A DNA stretch of 64,000 nt, taken from the NCBI GenBank assembly GCA_003388505.1, contig QQVO01000016.1, positions 62,001 to 126,000 on the forward strand, read 5' to 3'. The notes under the pieces are model-generated. The model searched no databases and was not told where the DNA came from. It saw only the letters and a list, made by a program, of their open reading frames with translations. The DNA comes from Planctomycetota bacterium (GTDB taxonomy: Bacteria > Planctomycetota > Planctomycetia > Planctomycetales > Planctomycetaceae). Positions 1 to 64,000 of this stretch are shown here, in pieces (position 1 is the stretch's first letter; the number at the start of each line of letters is the position of its first letter). Made by a program: the position numbers and the translations under genes.

Positions 1-408
1 ATGCTCAACGGCCTGGCCACCCTGCTCTTGCTGGTCGGCTTCTCGGCGATCAAGGCGGGGCTCCCGTCGCTGCACAAGCGGATGATGCTGTTTGCGTTCG
101 GGGTCTCGATCGCCTTTCTCGTCAGCTACCTCACCTACCATTTCGCGCTGCGGCATTACACCGGCCAGCACGGCAAGGAGTTTGAAGGCACGGGGTCGAT
201 TGCGACGATCTACTATACGATCCTGATTTCCCACGTGATTCTCGCGGCCGCCGTGCCGGTGCTGGCGCTAATCACGATCTACCGCGGCCTCACGCAGCAG
301 TGGGACCGGCACAAGAAAATCGCCCGCGTGACGTTTCCGATCTGGCTTTACGTGTCGGTCACCGGGGTTATCATTTACTGGATGCTGTACCACATGGGTC
401 CGGCCTGA
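1..408 (+). CDS. DUF420 membrane protein (5' end outside window)
   Basis: DUF420 family integral membrane protein, 135 residues visible with about four hydrophobic helices. Family members usually sit beside cytochrome c oxidase assembly genes and are thought to take part in terminal oxidase biogenesis; the exact role is unclear. The opening Leu-Asn-Gly motif normally lies about ten residues inside the protein, so the ATG at position 1 is probably internal and the true start lies upstream. Conserved His residues in HKR, YHF and the final YHMG segment fit the family. It ends 25 bp before the next gene on the same strand, so the two are probably co-transcribed. Confidence 0.8.
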   Translation: MLNGLATLLLLVGFSAIKAGLPSLHKRMMLFAFGVSIAFLVSYLTYHFALRHYTGQHGKEFEGTGSIATIYYTILISHVILAAAVPVLALITIYRGLTQQWDRHKKIARVTFPIWLYVSVTGVIIYWMLYHMGPA

Positions 409-432
409 CCGGATCGGGAGTTGAGACGAACA

Positions 433-732
433 ATGCGGCGGCTCTTGTTGATTTCCGCGATTCTGGTTGGCTCAATCGGCTTTGTGCCGAGCATGCCGAC
501 CGCCTCCGCGTGCCCGATGTGCCAGGTCGCCAACGAGGAAGGCACAGGCTCCGCGGAGCAGAACGCCCGCCCGCGGGCCTACATGTACAGCATCCTCTTC
601 ATGCTGGCGATGCCGGCGACCCTCTTCTCCGGCTTCAGCTTCGGCTTCTACCGGCTGTGGAAGAAACAGCAGGTGCTGGAGAGTCTGGCGAACGCGGACT
701 CTCGAAACCAGCTTTCAAACGTCACTCCGTAG
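433..732 (+). CDS. Small secreted/membrane CPMC-motif protein
   Basis: Protein of 99 residues with an N-terminal signal sequence followed by ACPMC just after the predicted cleavage region, a short acidic linker, and one hydrophobic helix near residues 55-75 ending in a basic YRLWKKQ anchor. The ATG at 433 is preferred over an in-frame TTG at 421. The CxxC pair right after export and the DUF420 neighbour suggest a role in metal or cytochrome oxidase assembly in the periplasm, but this is inferred from context only. Its last 11 bp overlap the convergent 3' end of the next gene. Confidence 0.65.
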   Translation: MRRLLLISAILVGSIGFVPSMPTASACPMCQVANEEGTGSAEQNARPRAYMYSILFMLAMPATLFSGFSFGFYRLWKKQQVLESLANADSRNQLSNVTP

Positions 733-2509
733 CCGTCCGGAAGGTGGCGTCGTTGCCGGTGGCGGTCCCGGATTCGTTCACGCCGACCAACCGGTAATGG
801 TAGAGCGTGCCGGGTTTCAGTCCTTCGATTGCGGCCTTCGAGAAGCGAGGCGTGATCTGCAGTCCACCGTACTGCTGCTCAGTGCGTTGCCCGTAGTGCT
901 CATCCGGGCCGTATTCGAAGTAGAACTGTGTCGACCGCCCCATCGGCGTCAGCCGGCCGGTGAGCGTGGCGGTCTCGGGGCCGATCCGGATCGCTTCGCC
1001 CGTCACGACGTGCGGACGGTCGTCGGCCGGGACGGTGAACGACTCCTCCGGACCGGTCACCCGCCCCGCTGCGTTCTCCGCGACGAGGCGATAGTGATAC
1101 GTCGCGCCGGACTGCAGGCCGGTCAGATCGGTGTTGACGTGATACCAGTCGTCGTCCGTGCGGTGGACGGCTCCTTCGCCGAACATTTCGATTTCGCCCA
1201 GTCCCCAGTGGCGGTCCCGATACCCGGAGAGGATGCGAACCTTCACGGCCGTCGCTTTGCGTTCAAGATCTCTCTTCAGCAGGAAGGCGAAATTCGGGCC
1301 GCCCGGCGAATCCTCGGGCAGGGTCTCCTCGAAGAGCGGCGACCAGTTTTCGCCGTCGCCTGATGTCAGCACTTCCACCTGCCGGCCGGGCCATTCGGTG
1401 TGCTGGTGGATCTGGACCGTTTGGATCGTCACCGGCGTCGCGAACTCGTAAACGAATTCCTGCGGCGACTCGGGATCAGCCGCGCTGCGCCACATGCGGT
1501 GCTCGCCGTGCCGCCAGCCGTCGGTGAGTTGTGCGGGGTCGTCGGCGCTGCCCTCGGGAGACGAAGTGAGCGTCCCCCCGTTGGCCGGGTGGAGCAGCGA
1601 GTCGTTGCGGTAGGCCAGCGTGAATTCGTCGAAGTCGATTGAACCGGTGGGCCGCCGGCCTGGGTTCACGTACGCCAGCAGGTGAAAGAAGTCGCACGAG
1701 AGGCGGGCCTGAGAACTGTTGATCGAGTCGTAGGCGTAGTTCGGACGGTTCTGGGCGACGTTGTGCCCGCCGTAGGTCCAGTCGTGGGAACTGTTGTTCA
1801 GCCGGTATTCAATCTGCTCCCAGTCGCCGCTCTCCAGGCTGTCGGTGAGGCGGTATCCGGTGTAGGCCCAGTTGGCCCGCCGCCAGTCAGCCGTGAGTTG
1901 TTTGTCGATGTCGTTGTCGCTCTGCGTCCACCAGACGAGTTCGGCGCCGTTGGGTACAAAGTCATTGCCGCGCACGGCGAGTGAGACGCGCGCGTCTCGA
2001 AAATCGGGCAGCCCGCCGCCAAGCCAGCCCTGGAATCCCGTCGAACTGGGATGCGTCCCGGGGTAGAAATAGGACGAAAGGTGCAGCGTGCCGATGCCGT
2101 CGATGTGGTTGGGATCGTCGCCGCTCGGCTCGCTGAAGCGAACGAACCCCCCCGAGCGGCCCCCTTCGGAGTGGTGCGCCAGGTCGTTGCCCGACATCCC
2201 TCCCAGCCAGCCCGCCAGCCCGAAGTCCCACGTCTCGTGGTAATAGGCGGCCAGTTGCGGCGGCAATGGCTGCGGTTCCGTCTGCTGGAAATCGCCGGAA
2301 GCGGCCCGGTACTCGAACCAGTATCTGGTCGGCAGCCCGTGCGGCTGGATGCGCCCGTTGGCCGTGAGCGCGCTCGTCCCCAGCGGCGACGCGGGACTTG
2401 TCTCAATCTCGGCCGGCTGTTCTTCCGCTCGTCCGGCTTGCATGGTGAAAGCTGCGACGGACAAGAAGCAGACGGCGTTCCTGATCGTCGACAACGTGCT
2501 GGTTCGCAT
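722..2509 (-). CDS. Secreted protein with discoidin-like and fibronectin-type domains
   Basis: Protein of 595 residues. The Met at 2509 is chosen because a signal peptide follows it directly (MRTST...AGRAEE); an upstream Met would add 15 uncharged-poor residues before it. The order is a short Fn3-like segment, a jelly-roll or laminin-G-like region with an SIDFDEF motif, an F5/8-type C (discoidin)-like region with WPGRQVEVLTSGDGENW, and two fibronectin-like repeats, each closing with TYHYRLVAEN or LYHYRLVGVN. Such architecture is typical of cell-surface carbohydrate- or polymer-binding proteins. No catalytic motif was recognised. Confidence 0.75.
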   Translation of the reverse strand: MRTSTLSTIRNAVCFLSVAAFTMQAGRAEEQPAEIETSPASPLGTSALTANGRIQPHGLPTRYWFEYRAASGDFQQTEPQPLPPQLAAYYHETWDFGLAGWLGGMSGNDLAHHSEGGRSGGFVRFSEPSGDDPNHIDGIGTLHLSSYFYPGTHPSSTGFQGWLGGGLPDFRDARVSLAVRGNDFVPNGAELVWWTQSDNDIDKQLTADWRRANWAYTGYRLTDSLESGDWEQIEYRLNNSSHDWTYGGHNVAQNRPNYAYDSINSSQARLSCDFFHLLAYVNPGRRPTGSIDFDEFTLAYRNDSLLHPANGGTLTSSPEGSADDPAQLTDGWRHGEHRMWRSAADPESPQEFVYEFATPVTIQTVQIHQHTEWPGRQVEVLTSGDGENWSPLFEETLPEDSPGGPNFAFLLKRDLERKATAVKVRILSGYRDRHWGLGEIEMFGEGAVHRTDDDWYHVNTDLTGLQSGATYHYRLVAENAAGRVTGPEESFTVPADDRPHVVTGEAIRIGPETATLTGRLTPMGRSTQFYFEYGPDEHYGQRTEQQYGGLQITPRFSKAAIEGLKPGTLYHYRLVGVNESGTATGNDATFRTATE

Positions 2510-2609
2510 AAGAGGCGTTCCCGGAACTGGACGGATGCGTGAGAGACAGATCATATCGGGACCGTTCGCATGAATGCAGCGTGGCCCGGTCTCGATTCCT
2601 CAGAGCCCG

Positions 2610-2694
2610 TTCCAAGGCCGTGGCCCGAAACTCCTGTTTCCCTCCGCTGATCGCCGGAAAACCTGCGCAGGAAGAGAAGATTTCATACGTAAGT
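2610..2694. repeat. R4 dispersed repeat, copy 1
   Basis: About 85 bp, starting with TTCCAAGGCCGTGGCCC and ending in TTTCATACGT. It matches 16991-17075 with few differences. It fills much of the 288-bp gap between the divergent genes at 2509 and 2798. The first part can fold on itself (GGCC...GGCC). Confidence 0.7.
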
Positions 2695-2797
2695 CGCACA
2701 GAAATTCATGGCAAAGCTGAATTCTCCAGGGCGACACGCTATGAATAACGTCACGATGCCGGCTGAATCTCACCTGAACTCCCTGGAGCATGAAACC

Positions 2798-3349
2798 ATG
2801 AAACCGTTTGCACTCGCAGTTCTCGCGTTTTCCCTGATCACAACCGCCGCGAACGCACAACTGCCGGACTTCCCGGCTCCGAGTGAGGAGCACAAGTGGC
2901 TGGAGCAGTTCGCCGGGGAGTGGGTGACCGTCTCGAAGACGGCCGAATTCGGAGATCAGCCGTCGATGGAACACAAGGGGGCCATGACGTCCGAAATGCT
3001 CGGCGGCTTCTGGGCGGTGAACCGGTTCCAGGGCAACACCGGCGGGATCGAGTTCAAAGCGCTGCAGACCATCGGCTACGACGCGGCCAGGAAGAAGTAC
3101 GTCGGCACCTGGATCGATTCGATGCTCGACCAGTTGTGGAATTATGAAGGCGAACTGGACGAGTCGGGCAAGACGCTCGTGCTGACGGCCGAGGGCCCCA
3201 ACTTCTTCGACGGCGGCAAGCTGACCGAGTTCCGCGACAGCTACGAATTCAAGTCGGCGGATCTGATCATCACGACGTCAGAAATCAAAGGACCGGACGG
3301 CAAGTGGTTCACCTTCATGACGGGGGAGATGACGCGGGCAAAGGAATGA
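2798..3349 (+). CDS. DUF1579 domain secreted protein
   Basis: Protein of 183 residues. The Met at 2798 is used because a clean signal peptide (MKPFALAVLAFSLITTAANAQ) follows. The mature part begins with EEHKWLEQFAGEW and contains the GFWAV...GYDAARKKYVGTWID pattern of DUF1579, a lipocalin-like beta-barrel family common in planctomycetes. The function of the family is unknown. No partner gene is evident on either side. Confidence 0.8.
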   Translation: MKPFALAVLAFSLITTAANAQLPDFPAPSEEHKWLEQFAGEWVTVSKTAEFGDQPSMEHKGAMTSEMLGGFWAVNRFQGNTGGIEFKALQTIGYDAARKKYVGTWIDSMLDQLWNYEGELDESGKTLVLTAEGPNFFDGGKLTEFRDSYEFKSADLIITTSEIKGPDGKWFTFMTGEMTRAKE

Positions 3350-3370
3350 GTTGACCAGTCGGTTCGCAGG

Positions 3371-3522
3371 CGGGTGGCACGCCCCAGAACGGAATACAAT
3401 GAGGTGATGGGCGTGGCCCGGTGAAAAGTTGCCGCAGACCGCGATCAGGTTTCTTGCGGGAACTTGACGCCGAGCGACCACGCCCACCGTTGCGCTTCGC
3501 TCCACTCAGGGCGTGCCACCCG
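3371..3522. repeat. Nested inverted repeat (single-copy MITE-like element)
   Basis: Perfect 14-bp outer arms CGGGTGGCACGCCC (3371-3384) and its reverse complement (3509-3522) enclose a second inverted pair, GGGCGTGG (3409-3416) and CCACGCCC (3478-3485). It lies between the convergent 3' ends at 3349 and 3562. No second copy was seen in the window. Confidence 0.55.
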
Positions 3523-3561
3523 GCCGCTCCGTTGCGGTCGCGGCTCTGTTCGGCGCGAGTG

Positions 3562-5172
3562 TTACTCCGGCGTCACCGTCAGCCAGATCGCGTCGGTGCG
3601 GATCGGGACGCCGGTCAGGGACGCGCCGGCGGTCCGAACGGTGGGCGTCTCTTCGGACGACGTGCCGCGGATGGTGATGGGACCGCTGAACGTCGTGCCG
3701 GCGGGCGCTTCGAGCTTGAGCGTGACCTTGCCGGCGGTGTCGCCTTCAGGGAGCGACCTGGCTTCCGCGAGCGTGACGCCGTCGGGAAGTCCCTCGATGC
3801 TGAATGCAATCTCTGCGGCGAACCCCGCAGTGCGGGTGATGGTGACCGGAATCTCCAGCGGCGTCCCGGACTTGAGCACGAATCGATCCGCTTCGACGCC
3901 CAGCGTGAAGTCCGGAACTTGCGGGGCGACCAGCAGCGCGTAGACATACCGCTCGCCGCCGTGTCCAAAGCGGTCGCTGACGGTGAAGCCGAATTCTCCA
4001 TCGGCGGGGGCGGTGTAGACGGTCTTGACGTCGGCGTTGGAGCGGTCGATGTCGTCGAGTTCCTGCAACTGTTTGCCTTCGGCGTCGGTGATCCGCAGCA
4101 GAGGGTCGAGATAAGAGCCGAATGCGCGGGCGACGACCTGTACGTCGAGAGCCTGGCCCTTCGTCAATTGCAGACGGTACTGGTCGGCTTCGCCGGGCGC
4201 GGCGATGGTGCCGGAAATCGCAGCGGGCGGTGCGACCGGCTCGTTCACCGGTTCAATCAGCGTGGCGCCCCTTGTCCGCGGCATACGGAGGACTTCCCAT
4301 GAGCCGGGGTAGGGGAGCGAGGCAGCCGGAGAAGTTCCAGCGAGGTCGACGGCAACCGGTTCGGCGCTCTCGGGCAAATTCCACCCCTGCGGCGTGAGCG
4401 GCGACGGTTCGTCGCTGATCACCAGGGGCATGGTGTGGTCGATGAACGGGCCGGTGGTGACGGTGAGACGGTAGAGGTATTCCGCTCCGCCGGCGAAGGC
4501 GATCGAACTATTGGGGGCGGCTGGGAAGGCGAAGACGCGGACGTAGTGCGGCCCGTCTTCGGTTGCGGTGTAGACAATCTGCGGATCGAAGCCGCGATCG
4601 TCGTCGTTCTGCCGGACAATGAATCCGAGCGGCGAGAGGACCTGCAGAACGCCGTCCATCGGTCCATTGAAGCTGCGATGCGATTCGATCGAGGCGATCA
4701 ACGTCTGGCCGGCCGTGAGCGGGACGGCAAACGTGTCGACCTCGCCGCCTTGATGCAGCACGCCGTTGACAGTCACCCCGACTGCGTCGACCGGATTCGC
4801 GTCGGCGACGGCGTTGTTCGGCTCCTCTTCGCCGACTTCCGGCAGCAGCCCGATCATAAACGGCCGCAACGCTGAGGCGCCCTCGGCGTTGTGGAGACGA
4901 ATCCAGCAGAGCCCCGGCGCGGCAGAGGGATCAACGGCGACCGTCAATTCAGACGGATCTTCTCCGACGGTGATCTCCACGCCCGGCCGGCTACACCAGG
5001 CCTGAACCGGCGCCGTGCCTGCCTTGCCGATGACTTTGACCGTCGTTGACTGGCCGACCTGCGCACCGGACGGATTGAGCGCCTTGACGTCGGGTGCGTC
5101 AGCCAGAGCGGGGGCACAGAGAGCCAGGCAAGCCGGGAAGAGGCCGAGGAGGATGCGAAGTGGGTGAATCAT
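3562..5172 (-). CDS. Secreted protein with bacterial pre-peptidase C-terminal (PPC) domains
   Basis: Protein of 536 residues with the start at 5172, directly before a signal peptide (MIHPLRILLG...ALA). The pattern EPNNAVADAN...VNGVLHQGGEVDTFAV near residues 125-155 and SGTIAAPGEADQYRLQL near 325-345 mark two PPC-type beta-sandwich domains, each followed by an LQVLSPLG or LLRITDAEG segment. An N-terminal IPT-like region and a C-terminal Ig-like stretch complete it. PPC domains often occur on secreted peptidases, but no peptidase domain is present, so this is probably a structural or binding surface protein. Confidence 0.8.
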   Translation of the reverse strand: MIHPLRILLGLFPACLALCAPALADAPDVKALNPSGAQVGQSTTVKVIGKAGTAPVQAWCSRPGVEITVGEDPSELTVAVDPSAAPGLCWIRLHNAEGASALRPFMIGLLPEVGEEEPNNAVADANPVDAVGVTVNGVLHQGGEVDTFAVPLTAGQTLIASIESHRSFNGPMDGVLQVLSPLGFIVRQNDDDRGFDPQIVYTATEDGPHYVRVFAFPAAPNSSIAFAGGAEYLYRLTVTTGPFIDHTMPLVISDEPSPLTPQGWNLPESAEPVAVDLAGTSPAASLPYPGSWEVLRMPRTRGATLIEPVNEPVAPPAAISGTIAAPGEADQYRLQLTKGQALDVQVVARAFGSYLDPLLRITDAEGKQLQELDDIDRSNADVKTVYTAPADGEFGFTVSDRFGHGGERYVYALLVAPQVPDFTLGVEADRFVLKSGTPLEIPVTITRTAGFAAEIAFSIEGLPDGVTLAEARSLPEGDTAGKVTLKLEAPAGTTFSGPITIRGTSSEETPTVRTAGASLTGVPIRTDAIWLTVTPE

Positions 5173-5246
5173 TTGGGGAAGTGCGATAATGTCATTGGGG
5201 AGAGCAAAGTGCTGCTTCCGTTGTTCAGATTGGTTATGCCGCAAAG

Positions 5247-6176
5247 TCAAGAACCTGCCTCTTGCGTGTCGACCAGACGGTGGTAGACCGCCTCGAGATT
5301 CTCCTCTTCGGGAGCAACCTCACGCAATGTTACGCCGTGTTCACGCGAAAGCTGAAACAGTTTAAGCGTCGTCCAGGTCGGCGGAATCTCGGCCACCACC
5401 TCGCTCGGCCGCCCGTTCGCTTCGACCGACACGCACTCGCCCTGCAACGCTTTGAGGAATGCCTGGCCCTCGCCGCTCCACCGCAGGCGATACCTTCCAC
5501 GATACTCCGACCGCAGTTCGCCGATCGGTCCAAACCCGAGGATTCGGCCCTGGTCGATGATGATGACGCGGCCGCAGACTCGGTCAATGTCGCCCAGGAG
5601 ATGCGTGGAGAGGATGAGCGACTTTCCATGCCGCCCGGCCAGGGTCCGTAAGAGGGACAACATGGCGTCCCGCCCGTCGGGATCGAGTCCGGCGGTCGGT
5701 TCGTCAAGCAGGAGCAGTTCCGGATCGTGCACGAGCGCGGTCGCCAGTTTGAGCCGCTGCTTCATGCCGACCGAATACTGCTCGCACCGCCGATACCGCG
5801 CCTCCTCGAGTCCCAGATAGGACAAGACTTCGTGAGCCCGCCGGAGCGCGTGCTTCCGCGGCATCCCCGAAAGTTCACCCGCCAGCGCCACCAGGTCGAC
5901 GCCCCGCACGCCCGGCACGAACGACTCCGCTTCCGGCATGAACCCGGTGCGGGCCCGCAGCGCCAGCCCGCTGCCCCGGATGTCTCGCCCGAGCACCGTC
6001 CCGCTGCCGCTGGTGGGGCGGATGAGTCCCAACAGAATCTTCAGCAGCGTCGATTTGCCCGCGCCGTTCTGGCCGATCAGCCCGATCGCGCCCGGCGGGA
6101 CGTCAAGCGTAACGTTCTGCAGGGCGCGCACCGGCCCGAAATCATGCGTCACGTCATGGAGGGAGATCAGGGACAT
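5247..6176 (-). CDS. ABC transporter ATP-binding protein
   Basis: Protein of 309 residues starting at the Met of MSLISLHDV. It shows Walker A GQNGAGKST near residue 35, signature YSVGMKQRLKLA, Walker B LLLLDEP with a following GLDP D-loop, and the switch His in LILSTHLLGD. The type is that of gliding/Nod/antibiotic exporters (ABC-2). The C-terminal 80 residues form the usual accessory extension. No permease gene is adjacent, so the partner must be encoded elsewhere; the downstream gene is an unrelated secreted protein 74 bp away. Confidence 0.9.
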   Translation of the reverse strand: MSLISLHDVTHDFGPVRALQNVTLDVPPGAIGLIGQNGAGKSTLLKILLGLIRPTSGSGTVLGRDIRGSGLALRARTGFMPEAESFVPGVRGVDLVALAGELSGMPRKHALRRAHEVLSYLGLEEARYRRCEQYSVGMKQRLKLATALVHDPELLLLDEPTAGLDPDGRDAMLSLLRTLAGRHGKSLILSTHLLGDIDRVCGRVIIIDQGRILGFGPIGELRSEYRGRYRLRWSGEGQAFLKALQGECVSVEANGRPSEVVAEIPPTWTTLKLFQLSREHGVTLREVAPEEENLEAVYHRLVDTQEAGS

Positions 6177-6242
6177 GTCGGCATTATTGCAACTGCCCAA
6201 TGGCAGCAGAAGCGCCCTCGTCAACGAGAACGATACGCCAGA

Positions 6243-6548
6243 TCAGTCCTGTGGCGGCCGTCGCTCCTGCCAATATCCAGCATGCCGGCGTTCGTGGGCG
6301 ACCGCAGCAATCCAGACTGCCCCGCGAACCTGGCGAAACTAGACAACGAACGGATACCGTCGCATGCGAACAAAGCAGTAGTCAGTCCCTTCCAATCGCG
6401 TTCCAGTTGTCGTCTCGGATTCCAGATCAGAGCAAATCCTCCGGAATTCATCGAGGAGCCCGATTCCGAGTGATGGCTGTCGCTCTTCGTACCACGTGAT
6501 CGCCGCATCAAGCTCAGCCTGAGCCTCCTCGCCGACGATGAGCGTCAC
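6243..6548 (-). pseudogene. RelE/ParE-family toxin, interrupted by an in-frame amber codon
   Basis: Starts at GTG 6548, overlapping the antitoxin stop by GTGA. The first part (EEAQAELDAAITWYEERQPSLG, then RMRRYPFVV) is a clear RelE/ParE toxin. TAG occurs at 6341-6339 where family members usually carry Tyr. The same frame then continues without a shift through FRQV, IAAVAHERRH and GYWQERRPPQD to TGA at 6245-6243, which is the normal family C-terminus. A single base change thus truncates the toxin after about 70 residues and removes its last strand and basic tail. Sequencing error or read-through cannot be excluded. Confidence 0.8.
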
Positions 6549-6775
6549 GAGTGCTTCCTCTGCAGTTCGTCGATCACCACCGATGCCGGCTTGCCTCGGG
6601 TGGTTCCCGTATCGATGGCCTCGGCCCGGCGCTGGAGTTCTTCCCTCCACTTGGCTTCAGCGTCTTCATCGACATCGGTGTCGAGGGACCGGATGAGGTA
6701 TTCCGCCAATGCGGCTCGATCATCCTGTGAGAGTTACCCCAGCTCACTCTTCAACTGTTCCGCGGCTTCGGTCAT
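6545..6775 (-). pseudogene. Addiction-module antitoxin, interrupted by an in-frame ochre codon
   Basis: ATG at 6775 begins MTEAAEQLKSELG. A TAA follows at codon 14 (6736-6734), and the frame then reads LSQDDRAALAEYLIRSLD and on through EDAEAKWREELQRRAEAID to TGA at 6547-6545. The layout matches the short addiction-module antitoxins found upstream of RelE/ParE toxins. A CAA to TAA transition would explain the stop. Overlap of the stop codon with the toxin GTG shows the original translational coupling. Reinitiation downstream of the ochre codon is possible but no strong start was seen. Confidence 0.75.
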
Positions 6776-6869
6776 GGCAGTCCTTCATTGCAGTGGGACG
6801 CAACAAGTGCGCCTCGCCGGTCCTCCTCCGATTCGTGCCGTCACCGTCGACCGCCACCGTCGGTCTATT

Positions 6870-6970
6870 AGAGCGGTTTGCGAAGCAGTGTTGGCGATCT
6901 GTCTCGCGGATTTCCGCCCCTGCAGCCTCAAAACCGTTCGACGCGGACACAAGGTAGAGCAATTTGCTCT
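6870..6970. repeat. R1 dispersed repeat, copy A
   Basis: 101-bp element running from AGAGCGGTTTGCGAA to the near-palindrome AGAGCAATTTGCTCT. It differs from copy C (23090-23190) at a single base. It lies in the 402-bp gap between the antitoxin remnant and the gene at 7178. Nothing else was recognised in that gap. Confidence 0.85.
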
Positions 6971-7177
6971 GAACCGCAGGCGACACCTGTATAATAGTAT
7001 CATCTGAAGCAGTGTCGACACGAACAGCTCGATTCAACGTCCCAAATCAGGGCGATGCGCAACCGCATTGTGGCATCCATTTGGTATCCTCCCGATCAGT
7101 CGCGACAGTCTCTTCGGAAACACGCCTGAAGAATCAAGGCTGATCCTGCTTCGAAACTGAGCGGCCGGAGACGATGC

Positions 7178-7963
7178 GTGTCCAATCAATACATTGACGG
7201 CGTCTTCAACTACTGTGACCGCTGGTGCGAACGGTGCCCGCTGACCGCGCGTTGCCGGCTGTTCGCGATCCAGGAGGAGTTTCAACGCAGCGACGACCTC
7301 AACGCCGCCTTCTGGAAGGTCTTTGACAACCTGGCGGACCGCGAATCGGCATCCTGGAGCGAAGAGTTGGACCAGGTTGGAGAGGCGGAACACGAATCGT
7401 GGCTCCCCGGACTCGACGATTGGACGCCGAGCGAGTTCGAGCGGATCGAAGAAGACGATCCGGCGGCAAGACTGGCTTGCGCATACCGACTCGCCGCGGA
7501 TCACTGGCTCAAGCAGGAGCCCGATTCCGATGCAGAGCCTTCGGTCGAAGTGACTGCCGCTCCTCACGAGATTCGCCGCGAGGATGCGCTGGAGGTCGTG
7601 TCATGGTATGCGCCGCAGATCGGCGTCAAGTTGATCCGCGCACTCTCCAGCCAGGCGGAACTGGAAGAGGAGCAACGATTCCGCGACGACGTTGACATGG
7701 GGGCGTTGATCACCGAAGGCGACGAGTTGCGGGACGCTTCGCTTGAGGCCGCCACGGACGATCGAGACGGTTCCGCCAAAGTCGCCCTCATCGGGATCGA
7801 ACGCTCGCTCGGCGCCTGGACCGTGCTGCGCGGTTATTACTCGAAACATGACGCGACGATTCGCGAGTTCCAGAAAATGCTGGCCCGTCTGAGGCGTCAC
7901 ATCGACGAGCACATTCCCGGGGCGCGGACCTTTCAGCGGCCCGGTTTCGAGTACGAGGTGTAG
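7178..7963 (+). CDS. Conserved hypothetical protein with N-terminal Cys cluster
   Basis: Protein of 261 residues from GTG 7178, with a purine-rich GGAG upstream; an overlapping ATG at 7174 is in another frame and ends within 24 bp. Residues 13-26 carry four cysteines in the pattern CX3CX2CX5C, followed by RLF, which resembles an Fe-S or zinc site. The rest is acidic and largely helical, with a conserved-looking YAPQIGVKLIRAL segment near residue 148 and a basic C-terminal helix. The protein is unfamiliar. A metal-binding role is inferred from the cysteines only. Confidence 0.6.
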   Translation: MSNQYIDGVFNYCDRWCERCPLTARCRLFAIQEEFQRSDDLNAAFWKVFDNLADRESASWSEELDQVGEAEHESWLPGLDDWTPSEFERIEEDDPAARLACAYRLAADHWLKQEPDSDAEPSVEVTAAPHEIRREDALEVVSWYAPQIGVKLIRALSSQAELEEEQRFRDDVDMGALITEGDELRDASLEAATDDRDGSAKVALIGIERSLGAWTVLRGYYSKHDATIREFQKMLARLRRHIDEHIPGARTFQRPGFEYEV

Positions 7964-8035
7964 AACCTGTGAGTCGCTCTACTCCTTGAACGAGCGAGAC
8001 GGTTTCGCGACCGTGGACTGCGAGTGCCCGGCCTG

Positions 8036-8245
8036 TCACGCGCGGTGCGGCGCCTCTTCGCGTTGGGCAACGGCCTCGAGATGCGCGCGGGCTGCGGCCA
8101 GCATTTGAGCGTCTTCGACGTCCCAGAGGTGGGCATCGGCCCAGCCGGCGACGTTTGCGACAAGCTGGCCGAAACGCCAGTGCGGGTAGCGCTGTGACAA
8201 CTCCGTCAAGGCCGCGAGGAGGTCTGTTCGTTCTGATGCACTCAT
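8036..8245 (-). CDS. Small hypothetical protein
   Basis: Protein of 69 residues from the Met at 8245. It contains PHWRFGQLVANVAGWADAH and ends in an acidic WDVEDAQ helix. Similar short proteins with a WRFGQL(V)AN core are frequent near toxin-antitoxin loci, but no function is known. It is the last gene of the minus-strand run that begins with the DUF433 gene, 51 bp after the HNH nuclease. Confidence 0.6.
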   Translation of the reverse strand: MSASERTDLLAALTELSQRYPHWRFGQLVANVAGWADAHLWDVEDAQMLAAARAHLEAVAQREEAPHRA

Positions 8246-8296
8246 GGCAATACGTCCTTCACTCGCGGGCTGCATTTGCACAATGACCCAGAGAGA

Positions 8297-8704
8297 TCAT
8301 TCGTGCAACCTGCCCTCATCCAGCCACTCTTCGCGAAGCTCAACGCGACGGGGAGCGTTCATGTTCAGCAGGCGGACGGTCGCACGACCCGTGGGAGTGA
8401 GTCCCCTGACTTCGCCGCCGTGCAACGTGAAGTGATGCTCCCACGCATCCTGCCGGGGATTGAAGAGCGGCACGACGTTGCCGGTATCGGGATCGATGCT
8501 CACCAGGTTGGGGCCCTTGTAGGCATTGCAGCGATCACAGGCGAGGGCCAACAGGTCAGGATTGTCGTCGCCGCCGTGCTGTCTGGCGATCGTATGCTCG
8601 ACGTGGAAGGAAATCGCCGGCGTCGCTTCCTCCGGGATATGGCAGTATTCACAGAGATCACCGGCGCGCTTCCGAACGAACTGCCGCGTGATCGCATCCA
8701 CCAT
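8297..8704 (-). CDS. HNH endonuclease
   Basis: Protein of 135 residues containing the complete HNH fold. C18 and C21 (CEYC) pair with C56 and C59 (CDRC) as a structural zinc site, VEHTIARQHGG supplies the catalytic His37, and NPDLLALACDRCNAYKG supplies the remaining core. There is no methylase or other restriction partner nearby, so it is probably a stand-alone or mobile-type nuclease. The gene starts 1 bp after the stop of the upstream 85-residue protein, which suggests an obligatory pair. Confidence 0.88.
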   Translation of the reverse strand: MVDAITRQFVRKRAGDLCEYCHIPEEATPAISFHVEHTIARQHGGDDNPDLLALACDRCNAYKGPNLVSIDPDTGNVVPLFNPRQDAWEHHFTLHGGEVRGLTPTGRATVRLLNMNAPRRVELREEWLDEGRLHE

Positions 8705-8705
8705 G

Positions 8706-8963
8706 TCACGCCGAGCGTCTGGCCAGGAATCTGCGCGCCTTGGACTGAATTACCGAAAGGACATCGACGGCTTCGACGAACTCCTTGTACTCCGCATCCT
8801 CTTCAGGAGTCAGCGTCCCGTCGTTGGCCTTCCGGCGCAGCAGATTGATGCGGGCTTCCGTCTCCGCATCCGCGCGGAGATCGACGATCGCCCGGGCCAA
8901 TTCCGGCGTGAAGGCATCGGTCACCGGATCGAGAAGGCGGTCGAGATAAGTCGTCGTGGTCAT
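8706..8963 (-). CDS. Small helical protein paired with HNH nuclease
   Basis: Protein of 85 residues; the Met at 8963 (MTTTTYLDRLLDPV) is chosen because upstream codons belong to the remnant toxin. It contains LARAIVDLRADAETEARINLLRRKANDGTLTPEE, a helical pattern seen in small proteins encoded just before HNH nucleases. The stop and the HNH ATG are separated by one base, so translation is probably coupled. An inhibitory or chaperone role towards the nuclease is a guess. Confidence 0.65.
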   Translation of the reverse strand: MTTTTYLDRLLDPVTDAFTPELARAIVDLRADAETEARINLLRRKANDGTLTPEEDAEYKEFVEAVDVLSVIQSKARRFLARRSA

Positions 8964-9034
8964 ACTGGAATGATACCACGTGCGCCGGGGAGAGGGGAGA
9001 GGCGTGGTAATGTGTTGTCGACGAGCCACTTCAC
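8960..9034 (-). pseudogene. Remnant of a DUF5615 PIN-like toxin gene (24 codons)
   Basis: GTG at 9034 overlaps the DUF433 stop by GTGA and is followed by KWLVDNTLPRLS, the characteristic start of DUF5615 PIN-like proteins including the first acidic residue. The frame then leaves the family sequence and stops at TGA 8962-8960, overlapping the ATG of the next gene. The rest of the toxin, normally about 100 residues, has been replaced by the HNH gene pair. Confidence 0.65.
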
Positions 9035-9264
9035 GGTCCCGCCGCCAACAGGGGGAGTTCGCGCTCGCGGACCGCTTCCGCCGCATACTCCAGCGCCTCG
9101 CGGACGTCGCCCGCCTCGAGATCAGGGTAGGCGCCGAGGATTTCCTCCGCCGTCATCCCGTCGGCGACCATCCCCACGACCGTCGCGACCGGGATCCGCA
9201 GTCCGCGCACGCACGGCACGCCCCCCATCTGCTGGGGATTCACCGTGATTCTGGTCCACTTCAT
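9031..9264 (-). CDS. DUF433 family antitoxin
   Basis: Protein of 77 residues with the DUF433 core: ITVNPQQMGGVPCVRGLRIPVATVV followed by GMTAEEILGAYPDLEAGDVREALEYAAE. DUF433 proteins are winged-helix antitoxin-like regulators almost always encoded just before a DUF5615 toxin. Here that toxin survives only as its first codons, so the antitoxin is left without its partner. Confidence 0.85.
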   Translation of the reverse strand: MKWTRITVNPQQMGGVPCVRGLRIPVATVVGMVADGMTAEEILGAYPDLEAGDVREALEYAAEAVRERELPLLAAGP

Positions 9265-9413
9265 GGTTTGGCTCCCCCATCCGGGCCGGACGACGCAGAC
9301 TGACCGAACAGGTGTACTCTGCCCACAATTCCAGCCGTGACTCGATGGCCTGTCAAGGTCGAGGTAGAATACAACCGATCTGCAAATCCGCGGGCAACAC
9401 CAGGGAGGCCCTT

Positions 9414-9647
9414 GTGACCACGACGATTGAGCTGACCGACAACGAACTCGCGCAACTCCAACAGGCGACCCGGCAATCGGACCCGTCAGCGGCCGTGCGA
9501 ACGGCCATGCAGGAGTACCTGCGGTACGTCCGCCGGATGGAACTCAAGAAGCTCTCCGGCAAAGTGGTCATGGAAGACAACTGGCGCGAGTTGGAGGAGG
9601 CGGAGCTGAAGGATCAACATGGCCGAATCGAATCTGATCCTGATTGA
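9414..9647 (+). CDS. VapB-type antitoxin
   Basis: Protein of 77 residues from GTG 9414, preceded by an AGGGAGG ribosome site. It opens with a TTTIELTDNELAQLQ ribbon-helix-helix-like strand and helix and has an acidic Trp-containing tail (EDNWRELEEAELKD), the usual toxin-binding part. The last 29 bp overlap the VapC toxin gene. It should bind and neutralise the toxin and repress its own promoter. Confidence 0.8.
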   Translation: MTTTIELTDNELAQLQQATRQSDPSAAVRTAMQEYLRYVRRMELKKLSGKVVMEDNWRELEEAELKDQHGRIESDPD

Positions 9648-10013
9648 CACGTGCATTTGGCTCCCGTTCTTCAACCGTCCCCATTCCGACGAAAAGCGGC
9701 ATCTTGACCGCCTGCTTGATGAGAACCGGGCCGCTATCACGGGTGAAGTGCTCTATGAGATTCTGGTCGGCTTTCGAAGGAACGAGCAGGCGGACTGGGT
9801 CGCATCAGCCCTCTTCGGAGTCGCGTTGATCGAACCGACGTGGGACGAATGGCGTGCCGGAGCGCGTCTCGTCCGAGAGTTGAGAGCACGCGGCCACAGC
9901 ATCCCGCTGACAGACGTCCTGCTGTCAGCAGTCGCCCTCGAGCGCGGTTGCGCTGTCTACACAATCGATCCGCACTTCGACTTGATTCCACGTTTGTTGA
10001 AGTTTCACCCCGA

Positions 10014-10017
<4 letters not shown>
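9619..10017 (+). CDS. VapC-type PIN-domain toxin ribonuclease
   Basis: Protein of 132 residues with the PIN acidic quartet in place: D10 (LILIDTCIW), E47, D99 (IPLTDVLLSA) and D117 (VYTIDPHFD). Length is normal and no stop interrupts it, so this module looks intact. PIN toxins cleave tRNA or other RNA using Mg or Mn. The stop overlaps the uvrB ATG by four bases (ATGA), which is an unusual link between a toxin-antitoxin pair and a DNA repair gene. Confidence 0.87.
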
Positions 10018-12119
<2,102 letters not shown>

Positions 12120-12171
12120 CCATCACTCATTCGCCATCTGAAAAATTGTATTGGATTCAGCAGGTCAAACG

Positions 12172-12498
12172 ATGTTCGGCGTCCCATCCGATGTTGACTT
12201 CAAGTTCCTCTTGGGGGCACAACTCGACGCCATCGATCAGTTCGATCAGGGTTTCATCTTGCGCCTCTCGAACGGGCGCACGATTCAGGTCGAAGGTGGA
12301 TACCATGTCTTCGGTGTGAATCTTGCCGGATCTCCCGCCACGCTCACTGATCTGGTGTCCCAGAGAGTTGCACGAGTTCAGGTGTCATCCCGTAGCGAAT
12401 TACAAATCGTCTTCACTCCGCGAATTACCTTGACACTCTACGACGATTCTCCCGACTACGAGTGCATCGTAATTGATCCGGAAGGGATCGTGATCTAA
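12172..12498 (+). CDS. Hypothetical small beta-rich protein
   Basis: Protein of 108 residues from the Met at 12172 (MFGVPSDVDFKFLLG); an in-frame TTG at 12151 is less likely. It alternates short strands: LDAIDQFDQGFILRLSNGRTIQVEG, then RVARVQVSSRSELQIVFTPRITLTLYDDSPDYECIVI. The layout resembles small DUF6188-like or immunity-type proteins, but the match is weak and no function is proposed. It stands alone between uvrB and the transposase element. Confidence 0.6.
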   Translation: MFGVPSDVDFKFLLGAQLDAIDQFDQGFILRLSNGRTIQVEGGYHVFGVNLAGSPATLTDLVSQRVARVQVSSRSELQIVFTPRITLTLYDDSPDYECIVIDPEGIVI

Positions 12499-12713
12499 CG
12501 TCCGGCAGCCAAGGCCGTGATCTAATGAGGTCTTTCTCAGAACGACCGACCCACGACGGCAAAGTGATGTGGCCAAGGGCGTGGAAGGGGTGAATTCGGC
12601 TGACCACTGCGGTGGTACAATCGGTTCTTGCCTCTGTCAGTGACGCGCAAGTCTTCTCGTCCCCGCTGCGGAGGCGAATTGGAACGTCGACTGCGAGCGA
12701 CGCTGAAAGCGTC

Positions 12714-12758
12714 ACACAGCAAAGCCGGGGGTCGCGACGACAGGAGCGCACCCCCGGT
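12714..12758. repeat. Left REP hairpin of the RAYT element
   Basis: Begins CACACAGCAAAGCCGGGGG and closes with CACCCCCGG-type pairing. It is preceded by the mini-hairpin GACGCTGAAAGCGTC at 12699-12713. The same sequence occurs in reverse orientation at 13375-13421. A further mini-hairpin, GAACGCTGAAGGCGTTC, lies at 12780-12796. Confidence 0.75.
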
Positions 12759-12865
12759 GCGGAGGTCGCGCCCTCACAAGAACGCTGAAGGCGTTCGACA
12801 GACTGTGCTGCGTGAACGAGAATCGGCGCAAGAACATCGCTTCCAAGCCGCCCTGGAGCAGGCCA

Positions 12866-13321
12866 ATGCCGCAGTCGTTGGCGCAGATCTATTTGCACAT
12901 CATCTTCTCAACCAAGGAGCGCCGGCCGTTTCTTCAGGATGAGACTTTGCGGAGCGCGTTGCACGGGTACCTGGCTGGTGCATGCAGCAACCTTGAGTGT
13001 CCTGCGATTGAGGTCGGGGGAATCGAGGATCACGTCCACATTCTGTGTCGATACGGGCGGACGTTGACGATTGCAGACTTGCTGCGAGAACTGAAGAAGG
13101 AATCGTCCAAGTGCGTGAAAGAGCGGTCGTCCGATCTGCAGTCATTTTCGTGGCAGACGGGATACGGTGCGTTTTCTGTCAGTCCTTCGCATGTGGGACC
13201 GTTACGGATGTACATTGCGACGCAGGAGGACCATCATCGTCGTGAGTCGTTTCAGGATGAGTTTCGTCGGCTGCTGCGGAAGTATGGGGTGGAGTTCGAC
13301 GAGCGGTATGTGTGGGACTGA
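12866..13321 (+). CDS. REP-associated IS200-like Y1 transposase (RAYT)
   Basis: Protein of 151 residues from the Met at 12866 (MPQSLAQIYLHIIFSTK). It has the HUH motif in EDHVHILC and a C-terminal YIATQEDHHRRESFQDEFRRLL segment with the single catalytic Tyr, as in IS200/IS605 TnpA and RAYT proteins. Flanking inverted REP hairpins at 12714-12758 and 13375-13421 suggest RAYT rather than a plain insertion sequence. These enzymes nick and join single-stranded REP hairpins. The frame is intact. Confidence 0.88.
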   Translation: MPQSLAQIYLHIIFSTKERRPFLQDETLRSALHGYLAGACSNLECPAIEVGGIEDHVHILCRYGRTLTIADLLRELKKESSKCVKERSSDLQSFSWQTGYGAFSVSPSHVGPLRMYIATQEDHHRRESFQDEFRRLLRKYGVEFDERYVWD

Positions 13322-13374
13322 CGTGCGTCGCTGTGGAACTCTTTCAGAGTTCTTGCGTATCGGTTGGTTTCCAA

Positions 13375-13421
13375 CCGGGGGTGGCGCTCGCGTTGCTCGC
13401 TGACCCCCGGCTTTGCTGTGC
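13375..13421. repeat. Right REP hairpin of the RAYT element
   Basis: ACCGGGGGTGG...GACCCCCGGCTTTGCTGTG, the inverted counterpart of the left copy. It is followed at once by the mini-hairpin TACGCCGTTGGCGTA (13422-13436) and preceded by GAACTCTTTCAGAGTTC (13337-13353). The paired hairpin arrangement is that of a BIME bracketing a RAYT gene. Confidence 0.75.
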
Positions 13422-13471
13422 TACGCCGTTGGCGTACGAACTGATTGCGCATGGACTCAATGGATGATGCC

Positions 13472-15466
13472 TCACCCCAGCGTCGTCTGCGAAGACCGCC
13501 CTGCCTTGATCTGCCGCCGCGCCCGCGCGTAGGCGCTGCGCCGCTCTTTGCTGATGGCCATCTTCACGTCGGCGACGCTCAGATCGACCTTTTCGGCGTA
13601 ACGACTGAGCAGTTTGCGCTCCCGCCGGCTGATCTGGCCGTCGGCGAGGACGGCATGCACCAGTTGTTCGAGATGCTGGACCGCTTGCCTCGGATTCTTC
13701 GGTGTCGGGACGACGGCCTGCGTCGTTTGCGCGCTGTCGATGACGAGTTGCACCTGCCCCTCGGTCAACGAGCGGTGCGAACCGAGGCGCACGAGCGCGT
13801 CCCGTTCCTGCGGACTCATTTCGCCGTCGGCGAACATTACTTTCGCCAGGATCGCGAGGGAAAGTTCCGCATCGCCGTCGCGTTCGAATGGATCGACGTG
13901 TTCACGGTGGACTGGGGCAGGCGCCGGCGTCGATGCCGCGCGAAACGCCAGGTCCGGAGTAAACGGCTGCACGTCGGCGAGCACCCAGTCCCAGCGGCCG
14001 TCGGTGATCGTCGCGCCGCAGAAACTGCACGCGCCGTCCTTGTTGACGTCGATCGGCGCGCCGCAACTCGGGCAGCCGGCTGAATGGAATGCGCCGTTCT
14101 CCACGCTCTTCGCGTCGTGATCTCTCGCAAGGACAAAGACATGCGTATAGATCGCTTTCCGCCGCAGAGCCCGCGATCGGCCGGTGGGGTCGCCTTCGCT
14201 GTAGGTTCCCGACCAGCGAACCTTCACCCGCACACGGTCCTGTTCCCCCGGCGAACCGGGCTGAACGTCGATGATCTCAACCTTGCCGACGGCCGGGTCT
14301 TTCCAGAACTCGCCGCGCGCCTCCATCTGTTTCAACTCGGCCGAGATGGTCTTCGCGTACTCATCCGAAAGGACCGGGCGGACCCGGTCCAGACTCCGGT
14401 AGAACTCGGCCGCCCGCATTCGCCAGAACATGACCGAGACGCGGTCTTCGATGTGCTGAATACTGAAGTGCGGGTCCCGCGCGCGCAGGTCAGCCAGCCC
14501 CGGGACAAGTACGTCAGTAGCCGGGACGTGCCATTCCATCTCCTGCGTGATCTCGGCCAGCACCCAGTCGAACTCTCCCGAATTCACCTGAGCGCCGCAC
14601 GAACCGCACTTCGCGACATCGACGATGTCGAGCGGCGCGGCGCACCGCGGGCAGTTCCCTTCAATGGCGCCCGGTTTCGAGAGCGTCTGCGCGCCGGGCC
14701 GGCGATGAAACGACCAGATCTCGACGAATTCTTCAGCGCGGCGCGACCCGCTGAGCCGTCGACCCGATTTCAGGTCGACATTCGTATCAACCGCAGAGGC
14801 CCGGATTCGCACGTGAAACGTGTCGAACGATTCGTCGGTGTACGCCGCCGCGACGTCCGCGCTGTGGATCGTCACGTCCTGCATCAGGTTGCGGTAGCCC
14901 TCGGCTTTCTGCATCCCGACTTGCAGCGAAAACCGCTCGAGGATGCCGTCGCTGATGAAGGGCCGCACGGTGGAAAGGTTCTGCTCGCTCCAGGCGTGCT
15001 GAATCTTGACGAAGGCGGTGCGGACGCGGCCGAGGAATTCGTGCGGGTTGAAGGCCGGATCCCGGGTGCGGACGGCGGCGATCGCAGCTTCCTTCGCGGT
15101 GCGCTTCTGCAGGGCCTGACCGCGGCGGATGGTGCGCGTCACGTGGCCCTCCCGCGCAGATCGGCCGCCATAGAAGAGAAAGGCGACGAACGCGATGGTC
15201 GCCGGGATGCCGATCAGGGGATGCCTGGTGCACAGCCACCAGAAAAAGACAATGATCTCCCCGCCGCCGCTGCCACCTCCCCCGCCGCCCCCTCCTCCTC
15301 CACCACCGCCGCCACCGAATCCGCCCCCTCCGCCGGCGCGGGCCCACACGTCAGGCGGACCGATGGCGACGGATGCAAGCACGACCGCACTCAGGCCGAT
15401 CAGCCGTATGACGAACCGATTGCGCGACGAAGAACAAATGCTTCGAGCGACTCGCTCTTCGGGCAT
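13472..15466 (-). CDS. Membrane protein with two Tim44-like domains, zinc ribbons and TerB-like C-terminus
   Basis: Protein of 664 residues from the Met at 15466. After an N-terminal hydrophobic export segment comes an extreme glycine tract (residues about 46-72), a transmembrane helix (HPLIGIPATIAFVAFLFYGG), and a Tim44-like domain near 140-265. A zinc ribbon (CPRCAAPL...CGSCGAQV), a second Tim44-like domain near 340-465, a second zinc ribbon (CPSCGAPI...CSFCGATI) and a TerB-like all-helical domain (AKVMFADGEMSPQERDALVRLG, repeated as AVLADGQISRRERKLL) follow. Duplication of the Tim44 plus ribbon unit is plain. Probably an envelope-associated scaffold; the substrate is unknown. Confidence 0.75.
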   Translation of the reverse strand: MPEERVARSICSSSRNRFVIRLIGLSAVVLASVAIGPPDVWARAGGGGGFGGGGGGGGGGGGGGGSGGGEIIVFFWWLCTRHPLIGIPATIAFVAFLFYGGRSAREGHVTRTIRRGQALQKRTAKEAAIAAVRTRDPAFNPHEFLGRVRTAFVKIQHAWSEQNLSTVRPFISDGILERFSLQVGMQKAEGYRNLMQDVTIHSADVAAAYTDESFDTFHVRIRASAVDTNVDLKSGRRLSGSRRAEEFVEIWSFHRRPGAQTLSKPGAIEGNCPRCAAPLDIVDVAKCGSCGAQVNSGEFDWVLAEITQEMEWHVPATDVLVPGLADLRARDPHFSIQHIEDRVSVMFWRMRAAEFYRSLDRVRPVLSDEYAKTISAELKQMEARGEFWKDPAVGKVEIIDVQPGSPGEQDRVRVKVRWSGTYSEGDPTGRSRALRRKAIYTHVFVLARDHDAKSVENGAFHSAGCPSCGAPIDVNKDGACSFCGATITDGRWDWVLADVQPFTPDLAFRAASTPAPAPVHREHVDPFERDGDAELSLAILAKVMFADGEMSPQERDALVRLGSHRSLTEGQVQLVIDSAQTTQAVVPTPKNPRQAVQHLEQLVHAVLADGQISRRERKLLSRYAEKVDLSVADVKMAISKERRSAYARARRQIKAGRSSQTTLG

Positions 15467-15723
15467 CGGACGAGAGCGGTTCGTCGGCCGGTTCGTAGAC
15501 GTCACCTCAAGCATCGGCAGATCCTGTCCGGAACAGGCGTTTCACTCGCTGTATGTTCGATCACTCGATGCATGTCAACCAGGGGACGGGTCCGGACAGC
15601 TCCGGAGAGGGCACTCAACCCGGTTCTCAACCCGCGTTGACCCGAACTCCGCTGCCGCGATACATTTCGGCCCGCCTGCGGGCAGGAAACCAGCGAACCA
15701 ACGGAATGTGAGCGGCGGCAGGC

Positions 15724-16446
15724 ATGCAGCGGCCATGGATCAACCGACCGACGACCGTCGCCGCATCGGCCGCCGCCTGCGCGCTCCTGGCCGCCCTCGG
15801 CATCGGCTGCTTTCAACCGCAACGGGTGCCTCCACCGGGGGCCATCCCCTACCAGCCGGACGCCTCCGGCGAAGACCTGTTTTCTCCCCCGCCGACGGCG
15901 CCCGACTTCTCCGTGGCGCCGCCGCAAACCGTCGTTCCCACATTCGCCTGGACTCCGCCCGTTCCGGCGCATGCCTGGAAGTACATCGTGCTGCACCACA
16001 CCGCTTCCGAGACGGGCAGTGTGGACTCGATCCATGAAACCCATCTCAAGCGGACCGACTCCGAGGGCAACAACTGGCGGGGCATCGGATATCACTTCGT
16101 CATCGGCAACGGCAACGGAATGCCAGACGGCGCGATCGAGCCCACTTTCCGCTGGGACGACCAGTCGTCGGGAGCACACGCGGGAGTGGGCGAGTACAAC
16201 CGGGACGGCATCGGCGTCTGTCTGGTGGGAAACTTCGAAGAGACCGAACCGACTCCTGCTCAAATCGAGGCGGTCAAGCGGCTCGTCGGGGCGCTCAAGT
16301 CGGAATACGGCCTCGGCAGCGCACAGGTTCTCAGACACGGCGAGCTGAAGGCGACCGCCTGTCCCGGCCGCCTGTTTCCCCACGAAGAAGTGGCCGCCAG
16401 CCCTCCCACGCTTTCGGCCGGCCCGTGGCGCATTCGCGGCTGGTAG
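15724..16446 (+). CDS. Lipoprotein N-acetylmuramoyl-L-alanine amidase (amidase_2/PGRP type)
   Basis: Protein of 240 residues. The lipobox LGIGC puts the lipidated Cys at residue 29, followed by a proline-rich linker to about 80. The catalytic domain has [10 protein letters not shown] (zinc ligand near H91), [11 protein letters not shown] with Y123, [16 protein letters not shown] with H205 and C213, matching the His-His-Cys zinc site of T7 lysozyme-like amidases. It should cleave the bond between MurNAc and L-Ala in peptidoglycan or act in cell-wall recycling. Its stop codon TAG is followed directly by CCCGGAT, a decayed R2 repeat end. Confidence 0.9.
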
Positions 16447-16551
16447 CCCGGATCATTCATCGAGTCTTGCACCACTGAGGACAGAGCGCCCAGCGCGGGT
16501 GTTGCCAGCAGGATTCTACTCGCCCACGGCGCTTCCAAGGCTGTCGTTTAG

Positions 16552-16711
16552 CCCGGATTATTCGTAGCGCACGCTGCCAGCGTGCGTCACCGTTGACTTG
16601 GCGTCGGCGTGCAATGCGTTCGAAAAGCGCGGCGCTTTGGGCAACTTCTTGATAACCTGCTGTTTGGCAAACACTTATGGTGAACCGGGCCCTCGCCATG
16701 AATAATCCGGG
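16552..16711. mobile_element. R2 160-bp MITE, copy 1
   Basis: Exactly 160 bp with perfect 12-bp terminal inverted repeats CCCGGATTATTC and GAATAATCCGGG. The left part contains the hairpin GCACGCTGCCAGCGTGC. It is flanked by TAG on the left and TTAG on the right, and encodes no transposase, so it would need to be moved by an enzyme encoded elsewhere. It lies within the 1032-bp gene-free region 16447-17478, which holds R2, R3 and R4 copies and no recognisable gene. Confidence 0.85.
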
Positions 16712-16719
16712 TTAGACGC

Positions 16720-16928
16720 CTCTCTCGATCCCCGTTTGAGTGACTCTTCGAGAGATTCGAATGGAACGCGGATGACCGCGGATGGGACTGATTTTCGCTG
16801 ATTGCTGTCTTGCGTGTCGACGCCATGCGCGCCGCAATCGATGCGGTCTCGCCGCTGCCGCCTTGTGAGAGACACCCCGCGAAATCCGTGCTGATCCGTC
16901 AAATCCGCGAAAATCTATGTCCAATTCG
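16720..16928. repeat. R3 dispersed repeat, copy 1
   Basis: About 209 bp, starting TCTCGATCCCCG and rich in short GCGGAT/ATCCGCG motifs that can pair with each other. It is closely related to 19268-19478 and sits 8 bp after the R2 element. Confidence 0.75.
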
Positions 16929-16990
16929 AGAATCCCCTGGGCCCAGTTCCTCGGTGCCGGGCCCCAGCCGAATTGTGTGGAACTGACGGC

Positions 16991-17075
16991 CTTTCAAGGC
17001 CGTGGCCCTAAACTCGCGTTTCCCTCCGCTGATCGCCGTCAAGACTGCGCATGAAGACAGGATTTCATACGTGAG
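16991..17075. repeat. R4 dispersed repeat, copy 2
   Basis: Matches 2610-2694 through TTTCAAGGCCGTGGCCC, GTTTCCCTCCGCTGATCG and TTTCATACGT. It is followed at 17074-17101 by a short tandem duplication of AGTAGCAGTCGGGG. Confidence 0.7.
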
Positions 17076-17478
17076 TAGCAGTCGGGGAGTAGCAGTCGGG
17101 GCCGCTCTGCGGACCATGAGCAACCTCCGAATTGTGGCCCGCACAGCGGACCCGACTTTGCTGAATTGACGGACCAGTCGGCGGCGGGTTGACTCTTCGG
17201 ATCATGTCGGTCACGAAGCCATTGCCGACAATGGCCTGCATTGTGCAGTCGTTCAGGCAGCCAAGCCTGAGGCCGGTCGCCGCTTGATGAGTCTGCGCAG
17301 CTTCACCAGTCCGTACCGGCGGGGGAGCAATCTGCATCTCGCTCCCATCCACGAGTTGCTTGTGGTCCATGCGTGTGGGAGACTGGAAGGACGCGGCAAC
17401 GTTCGTTTTGCCACCGTCCTGAAACTGATCGTGCTCAAATTGAGCGATTCAGGTCGCAGTTCCATCCAGGATCCGATC

Positions 17479-18309
17479 ATGCGTGCCTTACTTTTCGCCT
17501 CCTGCTGCAGCGCGATGCTGCTGTTCTCGGCCGCCGAAACCCGCGCTCAGGGACTCGTATGGAATCTCCCGCCGGACGGCACCTGGGTCCGGTACGAGGG
17601 CACGTACCAGCAGGTGATCCGGCGTCCCGACTCGGCCGAGGGGGATCTCACTCTCCAGTGGCAGCGGAATCTCGAAATCAAGTCGGTCGGCCAGGAGGAG
17701 GCCGAGCACGATCTCGATTACGACGGCGAAACGACGACCGAGACCTGCCGTTGGCTGGAGTTCAAGCTGCAGACGGGCAAGGTCGTCGAGGGCATCATCG
17801 ACACAGGACCGGGCGCCACGCGGATTTACAAGGTGCTGGTTCCTGAGTCGATCCTGGTCGGAGAACTGACCGACGCCGCCGGCATTCCCTATTCCTATCT
17901 CCCGATCGTCCGCGGCTATCGCCGGCTGGGCGACGAGGCGCCCCAGGAGATGACGAGCAACGTGCTGCAAATCTACCCGGTGCTCTCGCTGCTTCGGTAC
18001 TACCGCGATTTGCAGGCGGACGACGCGGAACAGTCCGTCGAGGTGCCCTCGGTCGGCGGAGCGAGCGCGACCCGTTACACCGGGTCACTGGCGACCGAGA
18101 CGACGACCAGCCGCTCCACGACCGAATGCGAACTGCTGGTCAGCGAACAGATGCCCTTCGGCGTCGTCAGTTGGACGGCCAAAACGGTCAATGAACTGAA
18201 GAACCCGACCGAGCCCCGTTCCACCTTCGTGGAAGTGGTCGAACTCTCGGAACAACTCACTGCCGTCGAGATCCGGGACGACGGCGAAACGGAACTCGTC
18301 ACCGAATAG
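17479..18309 (+). CDS. Secreted hypothetical protein
   Basis: Protein of 276 residues from the Met at 17479, chosen because MRALLFASCCSAMLLFSAAETRAQ is a signal peptide; the upstream extension is repeat-derived. The mature part is beta-rich with PPDGTWVRYEGTYQQV at its start, LTLQWQRNLEIKSVG, a CRWLEFKLQTGKV segment and an acidic C-terminus. No family was recognised; the general look is that of a periplasmic outer-membrane-associated beta-barrel-like protein. The R1 repeat copy B follows 20 bp after the stop. Confidence 0.65.
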   Translation: MRALLFASCCSAMLLFSAAETRAQGLVWNLPPDGTWVRYEGTYQQVIRRPDSAEGDLTLQWQRNLEIKSVGQEEAEHDLDYDGETTTETCRWLEFKLQTGKVVEGIIDTGPGATRIYKVLVPESILVGELTDAAGIPYSYLPIVRGYRRLGDEAPQEMTSNVLQIYPVLSLLRYYRDLQADDAEQSVEVPSVGGASATRYTGSLATETTTSRSTTECELLVSEQMPFGVVSWTAKTVNELKNPTEPRSTFVEVVELSEQLTAVEIRDDGETELVTE

Positions 18310-18329
18310 CCGACAGCCCTGCGACGCCG

Positions 18330-18427
18330 GCGCTTTGCGAAACAGTGTTGGCGATCTGTCTCGCGGACTTCCGCCTCTACAGTCTGAAAACCAACCGACG
18401 CGGACACACGGTAGAGCAATTTGCTCT
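18330..18427. repeat. R1 dispersed repeat, copy B
   Basis: About 98 bp, more diverged than copies A and C. It fills the space between two convergent genes, and its terminal palindrome overlaps the TAG stop codon of the gene at 18426. Confidence 0.8.
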
Positions 18428-18851
18428 AACCGAATTTCGGTTCCAGACGCGACGCGGTGTTGATGTTCACGACTTCCAGAATCGCCAGCACCCTGTTGCG
18501 CGGCAGATCCCATTCCTGAAGCCAGCAGGCGAAGTCGAGGTTCTCCCAACCTTCCGCCACGCGGTCCAGAACGCGGTCGACCAGCGGGTCGCCGGAAACC
18601 ACGAGATCGTAGAAGCTTCCGAAGGCGTTGTCTTCGAACTCCTTCCAGCGACGCTCGCCGCTGAGGTGTTCGATCCTCCGCCGGCGACAGAAGTCGGGCC
18701 AGTGGCGGGACCACCATTCACACCAGGCGGGACGGCCTCCGTCCCGGCCCAGCCGCTCGCTGACGATCCACTTGTGCCGATCCGCTTCGTGCACCGCCTC
18801 GTCATACAGGCTCAGTGCTTGCGGTCTCTTCGACTGATCCGCTGTGATCAT
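18426..18851 (-). CDS. Hypothetical protein
   Basis: Protein of 141 residues from the Met at 18851 (MITADQSKRPQALSLYDEAV). It is rich in Trp and charged residues, including WCEWWSRHWPDFCRRRRI near residues 43-60 and a C-terminal WENLDFACWLQEWDLPRNRVL. No known domain was recognised; it appears soluble and cytoplasmic. Its TAG stop lies inside the R1 repeat. The coding pattern is convincing, but the function is unknown. Confidence 0.6.
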   Translation of the reverse strand: MITADQSKRPQALSLYDEAVHEADRHKWIVSERLGRDGGRPAWCEWWSRHWPDFCRRRRIEHLSGERRWKEFEDNAFGSFYDLVVSGDPLVDRVLDRVAEGWENLDFACWLQEWDLPRNRVLAILEVVNINTASRLEPKFG

Positions 18852-19267
18852 TGCTCGTCGCCTCTGCAGTCCTTGCAGGAGACGGCGGCTCCCAGTCGGC
18901 CAAACGAACTGAGGAGCACGCCCAATTCGCACCACGGTCGCTCTTGCGATCCGGTTGTCCGGGTTATATCGGCTGATTCAGGTCGCGGCAAGATCCAATT
19001 CCCGTTCTTCACGATCCGCAGCAGTTTCGGCCGCCCGCGATCGCATTGCCAGAAGCCGCCGATGGGAAACAGCAGCCCACCAGTCTCTTCGCAACGTCGC
19101 TATGGACTGGCGAGCCAAAACGCAGCCACGCAGAACCATGAGTGGTCCATCAATTCAGATGCCTGGAGTTGTGCGGCTCGCACGAAAGCACGAATCCCCC
19201 CAGGGGGATTCCGATTCTTGGTCCGGCCAACCGCCCCGACAGGGCGCTACTCCTGTCGTCTACACAC

Positions 19268-19478
19268 ATCTCTCGATCCCCGATCGAGTGACTCTTCGAA
19301 AGATTCGAACTGAACGCGGATGACCACGGATTGGACCGATTTTCGCTGATTGCTTTCTTGCGTGTCGACGATTTCCGCACCTGAATCGATGCGGTCTCGG
19401 CACTGCCGCCTCTTGAGGATTAACCCCAAAAATCCGCGCCGATCCGCTAAATCCGCGGAAATCCGCGTTCCGTTCGAA
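19268..19478. repeat. R3 dispersed repeat, copy 2
   Basis: About 211 bp, similar to 16720-16928 from TCTCGATCCCCG to the ATCCGCG-rich end. It occupies part of the 689-bp gap 18852-19540, in which no gene was recognised. Confidence 0.75.
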
Positions 19479-19540
19479 GGTTCCTTCGGCCCGGTCCCTC
19501 GCGGCCGCGACCCACACGGGTGCGTGTAAACGACAGGGCA

Positions 19541-20950
19541 CTACGCCGTCACGGGAGTGGTCGAGTCGATCCGTCCAGCCAGGTCAGCGATGACGTCGTG
19601 CAGCAGATTGAGCGAATCCTCCGCTTCGCTCTGCGTCATCGTCATCGGCGGGCTGACGCGGATCACTTTGCCCGCGAGCGGGCCGAGCAGATGGATGCCG
19701 TCCCCCCCGTCGCGCCCCAGATAGGCCGCCTTCACGATCTCATTGGCGACGTCTTCCGCCGAAAGGTCTCCCGCCCCGACGCACTCAATGCCGAACACCA
19801 TCCCCTCGCCGCGGAATTTCCCGATCAATCCCGTCTCTTTCAGCCGCCGCAGTCCGGCGACGAATTGTTCACAGAGACGAGCCGTGTTTTCCATCACATC
19901 AGAGTTTTCAAAGACATCGAGAGTGGCCAGCACGGCGGCGCATCCGGTGGGGGCGGCGCTCCAGGTGTCGGACCCTTCCCCGTAACGCAGGCTGGACAGC
20001 ACGTCCGAGCGGCCGACAGCGGCGTTAACCGGGATTCCGTTCCCCATCCCCTTGCCCAGGCAAACGAAATCGGGCTGGATCTGGTGCTTCTCATACGCAT
20101 ACAGGCTGCCGGTTCGCCCGAAGTTCGACTGCACTTCGTCCAGGATGAACATCACGTCGTGGGCAGCACACCATTCCTGCAACATCTGCAGGTAGGAGGA
20201 CGGCGGGTGATAGCTCCCGCCCCCGCCCAGATAGGGTTCGGTGATCAGACAGTTGATTCGCCGGCCGTGCTCCGACCACAGCGCGTCGAGTTCGCCTTGA
20301 TACTTCGACAGGTCGATCTCGTCGGCCGGCTTGTCGAAGTCGTCCACTTCGTCCATGGGGAAGCTGATGAACTTGACCCGTGGGTCTCGGTCGCGATCTT
20401 TCTCGCTTCCGGTGCAGGCGCCGGCCAGTCCCTTCTTGCCGTGAAATCCATGCCGCGTGGCGAGGATCAGATCCCGCTCCTCATCACGATGCAGGCAGGC
20501 CCACAGCGCCTTCTGCACCGCTTCCGAACCGGAGGCCGCCCAGAGCACCGTATCCAGCTTGGCTCCGCTCGCCGTCGACCGCATGCTGGCCAGCAGCCGC
20601 TTCGCGGCGTCGACCTCGATTTCGGTGACGGCGTTATAGGAGGTGAGTGTGACCGCCTCGAAATAATCGCCTTCGCCCTCGCCGGTCACGTGCTCGGGCC
20701 GCCACCCGAGATAGCGGCAGAAATGCTGCATCCACTGGCGCGGATTGTGACCCAGATTGGCGACCAGCACGCCGCTGGAGTAGTCGTACAGCCGCCGCCC
20801 TTCCGGCGTGAAGTGGAACGACCCGGCCGATTTCGAGAACACCGCCTGCGTGGGCGTATAGGTCCGCTGCGCGAGCGGTTCGGACGTCCTCAACACGGCG
20901 CGTGCGGCATTGGACTGATTCTCGCCGGGAAACTGGATGGCATCGGACAT
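19541..20950 (-). CDS. Class III PLP-dependent aminotransferase
   Basis: Protein of 469 residues from the Met at 20950 (MSDAIQFPG). It carries the class III landmarks: YDYSSGVLVANLGH near the start, ASGSEAVQKALWACL, RHGFHGKKG, FILDEVQSNFGRTG for the PLP ring, and LGKGMGNGIPVNAAVG with the Schiff-base lysine near residue 300. It uses an amino donor, most likely a gamma- or omega-amino compound. The nearby bioD raises the possibility of a BioA role, but the N-terminus does not resemble BioA; substrate remains open. Confidence 0.88.
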   Translation of the reverse strand: MSDAIQFPGENQSNAARAVLRTSEPLAQRTYTPTQAVFSKSAGSFHFTPEGRRLYDYSSGVLVANLGHNPRQWMQHFCRYLGWRPEHVTGEGEGDYFEAVTLTSYNAVTEIEVDAAKRLLASMRSTASGAKLDTVLWAASGSEAVQKALWACLHRDEERDLILATRHGFHGKKGLAGACTGSEKDRDRDPRVKFISFPMDEVDDFDKPADEIDLSKYQGELDALWSEHGRRINCLITEPYLGGGGSYHPPSSYLQMLQEWCAAHDVMFILDEVQSNFGRTGSLYAYEKHQIQPDFVCLGKGMGNGIPVNAAVGRSDVLSSLRYGEGSDTWSAAPTGCAAVLATLDVFENSDVMENTARLCEQFVAGLRRLKETGLIGKFRGEGMVFGIECVGAGDLSAEDVANEIVKAAYLGRDGGDGIHLLGPLAGKVIRVSPPMTMTQSEAEDSLNLLHDVIADLAGRIDSTTPVTA

Positions 20951-21024
20951 GATCGGATCAATCACCTCGGAAACGGATTGCGGATTGGGACAGACTCGGT
21001 CGGCAGCGCTGCAGCGCGTTCGGT

Positions 21025-22248
21025 TCAACCGGCAACGGAGCGCTTGACCTCGTTGGTATTGAAGGCGACTTCGATCACCGTTGTGACGCCGTAGCCTTTG
21101 GGAGAGTAGCCTTTGCGAAAGTGCACCCGCCACAGCACATCGCCGGACAGCCGGTCGCGGGCGGCCGGCTCGGCCGGCAGGTACATTTCGACCGATTCGC
21201 CCGGTGCGAGGACGGTGTCGATGTTCTGCTCGGCGAGATCCCATTCGCTGGTTAACGGATGCGAATACAGATAAGCGATTTCGGCGGACTCCTGCTTTTC
21301 CGCCGGGAGGACCACCTGGTTCGTCTGCAGTCGCCCGTCGTCATGGAAGACCTGGCTGAACACCAGGTTCCGGTCCAGCGGGGCGATGGCCTGGTCGTCC
21401 GAGACGTTCGTAAACCGGACGTACAGCTTGAATACCGGAGGCGTCGCTGCCTTCCGGGTCTGGCCGGATCCACTGAAATGGACGAATTCAATCGGCTCTT
21501 CAACAACGCGCAAAGGCTCCACCAGAATATTGCCGAAACGGCGCGATTCACCAATCTCGAGCGTGTGTCCGTTCGGCATCCCGGCGTCGATCGGGACCAG
21601 CGCCACCTCTCCCGGCTCGAGCGGCTCGACGTCGGGGAGACTCTCGAGCGCATGCTGATCGACGCTGTTCATCGACGTGATGAGATAGACCAGGGCGATG
21701 GTCGCCGCACTGGCGTAGCTGGCCAGCAGAATCAGCAGCAGATTTCCGCCGCCCCGCGCCGGTTGCGGACCCGCTGCCGTCGGGGGTGGCCTGGACGTCG
21801 AGGGTTCGCCCGGCATGGTCGACGGCGCCGCCGGGTTGGTGAGGGAAACCTTCGTGGGGGCGTCACTGATCTGCTCATCGGCCGCCGCGGCAGACGGGAT
21901 CCCGGACGTCTGATCGTCAGGACTGTCCACCAGCACGTTGTCGGTCTGGTCCTCTTCGCCTTCCGATGCGCCCCCCTCTTCGGGCCCTCCGGAAACGGCC
22001 GCGCTCGTTTCATCGGCCGCCGGGCGGTTCTCATCGTTCTCCCCGGCGCCGACCGGCCCCGCCTCAAACATCGGTTGATCCGCCGCCGCGGCGGGTGCAG
22101 GTTCAAGTTCGGGGGGCAGCATCTCCACCGAAGAGTCCGGCGGGACCAGCGGTCCGCCTTCGTCCGCCGCTCCACGATCGTGCTGGTGCAGCCAATCGAA
22201 GTTGGGCGTGGAATCGCTCGTGCGGCGGGAATCGTCGGGGAGAGACAT
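21025..22248 (-). CDS. Single-pass membrane protein with acidic N-terminal tail
   Basis: Protein of 407 residues from the Met at 22248 (MSLPDDSRRTS). The first 160 residues are Pro/Ala/Glu-rich and disordered, followed by one transmembrane helix (NLLLILLASYASAATIALVYLI) and a C-terminal beta domain of about 190 residues with VFKLYVRFTNVSDDQAIAPLD, a pattern of extracytoplasmic immunoglobulin-like folds. It lies between bioD and the aminotransferase on the same strand, 74 bp from the latter. Function unknown. Confidence 0.7.
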   Translation of the reverse strand: MSLPDDSRRTSDSTPNFDWLHQHDRGAADEGGPLVPPDSSVEMLPPELEPAPAAAADQPMFEAGPVGAGENDENRPAADETSAAVSGGPEEGGASEGEEDQTDNVLVDSPDDQTSGIPSAAAADEQISDAPTKVSLTNPAAPSTMPGEPSTSRPPPTAAGPQPARGGGNLLLILLASYASAATIALVYLITSMNSVDQHALESLPDVEPLEPGEVALVPIDAGMPNGHTLEIGESRRFGNILVEPLRVVEEPIEFVHFSGSGQTRKAATPPVFKLYVRFTNVSDDQAIAPLDRNLVFSQVFHDDGRLQTNQVVLPAEKQESAEIAYLYSHPLTSEWDLAEQNIDTVLAPGESVEMYLPAEPAARDRLSGDVLWRVHFRKGYSPKGYGVTTVIEVAFNTNEVKRSVAG

Positions 22249-22355
22249 ACCGTAGAGGGGCTCGATGTCTCGCGACTCAAGCCGGGGAGGGATCTTGGAG
22301 GCAACTCTCGCCCCGCCGCAGGCCGGCGAGGCTGCACTGACACGCGGCCTGGCGA

Positions 22356-23060
22356 TCATCGGCTATACCGGGGATCACCAAGTGCGTGGAAATCTATTCT
22401 GGCCGCCTCGCCGCTCGGACGCAACAGGTCGGTCCCGCCAAATTCCAGCAGCCCCAGAATCGGAACATCGCAGGAGCGCGCCAGTTGCGACAGGTTCGTC
22501 GCCTCCGAGCCGTCCCGCTCAGCCCGCGGACGATTCACGATCACGCCCGCGATTTGAAGTCCCCGCGCTGCGGCCGACTCGATTGTCAGCAGGGTCTGGT
22601 TGATCATGCCGAGGCGGTCGGCGGAGACGACGATCAGCGGCAGGTTGAATTCCTTTGCCAGATCGGCGGAAGAACACGATTCACTCAGCGGGGAGAGCAG
22701 GCCGCCCGCTCCCTCCACCACCACCGTCTCATACCGCTTCCGCAGCCATTCGTACCCGCTGCGCAGCAGGCTCTCATCAACCGTGGCGTCTTCAAGGTCC
22801 GCAGCGGCGGGAGGAGCCAGAGCCGCCGCGAATGTTTGCGGGCAGATGCGGTGTGGTTCGATCTGCCGGCCGGACGCGTCCGAGAGCAGTTCGACGTCGC
22901 TCCAGACCGGCTTGCCGTCGGCGTCCGGTTCCGCTCCGGAACAGACCGGCTTGTACGCAGCCACTCGCACGCCCGCCGAGCGCAGCGCTTGAATCACCAG
23001 GCAGGCGACGTACGTCTTCCCGACGCCGGTGTCGGTTCCTGTGATGAAGAGGCCGGACAT
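22356..23060 (-). CDS. bioD: Dethiobiotin synthetase
   Basis: Protein of 234 residues. It has the P-loop GTDTGVGKTYVA from residue 8, AAYKPVCSG with the substrate-binding Lys, ETVVVEGAGGLLSPL for metal and ATP, and a late GVIVNRPR nucleotide motif. It closes the ureido ring of dethiobiotin from 7,8-diaminopelargonate, CO2 and ATP in biotin synthesis. No bioB, bioF or standard bioA is adjacent. R1 repeat copy C lies just upstream of its start. Confidence 0.95.
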   Translation of the reverse strand: MSGLFITGTDTGVGKTYVACLVIQALRSAGVRVAAYKPVCSGAEPDADGKPVWSDVELLSDASGRQIEPHRICPQTFAAALAPPAAADLEDATVDESLLRSGYEWLRKRYETVVVEGAGGLLSPLSESCSSADLAKEFNLPLIVVSADRLGMINQTLLTIESAAARGLQIAGVIVNRPRAERDGSEATNLSQLARSCDVPILGLLEFGGTDLLRPSGEAARIDFHALGDPRYSR

Positions 23061-23089
23061 CCCGTAATCGGCGGGGGCAACGCGGCCTG

Positions 23090-23190
23090 AGAGCGGTTTG
23101 CGAATCAGTGTTGGCGATCTGTCTCGCGGATTTCCGCCCCTGCAGCCTCAAAACCGTTCGACGCGGACACAAGGTAGAGCAATTTGCTCT
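23090..23190. repeat. R1 dispersed repeat, copy C
   Basis: 101 bp, differing from copy A at one base. It spans the 128-bp gap between the small membrane protein and bioD. The TAG stop of the 46-residue gene overlaps its terminal CTAG. Confidence 0.87.
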
Positions 23191-23329
23191 AGCCGGGCAA
23201 CTGATAGCCGTAGCGGCTCAGTTCCCACAGCAGGAAACCCAGCGCGGTGCAGAGCGCGCCCACCGAGATGAACAGCAGGCCGACGTAGATGTCCGGTTGG
23301 GGATTCCCCTCAGAGCTTCGTGGAGACAT
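23189..23329 (-). CDS. 46-residue single-pass membrane protein
   Basis: Short protein from the Met at 23329: a polar MSPRSSEGNPQPD start, one hydrophobic helix (IYVGLLFISVGALCTALGFLLW) and a short tail. Its start overlaps the last 20 bp of the upstream coiled-coil gene, which supports translational coupling and a real gene. The stop overlaps the R1 repeat. It may anchor or partner the coiled-coil proteins; this is inference from position only. Confidence 0.6.
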   Translation of the reverse strand: MSPRSSEGNPQPDIYVGLLFISVGALCTALGFLLWELSRYGYQLPG

Positions 23330-24179
23330 TGTCGCCTTTCTCGATGATTCCGTTTTTCGCCGCTTCGACGACCAGTCCGACGGCCTCGTCGGGCGTTGCG
23401 TAAACAATGCGAATGCGTCCCAGATACCGGGAGCCTTCTCCGTCCCCGGTGTCCGGACGGTAAACGTCCAGGATGTGTCCGATGGCGATCCCGTCGTCGG
23501 TGCCGAGCGAGATCTGTGCCATGTTCGTGCGGTTGGTCTTGTCCTTGCGGGTTCCCACCACAACGCCTTCCACCGGCGGCGGAGGTTCAGCCATGTCAAC
23601 CACGAGGCTGCGGTCGGTCTCGAGACCGTTCAGACGCACCACTTTGGTCAGAAAGGCGTTCTCCTCCAGCATTTCGTTGTACTGCGCGAGCAGTTCTTCG
23701 TAGGCGATGTCCTTCACGCGAATCTCATCGCGGAGGCCTCGATTCACTTCGACCTGATTGTCCAGCGTCTCCTGCAGTGTCTCGTTCTTGACCCGAACCT
23801 TTTCCGCTTCCGCCTGCCGGAAGGCCGCCTCGTTTGATTTCGCCTCGGCGATTCCCGTCTGCCGCTGCAGTTGCTGGTTGAGCGTGTTGACTTCCTCAGT
23901 CAGGGCGTCGTTCTGCTGGTTCAGGGTCTGATTGTCGCCGACGACCGCGTCGGCGCGATTCCGCTGTTCGTCGCGCTCGGCTTCGACTTCGGTCAGCTTC
24001 CGTTCCAACTCGGCGATCGCGTTCGCATGCTCGCCCTCGATCCTGTCGAATTCCGCCTTTCGGAGGTCGGCCAGTTGCTTCCAACTCGTGTGTTGCACGA
24101 ACACGGCGCTGGCAGCGCACATGAACAGGATGCTCAACACGACCTGCACGCCGATGAGAATCTTGCCGACAAAGGACAT
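23310..24179 (-). CDS. Membrane-anchored coiled-coil protein with C-terminal beta domain
   Basis: Protein of 289 residues. An N-terminal helix (KILIGVQVVLSILFMCAASAVFV) is followed by a long heptad-rich coiled coil from about residue 33 to 185. A final domain of about 80 residues (ISLGTDDGIAIGHILDVYR...YLGRIRIVYATPDEAVGLV) looks like a small beta-barrel of the FlgT/MreC type. It probably spans the periplasm. Conservation of this arrangement in planctomycetes suggests an envelope or division role, but none is established here. Confidence 0.75.
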   Translation of the reverse strand: MSFVGKILIGVQVVLSILFMCAASAVFVQHTSWKQLADLRKAEFDRIEGEHANAIAELERKLTEVEAERDEQRNRADAVVGDNQTLNQQNDALTEEVNTLNQQLQRQTGIAEAKSNEAAFRQAEAEKVRVKNETLQETLDNQVEVNRGLRDEIRVKDIAYEELLAQYNEMLEENAFLTKVVRLNGLETDRSLVVDMAEPPPPVEGVVVGTRKDKTNRTNMAQISLGTDDGIAIGHILDVYRPDTGDGEGSRYLGRIRIVYATPDEAVGLVVEAAKNGIIEKGDNVSTKL

Positions 24180-24267
24180 GGCTGAACTCCGGTAACCGCT
24201 GTAGATGTTCGATGCTGGCCGCGATTGACGAACCGGGAACTGTCACGGCGGGGCGCCGCCCGTTCCG

Positions 24268-24921
24268 CTACCCTTCCAACACTGATTTGAGTTGCTCCTG
24301 CCGCTGACTCGCCCGCTGCAGGCTGCCGTCGATCTGTTTGATGAGATCCCGCAATTGCCGCTGGATCTGTTCGATGCGAAACCGGTCGTCGCGAATCTGT
24401 CCGACCTGGGCGCTCAACCGCTCCACGTCTTCGCGCCGCGACTCAATCAGGTCTTCCACCCGCTGCACCTCGGCGGCGGCCTGCTCCACCGCCTCCGCAT
24501 TGGCCTGAACCTCGCTGCGGCGGGCGTCGAGCCGCTGCTGAAAGTCGTCCACCGCAGCCTGGAGCGCCGCGAGATCGGCTTCAATCGCCGGCTTCATCTG
24601 CGCCAGTTCCTGCTCCAGAGCCGGGATCTGCTCGGTATACGTCCGTTGCTCCTCCGTCAGGTCGCTGATCATGTCGCTGTAGACGGCATCCAGAACCGGC
24701 TCGATGACCTTGCTCTGAGTGAACGTCTGCCCGCCGACGTGCTCCGTGGCGGTCCACTGAGGATTTTCCCCCTCAGTCCGGGAAAACGTATATCCTTCGA
24801 GGCCCTTCGCTTGCCGTTCCCAGTTCGCCCCCCCGAATACGGCCACCGAGACAAAGCCGAGAAACATCAGACTGGCCACCGATGTCGCGACGGCGAGCAC
24901 TTTACCGATGGTGGTCTTCAT
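24268..24921 (-). CDS. Membrane-anchored coiled-coil protein
   Basis: Protein of 217 residues with an N-terminal membrane helix (VLAVATSVASLMFLGFVSVAVFGG), a short globular stretch containing WTATEHVGGQTFTQS, and a continuous coiled coil from about residue 85 to the C-terminus rich in Gln, Glu, Ala and Arg. It is 88 bp upstream of the second coiled-coil gene on the same strand, so they are probably co-transcribed and may assemble together. Confidence 0.75.
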   Translation of the reverse strand: MKTTIGKVLAVATSVASLMFLGFVSVAVFGGANWERQAKGLEGYTFSRTEGENPQWTATEHVGGQTFTQSKVIEPVLDAVYSDMISDLTEEQRTYTEQIPALEQELAQMKPAIEADLAALQAAVDDFQQRLDARRSEVQANAEAVEQAAAEVQRVEDLIESRREDVERLSAQVGQIRDDRFRIEQIQRQLRDLIKQIDGSLQRASQRQEQLKSVLEG

Positions 24922-25034
24922 GGATCGAACAGTTGAATCGAGGGACCGGAATGGGCGATCTGGAGAGGCGTTCGGCGGCCTGGACGGCGATCTCCGGTCT
25001 CCGCACCGGCCATCATCGGGGCCGCCGTTCTCTA

Positions 25035-25310
25035 CTATACGGGGGTCGAGGAACGGGAGTCAAACAGAAACAGGACCGTCCGGGGACGCACCCGCTCGTA
25101 TTCTTCGGCTTCACGGGCCGCTGCAATACACGCGCAAGAGCGGCAACTCAGGCAGCCGCACAAGGACGTGTCAAACTGTGCCTGCTGTAACGGATAACCC
25201 GATCGGACAGCCCGTTCCGCCTCCCGCAGTAGATCAAACGGCGTGCGATCGCGAGCGTCACGCACGGAACGCTCCAGCGAGACCGGTTCGGCCACGCTCG
25301 CCGACTTCAT
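25035..25310 (-). CDS. Small Cys-rich hypothetical protein downstream of trxB
   Basis: Protein of 91 residues beginning MKSASVAEPVSLERSV and containing CGCLSCRSCACIAAA near residues 51-65, five cysteines in 11 residues, then REAEEYERVRPRTVLFLF. It starts 12 bp after the trxB stop on the same strand, which supports co-transcription. The cysteine run could be a metal or redox site served by thioredoxin reductase. It could also be spurious; it rests on position and composition only. Confidence 0.45.
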   Translation of the reverse strand: MKSASVAEPVSLERSVRDARDRTPFDLLREAERAVRSGYPLQQAQFDTSLCGCLSCRSCACIAAAREAEEYERVRPRTVLFLFDSRSSTPV

Positions 25311-25322
25311 CGGCGACGCCGC

Positions 25323-26408
25323 TTACTCAATTCCCTGCGCGGCCAGCCAGCGCTCGCTGTCGAGAGCCGCCATACACCCCGAACCGGCTGCCGTCACCGC
25401 CTGCCGGTAGTAGTCGTCCGCAACGTCGCCCGCTGCAAACACCCCCTCCACGCTCGTATTCGTGCGGAACGGCACCGTCCACGTCACATAGCCCTTCGCG
25501 TTCGTTTCAAGCTGACCGCCGAGAAAGTCGGTGTTGGGGGTGTGTCCGATCGCTGCGAAATAACCTGCTGCCGCAAGTTCCTCGGTCCGATTCTCGTCCT
25601 CCGTGCTGCGGATCCGCACGGCGGTGACGCCGTCGTCGTCGTTTCCGAGAATCTCGTCAATCACCGAGTTCCATTTCACGTCGATCTTGGGGTTTTCGAG
25701 AGCGCGCTGCGCCATGATCTTGCTGGCCCGGAACTCGTCCCGTCGATGCACGATGTAGACCGTCGATCCGAATTTGGACAGGTAGGTCGCCTCCTCCATC
25801 GCGCTGTCGCCCCCGCCGACGACGACCAGAGGTTTGTCGCGGAACCGCGGCAGCGCGCCGTCGCAGACCGCGCAAGCCGACACGCCGAGGTTCTTGAACC
25901 GCTGCTCCGATTCGAGTCCCAGGTAGTTCGCCCGCGCCCCGGTGGCGACGATCACCGAATGCGCCTCCACGGTATTCCCGCTGCTCGTCGTCAGCTTGAA
26001 CGGCCGCACGGAGAAGTCGACTTCCGTGACGTCCACTCCCTCGGTCCGCGTGCCGTAATTGAGCCCCTGCTGCTTCATCAGCAGCATCATGTCCGGCCCG
26101 GAGACTCCCATCTTCTCGCCGTCCGGGCGTTCCGTCAGCAGATAGTGCAACGACGGATCGATGGCCGTCGTGAGGTACGTCTTCATGTCCCCTTCGGGCA
26201 GCCCCGGATAGTTCTCGACTTCGGTCGTAATCATCAACTGCCCGAGCGGAGGACGCCCGACGTCGAAGTTCTCCTGCGTCGCGAGCCCTTCAAACAGAAG
26301 CGGTTCCAGATTCGCGCGGGCCGTGTAAATGGCGGCCGCCCACGCAGCCGGTCCGGAACCGATAATCGCAACACGTTCAGCCACGTTCGATCTCCTCGCA
26401 GTCTTCAT
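25323..26408 (-). CDS. trxB: Thioredoxin-disulfide reductase
   Basis: Protein of 361 residues, longer at its N-terminus than Escherichia coli TrxB. It has the FAD-binding GSGPAA near residue 17, the redox pair CAVC at C179 and C182, the NADPH-binding [12 protein letters not shown] after it, and [21 protein letters not shown] at the FAD site near the end. It passes electrons from NADPH to thioredoxin in the cytoplasm. An insertion between residues 80 and 110 ([17 protein letters not shown]) is not typical of short TrxB proteins. Confidence 0.95.
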
Positions 26409-26541
26409 TCAACGCCGCCCGCGTGAATTCGCCGATTTTCACGGCCGACACGACTCACGCGTCCGCTATGATTCCGGGTTGCCGCGGCGAGCGCACAATA
26501 GTGAACGAACCCCTGCGCGGCAAATACGGGACTGCGAACCC

Positions 26542-26570
26542 GGCGAGCGGCGGGGCGTCAGCCCGCCGAT
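26542..26570. repeat. REP element, copy 1
   Basis: 29-bp palindrome GGCGAGCGGCGGGGCGTCAG followed by CCCGCCGAT, 35 bp before the HAD gene. It matches copies at 28493, 34023, 51075 and 58239. Confidence 0.7.
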
Positions 26571-26604
26571 GTCACTCTTTCTTCGACGACCCCCGAGTCC
26601 CAAC

Positions 26605-27213
26605 ATGATTCGCACCTGTCTTTTCGATCTCGGCAACGTCCTGCTGCGTTTCTCGCACGAACGGATGTACGAGCAAATCGCGGCGTTGGCCGCGAAATCT
26701 CCGCTCGACGTCAAGCGCGCCATCGAGGCGACCGGGCTCGTCAACGACTTCGAGTGCGGCCGGACGTCTCAGGCCGAGTTCCAGCGCGAAATCGAACGGC
26801 AGCTCAACTGTTCGGTCGACCCCGAATCGTTCGCCCGCGCGGTGGCCGACATTTTTGAACCCGATGCCGCGCTCCCGCCCATCCTGGATCAACTTCGACG
26901 AAGCGGTGTGCGTCTCGTTCTGCTGTCAAATACCAACGAAATCCACTTCAACTGGATCCAGCAGGAGTACGACATCCTCGATCACTTCGACGATCTGGTG
27001 CTCTCATTCCGCGTCGGCGCGATGAAACCGGACGCCCCCATCTACGAGGCCGCACTGGAAGCCATCCGCTGCGAACCGTCCGACTGCTTTTACACCGACG
27101 ACATTCTCGCCAACGTCGAAGCCGGCCGTGCCTTCGGCCTCGCGGCCGAACTGTTCATCGGGCCCGACGACCTCAAGCAGCAACTCACATCGCTGGGCGT
27201 CGATCTGACATGA
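26605..27213 (+). CDS. HAD-superfamily phosphatase
   Basis: Protein of 202 residues from the Met at 26605. Motif I is [10 protein letters not shown] with nucleophile D8, motif II LLSNTN (S108), motif III K141 in [10 protein letters not shown], motif [11 protein letters not shown] (D165, D166). The D-L-G form of motif I and the four-helix cap after it resemble the YihX group of sugar-phosphate phosphatases. Substrate is not predictable. A REP element precedes it; the gene is divergent from trxB. Confidence 0.87.
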
Positions 27214-27406
27214 TCTTTTCGATGTCTCAAGCTGCAGGATGGCGCGGGGGTGGCGACCGCTCGCGTGCTGCCGTACTTCTCTGAAGTTCTCCGCGTCTCG
27301 GCGACTTTGCGTCGAGATTCGCGACGAACATCCTGCCATTCAGCGCGCCCGTCGGGTACGATCGAGCAGGCTGATTCACTCACCTGCACCACATTCCCCA
27401 ACTGCG

Positions 27407-28477
<1,071 letters not shown>

Positions 28478-28492
28478 ACTCACTCACTTCCC

Positions 28493-28520
28493 GCGAGCCG
28501 CCCGGCGACAGCCCGCGGAT
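28493..28520. repeat. REP element, copy 2
   Basis: GCGAGCCGCCCGGCGACAGC followed by CCGCGGAT, in the gap between the MoxR and coaD genes. Confidence 0.6.
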
Positions 28521-28573
28521 CACGACTGAGAATACTCCGCCGCCTCAATCGCAAACCAATCGTCGGCTCCACA

Positions 28574-29116
28574 ATGACCGACTACAACCTCAACTCCGGA
28601 CACGCGATCTATGCCGGCAGCTTCGACCCCGTAACGCTCGGGCACGTCGACATCGTCCGGCGTGGGGCCAGGATCTTCGAACGCGTGACCGTCGGAATCG
28701 GCATCAACCCCGGCAAGGAGCCGCTCTTTACCGCCGACGAACGCCTGCAACTTCTCAACGAAGTCTTCCGGGATCAGACCAACGTCGATGTCAGTTGCTT
28801 CGAAGGACTGACGGTCGACTTCGTCCGCAAGCAGCGGGCGACCGTAATGCTCCGCGGAATCCGCACCGTCTCCGACCTCGAGGCCGAGTTCAGGATGGCG
28901 CTGGCCAACGACACGCTCGCCCCGGAACTCGAAACGGTCTTCCTGATGGCGAGCGACAAGTTCTCACACATCTCCAGCACGCTCATCCGCCAGATCGCGC
29001 TCATGGGGCAAGGCTCTGCCGCCGACAAATTGCGAGGCTTCGTGCCCGAACCGGTCATCGGCCCACTGCTGGCGAAGTGCCACGACCGCGGACCCTGGAC
29101 GGGGGATCCCGGCTGA
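28574..29116 (+). CDS. coaD: Phosphopantetheine adenylyltransferase
   Basis: Protein of 180 residues with the nucleotidyltransferase motif TLGH at residues 21-24 in SFDPVTLGHVDI, the phosphate-binding LRGIRTVSDLEAEF, and ISSTLIRQIA. It transfers AMP from ATP to 4'-phosphopantetheine to give dephospho-CoA, the fourth step of coenzyme A synthesis. Length is slightly over the family mean because of a short C-terminal tail. The 3' end faces the next gene at 16 bp. Confidence 0.97.
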   Translation: MTDYNLNSGHAIYAGSFDPVTLGHVDIVRRGARIFERVTVGIGINPGKEPLFTADERLQLLNEVFRDQTNVDVSCFEGLTVDFVRKQRATVMLRGIRTVSDLEAEFRMALANDTLAPELETVFLMASDKFSHISSTLIRQIALMGQGSAADKLRGFVPEPVIGPLLAKCHDRGPWTGDPG

Positions 29117-29131
29117 AGCCGGCGACGACGC

Positions 29132-29422
29132 TCAGCTTTCCGGCTCCGAATTCGCGGACGCCACGTCGCTCGCGGGCAAACACGCCATCCCGTAATACAG
29201 CCCCGTGTCTTCGCAACTCTTCCGGTAAGAGGCCGGCATCCGATCAAGCGTCTCTTTGTCCCACTCGATAATCAGCTTGAGCTGCGCCCCCCGTCCCTTC
29301 GTCTCCGTGACGACGCCGGTCCAGCCGCTGATGTCGACGTCCGGCGACTCAGGCATCGCCACACCGTCGAGCACACGGATGGAAGATCCGGCAGACAGCT
29401 TGGCGGATCGACGCTTGGCCAT
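29132..29422 (-). CDS. Small conserved-looking hypothetical protein
   Basis: Protein of 96 residues with a basic start (MAKRRSAKLSAGSSIRV) and a compact beta-type body: VDISGWTGVVTE, QLKLIIEWDKETLDRMP, and a DTGLYYGMACL motif near the end. The RV-L-D-G-V-x-P-E-S-P pattern suggests an SH3-like barrel. No function is known. It converges on coaD, and the 246-bp gap upstream contains only a palindrome and no gene. Confidence 0.65.
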   Translation of the reverse strand: MAKRRSAKLSAGSSIRVLDGVAMPESPDVDISGWTGVVTETKGRGAQLKLIIEWDKETLDRMPASYRKSCEDTGLYYGMACLPASDVASANSEPES

Positions 29423-29596
29423 TGCGTGAGGGAGTTTGGCGGGAGGAATGTGGAGCGGACAGAGTCCAAGGGATGATTCCCGAGTTGTATCGGTGAACTC
29501 CCCGGATTGTCAAACTTTATCCCGCTCACGCGAAATACGCCGGCACGAGACGCGCTTCGCAGCGTCCCCCACTCGACGCGAAGGCGGATTATTCGT

Positions 29597-29665
29597 AGCG
29601 CACGCAGCCTTGCGTGCGTCCCGCTGATCGCAGAGCCGGTTGACGCACGCAAGGCTGCGTGCGCT
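29597..29665. repeat. 24-bp perfect inverted repeat with MITE-like arm
   Basis: Arms 29597-29620 and 29642-29665 are exact reverse complements (AGCGCACGCAGCCTTGCGTG... / ...GCACGCAAGGCTGCGTGCGC) around a 21-nt loop. It is preceded by GGATTATTCGT, as at the left end of the R2 element, so it may be a diverged relative. It lies 4 bp from the stop of the ceramidase-like gene and could act as a 3' hairpin for its mRNA. Confidence 0.75.
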
Positions 29666-29668
29666 GAG

Positions 29669-31198
29669 CTATTCCAATTCCGGCGGCACGGCCCCGTAGC
29701 CCCACGGATTCTGCTTGAACTCCGGCGCCGGCCCGCGCGTCGGCACCTCGCCGGGCGTGAGCGAATTCGCCAGCTCAACCGCCGCCTCGACCATCTGCGT
29801 ACCGGCCGTAATCTCCAGGTTGCTGTAGCCGGTGAGCCGCGTTTCATAGCCCCCCCCGCGCGGACCGAAGGCCTCCTCCGTCGGTACATATCCCACGCAA
29901 CCGTTGGCTAACGAAACAGGGAAAGTCATCGGGAACGGGCTGCCCGCCTTGATCTCAAGACCGAGTTGGCAGAAGAACTCGGCCGGATCGGTCAGCAGCA
30001 CCGCCGGGCCGATTTGGATCGCCTGCACCTCCACCTCCGCCTCCGGTTCCCTCTCCAGCAGCGCATCCAGCAGCACGATTTCCTTGGCGAACGTCCAAGT
30101 CACCGCATCCACCTGCGGCGGATCCTGTCGTACGATCTCGTAGCACTTCGCGACGCGGTCGGGATGCGGAACGCGGCGCGGAATCATCCAGGTCTTCGAC
30201 TTGTAAGCGACCGGCGTCAGGTCGCCGGGCTCGGCCGTCACCAGAACCTTGACCGCTTCCGCCCCCACCCGTCCGCCGACCAGCCGCGCCCATTGCTCCG
30301 GCTTCGGATTCGCGTACGGAGAAAGGTTGTCCACCTGCGTGACGTCGCCGGACGCTCCGGCCAGGAAAACCACGACGACCTCCTCGCCGAACACACCGCG
30401 AATCACCTGCTCCAGGTAATAGATGTAATTCGCCGAGGCGCCGCCGGGACTCGTCGTGGCATGACACACAAAGTTGACCAGGCAGCCCTTGAGATTGCCG
30501 TCTGCATCCCACGATCCGATGACGCCCACCTCCGGATCGACCGGGCCGGCCGGCTCGATGATGTCCGGGTTGCCGGGCCTTGGATGGGTGTACGTGTATC
30601 CGTTCCGCATGTGGAAGCGGCGATTGAAGGCCGCCTGCTCTTCGCGGCCCACGCCGATGCTGCACGCTGACGGCGACTTCCCCTCGTCCGCGGCGCACAC
30701 CGCTTCCACGATCTGGTTCTCTACGTGCGCGACATATTCGAGGTCGGCATTGGAAGACTTCTCGTAAGCGAGCGTCTGCACCAGCTCGCTTGCGTCGTCG
30801 TACTCGCCGGGATAGATCATCCCGGTCGGTCCCGACGAGTGAGAATGCGTCGCATGGATCAGCACGGCGCCCGGTTCGATTCCGCAGGCTTCGTGAATCC
30901 GCTCACGGGCCGCCAGCACCAGTCTCCGCCGAATCAGCAGCGCATCCACGCTCACCACCGCCACGCGCGCCTCACCGTCGTCGAACACGGCCGCCCGCAC
31001 TTTGCACGGGTCGTGGATCGACCGGTGAAACGACTTCCCATATCCCCCCGGCTGCTCCATCCCGATCTCGGGCGTAATGTCCCGTTCCGCAAAGCCAACC
31101 GAGAGCGCCGGGCCGCCCCCGTCGTCGGCCGCTGCCGAAAGCGGAACCAGCAGCCCGAATCCCACCACCACCAGCCACGAAAAACGAAACACTCTCAT
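29669..31198 (-). CDS. Secreted neutral/alkaline ceramidase N-terminal domain-like protein
   Basis: Protein of 509 residues from the Met at 31198, where a signal peptide (MRVFRFSWLVVVGFGLLVPL) begins. It has GFAERDITPEIGMEQPGGYG, VAVVSVDALLIRR and HATHSHSSGPTG with His ligands of the ceramidase zinc site, and VNFVCHATT. Where true neutral ceramidases have GDVSPN with the nucleophilic Ser, this protein has GDVTQVD. It is therefore probably a related hydrolase of unknown substrate rather than a proven ceramidase. It is exported to the periplasm or cell surface. Confidence 0.8.
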   Translation of the reverse strand: MRVFRFSWLVVVGFGLLVPLSAAADDGGGPALSVGFAERDITPEIGMEQPGGYGKSFHRSIHDPCKVRAAVFDDGEARVAVVSVDALLIRRRLVLAARERIHEACGIEPGAVLIHATHSHSSGPTGMIYPGEYDDASELVQTLAYEKSSNADLEYVAHVENQIVEAVCAADEGKSPSACSIGVGREEQAAFNRRFHMRNGYTYTHPRPGNPDIIEPAGPVDPEVGVIGSWDADGNLKGCLVNFVCHATTSPGGASANYIYYLEQVIRGVFGEEVVVVFLAGASGDVTQVDNLSPYANPKPEQWARLVGGRVGAEAVKVLVTAEPGDLTPVAYKSKTWMIPRRVPHPDRVAKCYEIVRQDPPQVDAVTWTFAKEIVLLDALLEREPEAEVEVQAIQIGPAVLLTDPAEFFCQLGLEIKAGSPFPMTFPVSLANGCVGYVPTEEAFGPRGGGYETRLTGYSNLEITAGTQMVEAAVELANSLTPGEVPTRGPAPEFKQNPWGYGAVPPELE

Positions 31199-31344
31199 CA
31201 CTCTGTCCTCCAAGCTCACTCACCCCAACACGGCGAGTCCCCCACGAGCCATCACCGGTTGCCCAATCCAACAACCGAACAGCACATCAGCGCATCCCCT
31301 TTGCGAGCCTTGCGCCTTCGCGTGAGCCTCCTCTAAGCTCTGAA

Positions 31345-32214
31345 TCACTCCTGCTCGGCCGCCGCCGGTTTCGGACCCTCACCCAACGGCCAGAGTTCCC
31401 AGCGACGAACGAACAACTCGGCCAGTTCCGTCTGCAGTTGCAGCTTGCCGTAATCGGGGGTCGCGTCGAAACCCTCGTTGACGAGCACGCCGTTCACATA
31501 AGTCTGAATGTGCCCGCCGTCGCAGAACACGTCGATCCGGGTCCACTCCATTCCCGGACTCTCGACGTCGTCCTCGCCGCGAAAATCAAGCACGTCCTCC
31601 CAGTCCGGATCTCGGCCGTACCAGTTGATTCTGGCCCGGTTCTCCAGATCGAAGGTCTCCTTCTCTCCCCCCTTCTTCCAGATGACCTCGCCGTCCCGGT
31701 CCCGGTCGACTTCGCACGTCAGCGACATCGGCAGGGCGTTGCCGTCTTCGTCGTTGCCCGCCACCAGAATAAAATCCCCGCATCCCCCCTGGATAATCTG
31801 CACCTCGATCGAATGCATCCAGGTTCCGCCGTATCCGCCGTCCGCGCCGATGCTGTGCACCAGCAATCCCGAGTCGCGGGTGCGGTCCTTCCGGTTCCCC
31901 CAGGTCCGCTCACCCCATCGGAACTCGAGCACGCAGTGATAGTCGCGATATTCTTCCTTCGTGACGATCGCGCCCAGGCCGTCCCCCGTGATGTGGAGCA
32001 TCCCGTCGGTCACGCGGAACACCTCCTTCGGATCTTCGTACTCCGTGTCTCTCATCCACGTGTAGAAGTTGTCCAGCGTGCCGTCGAACAGTTCAATCAC
32101 GCCATTCGTCGGTTGAATCGCTTCTTCTCGGGCGTCGGCGGCCGGACAGGCTCTTGAAGCGATCAACATGGCAAGCAGGGCCGTCACTGGTGTCAAGCGC
32201 AGGCAGACGGGCAT
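31345..32214 (-). CDS. DUF1080 (3-keto-disaccharide hydrolase-like) secreted protein
   Basis: Protein of 289 residues with a signal peptide (LLAMLIASRACPAADA). The DUF1080 concanavalin-like fold is shown by GVIELFDGTLDNFYTWMRD, DGMLHITGDGLGAIVTKEEYRDYHCVLEFRWG split over two strands, RDSGLLVHS, MHSIEVQIIQGGCGDF and the final ELFVRRWELWPL. Members bind or hydrolyse glycosidic bonds, including keto-disaccharides. It precedes the ceramidase-like gene on the same strand by 147 bp, so the two may be co-expressed. The 262-bp gap upstream has no recognisable feature. Confidence 0.87.
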   Translation of the reverse strand: MPVCLRLTPVTALLAMLIASRACPAADAREEAIQPTNGVIELFDGTLDNFYTWMRDTEYEDPKEVFRVTDGMLHITGDGLGAIVTKEEYRDYHCVLEFRWGERTWGNRKDRTRDSGLLVHSIGADGGYGGTWMHSIEVQIIQGGCGDFILVAGNDEDGNALPMSLTCEVDRDRDGEVIWKKGGEKETFDLENRARINWYGRDPDWEDVLDFRGEDDVESPGMEWTRIDVFCDGGHIQTYVNGVLVNEGFDATPDYGKLQLQTELAELFVRRWELWPLGEGPKPAAAEQE

Positions 32215-32476
32215 CGGTATTCCTCTATGTTTGAGAGATCAGGGTCAATTCCCGGACGGTTCCACCGTAGCGATCGCGTGTTTCCCCGGCAATGATCCCT
32301 GCTGCCGGGGACGAGTGGTCCGTTGATTTCGAATTTTCGGTTGAGCCGTCCTTTCGGAAGCGCGAATCCCGCAGGGTTTCGTGCAGACTCGCGCACCAGC
32401 CGACTCGAAGATACAGCCTCGCCAGGGCAGAGGCCACCTGCCGGATGAACGCGGCGCCCTCTCGCGGTGAGCGACC

Positions 32477-33877
<1,401 letters not shown>

Positions 33878-34022
33878 TGGTCTTCTGTCCCGTTGTTGGG
33901 TCGGAGTCGCTGCGGCGTGAGCGAAGCGAAGTCCCTCGCTGCGTCAAGAATCTTTGACATCGTCCACGTTAGGTTACTTTGTTTCTGGGAGTGATTGCAG
34001 TTGAGTCAAGTTTCAGCGACCC

Positions 34023-34051
34023 GGCGAGCGGCAGGGCGTAAGCACGCCGAT
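34023..34051. repeat. REP element, copy 3
   Basis: GGCGAGCGGCAGGGCGTAAG followed by CACGCCGAT, a diverged copy. It lies in the 507-bp gap 33878-34384 together with R1 copy D. Confidence 0.55.
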
Positions 34052-34221
34052 TCGTTCTCCCACCGGATAGCTCCGATGGTCCGAGGCACTGCCTCGTTCG
34101 AGCGTTTCGCTTCCGCCTCATTCTGACCCACCGCGCACAGACGTCAACGCTGCCGCCGGCAGCGCCCGGGCGTTCGGGTTTTTCTTTGACAGCGGTCTGA
34201 GCCCCTTTCTACGGTGAACTT

Positions 34222-34323
34222 ATACCGCTTTGCAGATCAGTGTTGGCGATCTGTCTCGCGGATTCTCGTCCTCGACAGTCCAAACACCGCTCGACGCGGA
34301 CACATGGTAGAGCAATTTGCTCT
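34222..34323. repeat. R1 dispersed repeat, copy D
   Basis: About 102 bp with more substitutions than copies A and C but the same order: CGCTTTGCAGATCAG start, TGTTGGCGATCTGTCTCGCG core, and AGCAATTTGCTCTAG end. Confidence 0.8.
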
Positions 34324-34384
34324 AGTGGGTCGCACAATGCACCGAACCGCCCCGCCTCTCCTCGATGTGAGTTGTGAATTACCG

Positions 34385-34993
34385 ATGAACACGCATTCAA
34401 AGCCCGCAGCGCGTCACCTCCGCACGGATGAATTCTCGAAGACGTTCCGCATCTGTTTCCGCGTCAGTCTGATCGTCGCCCTCCTGTTGATCGCCGGCAA
34501 GTCGTGGGCTGAGGACGTGCAGGTCCTCGACAAGGACGGCAAACCCTGGACGATTCGCATCGTTCCCGCCGGCACGGCGGACGACTCCAACGCCACTCCG
34601 ATTCCGCCCCCTCCCGCCGCCGGCGCAGCCCGTCAGCAAACCGTTTCAGATTCAGACCCGGACGACAACCACGGCGTCCTCATCATCCCCGATCAGTCGA
34701 CTCCCAACATCAACGGCATGACCTACCGGCAGGTGTACGATTCGATCCCGTTCAGCCGCGCCGAGTACCTCGCCAACCCCGGCTACCGGCACGAAGCCAC
34801 GATGGAGATCCTCTTCGGCCAACTGCGGCCGACCACGATCGTCAAGGAGCACCAACCGCAGGTCATCGAGAACGTCCAGTACGGTCCGTATCAGCCGTAC
34901 CGCTTCGCGAACTGGGACTACTACCAGACCTCGACGCTGCTTCGTCCCCGCCTTTACCGCGACAACTGGTGCAGCCCCTACTGGGGCTTCTGA
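34385..34993 (+). CDS. Secreted hypothetical protein
   Basis: Protein of 202 residues from the Met at 34385, which leads into a signal peptide (FRVSLIVALLLIAGKSWA). The mature part is Asp- and Pro-rich with PPPPAAGAARQQ, then IPFSRAEYLANPGYRHEATMEILFG and a Tyr/Arg-rich C-terminus ending in WCSPYWGF. It resembles small planctomycete secreted proteins of unknown role. Promoter elements could not be fixed. Confidence 0.65.
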   Translation: MNTHSKPAARHLRTDEFSKTFRICFRVSLIVALLLIAGKSWAEDVQVLDKDGKPWTIRIVPAGTADDSNATPIPPPPAAGAARQQTVSDSDPDDNHGVLIIPDQSTPNINGMTYRQVYDSIPFSRAEYLANPGYRHEATMEILFGQLRPTTIVKEHQPQVIENVQYGPYQPYRFANWDYYQTSTLLRPRLYRDNWCSPYWGF

Positions 34994-35087
34994 TCGACGT
35001 GAGGAGGGAACCACGAAGACACGAAGGGCACAAAGCCGGACCTGGGATGAGGCCTCTGGCAATCGGACACGACATCGATGTCGTTAG

Positions 35088-35247
35088 CCCGGATTATTCG
35101 TAGCGCACGCTGCCAGCGTGCGTCACCGTTGACTTGGCGTCGGCGTGTAATGCGTTCGAAAAGCGCGGCGCTTTGGGCAACTTCTCGATAACCTGCTGTT
35201 TGGCAAACGCTTATAGTGAACCGGGCCCTCGTCATGAATAATCCGGG
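35088..35247. mobile_element. R2 160-bp MITE, copy 2
   Basis: 160 bp, same length and same terminal inverted repeats as copy 1 and very similar inside. It is flanked by TAG on the left and TTAG on the right. It fills most of the 325-bp gap 34994-35318. Confidence 0.87.
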
Positions 35248-35318
35248 TTAGTCAGTTTCTTCTTCGTGCCCATTGTGCCTTTGTGGTTGACTCACAGGCC
35301 TGCGAACAGCGCGCGGCG

Positions 35319-38300
35319 CTACAACCGCGTAATCGTCTCGTGCAGATTCAGCACAATGCGGGCCACGCTGGTCCAGGCCGCCAGTTCCGGCTGATCGGCG
35401 CCATCGGGAAGCGGAGCGAGGCCGACCTGCAGGAACTGCTCAGCAGCCTCGGGCTCGGCCGCGAACTCCGCCCGGTGTTTCTCATACACGCTTCTTGCGA
35501 TCGCCCGCTCTTCGTCGCGAGGCGGCCTCTGCAGCGCCTCGCGCCAGGCCCAGTCGATTCGGGCGTCGATCGGATCTCCATTGCCCGGATCGGCTTCCAT
35601 GATCCGTTGAGCAAACACGCGCGACGCCTCCACGTAAGTCGGATCGTTCAGCAGCACCAGCGCCTGCTGAGGGATGTTCGCATTCGTTCGATCCGCCGTG
35701 CATTCCTCACGTGAGGGAGCGCCGAACGCCAGCATGCTCGGATGCAGGAACGTACGCTGCCACCAGGTGTACAGCCCGCGGCGATACTGGTTCTCGCCTT
35801 CGTCAGCCTGGTAAGTCCGCTGTGGGAAATTGAGATTCTCCCAGTAACCGGCCGGCTGGTAAGGCTTCACGCTCGGGCCGCCGATCCTCTTCACGAGCAG
35901 CCCGGAGATCGCCAGTGCATTGTCGCGGACCAGTTCCGCATCGATCCGGAACCGGCTCTGCCGCGCCAGCAATCGGTTGTCCGGGTCTTCAGTGAGCAGT
36001 TCCGGCGACGCCGTCGAGACCTGCCGGTAGGTCTGGCTGCCGACAATCGTCCGTACCAGATGCTTCACGTCCCATCCGCTCTCCATGAACTCCACCGCCA
36101 GCCAGTCAAGCAGTTCGGGATAGACCGGCCACTCACCCTGCGAACCGAGATCGTCGGTATTTTTTGAGAGCCCCACGCCGAAGAACTGCTTCCAGAGACG
36201 GTTGACGAACACCCGCGCCGTCAGCGGATTACTTTCGTCCGCAATCCAGCGGGCCAGGTCGAGCCGCGTCAGACGGCTTTCTCCATTTTCATCCGGCAGC
36301 GAGTCGGTGACGCGAGCGAGATACTCCGGCAACGCCGGCTGCATCACGTCGCCGCTCTCGTCCATCCAGTTGCCGCGCGGCAGGAATCGCACCGTTCGCG
36401 GAGTCTCCATCGAAACCGACACCAGACACCGCGGCAGGGACGCTTCGAAGTCCGCAACCGCCTTGTTCGCGGCCGCCAGACTCGCCCGCAGTTCGGCCAG
36501 CAGCGGCGTCACCGACTTGAAGTGAGACGTCAACCGGGCCTGCTGACTTTCGTCCCGCTCCGCTGCATCGGTTTCGATAATCGCCAGAATCTCGGCCGGC
36601 GGCAGAGTCTGCTGAGGCAGCTTGAGCGGCGTCTGCTGCGTCGTGGCCGAGATCCGGAATCGGCCCAGCACATGGTTGCCAGGATGGTTCTGCTCGATCG
36701 AAAGATTGAGGACCGTCTCCTCTCCGTCGCCGACAGCCTCCGCAAATTCCAGCAGCAGCGTGTTCGCCCGACCGGCCGTACCGGCCACCGCCCAACCATT
36801 TCCCGCGCCCGATTCTCCGTCGAACACGGCCGCCGCCGGGAATCCGTTCTGCTCGAACGTGGCGGCCGCCCGCGCAATCGCCACTGCGTCTTCTTCTCCG
36901 CTCGTCACCCGAATTTCACTGACCACGAAGTTCCCGTTGCCCGCACGGCCCGGTCCCTTCGACGGCAGGCGATCATCCGGCAGCGCGTCGATTCGCAATC
37001 CGGTGATCCCTTTCAGTTCCGTCGTCGCCGAGATGCGATACGTGTCGGTTCCTTCCGCCGGACTGGCCGTCACGAAGGTTGAATCGTCCTCAAGCACTTG
37101 GACAGTCACTCCCTTGGCCGACTCGGCTGTCTCCGGATGCAGCGCCGTCCACTGCTCCTTCAAGGCGAACGCCTCCGCCAGCACCTGCGCCTCCCATGCC
37201 GCCTGCGCCTCAGCCAGTTCGGGCGGCGCCCTGTCGTACTGCACCTGCAGAGTTCGAGCGTTCGCCTGCAAACGTTCCAGTTCCGCGGCCTGCTCCTCGC
37301 TCGGCGCGAGCATGCCGGGCCCCGGATGCCCGATGATCGGCTCCGAGATATCGGAGAAAAACGCGCCCAGCGAATAGAAGTCGCGCGCAGTCGCCGGGTC
37401 GAACTTGTGGTCGTGACACTGGCAGCAGCCGAGCGTCTGTCCCAGCCACACCGTTCCCACCGCGCGGACCCGATCGGTCAGCATCCGGGCCTCATAGTCC
37501 TTCGCCTGCGCGCCCCCTTCCTCCGTCGTCAGCAGCAACCGGTTGAAGCACGACGCCACCTTCTGCTCCTGCGTGCTCCCTTCGAGCAGGTCGCCGGCCA
37601 GTTGCTCGATGGTAAACTGGTCGAACGGCTTGTTCTCGTTGAACGCCCGAATCACATAATCGCGATACGGCCAGACGTTGCGCGGCGTGTCCGAGTGATA
37701 TCCAATCGTGTCGGCATAGCGCACGACGTCCAGCCAGCCGATCGCCATCCGCTCGCCGTAATGCGGCGAGGCAAGCAACCGTTCGACGAACGCCTCGTAC
37801 GCATCCGGTGACTCATCCGCGATGAACGCGTCAACATCCTCGGGAGAGGGCGGCAGTCCGATCAGGTCGAAAGACAACCGCCGCGCCAGCGTCCGGCGGT
37901 CAGCTTCCGGCGACGGAGTCAACCCGCGCTCGGCCAGTCTCCGCCCCACCAAAAAGTCGATCGCGTTCTCCCGGGCCGGAACCTCCGGCCGCACCGGCTG
38001 CTCGTACGCCCAGTGCCCCTGGTATCTGGCGCCCTGTTCGATCCACCGCCTCAGCAGTTCCTTCTGCTCGGCAGTCAACGTCTTGTTCGCCTCCGGCGGC
38101 GGCATCACCAAATCCGGATCGTCCGACAGCACGCGCGCCAGCAGTTCGCTTTCGTCAGGGTTTCCTGACGCGATCAGGTCTGTGACCAGCGGATTTTCGG
38201 CGATGTCCAACCGTAAATCAGCCTGCCGCTGATTCTCATCCGGCCCGTGACAGGCGAAACAGTTCTCCGAGAGGATCGGCCGGATGTCCCGGTTGAAGAC

Positions 38301-38378
38301 GACTTCATCTTGCCCCCGCGCAGCCGCGCTGACCAAACAGACAGTTCCGGCCAACAACCAGGTGAAAGTCTTTTTCAT
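35319..38378 (-). CDS. Planctomycete cytochrome c/DUF1549/DUF1553 protein (PSD1-A)
   Basis: Protein of 1019 residues from the Met at 38378, where an export signal (MKKTFTWLLAGTVCLVSAAA) begins. Domain order: planctomycete cytochrome c with CFACHGP (C40, C43, H44), DUF1549 with the second CXXCH motif [10 protein letters not shown] at C319, a middle beta region with DGESGAGNGWAV, and DUF1553 from about residue 680. Both heme-binding CXXCH motifs are intact. Secreted and probably heme-bearing; redox partner unknown. It is the last gene of the minus-strand array and has no DUF1501 gene following it. Confidence 0.9.
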   Translation of the reverse strand: MKKTFTWLLAGTVCLVSAAARGQDEVVFNRDIRPILSENCFACHGPDENQRQADLRLDIAENPLVTDLIASGNPDESELLARVLSDDPDLVMPPPEANKTLTAEQKELLRRWIEQGARYQGHWAYEQPVRPEVPARENAIDFLVGRRLAERGLTPSPEADRRTLARRLSFDLIGLPPSPEDVDAFIADESPDAYEAFVERLLASPHYGERMAIGWLDVVRYADTIGYHSDTPRNVWPYRDYVIRAFNENKPFDQFTIEQLAGDLLEGSTQEQKVASCFNRLLLTTEEGGAQAKDYEARMLTDRVRAVGTVWLGQTLGCCQCHDHKFDPATARDFYSLGAFFSDISEPIIGHPGPGMLAPSEEQAAELERLQANARTLQVQYDRAPPELAEAQAAWEAQVLAEAFALKEQWTALHPETAESAKGVTVQVLEDDSTFVTASPAEGTDTYRISATTELKGITGLRIDALPDDRLPSKGPGRAGNGNFVVSEIRVTSGEEDAVAIARAAATFEQNGFPAAAVFDGESGAGNGWAVAGTAGRANTLLLEFAEAVGDGEETVLNLSIEQNHPGNHVLGRFRISATTQQTPLKLPQQTLPPAEILAIIETDAAERDESQQARLTSHFKSVTPLLAELRASLAAANKAVADFEASLPRCLVSVSMETPRTVRFLPRGNWMDESGDVMQPALPEYLARVTDSLPDENGESRLTRLDLARWIADESNPLTARVFVNRLWKQFFGVGLSKNTDDLGSQGEWPVYPELLDWLAVEFMESGWDVKHLVRTIVGSQTYRQVSTASPELLTEDPDNRLLARQSRFRIDAELVRDNALAISGLLVKRIGGPSVKPYQPAGYWENLNFPQRTYQADEGENQYRRGLYTWWQRTFLHPSMLAFGAPSREECTADRTNANIPQQALVLLNDPTYVEASRVFAQRIMEADPGNGDPIDARIDWAWREALQRPPRDEERAIARSVYEKHRAEFAAEPEAAEQFLQVGLAPLPDGADQPELAAWTSVARIVLNLHETITRL

Positions 38379-38490
38379 GCCAAACCTCGACATCGTCGAC
38401 ACCAAAGGACTCCCTCCTCCCCAGGATCAATCCGCGCCAACCCGCCTGATCAGCGTCATCCGCGGTCCGTTCGTGACAACTTGCACGACG

Positions 38491-39960
38491 TCACGCCAGC
38501 AACTCGTCCACCACCTCACCATGCACGTCCGTCAACCGGAAATACCGTCCCTGAAACTTGAACGTCAACCGTTCGTGATCGATCCCGAGCAGATGCAGAA
38601 TCGTCGCCTGCAGGTCGTGCACGTGCACCGGATCCTTGGCGACGTTCATCGCCAGGTCGTCCGATTCCCCGTACGTCAGTCCCGGTTTCACGCCGCCCCC
38701 CGCCATCCACACCGTAAAGGCGTATGGATGATGGTCGCGCCCCCACTTCGGCCGGTCGTTGATGTCTCCCTGCAGGAAGGGCGTCCGCCCGAACTCCCCG
38801 CCCCAGATCACCAGCGTGTCGTCGAGCAGTCCCCGCTGCTTGAGGTCCTGCACCAGCGCGGCGGAGGCCTGGTCGGTGTCCTTGCACTGCGTGTAGAGTT
38901 CGGTGGTGATGCTCCCGTGCTGGTCCCATCCGGCGTGCATCAATTGCACCATCCGCACGCCCCGCTCGATCAACCGCCGCGTCATGAGACAGTTATAGGC
39001 GTAGGTTCCCGGCTCGGTGACGTCGGGTCCATACATATCGAGCGTCGCCTGCGTCTCGTCCGAGAAGTCCGCCAACTCCGGCACGCTGGTCTGCATCCGG
39101 TAGGCCATCTCGTACTGGGCGATCCGCGTCGCGATTTCCGGATCGCCGTAGTCCTGCAGTTTGATCTCGTTGAGCCGGGCCACGTCGTCCAGCAGCCCGC
39201 GCCGCATCTCGCGGCTCATCCCCGGAGGGTCCGAGAGATAGAGCACCGGCTCGGCGCTCCCCCGGAATTTGACCCCCTGATACTTCGACGGCAGAAAACC
39301 GGAACCCCAGTAGAAGTCGTAGAAAATCTGGCCGCAGGTCGTTCCCTTGCTGACCGACGTCATCACCGCAAACGACGGCAGACTATCGGTCTCGCATCCC
39401 AGACCGTAGGAAAGCCAGGCCCCCAGCGTCGGTCGGCCGGGAAGCTGACCCCCGGAAAGGAGAAACGAGATCGCCGGCGCGTGATTCACCGCGTCGGTAT
39501 GCATGCTTTTGACGAAGCACAAGTCATCCGCGATCGCCGCCGTATACGGCAGAAATGCACTGACCCACGCCCCGCTTTCGCCGCGTTGAGCAAACGGTTC
39601 GACTGGCGCCAGCATCAGCTTGCCGGTTGGATCCCCCGTCATCGTGCTGAACCGCTTGCCGGCGAAGTACTCGTCCGGCACAGGCTGCCCGTGCATTTCC
39701 GCCAGCCGCGGCTTGTAGTCGAACAGGTCGACGTGCGTCGGCGCGCCGTTCTGAAACAGATAAATGACCCGCTTCGCCTGCGGCGCGAAGTGCGGCAGTC
39801 CCGGCAGCCCGGGAACCTTCAGACCGCCGGTCGACGAATCATCAGCCAGACCGTCCCGCGCCAGCAGCGAAGCCAGCGCCGCCGTACCGATCCCGGTCGC
39901 CGCGCGGCCGAACAGCTCGCGCCGCGCCAGGTGTTGTGCGTGGTCAAGTAGAGGGTTCAT
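38491..39960 (-). CDS. DUF1501 Tat-exported protein
   Basis: Protein of 489 residues. The N-terminus LARRELFGRAATGIGTAALA is twin-arginine-like, so folded export is likely. The alkaline-phosphatase/sulfatase-type fold of DUF1501 is shown by RVIYLFQNGAPTHVDLFDYKP, SMHTDAVNHAPAI, GWDQHGSI and VIWGGEFGRTPF, then GRDHHPYAFTVWMAGGG and a final FRLTDVHGEVV. Activity is not established. It follows the 40241 cytochrome-type gene by 280 bp in the transcription direction. Confidence 0.9.
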   Translation of the reverse strand: MNPLLDHAQHLARRELFGRAATGIGTAALASLLARDGLADDSSTGGLKVPGLPGLPHFAPQAKRVIYLFQNGAPTHVDLFDYKPRLAEMHGQPVPDEYFAGKRFSTMTGDPTGKLMLAPVEPFAQRGESGAWVSAFLPYTAAIADDLCFVKSMHTDAVNHAPAISFLLSGGQLPGRPTLGAWLSYGLGCETDSLPSFAVMTSVSKGTTCGQIFYDFYWGSGFLPSKYQGVKFRGSAEPVLYLSDPPGMSREMRRGLLDDVARLNEIKLQDYGDPEIATRIAQYEMAYRMQTSVPELADFSDETQATLDMYGPDVTEPGTYAYNCLMTRRLIERGVRMVQLMHAGWDQHGSITTELYTQCKDTDQASAALVQDLKQRGLLDDTLVIWGGEFGRTPFLQGDINDRPKWGRDHHPYAFTVWMAGGGVKPGLTYGESDDLAMNVAKDPVHVHDLQATILHLLGIDHERLTFKFQGRYFRLTDVHGEVVDELLA

Positions 39961-40111
39961 TGTCTCGACAATCGTCCCGCGAACAAAACCAGACTCCAGT
40001 TTGCGATACTCTCCAACTAGCCGCGACCGTCAGGGAGCGGTCGAGGATCGTCGGGACGACCGCTTCCTCACGGGCGCGGCTATTCGTCGTTCACTCCTGA
40101 ATTGATGGGTC

Positions 40112-40187
40112 GGGTGCCACTGGCTTTGCCAGTGCATTTCAGGGTCGACGTCCTCTCTGTTTCGCACTGGCGGAGCCAGTGGCACCC
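40112..40187. repeat. R5 inverted repeat between array genes
   Basis: Arms GGGTGCCACTGGCT (40112-40125) and its reverse complement (40174-40187), with a nested TTGCCAGTGC and GCACTGGCGG pair. The same core heads each unit of the tandem repeat at 62866-63070. Confidence 0.65.
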
Positions 40188-40240
40188 GTCGATCCAATCT
40201 CGATGAAACAGTCGTCGTGCAACATGGAATTCGTTGGTCT

Positions 40241-42754
40241 CTATTCCTTCGTCACCGCCTCATCCAGATTCAGCACCGCGTTACACAGCGCCGTATATGT
40301 CGCATACTCAATCACATCGAGTGATTCATTCACCGGCGACTCACCCACCGCAAGCAGTTCTCTGGCCTGTCCCGGATCGGCTTCAAAGTCATCGCGGAGT
40401 CTCTCGACCGCTGCAAGAATCACCTCCTCTTCCTCCGGCATCAAGGACCGGGCCAACACCAGCCGGAATGCCAGGTCGGCCCTCGCGATCGGGTCTGATT
40501 CCGAACTCAGGAGCACACGCTCCGCCAGCGCCCGGGACGCCTCCACATACGTGACATCGTTCAGGAGATTGAGCGCATGCAGCGGCGTGTTCGTCCGCGA
40601 CACGTTCACCGTGCACACCTGCCGCGACGCGCTGTCGAAGAACATCGTCGGCGCGATGATTCTCCGCCAGAATGTATACAGGCTCCGCCGGTACAGCGCC
40701 GCGCCGTGGTCCTGTGTATAGGTCTTTCGTCCGAAGGTCGTCTCTTCCCACACGCCCTCCGGCTGATACGGATTCACCGGCCGCCCCCCCAGCGTGTCGA
40801 CCAGCAGGCCGCTCGCCGCCAGCGCCTGGTCGCGCATCATCCACGACGGCATCCGGAACCGCGCGCCGCGGGCCAGCAGTCGATTCTGCGGATCGCGCTC
40901 GATCAACACCGGTGTCGCCTTCGACGACTGCCGGTACGTCGCGCTCGTCACAATCAGCCGGCAGATATGCTTCACATCCCAGCCGGACGCGATGAACTCC
41001 GCCGCCAGCCAGTCGAGCAATGCCGGATGCGACGGCTTCTCACCTTGCACGCCGAAGTCGCCCGCCGTCTTCACCAGCCCCGTCCCGAAGAACTGCTGCC
41101 ACAACCGGTTCACGGTCACCCGCGCGGTGAGCGGATTCTCAGGCGACACCAGCCACTCGGCGAGCCCCAGCCGGTTCTGGGGAGCGTCCTCTGTAAGCGG
41201 CGAAAACCGCGCCGGGACCGCCATCGAAACTTCAACGTCTTCCGGCTTGTTGTACAGCCCCTTCTCCAGCAGGAACGTCGGCCGCCGCTCGTCCTGGTCG
41301 GCCATGACCATCACCCGCGCGATCGATCCCGCCAGCGAATCCCGCTGGCCCAGCGCCGATTCCAGCGCCTTCAGCAACGACACATACTCCGCCGCACTCG
41401 CTTCGTAGTGCATCGCCAGTTCGGAAAGTTGCTCGCGGCTCCGCTGCACCGCAGGCTTGCTCAGAACATCCTTCAGTGCGTCCGGCAACTCCCCGGCAGC
41501 CTCTGATTGATTGGACGGCTGTCCCTCCTCGCGCGGGAAGAACTCCTGCTCGAATGATTCCAGATCGCCCGCCGCCGTATTGACCAGTTCGTCCAGCTCA
41601 ATGCGCCGCGCCGCCTGTTCATCGGTCGGAGCCTCCAGGATGGGAGGCGTCTGCGCGCTGCGGCCGGAACCGTCAACCGGCGTCTGATTGAAAAACGCAA
41701 ACAGCGAATAATAGTCCCGCCGCGAGAGCGGATCGAACTTGTGATCGTGACACCGGCAGCAGTTAAAGGTCAGCCCCAGCCACACCGTGCCGGTCGTCTC
41801 CGTCATGTCCATCACGTAATCGACGCGGTTCTCCTCCGGGATGCGTCCCCCTTCCCCATTGATCATGTGATTCCGGCAGAACCCGGTCGCCAGCCGCTGC
41901 TCGTGCGTCGCATCGGGCAGCAGGTCCCCGGCGAGCTGCCAGATCGTGAACTGATCGAACGGCATGTTCTCGTTGAACGCCGACACAACCCAGTCCCGCC
42001 ACGGCCACATCGTGCGTTCGTTGTCTCCCTGGTAGCCGTTCGAGTCCGCATACCGGGCCGCATCCAGCCAGTCCCACGCCATTCGCTCGCCGTAAGCCGG
42101 CGAGACGAGCAACCGTTCGACAAGCCGGTCATAAGCGTCGGGATCCGGGTCGGCGAGATACCGGTCCACCAGCGGCAGAGGCGCTGCCAACCCGGTGAGA
42201 TCGAGCGACACGCGCCGCACCAGCGTCTCGCGCGGCGCTTCGGGCGACGGCCTCAGTCCTTCACGCTCCAGTCGATCGATAATGAACGCGTCGATCGGAT
42301 TCCGTACGTCGACATCGAGTGACGAGACGTCGGGAACAGCCGGACGGGTGATCGGCTCAAACGCCCAGTGCCCGCCCCACTCCGCCCCGGAGTCGATCCA
42401 GCGCCGGATCAGTTCGATCTCGCCGGTCGTCAGACTGAGGTTCGAATCGGCCGGCGGCATGACTTCGGCCGGATCGGAGGACGTAATCCGGCGAAAGAGT
42501 TCACTCGCCCCGCTGTCTCCTTCGACGACGATCGTGAGGCCGTTCTCCGACCGCTTCGCACTCGCCTCTTCATCCAGCCTCAAGTCAGCCGCACGCTGCG
42601 CCTCATCCGGACCATGACACTTGAAGCACTTGTCCGAAAGGATCGGCAACACATCCCGCGAGAACGACGGCGCATCATCTGCCCGAGACGAAATCGGCAA
42701 GTATGCAACCAGCAGGAACACCGCACAAAGGGGAGTCCAATTCCGTCGTGCCAT
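40241..42754 (-). CDS. Planctomycete cytochrome c/DUF1549/DUF1553 protein (PSD1-B)
   Basis: Protein of 837 residues from the Met at 42754, directly before a signal segment ([16 protein letters not shown]). C43, C46 and H47 form the first CXXCH (CFKCHGP), and [10 protein letters not shown] at C333 the second within DUF1549. DUF1553 runs from about residue 560, starting near [21 protein letters not shown]. It is shorter than its paralogs because the middle beta region is reduced to a Ser/Glu-rich linker. Export to the periplasm is expected. Confidence 0.9.
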
Positions 42755-42959
42755 TGTGGTCAACCACCAAGACACAAAGGGCACAAAAGATCGTCGGGCG
42801 GATCGAGGCGCGTCAAGATGATCGACGTCGCACGGTCGACGCGTCGCGATGCCAGAATCAACCTGCCCCCACATACCTCTTCGTGTCCTTCGTGCCTTTG
42901 TGGTTTCCAACAAACGCCTTCACTATTCCGCGACTTGCGTAGTTCTCCCGCCAAGGGAA

Positions 42960-43024
42960 GTAGGGCCGGCTGTGCCGGCCGCTTGACTCAAGGTTGGCGT
43001 CGAAGAATTTCCGGCCGGCCCTAC
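42960..43024. repeat. Palindromic element in gap between array genes
   Basis: Arms GTAGGGCCGG and CCGGCCCTAC at the two ends of 65 bp. The 359-bp gap 42755-43113 also holds three copies of a CTTCGTGCCTTTGTGGTT-type motif (minus-strand near 42766, plus near 42885 and 43035). The same motif recurs near 34996 and 35260. Confidence 0.6.
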
Positions 43025-43113
43025 GACCCTCTTTGTGTCCTTCGTGCCTTTGTGGTTCTGACCAATCAGCCTCCACATTCCGTGCGTTTCCGTGCCTTCC
43101 GTGGTTCCCCCCG

Positions 43114-44562
43114 TCAGGCCAGGAGTTCCGGAACGACATTGCCATGCACGTCGGTCAACCGGTAGTCGCGGCCCTGGAAGCGGAACGTCAGCCGCTCGTG
43201 ATCCAGCCCGAGCAGGTGCAGGATCGTTGCCTGCAGGTCGTGCACGTGCACCTTGTCTTCGACGATGCCGAACCCCAGTTCGTCGGTCGCTCCGTGCGAA
43301 TAGCCGCCGTTCGATCCGCCGCCCGCCAGGAACATCGTGTAGCAGTCGGGATAATGGTCCCGGCCCAGGACCGTGCTGTTCGCCGTCCGGCCTTCCCGGA
43401 ACGGCGTCCGGCCGAACTCGCCGCCCCAGATAATCAGCGTGTCTTCCAGCAGGCCGCGCTGCTTGAGATCCTTGATCAGCGCGGCGACCGGCTTGTCCAT
43501 CGTCGCGCACTTGTTCGTCAGTCCGGACGTCAGCCCGGTCCCTTCCCCGGTCCCGTGGAAATCCCAGCCCCAGTCGAAGAGCTGCACGTACCGCACGCCC
43601 GACTCGATCAGCCGCCGCGCCAGCAGGCAGTTGTTGGCCAGGCTCGAAACGCCCGGCTCCGCTCCGTACGCCTCCAGCACATGCTTCGGCTCCTGAGACA
43701 TGTCCATCACCTCCGGCACCGACACCTGCATCCGATAGGCAAGTTCGTACTGCGCGATTCGGGTGAGCGTTTCAGGATGCCCCAGTTCTTCCGCCTGCAA
43801 TTCGTTGAGATCGCGGAGCGCATCGAGCGTCTGCCGCCGCATGTCGCGGCTCATCCCCTCTGGATCGGAGGCGTACAGCACCGGGTCGCCCTGCGAGCGG
43901 CACTGAACGCCCTGGAACACTGACGGCAGGAATCCCGTCCCGAATGAGTTCTTCCCCCCGTTCGGCTGTACTCCGCTGGAGATCAGCACCACGAAGCCCG
44001 GCAGATCCTCGTTTTCCGACCCCAGCCCATACGTCACCCAGGCCCCCATCGACGGCCGGCCCGGACGCGGCGAACCGGTGTACATCAACAGTTCGGCCGG
44101 CGCGTGGTTGAACTGGTCGGTGTTCATCGAGTGGACGATGCACATCTCATCCGCCACTTCGTGCAGATGCGGGATCGCGTCCGACATCCACTGCCCACCT
44201 TCGCCGCACTGCGTGAACTTCCGCGGCGATCCCATCAGCTTCGGCACGCCGGAGGTGAACGCGAACGTCCGTCCCTCCAGAAACTGCTGCGGACAATCCT
44301 GACCGTCGCGCTCGACCAGTTCGGGCTTGTAGTCGAACAGGTCGAGATTCGGCGGCGACCCGGTCATGTGCAGGTAGATCACCCGCGAAGCCTTCCCCAT
44401 AAAGTGCGGCTTCTTCGCCGCCAGGGGGTTGACAGGCCCCGCCGCGGCCCGGGTCTCCTCGTTGAGCATCGACCCCAGCGCAATCGCCCCCAGGCTCACC
44501 CCGGAGCCCTGCAGGAAGTGCCGCCGCGTCTGATGTTCAACGTGTTTGAGATACATATTCAT
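43114..44562 (-). CDS. DUF1501 Tat-exported protein
   Basis: Protein of 482 residues. TRRHFLQGSGVSLGAIALG is a clear twin-arginine signal. It carries RVIYLHMTGSPPNLDLFDYKPEL, SMNTDQFNHAPAELLMYTG, GRPSMGAWVTYGLGSENEDLPGF, GWDFHGTGEG, IWGGEFGRTPFREGR and YRLTDVHGNVVPELLA, matching DUF1501 throughout. It follows PSD1-C by 65 bp on the same strand, the closest pairing in the array, so the two probably form one operon. Confidence 0.92.
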   Translation of the reverse strand: MNMYLKHVEHQTRRHFLQGSGVSLGAIALGSMLNEETRAAAGPVNPLAAKKPHFMGKASRVIYLHMTGSPPNLDLFDYKPELVERDGQDCPQQFLEGRTFAFTSGVPKLMGSPRKFTQCGEGGQWMSDAIPHLHEVADEMCIVHSMNTDQFNHAPAELLMYTGSPRPGRPSMGAWVTYGLGSENEDLPGFVVLISSGVQPNGGKNSFGTGFLPSVFQGVQCRSQGDPVLYASDPEGMSRDMRRQTLDALRDLNELQAEELGHPETLTRIAQYELAYRMQVSVPEVMDMSQEPKHVLEAYGAEPGVSSLANNCLLARRLIESGVRYVQLFDWGWDFHGTGEGTGLTSGLTNKCATMDKPVAALIKDLKQRGLLEDTLIIWGGEFGRTPFREGRTANSTVLGRDHYPDCYTMFLAGGGSNGGYSHGATDELGFGIVEDKVHVHDLQATILHLLGLDHERLTFRFQGRDYRLTDVHGNVVPELLA

Positions 44563-44627
44563 GACTTCAACCCCACCTCGTCACCGAACCACGATTCACC
44601 GCTTCGCACGTACCAAATCGGCCCCAC

Positions 44628-47600
44628 TCACCTCTTCAAAAACGTCTCATCCAGATTCAGCAACACATTGCTGACGACCGTCCACGCCGCCAGTTGATTC
44701 ACGTCCATTCCGTCCGGCGCCGGCCCCAAAGGATCGGTCGCCATCTTTATCGCTTTCTCCGGTTGTTCTGAAAATTCTTCGGCCGCTGCCTCATACAGGG
44801 CAACCAGTCGCGCTCGTTCAATGTCACCCGGCCGCCGGGCCAGCACACAACGAAAACCGAACTCCACCTGCTCCTCCACAGTGCCTTCCCAAGCAGCAAT
44901 CCGCCGCGCCAACGCCTGGGCTGCCTCCACATAAACCGGATCGTTCAACGTCACCAGCGCCTGCAGCGGTGTGTTCGTCCGGTCGCGCCGGAGCGTGCAG
45001 ACTTCCCGGTTCGGTGCGTCAAAGGCGACCATCGACGGATACGGGTTCGACCTTCGCCAGTTGGTGTACAGCCCCCGGCGGTAGCGGTCTTCGCCCTCGC
45101 TCGTCTGCCAGTCGATCCCGCTGCCGAACGCGGCGCTCACGCCCAGCGAAGGCTGGGGCGGCCGGACCGGTGGACCATACATCTTCGGGCTCAGCAGGCC
45201 GCTCACAAACAGCGCCTGGTCCCGAATCGTCTCGGCCGGCAGCCGGAAGCGCGGTCCCCGCGCCAACAGGCGGTTATCCGGATCAAGTTCGATCAACTCC
45301 GGCGTGACGCGGGACGACTGCCGATACGTCGCTGAAGTCACGATCAGCCGGAGCATCGCTTTCATGTCCCAGCCGTTCTCCATGAACTCGACGGCGAGCC
45401 AGTCGAGCAGTCTCGGATGCGACGGGAGTTCACCCTGCGAGCCAAACTCTTCGCTGGTGGCGACCAGCCCGGTTCCGAACAGCTTCTCCCAGAACCGGTT
45501 GACCATCACCCTCGCCGTCAACGGGTTGTCCCGTGCGACCAGCCACTTCGCGAGCGCCAGCCGATTCAGCGCTTCGCCTTCCGGGAGATCGTGAAAGACT
45601 TCGGGAATCCCCTCGCTCACTTCGTCGGTCGTCACGAGGTAGTTGCCGCGGAGTTGAATCTTCGTCGTCCGCCGCTGATCGGCTGCCAGGTCCCGCATCA
45701 CCGGGACGGTGGTGTACGGTTTCATCTCGGCCAGTTGCTGCCGCACCTGCGCCAGCCGCTCGCGCTGCGGCTGCAGAGCGGGCGCAATCGTCAGGTAGTA
45801 GTCGGCCAGTCGCTTTGCCTCATCCGCGCTTCGCTCACCCGCCGCCTTCTGCAAGATACCGGCCACGTCGGTCGGAATCCCCGCAAACTCCGCCGCCCGC
45901 GGGTCGTCAGTCACCGACAGCCGGAACCGCCCCAGCGTGTGGTTCTCATGCGGCGAGAGCTGTTCAATCCTCACCGTCAACCTGCTCCCCGCCTCGATCT
46001 CAACCGGCGCGGCTGCAATCAGCGTTAGAGCGTGCGATCGTCCCAACGCCCCCCCGACCGCCCAACCGGTGGCGTTCGGCTCCTTGGCATCAAGCACGCC
46101 GGCCGGCTCGAAGCTGGGTTGCGCGTAGTCCGACAGCGCGTTCGCAAAGGAGACGCCCCGCACGCCGCTGAGCGACAGCTCGACGCTCGTTGCGGGGGCT
46201 TCCGCCTGCGTCTGCTCCCACACCGGGTCACGGTTTTCATCAAGCAGGACGACCCGAAAGCCGTTCAGCCGCGACTGCAGGTTGCCGTCCGTCCGATTCC
46301 AGACCGCGATGCGATCGACCGGCAGCACCTCGTGCAGATCGACTTCCCACCACGGGTTGTCGGACTGAGCCGTATGCGTCGTCGACGCCGCCTGCCGATA
46401 ACGACCGTCCGTGTTCCCGTCGATCGCCAGTTCCGCAGGCCCCTCAAAGGCCGTGCTGCTCTGCGAAGCAACTCCCTTCAGCGCCACGTTGTCCGCCCCG
46501 CTGAACACCTGCACCTCGGCCAGCGAAAGAAGCTTCTGCGATCCAGGCAGCTCAACCCGCACATAACGGCCCTTCAGCCGTGAGCCGTCCGGCGGCGTGA
46601 TCGACGCCGAGACCCGCGTCACCACGAAATTCCCCGACGCATGCCCCGGTCCCCCGCCGGGCAGCGACTCGTCTGCCAGCGCCTCCAGCCGCAAGGCCGT
46701 CAGCGTCTCGGCCGCGTCCGTCTGCCATTCCGCTGTGAAGACCGCCGACTTCGCCGGCCGCTCGGTCGTAACGACTCCGTCGGCATCGCTCGCAATGCCG
46801 ACGTCTTCACTCGCGGTCACCTCGCTCGGCGTAACCGTCCGCCACGCCGGTTCCACGCTCAGCCGCGCTTCCCACTCCTCCTGAGCCGTTGCCAACTCCG
46901 GTGTCCGCGTCCGGAGCACTTCTTCGAGTCTGGCGATCTCTGTCCGCCAGGCCGCCTCCTGCGTTCGTTGTTCGTCGGTGTAGATCTCGATGAACGGGCT
47001 CTCGTCCTTGCGGTCGGCGTCCTGGCTCTGGTTGAAGAACGCAAACAGCCGGAAGTACTCCTCCTGTGTGATCGGGTCAAACTTGTGGCTGTGACACTGC
47101 GCGCAACTGATCGTCGTCCCCATCCAGACCGCCAGTGTCGTGTTCACCCGGTCCACGATCGCCACGTTGCGGAACTCTTCGTCGTTCGTCCCCCCTTCAT
47201 TGTTGGTCATCGTATTGCGGTGGAACGCCGTCGCGACCAACTGCTCCTCGGTCGGCTCCGGCAGCAGATCGCCGGCGATCTGCTCGATCGTGAACTGATC
47301 GAACGGCAGGTTGCGGTTGAACGCCCGGATGACATAGTCGCGATAGGCCCAGATCGTCCGCGGCGGGTCGTCGGCATAGCCGGCCGAATCGGCATACCGC
47401 GCCAGATCAAGCCACATCCGCGCCATATGCTCGCCATACGCCTCCTTCGCCAGCATCCGGTCCACCATCCGCTCATACGCGCCGTCCTGTTCGTCGGCCA
47501 GGAATTCATCGACTTCTTCAATAGTGGGTGGCAAGCCGGTCAGATCGAGCGCCACACGACGGATCAGCGCCGTCCGGTCCGCTTCCGGCGACGGGGACAA

Positions 47601-48164
47601 CCCCTCTCGTTCCAGCCGGGCCAGAATGAAGCTGTCAATCGGGTTCCGTATCCACCCGGTATTCCCCACAGCCGGCGACGCGGGCCGCACCGGCGCGGCA
47701 TACGACCAGTGCGTCGCGTACTCCGCCCCCGACCGGATCCACTCGGTCAGCAGTTCGATGTCGCGATCACTCAGCCGGTCGCCCCCCTCCACCGGCGGCA
47801 TCCGCAGATCGGGGTCGTCACTGGTGATCCGCACAATCAGTTCGCTCACCTCCGGATTCCCCGGAACGATCGCCGCATATCCCCCCAGGTCGGCCAGCGC
47901 GCCGTCCGCGCCCGTCGGCACGTCCAGCCGCAGTCCTTCGCTGCCTCCCTGTCGCTCCGCCGCGTCCGGACCATGACAGCGAAAACAGGCGTTCGAAAGG
48001 ATCGGCCGGATGTCCTGATTGAAGTCGATCGACGACCGCGCCGCACCCTCTTCCGCCCCGCACGCCGTCGTGAGCAGCAAACCGACTCCACACGCCCACA
48101 TAACCACGACAGCAGTTCGTCGAACGGATTGAGTCGAACGAGTTGGCATAAGGACAGAAGTCAT
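44628..48164 (-). CDS. Planctomycete cytochrome c/DUF1549/DUF1553 protein with F5/8-type C domain (PSD1-C)
   Basis: Protein of 1178 residues, the longest of the group. CFRCHGP (C60, C63, H64) and CAQCHSHKFDP at C354 are the two CXXCH motifs. Between DUF1549 and DUF1553 it carries a discoidin (F5/8 type C)-like domain around residues 535-680: LLSLAEVQVFSGADNVALKG, SSTAFEGPAELAIDGN and NPWWEVDLHEVLPVDRIAVWNR. This domain normally binds carbohydrate or lipid surfaces and could attach the protein to a polymer. LTTAC near residue 35 could be a weak lipobox. Upstream of a DUF1501 gene by 65 bp. Confidence 0.9.
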   Translation of the reverse strand: MTSVLMPTRSTQSVRRTAVVVMWACGVGLLLTTACGAEEGAARSSIDFNQDIRPILSNACFRCHGPDAAERQGGSEGLRLDVPTGADGALADLGGYAAIVPGNPEVSELIVRITSDDPDLRMPPVEGGDRLSDRDIELLTEWIRSGAEYATHWSYAAPVRPASPAVGNTGWIRNPIDSFILARLEREGLSPSPEADRTALIRRVALDLTGLPPTIEEVDEFLADEQDGAYERMVDRMLAKEAYGEHMARMWLDLARYADSAGYADDPPRTIWAYRDYVIRAFNRNLPFDQFTIEQIAGDLLPEPTEEQLVATAFHRNTMTNNEGGTNDEEFRNVAIVDRVNTTLAVWMGTTISCAQCHSHKFDPITQEEYFRLFAFFNQSQDADRKDESPFIEIYTDEQRTQEAAWRTEIARLEEVLRTRTPELATAQEEWEARLSVEPAWRTVTPSEVTASEDVGIASDADGVVTTERPAKSAVFTAEWQTDAAETLTALRLEALADESLPGGGPGHASGNFVVTRVSASITPPDGSRLKGRYVRVELPGSQKLLSLAEVQVFSGADNVALKGVASQSSTAFEGPAELAIDGNTDGRYRQAASTTHTAQSDNPWWEVDLHEVLPVDRIAVWNRTDGNLQSRLNGFRVVLLDENRDPVWEQTQAEAPATSVELSLSGVRGVSFANALSDYAQPSFEPAGVLDAKEPNATGWAVGGALGRSHALTLIAAAPVEIEAGSRLTVRIEQLSPHENHTLGRFRLSVTDDPRAAEFAGIPTDVAGILQKAAGERSADEAKRLADYYLTIAPALQPQRERLAQVRQQLAEMKPYTTVPVMRDLAADQRRTTKIQLRGNYLVTTDEVSEGIPEVFHDLPEGEALNRLALAKWLVARDNPLTARVMVNRFWEKLFGTGLVATSEEFGSQGELPSHPRLLDWLAVEFMENGWDMKAMLRLIVTSATYRQSSRVTPELIELDPDNRLLARGPRFRLPAETIRDQALFVSGLLSPKMYGPPVRPPQPSLGVSAAFGSGIDWQTSEGEDRYRRGLYTNWRRSNPYPSMVAFDAPNREVCTLRRDRTNTPLQALVTLNDPVYVEAAQALARRIAAWEGTVEEQVEFGFRCVLARRPGDIERARLVALYEAAAEEFSEQPEKAIKMATDPLGPAPDGMDVNQLAAWTVVSNVLLNLDETFLKR

Positions 48165-48596
48165 CGCTGATGCTCAAATGAACCGAAGCAAAGACGGAGA
48201 ACGCTGCTCCATCCAGGTCACAATCACGCGGCGGGAAGCTGCCGAAGCTCGCCCGGCAGCCCGTATTCGGAAGGAAAACACCCCAACTCGTATTCTATCC
48301 CCGTACCGCGCGGCCCGCGACCCTGTTTGTTTCTCGCCGGAACAGCGCAGCCATCCCTTCGGAGTGCGGCGACCCGTCGCCGCTTTCGCGCACCGTACCG
48401 CACGCAGCCTTGCGCGCGTCCCGCTGATCACAATCGCCACTGAAGCACGCGGGCGGCGTGCGCTCCGGACAAGCGCCACAATTCTGCGCACGGCGACAAC
48501 TCCTCCCACCGCGCCGCCGAATCCTGCTATAATGTTCGCGGGAGGCCTTGTGCGCATGCATCGCCGCTCATTTCACAAACCAGGGGAGCCTCAAGC

Positions 48597-51053
48597 ATGT
48601 CCCGGAACGGGATCAATCACGTCGGCGTCCATCTCCTTTCGCTGGCGTTCATCCACGCACTCGTCGCCAACACGTCAGCAGCCGGGTTGGTTGTGCAGCC
48701 GGCGTCGATTCAACTGAGCGCTGACGCGCCCCGCCAGCGGATCATCGTCTCCACCGATCGCGAAGGTCGCCGCGTCGACCTCACCCGCGATGCCTCCTTC
48801 GCATCGGCGAATCCCGACGTCGCCACCATCGATCCCGGGGGACTGATCCACGCGGTCAGCGCCGGGGAAACAATGGTCACCGTCTCCGTTGGAGAAGAGC
48901 AGGCGCAGGTCGCAGTCGCCGTCGGCTCGATGGAACCGTTGCCGATCGATTTCCAGCGCGACGTGCAGCCGCTCTTCACCCGGCTCGCCTGCAACGCCGG
49001 CGCCTGCCACGGCAAACAGCGGGGGCAGAATGGGTTTCAACTCTCGCTGCTCGGATTCGATTCGGACTTCGACCATGCAGCTCTCGTCAAAGAGGCCCGC
49101 GGCCGTCGCATCTCGTTCTCAAAGCCGGAGGACAGCCTGCTGCTCCGAAAACCCGCCGGCCTTGCGCCGCACGGCGGCGGCGTCCGCATGCCGGTCGGCT
49201 CCGAGTACTACGAGATGCTGCATAAATGGATCGAAGCCGGCGCTCCCCGCAATGCACCCGACGCTCCCCAACTGGTCTCCGTCTCTGTGCTTCCCAACGA
49301 GCGGATCATGTACGCCGATGAATTGCAGCAGTTGATCGTGACCGCCGCCTACAGCGACGGTTCCACCCGCGACGTCACGTCACTCGCCACCTACCAGTCC
49401 AACGAGAGCGCCACGGCGAGCGTCGATGACAACGGCCTCATCACAGCTGGCACGGTCGTCGGTGAAGCGGCCGTCATGGCCCGCTACATGGACAAGTTTG
49501 CCCTCTGCCGCGTCTCGCTCCCGCTCAGCGGCGACGTCCCCGATGAACTCTACGCACAACTGCCGCGGCGAAACTTCATCGACGACCGCGTCTGGGACAC
49601 CCTCCAGCGGCTCAAACTCACGCCGTCCGAACCGGCCCCCGACCACAAGTTCCTCCGCCGGGCCTACATCGACATCCTCGGACGCGTACCGACCGTTGAG
49701 GAAGCAAGAACCTTTCTGGACGACACATCCGCCGACAAGCGGGACCGCCTCGTCGATACACTCCTCGACCGGCCGGAATACGCCGAACACTGGGCCAACA
49801 AATGGGCCGATCTCCTGCGGCCCAATCCCTATCGCGTCGGCATCAAAGCCACGCTCAACTACGACGCCTGGATTCGCGACAGCTTCCGCACCAACAAACC
49901 GTATGATCAGTTCGTGAGAGAACTCATCACCGCCAGCGGCAGCACCTTCCGCGACGGCAACGCCACTCTCTTCCGCGACCGCCGCAGCCCCGACGAAATC
50001 GCCACCATCGCCAGCCAGTTGTTCCTCGGCATCCGGCTGGAGTGCGCCAAATGCCATCACCACCCCTTCGAGGTCTACGGCCAGGAAGACTTCTACAGCT
50101 TCGCCGCCTACTTCGCCGAAGTCGGTCGCAAAGGGACCGGTCTCTCACCCCCCATTTCCGGCTCCGAAGAGTTCGTCTTCGCCGCCGGCAAAGGCTCGGT
50201 GACGCATCCTCTCACCGGCGAGACGATGCAGCCGGCCCCGCTGTTCGGCGAAGCGCCCGATGTGAGCGAGACGTCCGATCCACGCGCAGCGCTCGCCGCG
50301 TGGATCACTTCACCTGAGAATCACTACTTCGCAAAGACCATGGCCAACCGCGTCTGGGCCGACCTGATGGGCGTGGGGCTCGTCGAACCGGTTGACGACC
50401 TCCGCGCCACCAACCCCCCGACCAACGGTCCCCTGCTCGACGCCCTCGCCGCCGATTTCCGGGACCACGGCTACGACATCAAACACCTGATCCGCACGAT
50501 TGCAACATCCTACGTCTACGGGCTCAGTTCGCTCCCCAGTGAGCGCAACGTCGTCGACACGCGCAACTATTCCCGGCACTACCGTCAGCGGCTCCGGGCC
50601 GAGGTTCTGCTCGATTCCGTCTGTCAGATCACCGGTGTCCCTGAGTCCTTCGCCGCCATGCCGCCCGACGCCTCCGCCAAGCAGATCTGGACGCATCGCG
50701 TCTCCTCGCTCTTTCTCGACGCCTTCGGCCGTCCCGATCCCAATCAGGACCCGCCCTGCGAGCGGGTCAGCGACCCGACGGTCGTTCAGGTGCTGCACCT
50801 CATGAATTCCGAGGGGGTCTACAACAAGGTCACCAGCGATTCCGGGTCCGCCGCTCAATGGGCCGCAAGCGACCTCACACCCGCAGAAATCGTCAAAAAC
50901 ATCTATCTCTCTGTCTACAGCCGACTTCCGGACGAAGAGGAGTTGAACATCGGAGTCGGTTTATACGAAACTGAAGAAGGAAACCGCCGCCAGGCGACCG
51001 AAGACCTCCTCTGGGCCCTCCTCAACACCCCCGAGTTCGTCTTCAAAGACTGA
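48597..51053 (+). CDS. Big_2 domain/DUF1549/DUF1553 protein with CX4CH motif
   Basis: Protein of 818 residues with a signal peptide. Two bacterial Ig-like (Big_2) domains (DLTRDASFASANPDVATIDPG near residue 61 and the similar DVTSLATYQSN near 260) flank a heme-type segment with C132-X4-C137-H138. DUF1549 follows with CAKCHHHPFEVYGQEDFYSFAAYF (C483), then DUF1553. The CX4CH form differs from the CXXCH of the other paralogs. It starts divergently from the minus-strand array and is followed by a DUF1501 gene after 71 bp. The 432-bp gap upstream holds a degenerate copy of the 29597 palindrome and no gene. Confidence 0.9.
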   Translation: MSRNGINHVGVHLLSLAFIHALVANTSAAGLVVQPASIQLSADAPRQRIIVSTDREGRRVDLTRDASFASANPDVATIDPGGLIHAVSAGETMVTVSVGEEQAQVAVAVGSMEPLPIDFQRDVQPLFTRLACNAGACHGKQRGQNGFQLSLLGFDSDFDHAALVKEARGRRISFSKPEDSLLLRKPAGLAPHGGGVRMPVGSEYYEMLHKWIEAGAPRNAPDAPQLVSVSVLPNERIMYADELQQLIVTAAYSDGSTRDVTSLATYQSNESATASVDDNGLITAGTVVGEAAVMARYMDKFALCRVSLPLSGDVPDELYAQLPRRNFIDDRVWDTLQRLKLTPSEPAPDHKFLRRAYIDILGRVPTVEEARTFLDDTSADKRDRLVDTLLDRPEYAEHWANKWADLLRPNPYRVGIKATLNYDAWIRDSFRTNKPYDQFVRELITASGSTFRDGNATLFRDRRSPDEIATIASQLFLGIRLECAKCHHHPFEVYGQEDFYSFAAYFAEVGRKGTGLSPPISGSEEFVFAAGKGSVTHPLTGETMQPAPLFGEAPDVSETSDPRAALAAWITSPENHYFAKTMANRVWADLMGVGLVEPVDDLRATNPPTNGPLLDALAADFRDHGYDIKHLIRTIATSYVYGLSSLPSERNVVDTRNYSRHYRQRLRAEVLLDSVCQITGVPESFAAMPPDASAKQIWTHRVSSLFLDAFGRPDPNQDPPCERVSDPTVVQVLHLMNSEGVYNKVTSDSGSAAQWAASDLTPAEIVKNIYLSVYSRLPDEEELNIGVGLYETEEGNRRQATEDLLWALLNTPEFVFKD

Positions 51054-51074
51054 CCAGGCCAGCCGCCGCCCCAA

Positions 51075-51103
51075 GGCGAGCCGCCCGGCGTCAGCCGGCG
51101 GAT
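51075..51103. repeat. REP element, copy 4
   Basis: GGCGAGCCGCCCGGCGTCAG followed by CCGGCGGAT, in the 71-bp gap between the two genes of the pair. Confidence 0.65.
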
Positions 51104-51124
51104 ACCCCCGCAAACTCAAGACCC

Positions 51125-52456
51125 ATGCAAACCACCTCACACAACTGCGAAGCCCTCACCCGACGCAACTGTCTCCAGCTTGGTCTGGGAGGAGCATTCG
51201 GCGCCGGTCTGGTTGACCTGCTCCGCCTGCGGAGCGCGGCCGCCGATTCGTCCGCGCTCAACGTCGAGGCAAAGAGCTGCATCCTCATTTGGCAGGACGG
51301 CGGCCCCACCCACTACGAGACCTTCGATCCCAAACCAGCCGCGCCGGCCGAAGTCCGCGGCGAGTTCCGTGCCATCGACACCGCTGTCCCGGGCGTCCGC
51401 TTCTCCGAGCACATGCGCGAACTGGCGTCCCTTGCCGACCGCTTCTCCGTCGTTCGCTCCATCCGCCACAACCAGGGGAACCACGGCGCCGGCAACCACT
51501 ACATGATGACCGGCGCACCACCGAGAATCCCGGTCGGCTGCGGCGCGTTCGTCAGCTTTCACCCCAGCCTCGGATCAGTCACCGCTCGCGAACGCGGCCA
51601 CCAGCATGGTCTGCCCGCCTACTTCTCGATTCCCCGCATGTCTCGCTCCGGCGGCCCCAACTTCCTCGGCGCGCAGTACGCCCCCTTTGTCGTTCCGGAC
51701 AATCCGAACAAACAGGATTTCCGCGTCCGCGATGTCGCGTTGCCCCGCGGGCTCGAAGAACCCCGTTTCGAATCTCGCAAGGACCTCCGCGCTCTCGTCG
51801 ATCGCCTGGAACGCATCCCCGAACCGGCCGCCTCCGACCCGGTCCTCTCGCTCGACGACTACTACACCCAGAGCTACGACCTCATCAGTTCGCCGCAGGC
51901 GCAACGGGCGTTTGACATCCACAGCGAACCGGATGAAGTCCGCGACGCCTTCGGACGCAACTCCTTCGGCCAGCGGGCGCTCCTCGCCCGCCGGCTTGTC
52001 GAAGCCGGCGTCCCCTTCATCACCCTCTATGAAGGCGGCTGGGACCATCACCGCAACATCTTCCCCACACTCCGCAAACGGCTTCCGACCTTCGAGGCGA
52101 CCGTCGCCACGCTCCTCCGAGATCTCGACGAGCGCGGCCTGCTCGACACCACGCTGGTCGTCATGCTCGGCGAATTCGGTCGCACCCCCAAGGTCAACAG
52201 CCGCGCCGGACGCGATCACTGGTCCAACGCCATGTCGGTCCTGATGGCCGGTGCAGGCTGCCCCGGCGGACTCGTCATCGGGGCCACCGATCGAGCCGGT
52301 TACTCCGCAGTCGAACGCGTTCTCTCGCCGGAAAACTTCGCCTCCACGATCTACCGCAAGCTCGGCATCGATCCCGACAAGGTCTACTACACGCCCCAGG
52401 GCCGGCCGACGCACCTGGTCAGCGATCCCACACCGATCGCCGAACTGTTTGCTTGA
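51125..52456 (+). CDS. DUF1501 Tat-exported protein (short form)
   Basis: Protein of 443 residues, shorter than its paralogs at the C-terminus. TRRNCLQLGLGGAFGAGLV is a twin-arginine signal. Key segments are CILIWQDGGPTHYETFDPKP, IRHNQGNHGAGNHYMMTG, TLYEGGWDHHRNIF, VVMLGEFGRTPKVN and GRDHWSNAMSVLMAGAG. It lacks the RLTDVHG tail of the other copies and is the specialised partner of the Big_2 type protein before it. Confidence 0.9.
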   Translation: MQTTSHNCEALTRRNCLQLGLGGAFGAGLVDLLRLRSAAADSSALNVEAKSCILIWQDGGPTHYETFDPKPAAPAEVRGEFRAIDTAVPGVRFSEHMRELASLADRFSVVRSIRHNQGNHGAGNHYMMTGAPPRIPVGCGAFVSFHPSLGSVTARERGHQHGLPAYFSIPRMSRSGGPNFLGAQYAPFVVPDNPNKQDFRVRDVALPRGLEEPRFESRKDLRALVDRLERIPEPAASDPVLSLDDYYTQSYDLISSPQAQRAFDIHSEPDEVRDAFGRNSFGQRALLARRLVEAGVPFITLYEGGWDHHRNIFPTLRKRLPTFEATVATLLRDLDERGLLDTTLVVMLGEFGRTPKVNSRAGRDHWSNAMSVLMAGAGCPGGLVIGATDRAGYSAVERVLSPENFASTIYRKLGIDPDKVYYTPQGRPTHLVSDPTPIAELFA

Positions 52457-52564
52457 CGACGCGTTGCCGGTACAACACGCCTGTTCCGGCGAGTCGTAGA
52501 ACTCCCGGACTTGCCGCTCTGCGTCACTCATCCCGATCCCGTCCGCTGAGATCGCGCTATTCCC

Positions 52565-53437
52565 ATGCCTGCTGAACTGGCCGGTTATCGCGAATGGAGC
52601 GGCAAGACCCGCTCGCCGTGGCGGGCGAGCTGGTCGATCGTCCGCACCGGCGTCCTGATGATCCTCCGCAGGTGGGTGTTCTGGTTGCTCATCGGTCTCG
52701 GACTGCTCAACTTCCTGCTCAACTTCGCCCTGATCTACCTCAAGGCCACGCTCACCATCCAGAACGAAGCGGTCGGTCAGTTCCTCGATGCCTACAAGGT
52801 CACAGGAACAGGCGAAGCCTACGCCGACTTCATGGAGGGACAGGCGACCATTACCGCCCTCCTGCTCGCCTTTGCGGGGGCCAACCTGGTCGGCAGCGAT
52901 TATCGCCAGGGAGGAATGATTTACTACCTCTCCCGGCGGATCGAGCGACGGCACTACATCGTCGGCAAACTGATGAGCGTGGGGGCGGTGGTGACCATGA
53001 TCGCCACGCTTCCGACGATCGCGCTGTTCATCGAATACGGCGTCCTCAGCAGTTCGCTCGATTACTTCTTCGAAAACGGTCGCATCCTTGTGGGCATCCT
53101 GGGGTATGGACTCGTGCTGGCAGTCGTCCAGAGCCTCCTGCTCTTCGCCATCGCATCCTGGGTGCACCGGGCTGTGCCGCTCGTCATGTGCTGGCTCGGC
53201 GTATTCGTGCTCCTCAGACTGCTGGCCGACACGGCGCGAGCCATCTCGGACGACCGCCGCTGGCTGCTCCTCGGCATCTGGGAAAACATGGACCGCGTCG
53301 GCAGTTGGTGCTTCGGCGCCGGCAATCCGGACAAAACCCCCAGTGTGGGACTCTGCCTCACCGTGCTCGTCGGACTCTGCATCATTTGTCTCATCGTGAT
53401 TGTCCGTCGCGTCCGGGCGATTGAGGTGGTCACATGA
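52565..53437 (+). CDS. ABC-2 type transporter permease
   Basis: Protein of 290 residues with about six hydrophobic helices (WVFWLLIGLGLLNFLLNFALI, the ATITALLLAFAGANLVG region, VVTMIATLPTIALFI, LVGILGYGLVLAVV, LVMCWLGVFVLLRL, LCLTVLVGLCIICLIVIV). The cytoplasmic segment YRQGGMIYYLSRRIERRHYIVGK is typical of ABC-2 permeases. Its stop overlaps the next ATG by four bases, so it is translationally coupled to the ATPase. Substrate is unknown. Confidence 0.85.
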   Translation: MPAELAGYREWSGKTRSPWRASWSIVRTGVLMILRRWVFWLLIGLGLLNFLLNFALIYLKATLTIQNEAVGQFLDAYKVTGTGEAYADFMEGQATITALLLAFAGANLVGSDYRQGGMIYYLSRRIERRHYIVGKLMSVGAVVTMIATLPTIALFIEYGVLSSSLDYFFENGRILVGILGYGLVLAVVQSLLLFAIASWVHRAVPLVMCWLGVFVLLRLLADTARAISDDRRWLLLGIWENMDRVGSWCFGAGNPDKTPSVGLCLTVLVGLCIICLIVIVRRVRAIEVVT

Positions 53438-54408
53438 GCGCCCCAGAGTCGCCGAGAACTGCCTCGCCCGCCACAGCCGGTGCGGTGGCCGAACTGCGCA
53501 GCGTCACCAAGTGGTACGGCCCAGTCATCGGCGTCAATGACCTGGATCTCACGATCGGCCCCGGGATCACCGGGCTGCTCGGCCCGAACGGCGCCGGGAA
53601 AACAACGCTCATCAAGCTGCTCGCCGGACTGCTGCATCCGAGCCTCGGAAAGGTCACAGTCAGCGGCCGTTCGGCGGCTTCGTCGGCCGCCAAGGAGCAC
53701 ATCGGTTACTGTCCCGACGTCGATGCATTCTACGAGGAAATGTCGGGCAGGCGGTTCGTCCGCACGATGGCCCGCCTGCACGGCATGTCGAAAAGCGAAG
53801 CCAAAGAACGCGCCGAGATTGCACTGGCCGAAGTCGGAATGACGGACCGCGCCGATCGCCGGCTGCGCGGCTATTCAAAAGGCATGCGGCAGCGCATCAA
53901 GCTCGCGCAGGCGCTCGTCCACGACCCGGCCATGCTCATCGTCGATGAACCGCTCAACGGAGTCGACCCCGTCGGCCGCCGGGAACTCATGGAACTCTTC
54001 CGAGGTTTTCGCGATCGAGGCAAAGCCGTGCTCGTCTCGAGTCACATCCTCCACGAAATGGACGCCCTGGCCGAGCGCGTCATCTTCATGGGGCGCGGAC
54101 GAATCCTGGCGAGCGGGACGCTCGCGGAGATTCGCGAGATGCTCGACGAGCACCCTCTGCACGTCCGCCTGCGGTCGAGTCAGGCACGGGAACTGGCGGC
54201 CCAACTGATACGCTGGGAAGACGTCAAAGGCATCGAACTCCGCGACGAAGAAGAGTTTTCGCTGGAAGTGCGCAGACCGGACGCGTTTTTTCAGCGATTG
54301 GGAGACTTCGTCGTAGCCGAGTCGATCGACGTCTCCGCCCTGGAAACCACCGATGCGTCCGCCGAGGCGGTCTTCGACTACATCATGTCATCCGCCGCCA
54401 GAGCTTAA
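53434..54408 (+). CDS. ABC transporter ATP-binding protein
   Basis: Protein of 324 residues with Walker A GPNGAGKTT, signature RGYSKGMRQRIKLAQAL, Walker B MLIVDEP and the D-loop NGVDP, and a switch His in VLVSSHILHEMD. The C-terminal 80 residues are an ABC-2 accessory domain. It is encoded between two permease genes and should energise a heteromeric exporter with both. The GTG or other starts upstream were not needed; the ATG overlaps the preceding stop. Confidence 0.92.
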   Translation: MSAPESPRTASPATAGAVAELRSVTKWYGPVIGVNDLDLTIGPGITGLLGPNGAGKTTLIKLLAGLLHPSLGKVTVSGRSAASSAAKEHIGYCPDVDAFYEEMSGRRFVRTMARLHGMSKSEAKERAEIALAEVGMTDRADRRLRGYSKGMRQRIKLAQALVHDPAMLIVDEPLNGVDPVGRRELMELFRGFRDRGKAVLVSSHILHEMDALAERVIFMGRGRILASGTLAEIREMLDEHPLHVRLRSSQARELAAQLIRWEDVKGIELRDEEEFSLEVRRPDAFFQRLGDFVVAESIDVSALETTDASAEAVFDYIMSSAARA

Positions 54409-54506
54409 CGTCACAGGCCCGCCTGCCACGCATTCGAGCGCATTTCATTTGACCGTAACGGTTCTGGCGGCGCGAGAGCCGGGCAGAATAGAGCGAAACG
54501 GATCGT

Positions 54507-55319
54507 ATGTCGTCGGAAAAGACCGCCAGTGAAAGACCCAGCGCCCTGCAGCCCTCAGCGCTCTTTTCGGCATGCGTGCATCTGCTGAGACTGACCCTCA
54601 GCCGGCAGTTCTGGTCGCGCCAGACCGTCGTCGGATTGGCGCTCTCCCTGTTATGCGTGATGATCACGTTCGCCTGGACGCTCCACCGGGATCCGTCCAG
54701 CAAGCGTTTAATCGAGATGATGCTCGTGCCGGCGTTCCTGGCGTTTCTGATGCCCGTCTTCGCGATCTGCTACGGCGCCTCGGCCGTCGGTGGCGACCGC
54801 GAAGACCGCACGCTGATCTACCTGCTGATCACGTCGATCCCGCGCCCGCTCATCTATTTGACCAAGTTCATCGCCGCGTGGCTCCTGGCCACCGGCTGGT
54901 CGGTCGGAGTGTTGTGGGTGCTGTGCACCGTCGCCGGGCAACCGGGGAACGAGGCGTTCGACGTCTTCCTGCTGCCGACCGTCTTCGGATGCACGGCGTA
55001 CGTCAGCCTGTTTCTGCTGGTCGGCGCTGCCTTTCGTCACGGGACGATCATTTCCCTCGCCTACTGGTTCTTTCTCGAAGTCCTGTTCGGAAACATGCCG
55101 GGGATCGTCAAACGCATCTCGGTCGCGTTCCATACCCGTTGCATGGTGTACGAGTCAGGTTCTGCACTCGAACTCGGCCCCGCCGGACGGGTCGCCCGCG
55201 AGATGTTCCTGCCGGTCTCGGGCGAAACGGCAAGAACGGTCATCCTGATCTCCTCCGCCATCCTGCTGGCCGCCGGAATGCTGATTTTCAGTCGACGAGA
55301 ATACCGGGATTTGAGCTGA
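54507..55319 (+). CDS. ABC-2 type transporter permease
   Basis: Protein of 270 residues with hydrophobic helices including VVGLALSLLCVMITFAWTL, MLVPAFLAFLMPVFAICYGA, FIAAWLLATGWSVGVLWVL, VFGCTAYVSLFLLVGAAF and VILISSAILLAAGMLIF. The GGDREDRTLIYLLITSIPRPL segment is ABC-2-like. It follows the ATPase after a 98-bp gap. Its stop codon is followed immediately by the R2 copy 3 terminal repeat, so the element landed at the 3' end of the operon. Confidence 0.85.
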   Translation: MSSEKTASERPSALQPSALFSACVHLLRLTLSRQFWSRQTVVGLALSLLCVMITFAWTLHRDPSSKRLIEMMLVPAFLAFLMPVFAICYGASAVGGDREDRTLIYLLITSIPRPLIYLTKFIAAWLLATGWSVGVLWVLCTVAGQPGNEAFDVFLLPTVFGCTAYVSLFLLVGAAFRHGTIISLAYWFFLEVLFGNMPGIVKRISVAFHTRCMVYESGSALELGPAGRVAREMFLPVSGETARTVILISSAILLAAGMLIFSRREYRDLS

Positions 55320-55479
55320 CCCGGATTGCTCGTAGAGCACGCTGCCAGCGTGCGTCACCGTTGACGAGACACAGGGGTGCAATCCGTTCCAAAAGCGCGA
55401 CGCACTGGGAAACTTTTCGATAACCTGTCGTTTGGCAACCACTTATGTTGAACCGGACGCTCGTCATGAATAATCCGGG
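55320..55479. mobile_element. R2 160-bp MITE, copy 3
   Basis: Also exactly 160 bp but the most diverged. Left end CCCGGATTGCTC, right end GAATAATCCGGG; starts on the base after the TGA stop of the ABC permease. It opens the 809-bp gene-free region 55320-56128. Confidence 0.82.
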
Positions 55480-55636
55480 CAAATCTCCGCGGTCTTCAAA
55501 CCGCGCGGCCGGATGCGTGATGCGTAATGATGCACCACGTAGCACAATTGCACAGCCCCTCACGTCACCTGGCTCACGTGTAACGTAACCAACTTGAAAC
55601 AAACAGGTTACAGAATTCCAAAGTTTCTCTTGAGAA

Positions 55637-55651
55637 TGGCACGATCGTTGC
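55637..55651 (+). promoter_or_regulatory. Sigma-54 (RpoN) promoter
   Basis: TGGCACGATCGTTGC matches the consensus TGGCACG-N4-TTGC at every position, with GG at -24 and GC at -12. Upstream, GTAACC (55585-55590) and GGTTAC (55606-55611) form an inverted pair that could be an activator site. Transcription should start near 55663. Confidence 0.75.
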
Positions 55652-55662
55652 CAATAGCGTGG

Positions 55663-55748
55663 TGTGCCATGAGGCAAGCGTTGGCCCGCACTTGTCGCCT
55701 TGGCATTCAGCGTTTCGAGTGCTTAGCACTCGAAACGCGTTTTTTTTT
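55663..55748 (+). ncRNA. Candidate sigma-54-dependent small RNA
   Basis: Predicted transcript of about 86 nt between a consensus sigma-54 promoter and an intrinsic terminator. The 5' half folds as a hairpin: UGCCA (55665-55669) with UGGCA (55701-55705), AGGC (55672-55675) with GCCU (55697-55700) and AAG (55676-55678) with CUU (55691-55693). The second hairpin is the terminator. The only plus-strand reading frame in it runs through the terminator T-tract and is not credible. No known RNA family was recognised. Confidence 0.6.
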
Positions 55749-55749
55749 T
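55710..55749 (+). terminator. Intrinsic terminator
   Basis: Perfect 14-bp stem GCGTTTCGAGTGCT / AGCACTCGAAACGC (55710-55738) with a one-base central nucleotide, so the top few pairs open as the loop, followed by G and ten T residues. This is by far the strongest terminator in the window, on the + strand. Confidence 0.92.
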
Positions 55750-56128
55750 GCGCTGACTTCTCCCGCCGGCCTCCTGCTTCCCGTCGGCCACTCCGCAAGA
55801 TCGTCCCGGCTCGCGATCCATTCACACGGCGGCATCTCGCGTCTCAGAATCGGACGGACGGACGACGCACCCCCACTCCTTCCAGCCGATTCTCGCTGCT
55901 CTTCCATTCGAGCGCCGACTGGCATCCACCTCGGCCCGCGCATATCATGAACAGCGGTTGGTCGCCGGACTTCAGCGGATTCCCTGTTCACGCGCGATCG
56001 TTGATCAGACCTGTGAAGCGGCGTACGGGCGGCATCCGCTTGCGAACCAACGGGCCACTAAGATCTAAGATCGACGGGCGGCGGCCGGTTCTGTGAATCG
56101 GTCGCCCGGCAACTCAAAATAGACCACC

Positions 56129-57169
56129 ATGCTCCTGTTCGTCATTCGAGTCGTCTACATCCTGGTCTGCACGGGCGCAGCCGCGACATACACGCTGGGA
56201 CAGGGCACCGGCGCCCCGAAAGTGGTGACCGACCATCCCGTCACCTCATTCCTCGTCATGTTGGCGATCGGATTGTCGGCGCTGCTGATCGACGTCCTCA
56301 TCCCCCGCAAACGGGTCGAAGTGGCGTCTTCGATCTACATCGGCCTGCTGATCGGCGTCCTGCTCAGTTACCTCTTCAACCTCGCGCTGCGCCCCCTCTT
56401 CGCCATGCACGAACTGTTCGGCAGCGAAGGCGCCGCGTTTCAGGGCGGAGCCACGCTGCTGACGCTGATTATCCTGCCCTATCTCTGTATCACCTTCCTG
56501 CTCCAGACGAGGGACGATTTCCGCTTCGTCATCCCCTACGTCGAGTTCTCACGCGAATTGAAGGCGGGACGCCCCCTCATCCTCGACAGCAGCGCCTTGA
56601 TCGACGGCCGCGTCGCAGACGTGATCGACACCCACATGATCGACGGGCAACTGCTCGTACCGCAGTTCATCCTGCAGGAGGTGCAGGACATCGCCGACAG
56701 CCACGACAAAGTCCGCCGCAGTCGCGGACGCCGCGGGCTCGATGTCCTCAAACGCATCCAGTCCGACCCGAAAGTCGAAGTTCGAATCGTCGAATCAGAC
56801 GCCGCCAACGGCAGATCGGTCGACCAGCGGCTGATTGAAATCTCCAAGCAGACCAACGGCCGCCTGGTCACCAACGACCTCAACCTCAACAAGCTCGCCG
56901 GCGTCCAGGGAGTTCCGGTCGTCAACCTGAACGACGTCTCCAACGCTCTCAAACCGAAGTTCATCCCCGGCGAGCACGTCCGCATCCGCCTCATCAAGGA
57001 AGGCGAATCCCCCGGTCAGGGCGTCGGCTACCTGGACGACGGCACGATGGTCGTCGTCGAATCAGGCAGCACTGAGGTCGGTAACGAAGTCGACACCGTC
57101 GTCACCAGCGTCCTGCAGAACAGCGCCGGACGCATGCTCTTCTGCCGTTTGGCGCTGGAAGAGAAATGA
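56129..57169 (+). CDS. PIN-TRAM membrane protein (YacL-like)
   Basis: Protein of 346 residues with four N-terminal membrane helices (up to about residue 125), a PIN domain starting [18 protein letters not shown] with acidic residues, [20 protein letters not shown] and [13 protein letters not shown], and a C-terminal TRAM domain from about residue 278 ([25 protein letters not shown]). It resembles Bacillus YacL, a membrane PIN protein that probably binds or cleaves RNA. Its stop overlaps the terpene cyclase ATG by four bases, an unexpected operon partner. Confidence 0.88.
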
Positions 57170-59094
57170 CGCTCCTCCGCGAGCGGGATCGACTAGCAGA
57201 CTGCTACCGGTCCGCCAGGCAGGCCTTGCTCGACGAATTGACGCCCGACGGCCATTGGGAAGGAGAACTCTCGACCTCCGCGCTCTCCACCGCCACCGCC
57301 GTCATGGCGCTCGAATTGATGCGCCGCGAGGGACGCGTCGAATCAGTCAGCGGCCGCTCCACCCAGGAACTGATCACCGGCGGCATCGACTGGCTCGCAG
57401 CCCACCAGAACAACGACGGCGGCTGGGGCGACACCGTCAAAAGCCTCAGCAACATCTCGACGACGTTTCTCGCCCGCGCCGTCTTCCGCGCTACGGAATC
57501 GGAGGATCGATACCGCTCCACCGTCGACGCAGCCGTCGGCTACATCGATCGCGCCGGCGGCGTTCCGGCCGTCATCACCCGCTACGGCAAAGACCGCACG
57601 TTCTCGATCCCGATCCTCACGCACTGCGCCCTGGCCGGACTCGTGGAGTGGCGCGAAATCCCGCGTCTCCCGTTTGAACTCGCCTGCGTCCCCGCCCGGT
57701 TCTACAAAACCGTGCGATTGCCGGTCGTCAGTTACGCGCTCCCCGCGCTGATCGCGATCGGCCAGGTCCGCCATCATCACGGCAAACCCTGGAATCCGGT
57801 CACGCGGTCGCTGCGCGCTGTGGCACAGCGACCGAGCCTGAACGTTCTCGAGCGGATTCAGCCCGAGAACGGCGGATTCCTCGAAGCCACTCCCCTGACC
57901 AGCTTCGTGACCATGAGCCTCGCCGGCATGGGACTCACAGAGCACCCGGTCGCCCGGAACGGACTGCAATTCATCGTCGACTCCGTGCGCGAAGACGGAA
58001 GTTGGCCGATCGACACCAATCTGGCGACCTGGGTCACCACGCTCGCCGTCAACGCCCTGCAGGGAGACCTGCCCGAGGACCGCAAAAAACCGATCCTCCG
58101 CTGGCTCCTCGACCAGCAATACAAAACGGTCCATCCCTACACCAACGCCGCCCCCGGCGGCTGGGCCTGGACCGACCTCCCCGGCGGCGTCCCGGACGCC
58201 GACGACACACCGGGAGCAATCCTGGCGCTGCTCAACCTGGCGAGCGGGGGGCGTCAGCCCCCCGATGCTTTCGAGGCACATTCCGCCACGACCGAGGGGC
58301 TGACGCCCCCCACCCGCCAGTCGATCCTCGATTCGGAATTGTCGACTGCGGCGAGCGACGCTGTTCTCGCGGGCGTTCACTGGCTGTGCGATCTCCAAAA
58401 CCGCGACGGAGGCTTTCCGACGTTTTGCAGGGGGTGGGGCAAACTTCCATTCGACCGGAGTTCGGCTGACATAACTGCGCATGCACTGCGAGCCCTTCTG
58501 AGGCTGGATGCTCCTCGACGCGCGTATCTCGCGGCAAACCCTGGCGGGAAAATGCGGCTCCACCGTAGCCAAAAGCGCCTGACCCGTTCAGTTGGCTGGG
58601 GGTTTCGATTTCTCAGCGGATCCCAGAATCCGGACGGTTCCTGGCTCCCGCTCTGGTTCGGCAATCAGCACGCGGCGGGCGAAGAAAACCCCACCTACGG
58701 GACGGCGAAAGTGCTCGCTGCCTATCGCGAAGCGGGATGCCTCGATTCTCCAGAGGCCCAACGGGGTTTACATTGGCTGCGCACCGCACAAAACGAAGAC
58801 GGAGGCTGGGGCGCGGGCCCCCCAACGCCCTCCAGCGTCGAGGAAACCGCGCTCGCCGTCGAAATCCTTTGCAGCGATCCGCTCAGCGAATCCGCAGCCG
58901 CCCGAGGCTTGACCTGGCTCATGCAACGCTTCGAAGACGGCTCCTGGCGCAACCCCTCCCCAATCGGTTTCTATTTTGCCAGATTATGGTACTTTGAAAA
59001 CCTGTACCCGATGATAATGACCGCGGCAGCGCTCCAGACCGCACACCACCGGTTCGCCGCCCGACCGGAAACAAACAGACCCCAGCCTGATTGA
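57166..59094 (+). CDS. Squalene-hopene cyclase-family terpene cyclase
   Basis: Protein of 642 residues, the normal length. The catalytic acid motif DADDT is at residues 344-348, equivalent to DVDDTA of squalene-hopene cyclase. QW repeats are seen as [32 protein letters not shown] and QNEDGGWG. An in-frame REP element (58239-58266, with its complementary arm to 58311) adds about 22 residues between the catalytic motif and the following helices. It should cyclise squalene or another polyprenyl chain at the membrane. Coupled to the PIN-TRAM gene and 72 bp before the polyprenyl synthase. Confidence 0.9.
58239..58266. repeat. REP element, copy 5, inside the terpene cyclase gene
   Basis: GGCGAGCGGGGGGCGTCAGC then CCCCCGAT, in frame within the cyclase. 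A perfect complementary arm lies at 58296-58311 (GGGGCTGACGCCCCCC against 58246-58261), so the mRNA can fold a 16-bp stem with a 34-nt loop. Confidence 0.75.
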
Positions 59095-59166
59095 CGTTGC
59101 CGCCCGCGCAATCCGCCCGGCGCAGCACGACTCACCGCAGCGACCCCACCCCACGAGGAATCGACG

Positions 59167-61050
59167 TTGGATATCGCCGCCCCCCTCGAGTCGACACCCG
59201 TCTCGTCAAACCCCCCTTCGGCCACCGGTTCCACCTCTCCCACACCGGACCCGGCCGACGACGTGACGCCGAAAAAACGGAAGGGCCGCCGGCGCAGCAC
59301 CAGTCATCTCAAGGCCGTGCCGGAAACGCTGGCGCTGCGCGAACAGATCAGAGCCGCGGCCGAAACACTGGCGGCCCCCCTCGCCACAGGCGAACCGTTC
59401 ACTAAAGATGAACTCGAGCAGATGGCCCGCAAGCTGCTCGCCGAAATGGAGCAACCCGAGAAGTTCCTCGGCTTCACCATGGTCCTGCTGGGCAACTACT
59501 ACTGGAAACGGCAGTTGCTCGCCGTGCCGTTCGAGCGGCGGATGCTGCTCTTGCCCCACTGTCTCAAGCACGCTGAAGGCTGTCCGGCCGACTACGACGA
59601 ATTCGGCCTCGATTGCGAAAAATGCGGCGCCTGCTCAATCGCCGATTACAAAGTCCGCGCCGAGGAACTCGGCTACAAGGTGCTCGTCGCCGAAGGCTCC
59701 CCGATCGTCCTCAAAATCATCGTCGAGGGCTACGTCGATGGAATCGTCGGCGTCGCCTGCTTGAACGTCCTCGAAAAAGCGATCGACAAGGTTCTTCTCG
59801 CCGGCGTGCCCTCCTTCGCCATCCCGCTCCACTCCGGCGACTGCAAAAACACGTCGCTCGACGAGGCCTGGGTCTGGGAGGTGCTGGAGAAGTACGAGCC
59901 GCTCCCCGAACCGCCCACCACCAGTTACGTCCCCGTCATGCGCGCAGCGAACTCGATATTTCGCGACGATTTCGAGCGCTTGCTGCCGCGCACTCGCAGC
60001 GCCTCCCCGGAGAAGGCGGCCAGCCCCCTCGGCAAAACCGAGGATGTTTCCTACGACTGGCTGGCCAACGGCGGAAAACGGTTTCGCCCCTTCATCACGC
60101 TCGCCGCATACGACGCCGTCAAAGGCGAGCGTTCGATCAGAGCGGACGAAGAGCACGGCGACATCGCCGAATTTCCGGACGCCGTCTCCCGCGTCGCCAT
60201 GGCAATCGAGGCCTTTCACAAAGCGTCGCTCGTGCACGACGACATCCAGGACGACGACCTGTTCCGCTACGGCCGCGAAACGCTGCACCGCAGCGAGGGC
60301 ATGGGCCCGGCGATCAACATCGGCGACTATCTGATCGGTCTCGGCTACCGGCTGATTCACGGCTGCGGCGCCGAATTCGGCTCGGAAGCGGCCTGCGACA
60401 TTCTCGACAGCATGTCCACCGCGCACCTCCGCCTCTGCGACGGCCAGGGGGCCGAGATGGCCTGGCAGAACGATCCCGACTGGTCCCTCACGCCCCTCGA
60501 CGCCTTGCAGATCTACGCCCTCAAAACCTCTCCGGCATTCGAAGCAGCACTTTACGCCGGCCTCCGGCTGGCCGGGACGACCGAAAAATACCGTGAAATG
60601 GTCCCCGCGTTCTGCCGGCAACTCGGTGTCGGGTTCCAGATCCTCAACGACCTCAAAGACTGGCGCGGCGACGCAAACAACAAACTCGTCGCCGGGCAGG
60701 ATGCCCTGGCGCTCCGCCCCACCCTGCTGCTCGCCTTCGCGCTCCAGGGGGCCGACGACGCCGGAAAGCGCGAACTCCAGCAGATTTTCGAAAGCGACGA
60801 GAACGACCACAGCCGGCTGACCAGACTGCGCTCGCTCTTTCACGCCAGCGGTGCATTCCAAAAAGCCGACGCACTCGTCGAGAAATCCCGCGAGAGGGCC
60901 GAGGCGCTCGCGGACGACGTCGAACCCGAAGGCCTCCGGCGGCTGATGTACTTCCTCGTCGACACCGTCCTCGCCGAAGAAGAAGAACCACTCCCAACCG
61001 CCGCCGTCCCCTTGGTCACACTGCCAATCGTCGAACCCGTCGGCGCATAG
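59167..61050 (+). CDS. DUF116-polyprenyl synthase fusion
   Basis: Protein of 627 residues from TTG 59167, with a GAGGA ribosome site nearby; no in-frame ATG fits. Residues about 90-265 are DUF116, containing a Cys cluster (CLKHAEGC...CEKCGAC) that could hold iron or zinc. The C-terminal part is a trans-isoprenyl diphosphate synthase: GGKRFRP at 302, first Asp-rich motif DDIQD at 358-362, and a second motif NDLKD at 494-498 in place of DDxxD. It should extend isoprenoid diphosphates, probably feeding the cyclase encoded just upstream. The fusion itself is uncommon. Confidence 0.85.
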
Positions 61051-61235
61051 CGACGCCCCCCCGTACCACGGCCTTCCAAGGCCGTGGCCCCAATCTCGCC
61101 GACGAATGCGGACAGTGGGGAAACTCGTCCCCCAACCAGCGGCGAAGCCGCGAAAGCAGGTAGCCGTGAGCGTAAGCTCATGGAATTCGAGGCGCTACCT
61201 GATAAGACCGAGCCGCGAACGCGGCGCCAGCAAAC

Positions 61236-62645
61236 TCACGCCAGAACATCTCGCACCACCCGCGCCGGCTCCACGCCCGTCAGCCGCATGTCCAACCCCT
61301 GGTGCTTGACCGTCTGCCGGTTGTGATCGATCCCGAGCAGATGCAGCATCGTGGCGTGCAGATCCCGCACATGCACCGGATTCTCCGTCGCGAAGTAACC
61401 AAGTTCGTCGGTCCCTCCGTACGTCACGCCACCCTTCACGCCGCCCCCCGCCAGCCACATCGAAAAGCCCCGCATATGGTGATCGCGGCCCGGTTCCTGG
61501 CCCTTCCCCTGGAACATCGGCGTGCGGCCGAACTCGCCCCCCCAGATGACAAGCGTGTCGTCCAGCAGCCCGCGCTGCTTGAGGTCCGTCACCAATGCGG
61601 CGCTCGGCCGGTCGCACAGCCCGCAGCACGTATTCATGTACCGGACGAGATCGCCGTGATGGTCCCAGCCGCGATGGTAAAGCTGCACGAACCGCACACC
61701 CCGCTCGATCAGCCGTCGGGCCAGCAGGCAGTTCGCGGCGAATGACCCGTCAGGACCTTCGGTGGCCCCGTACAGTTCGCGAACATGCTGCGGCTCGTCC
61801 GAGAAGTCCATCAGGTCCGGAATGCTCGTCTGCATCCGGAACGCCAGTTCATACTGCGCGATCCGTGTTTCGATTTCCGGATTCCGAACCGTCTCGTACC
61901 GCTCCTGATTGAGCCTCCGAACGGTATCGACCAGCGCCCGTTGCCCCTCGCGCGATATGCCGGGAGGATTGCCGACGTAATGCACCGGGTCTCCCGTCGA
62001 ATAGAACTGCACGCCCTGATACCGGCTGGGAAGAAACCCCGCGCCCCATTGCCGGGAGGAGATCGGCTGCGGATTGCGGCCCCCTTCGCTCGTCATCACC
62101 ACAAAGCCCGGCAGATTCTCCGTTTCCGCTCCCAGCCCGTAAGTCACCCAGGCCCCCATGCTGGGACGCCCGGAGATCGACGTGCCGGTGTTCATCACCG
62201 TATGGGCCGGATCATGATTGATCTGGTCGGTGTGCATCGAGCGGATAATGGCGATGTCATCCGCAATGCCGGCCGTATAGGGCAGAATGTCAGCAATCTC
62301 CTGACCCGACTCGCCGTGCCGGCGAAAGCCGAACAGCGGCCCCAGGCACTTCAGTTCGTGCCCCTGCAACTGCGCAATCGGCTGCCCCTTCGTGAACGAC
62401 TCCGGAATCGGCTGTCCGTCCAATTCGGCCAGCTTAGGCTTGTAGTCGAACGTCTCCAGATGCGAAGGCCCCCCCGACATATACAGGAAGATAACCCGCT
62501 TCGCCTTTGCCATCCGATGCGGCAACGATGCCTCGGTCTCCGCGCGCGCCGCTTCTCGGCCCAACAGCGACGAGAGCGCCGCCGCGCCGACGCTGACGGA
62601 AGTGCGGGAAAGAAATGCGCGACGATACAGGTCGGTCGGATTCAT
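61236..62645 (-). CDS. DUF1501 Tat-exported protein (orphan)
   Basis: Protein of 469 residues from the Met at 62645, where YRRAFLSRTSVSVGAAAL gives a twin-arginine signal. It shows RVIFLYMSGGPSHLETFDYKP, SMHTDQINHDPAHTVMNTG, GWDHHGDLVRY, VIWGGEFGRTPMFQGKG and the shorter GLDMRLTGVEPARVV tail. No cytochrome/DUF1549 partner is adjacent, unlike the copies at 38-52 kb. It is convergent with the terpenoid operon. Confidence 0.9.
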   Translation of the reverse strand: MNPTDLYRRAFLSRTSVSVGAAALSSLLGREAARAETEASLPHRMAKAKRVIFLYMSGGPSHLETFDYKPKLAELDGQPIPESFTKGQPIAQLQGHELKCLGPLFGFRRHGESGQEIADILPYTAGIADDIAIIRSMHTDQINHDPAHTVMNTGTSISGRPSMGAWVTYGLGAETENLPGFVVMTSEGGRNPQPISSRQWGAGFLPSRYQGVQFYSTGDPVHYVGNPPGISREGQRALVDTVRRLNQERYETVRNPEIETRIAQYELAFRMQTSIPDLMDFSDEPQHVRELYGATEGPDGSFAANCLLARRLIERGVRFVQLYHRGWDHHGDLVRYMNTCCGLCDRPSAALVTDLKQRGLLDDTLVIWGGEFGRTPMFQGKGQEPGRDHHMRGFSMWLAGGGVKGGVTYGGTDELGYFATENPVHVRDLHATMLHLLGIDHNRQTVKHQGLDMRLTGVEPARVVRDVLA

Positions 62646-62865
62646 GTGGCAATCACTCTCCACTTGGACGCTCGCTCGGCCGTCTCGGAGATTATACGCG
62701 ATCGCGTCGCTTTGGTTCAGGGCCACCGCAACTGAAGCCGACCCACTCCGTGCGTGTTTCAGGGAGGTTGCACCCCGACAAACGTGTCTTGTCTAATGAC
62801 GTGAAACCCGCCAAGCGAGAGACGATGCCGGGACAGTCACGAAAACCAACCGGACATTGGTCGCC

Positions 62866-63070
62866 GGGTGCCACTGGCGTCTCGCCAGTGCGATTCACCA
62901 ACAACGATCGAACCGATCAGAATCAACGTCCTCAATCACCCCGCCTATGTCACACCACAAGCAACACCGGGTGCCACTGGCGTTCCGCCAGTGCGATTCA
63001 CCAACATCGATCGGACCGTCAAGATTCTCGTCCTCAAACACCTTGCTCACGTCACACCACAAGCAGAGCA
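62866..63070. repeat. R5 tandem repeat, two 103-bp units
   Basis: Units begin at 62866 and 62969, each with GGGTGCCACTGGCG, the palindrome completed by CGCCAGTGCGATTCACCAAC, and ending near CACACCACAAGCA. They lie in the 578-bp gap between the divergent genes at 62645 and 63224. Confidence 0.75.
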
Positions 63071-63223
63071 AACAACGCCACGAACCGTGCTGCCGGCTCA
63101 AGTTCAACTTCTCAGCCCCAACGCCCCCCCGCCGAACGCTACGACCACCCCCACAGTTCGTCTGTAACGGGTGCAGATTCGCCGACCGAAACCAGACACC
63201 GTCCAGAAACATCCGAACAAAAC

Positions 63224-64000
63224 ATGCCCGTTCGCTTGCGCTCCGTGTGGAAGATCCTGTTCGTCCTCAGCGCCGTCGCTGGTGGAGAATCACAGGCACT
63301 CGCCCAATCCGTCCCCGTCGAGCCGGCCGTCGACAGTGAAGAACTCTTCTTCACACCGGAGGGCTTCGACGCCGTCGGCGTGCCCAGGACCGCAGACGGC
63401 AAAGACGCCGGCACCCTGCAGATCACCATCCGCGACGCAGCGACGGGAAAACCCACGCCCTGCCGCGTGAACGTCGTCGGTCCCGACGGCAACTACTACG
63501 AACCGGCCGAGAATCGCCTCACCAGATACAGCCTGACGGGCGTCTGGCCCGAATCGGGCTGGGGCAACCGGCAGGGCAAAGCCCCGTTTCGGTATCTGGG
63601 TCGGTTCTTCTACACCACCGGCCAGGCCACCGTCCGCGTGCCGCCGGGACCGGTCCGCGTCGAAGTCTGGAAAGGGTTCGAATACAAACCGATCACCGCC
63701 TCGCTCGACGTCCCGGCCAAACAAACCCGCCAGGTGGAACTGTCGCTCGAAGAAGAGATCCCCACAACGCAGCTCGGCTACTACTCCGGCGATCCCCACA
63801 TCCACATCGCTCGGGAAGATGCAGAAGATGACGAAATCATCTTCGACCTCATGCAGGCCGAAGAAATCCGTTACGGCACGCTGCTCGGTTACAACGATCC
63901 GGCCGGCCCCTATGCAGGATTCATGGAACAGCTCGATTCCCCCCAGTACCGAGGACTCGGAGAAAAATCGATCGCCACCCGCGACGGATATGCAATCATC
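63224..64000 (+). CDS. CehA/McbA-type PHP metallohydrolase (3' end outside window)
   Basis: 259 codons visible, open at the window edge. A signal-like start (SVWKILFVLSAVAGG) is followed by a beta-sandwich region of about 165 residues (GTLQITIRDAATGKPTPCRV, TGQATVRVPPGPVRVEVWKG). The PHP-type metal-binding motif GDPHIHIA then begins at residue 189, with H192 and H194. This order is that of the CehA/McbA family, which includes carbaryl-type hydrolases. Substrate unknown. Confidence 0.8.
   Translation, partial: MPVRLRSVWKILFVLSAVAGGESQALAQSVPVEPAVDSEELFFTPEGFDAVGVPRTADGKDAGTLQITIRDAATGKPTPCRVNVVGPDGNYYEPAENRLTRYSLTGVWPESGWGNRQGKAPFRYLGRFFYTTGQATVRVPPGPVRVEVWKGFEYKPITASLDVPAKQTRQVELSLEEEIPTTQLGYYSGDPHIHIAREDAEDDEIIFDLMQAEEIRYGTLLGYNDPAGPYAGFMEQLDSPQYRGLGEKSIATRDGYAII

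Follow-up and report, generated by a model that had tools for sequence, protein, structure and literature searches.

A candidate sigma-54-dependent small RNA family in planctomycetes

The locus and the predicted RNA

The window, that is the whole 64-kb stretch of DNA analysed here (G000:C15:62001-126000), carries on its forward strand a sigma-54 promoter followed by a predicted small RNA that ends at an intrinsic terminator. The initial annotation, made from the sequence alone, had read this locus as a candidate sigma-54-dependent stand-alone small RNA lying between an ABC exporter and a terpenoid operon. By Pfam, one neighbour is an ABC-2 exporter and the other is a gene without Pfam match (E up to 1e-5), after which comes a squalene-hopene-cyclase-like gene. 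The features are as follows.

55542-55551, + strand: degenerate enhancer-like dyad GCA-N4-TGC, at the position of the relatives' GCA-N3-TGC; best 17-mer with 9/12 consensus positions
55585-55611, + strand: GTAACC-N15-GGTTAC pair (GTAACC 55585-55590, GGTTAC 55606-55611), absent in 82 other upstream regions
55637-55651, + strand: sigma-54 -24/-12 promoter TGGCACG-N4-TTGC, TGGCACGATCGTTGC, called on sequence and on recurrence in 55/60 members
55663-55749, + strand: predicted small RNA, start inferred 12 nt past the -12 GC, supported by fold and by a match to covariance model R1
55664-55706, + strand: outer stem round the core hairpin, 55664-55669 pairing with 55701-55706 (fold and covariation)
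55673-55696, + strand: core hairpin GGCAAG-C-GU-UGGCCC-GC-A-CUUGUC (fold and alignment), loop GGCCC invariant in 43 aligned members
55710-55749, + strand: intrinsic terminator, 13-bp stem and T10 (fold, and covariation of helix 3)

Most of what the initial annotation had claimed for these features held. A consensus sigma-54 promoter is indeed present as an exact match at 55637-55651, and TGGCACGATCGTTGC is the sole exact TGGCACG-N4-TTGC in the 64 kb. When up to two mismatches are allowed, the pattern occurs 20 times in the window for a shuffle mean of 25, i.e. without excess, and since near-matches are no commoner than in shuffled sequence, the promoter string alone is weak evidence. The terminator, described as a perfect 14-bp stem and ten T, is confirmed for the ten T (55740-55749), while its stem is of 13 bp, with 13 pairs at 55710-55738 closing a 3-nt loop; it has the most pairs among the 18 terminators listed for 50000-61000. 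The predicted RNA of about 86 nt with two hairpins held: 55663-55749 folds into two hairpins at -40 kcal/mol (z = -5.35, 0/200 shuffles equally stable), compensatory changes are found in relatives, and R1 scores 85.8 bits at 55665-55748, the window sequence being among the 7 source sequences of this model. The statement that the RNA contains no believable reading frame held as well, as no frame is conserved across 88 members, and so did the statement that it belongs to no recognised family: no Rfam family reaches threshold at the position of the RNA in the window, and in eight member loci searched at E up to 1 the sole overlap was a sub-threshold ctRNA match to one terminator. The GTAACC/GGTTAC pair proposed as an enhancer site is present as claimed; it is not conserved, the window being alone in having it among 83 upstream regions. 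The GGTTAC half, some 31 nt ahead of the -24 element, falls at the position of a weak CTTRC/TTRC element shared by some relatives.

Conservation and covariation among relatives

Conservation across relatives is the decisive support for the observation. At the DNA level, seven of 59 searched genomes, the window's own among them, contained a match, and GCGTTGGCCCGC is common to six relatives and to a second place in the own genome. R1, built from seven sequences including that of the window, matches 121 of the 170 genomes of the family, in 54 of 58 genera (E up to 1e-3), and R2, a model built from a 60-row alignment, matches 128/170 genomes and 55/58 genera (E up to 1e-4); both counts include the models' own source sequences. 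An R2 match is absent in the other 42 family genomes, some of which are complete. A covariance-model search across relatives had been proposed initially as a check, and it shows promoter, hairpins and terminator kept together in distant relatives.

In a scan of 397 genomes of the class, all matches above 42.1 bits fall inside the window's family, with lower-scoring matches (30-42 bits) in 18 genomes of other families. One place was inspected in each of ten of these 18 genomes. Nine were rejected, being terminator-like matches that lack the conserved loop and show no sigma-54 site within 60 nt upstream; GGCCCGC sits in the terminator stem in one of the outside-family loci (L101), and GGCCC lies elsewhere in the match in two (L098 and L102). 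Membership of the tenth (L095 in G430, 42.1 bits) is undecided, as it has AAGGCCCG in a hairpin loop and a strong terminator, and no sigma-54 site. A search for core plus promoter in named genomes (one per species, 84,980 in all, overlapping the family and class set) returned 66 stretches. Planctomycetes account for 63 of them (62 by title, and L116, titled only 'bacterium', by its R2 score of 86.6 bits), among them Gimesia, Schlesneria, Planctomicrobium, Planctomycetaceae and one Rhodopirellula. These 63 are matched by R2, two being cut off at the locus end; in the remaining three the R2 match extends over 14-16 nt only. The Gimesia hits include two MAG records, L137 and L158. Nine viral contigs with the 17-mer scored at best 25.4 bits with R2 and were not accepted as members.

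Sequence comparison also shows that some genomes contain several copies of the RNA. Tandem arrays of three copies were seen at L053 (5001-5497) and L039 (1501-2007), every copy with its own sigma-54 promoter and the first copy of each array with the variant core GCGTCGGCCCACT. Weak matches in the window's own genome at C37, C4 and C6 (25-26 bits) were left out of the member count. On C37 and C4 (L104 around 4971 and L105 around 5002) there are two long hairpins with GCGTTGGCCCGC as loop on a long stem (GGCAGCCGTCAGCG...), with no promoter or terminator evident by eye. On C6 (L079 around 4996, G000:C6:152474) there is a further copy of the core inside a long hairpin, where the sigma-54-like string TTGGCCCGTGGTTTGC precedes the core copy and forms part of one stem arm.

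The structure is supported by compensatory changes in two alignments. In the structure-fitted alignment 93.9% of cells pair, compared with 77.7% in shuffles and 37-49% when the alignment is slid, and changes on both sides of a pair amount to 253 cells versus 54 in shuffles and are present in 22/24 pairs. Helix 1, the outer stem, has 86.2% of its cells paired, with some compensatory change in 4/4 pairs, and helix 3, the terminator, has changes on both sides in 12/12 pairs. RNAalifold applied to a MAFFT alignment of 43 members, which was not fitted to the structure, found at least one both-sided change in 22/22 pairs; the outer stem is the weakest helix in this unfitted alignment, each of its pairs being broken in 8-13 of the 43 rows. 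The shuffled controls preserve base content and not relatedness. The invariant bases in the 43 aligned members are GGCCC and a C two places further on.

Promoter, upstream sites and gene neighbourhoods

The sigma-54 promoter is present in 55 of 60 members found by the model and in 98 of 12000 shuffles (0.8%), the criterion being GG-N10-GC plus at least four of the seven other consensus bases; in the column counts of the promoter, GG and GC are fixed by the filter. Among the 60 rows there are near-identical sequences and copies from a single array, and an antisense row (L074, minus strand) was dropped. Among the five members below the criterion, three lack GG-N10-GC and two have 3/7 bases. Independent loss of promoter, hairpin pairing or terminator among relatives had been named initially as an observation that would refute the small RNA; it is rare for the promoter, which is not clear in only these five, and for the hairpin or terminator no comparable count of losses is possible, as the search for members relied on these very parts. 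The spacing is also regular: among the 92 members that have GG-N10-GC, the TGG of 88 begins 40-49 nt ahead of the core. As this larger set was partly picked by promoter, we take the promoter fraction from the 60 model-found members. RpoN was found in 38 of 40 genomes, the window's own included (25 of the 40 are from its family), and the two genomes without it are 79% and 88% complete. Overall, the initial reading of a sigma-54-dependent stand-alone small RNA is supported by comparative evidence, in the absence of expression data.

Many relatives share a dyad further upstream. GCA-N3-TGC occurs in 45 of 82 upstream regions for 4.4 expected, and at 85-175 nt upstream of the -24 element it is found in 40/83 regions, compared with 63/1660 genomic and 90/1651 GC-matched windows (3.8-5.5%). 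Upstream regions were thinned at 70% identity over the last 60 nt and include loci chosen by promoter and core, not by dyad; the controls made of real sequence deal with relatedness for the dyad only. Some other spacers also exceed shuffles, by far less (spacers 6 and 18 reach 20, spacers 15 and 17 reach 18). The plurality sequence is TGTT-GCA-N3-TGC-A[GA]CA, with weak inner flanks (T in 22 and A in 16 of 55). Fis-type activators generally bind dyads of this kind. The dyad accompanies 6 of 14 copies linked to panB and 7 of 19 other copies, and so goes with the RNA. A search of 14 genomes for the exact 17-nt enhancer palindrome yielded four sites, at loci without activator signature, core or R2 match (E up to 0.01).

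In 13 genomes of five genera (g1, g5, g12, g16 and g70; genomes G000, G004, G011, G015, G102, G106-G109, G121 and G181-G183) a copy of the RNA lies just upstream of a gene for a sigma-54 activator, on the same strand; G179 is a fourteenth such genome at E = 1.5e-4. These 13 copies end 113-275 nt short of the match to the activator, and clear sigma-54 promoters are present at the five g16 copies. In three proteins or close relatives scanned, the activator has FHA, GAF, Sigma54_activat (AAA+) and Fis-type HTH domains and no receiver-domain match. A search with the activator's N-terminal part returned a match at E up to 1e-20 for 160 of 170 genomes (best matches, for which orthology is unproven). 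Gene adjacency suggests that this FHA-GAF activator may drive the RNA, an inference that has not been shown. The linked copies mostly lack the dyad (0/10 genomes in 11 rows, one genome being counted twice, and 1/5 in a second set), and the dyad may hence be read by a protein other than this activator.

Comparison of the flanks shows that the neighbourhoods are varied. In 40 loci with long flanks, panB lies within 3.5 kb in 17, trxB in 11, an MFS gene in seven and none of these in 22 (names from Pfam on one representative each, trxB being read from Pyr_redox domains). This variation indicates that the RNA is independent of any one neighbour and speaks for action in trans. The first downstream gene is co-oriented in 31/40 loci, within 400 nt in 28 of these, and on the opposite strand in 9/40, and at L068 the RNA is oriented the opposite way relative to panB and trxB.

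Interpretation and rival explanations

Four other explanations can be considered. The RNA could be the 5' leader or attenuator of the downstream gene, its terminator stopping transcription unless a signal permits read-through. The 31 co-oriented first downstream genes, 28 of them within 400 nt, and the 13 copies that end 113-275 nt before the match to the activator gene favour this idea, and a leader role remains possible at some loci. As a general explanation it is unlikely, given that the first downstream gene is on the opposite strand in nine of 40 loci, that downstream genes vary between genera, that the RNA at L068 has a reversed orientation with respect to panB and trxB, and that compensatory changes preserve the terminator. 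We also consider it unlikely that the RNA is a decoy of the CsrB/RsmZ kind, sequestering a regulatory protein such as CsrA instead of pairing with mRNAs. In favour of a decoy, the loop bases are strongly conserved, antisense sites show no clear excess, no Hfq was found in 40 genomes, and csrA is reported among the sigma-54-linked genes of Planctomycetia (PMC12316311). The motif of CsrA is GGA; over the whole RNA with its terminator, GGA is slightly above shuffles (1.55 vs 1.17), but the first 55 nt hold no excess of it (mean 0.60 against 0.98 in shuffles, with at least two GGA in 11/83) and it is absent from the invariant loop. Sequestration of a protein other than CsrA is possible.

The two remaining alternatives find little support. 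That a promoter-like string stands before an unrelated terminator merely by chance would be compatible with the promoter pattern at up to two mismatches being as common in the window as in shuffles; it is very unlikely in view of the covariation and of the co-occurrence of promoter and RNA in 55 of the 60 model-found members. A small protein gene is equally improbable: start codons exist upstream of the core in some frames, but a start before the core with a stop at most 45 nt from it is found in just 20, 22 and 1 of 88 members, depending on the frame (in one frame, a TTG belonging to the core itself is among the 84 starts counted), there is covariation in the stems, and neighbouring core bases are invariant regardless of codon position.

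We therefore favour a stand-alone, Hfq-free, sigma-54-dependent regulatory RNA acting through its invariant GGCCC loop as the likely explanation, with transcription, activator and target unproven. According to this model, the sigma-54 promoter would be opened by an NtrC/LuxO-class activator sitting on upstream sites, and RNA polymerase would yield an RNA of about 85-100 nt ending at the intrinsic terminator, in which the GGCCC loop would be displayed on a hairpin inside the outer stem. Transcription itself, and its drive by sigma-54 and an activator, are inferred. The RNA would then act in trans via the loop and without Hfq, its partner being either target mRNAs, through base pairing, or a protein. 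No Hfq was detected in the 40 genomes of relatives in which RpoN was searched for (5/14 control genomes being positive), and the presence of RpoN in 38 of them with Hfq in none suggests that the RNA should act without this protein. That the loop is the working part is likewise an inference, drawn from its being the invariant part and hence the probable point of contact. The complement of the core occurs at 174 sites in 18 genomes, versus 143 for the reversed pattern (RNA genes included). Without a clear excess, pairing of the whole core is unsupported and no pairing target is indicated, leaving a short seed or a protein partner.

The closest parallel is with the Qrr RNAs of Vibrio, expressed from sigma-54 promoters with LuxO, which are also short terminated RNAs with several copies in some genomes and upstream palindromes. 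As Vibrio qrr1 adjoins luxO (PMC11443567), one planctomycete copy lies beside an activator gene in 13 genomes. The LuxO box TTGCAW3TGCAA, which the recurrent planctomycete dyad resembles, is located 89-120 nt before the start in V. fluvialis (PMC11443567; sites also in PMC10328515). In the 83 planctomycete upstream regions the full box is found exactly in 1, with at most one mismatch in 6 and with at most two in 21, the window copy having a variant only, whereas 1660 control windows gave 0, 0 and 11, respectively. There are several differences: the planctomycete dyad is further out (85-175 nt before the -24 element, about 110-200 nt before the inferred start); the linked activator, unlike LuxO, combines FHA with GAF and gives no receiver-domain match (three proteins); the RNA loci have no Rfam match (eight member loci); and no Hfq was found in 40 genomes, whereas Qrr RNAs need Hfq. 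The wiring is Qrr-like, and homology to Qrr is not shown. CrcZ, GlmY and NrsZ are sigma-54-dependent RNAs of other bacterial groups, and they share with the present RNA a sigma-54 promoter before a stand-alone RNA; the planctomycete RNA showed no resemblance to any Rfam family, although these three were not compared one by one. The Rhodopirellula-1 motif (Weinberg 2010, PMC2864571) is a candidate RNA without an Rfam number in the published table, listed as probably cis-regulatory and ambiguous as RNA, with Planctomycetes and also Proteobacteria among its taxa. The RNA described here has no match above 42.1 bits outside its family in the class scan; the two consensus structures were not compared. 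Our search of open-licence literature found no paper on planctomycete small RNAs by title or abstract and no description of this RNA, and the main text of a survey of the sigma-54 regulon (PMC12316311) contains neither 'small RNA' nor 'sRNA'. We conclude that the predicted small-RNA family is new while its kind, the sigma-54-dependent small RNA, is known, and that its wiring is Qrr-like in an unrelated setting.

A bolder reading, towards which we remain more sceptical than favourable, is that a Qrr-like circuit arose independently in Hfq-less planctomycetes, built from a sigma-54 activator with FHA and GAF domains together with one to four terminated RNA copies whose invariant GGCCC loop would be read by an unknown RNA-binding protein or by a loop-loop contact, making it a family-wide trans-acting regulator without a known chaperone. 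Apart from this reading, a family that keeps its promoter, loop and terminator across 55 of the 58 genera sampled offers an entry point, being open to deletion, tagging and pull-down. It is also relevant to the working of RNA regulators in organisms in which no Hfq was found, and to the question why sigma-54 and LuxO-like sites are paired with short RNAs in two distant phyla.

Three side observations can be added. In G015 the small RNA is followed, after about 120 nt, by a 6S RNA (53.5 bits) at L005 1696-1900 (+). In the window, DUF116 and polyprenyl synthetase domains are encoded within a single reading frame at 59167-61050 (+), and an Acido-Lenti-1 RNA (RF01687) is matched at 61138-61183 (-) with 37.4 bits for a cut-off of 37.
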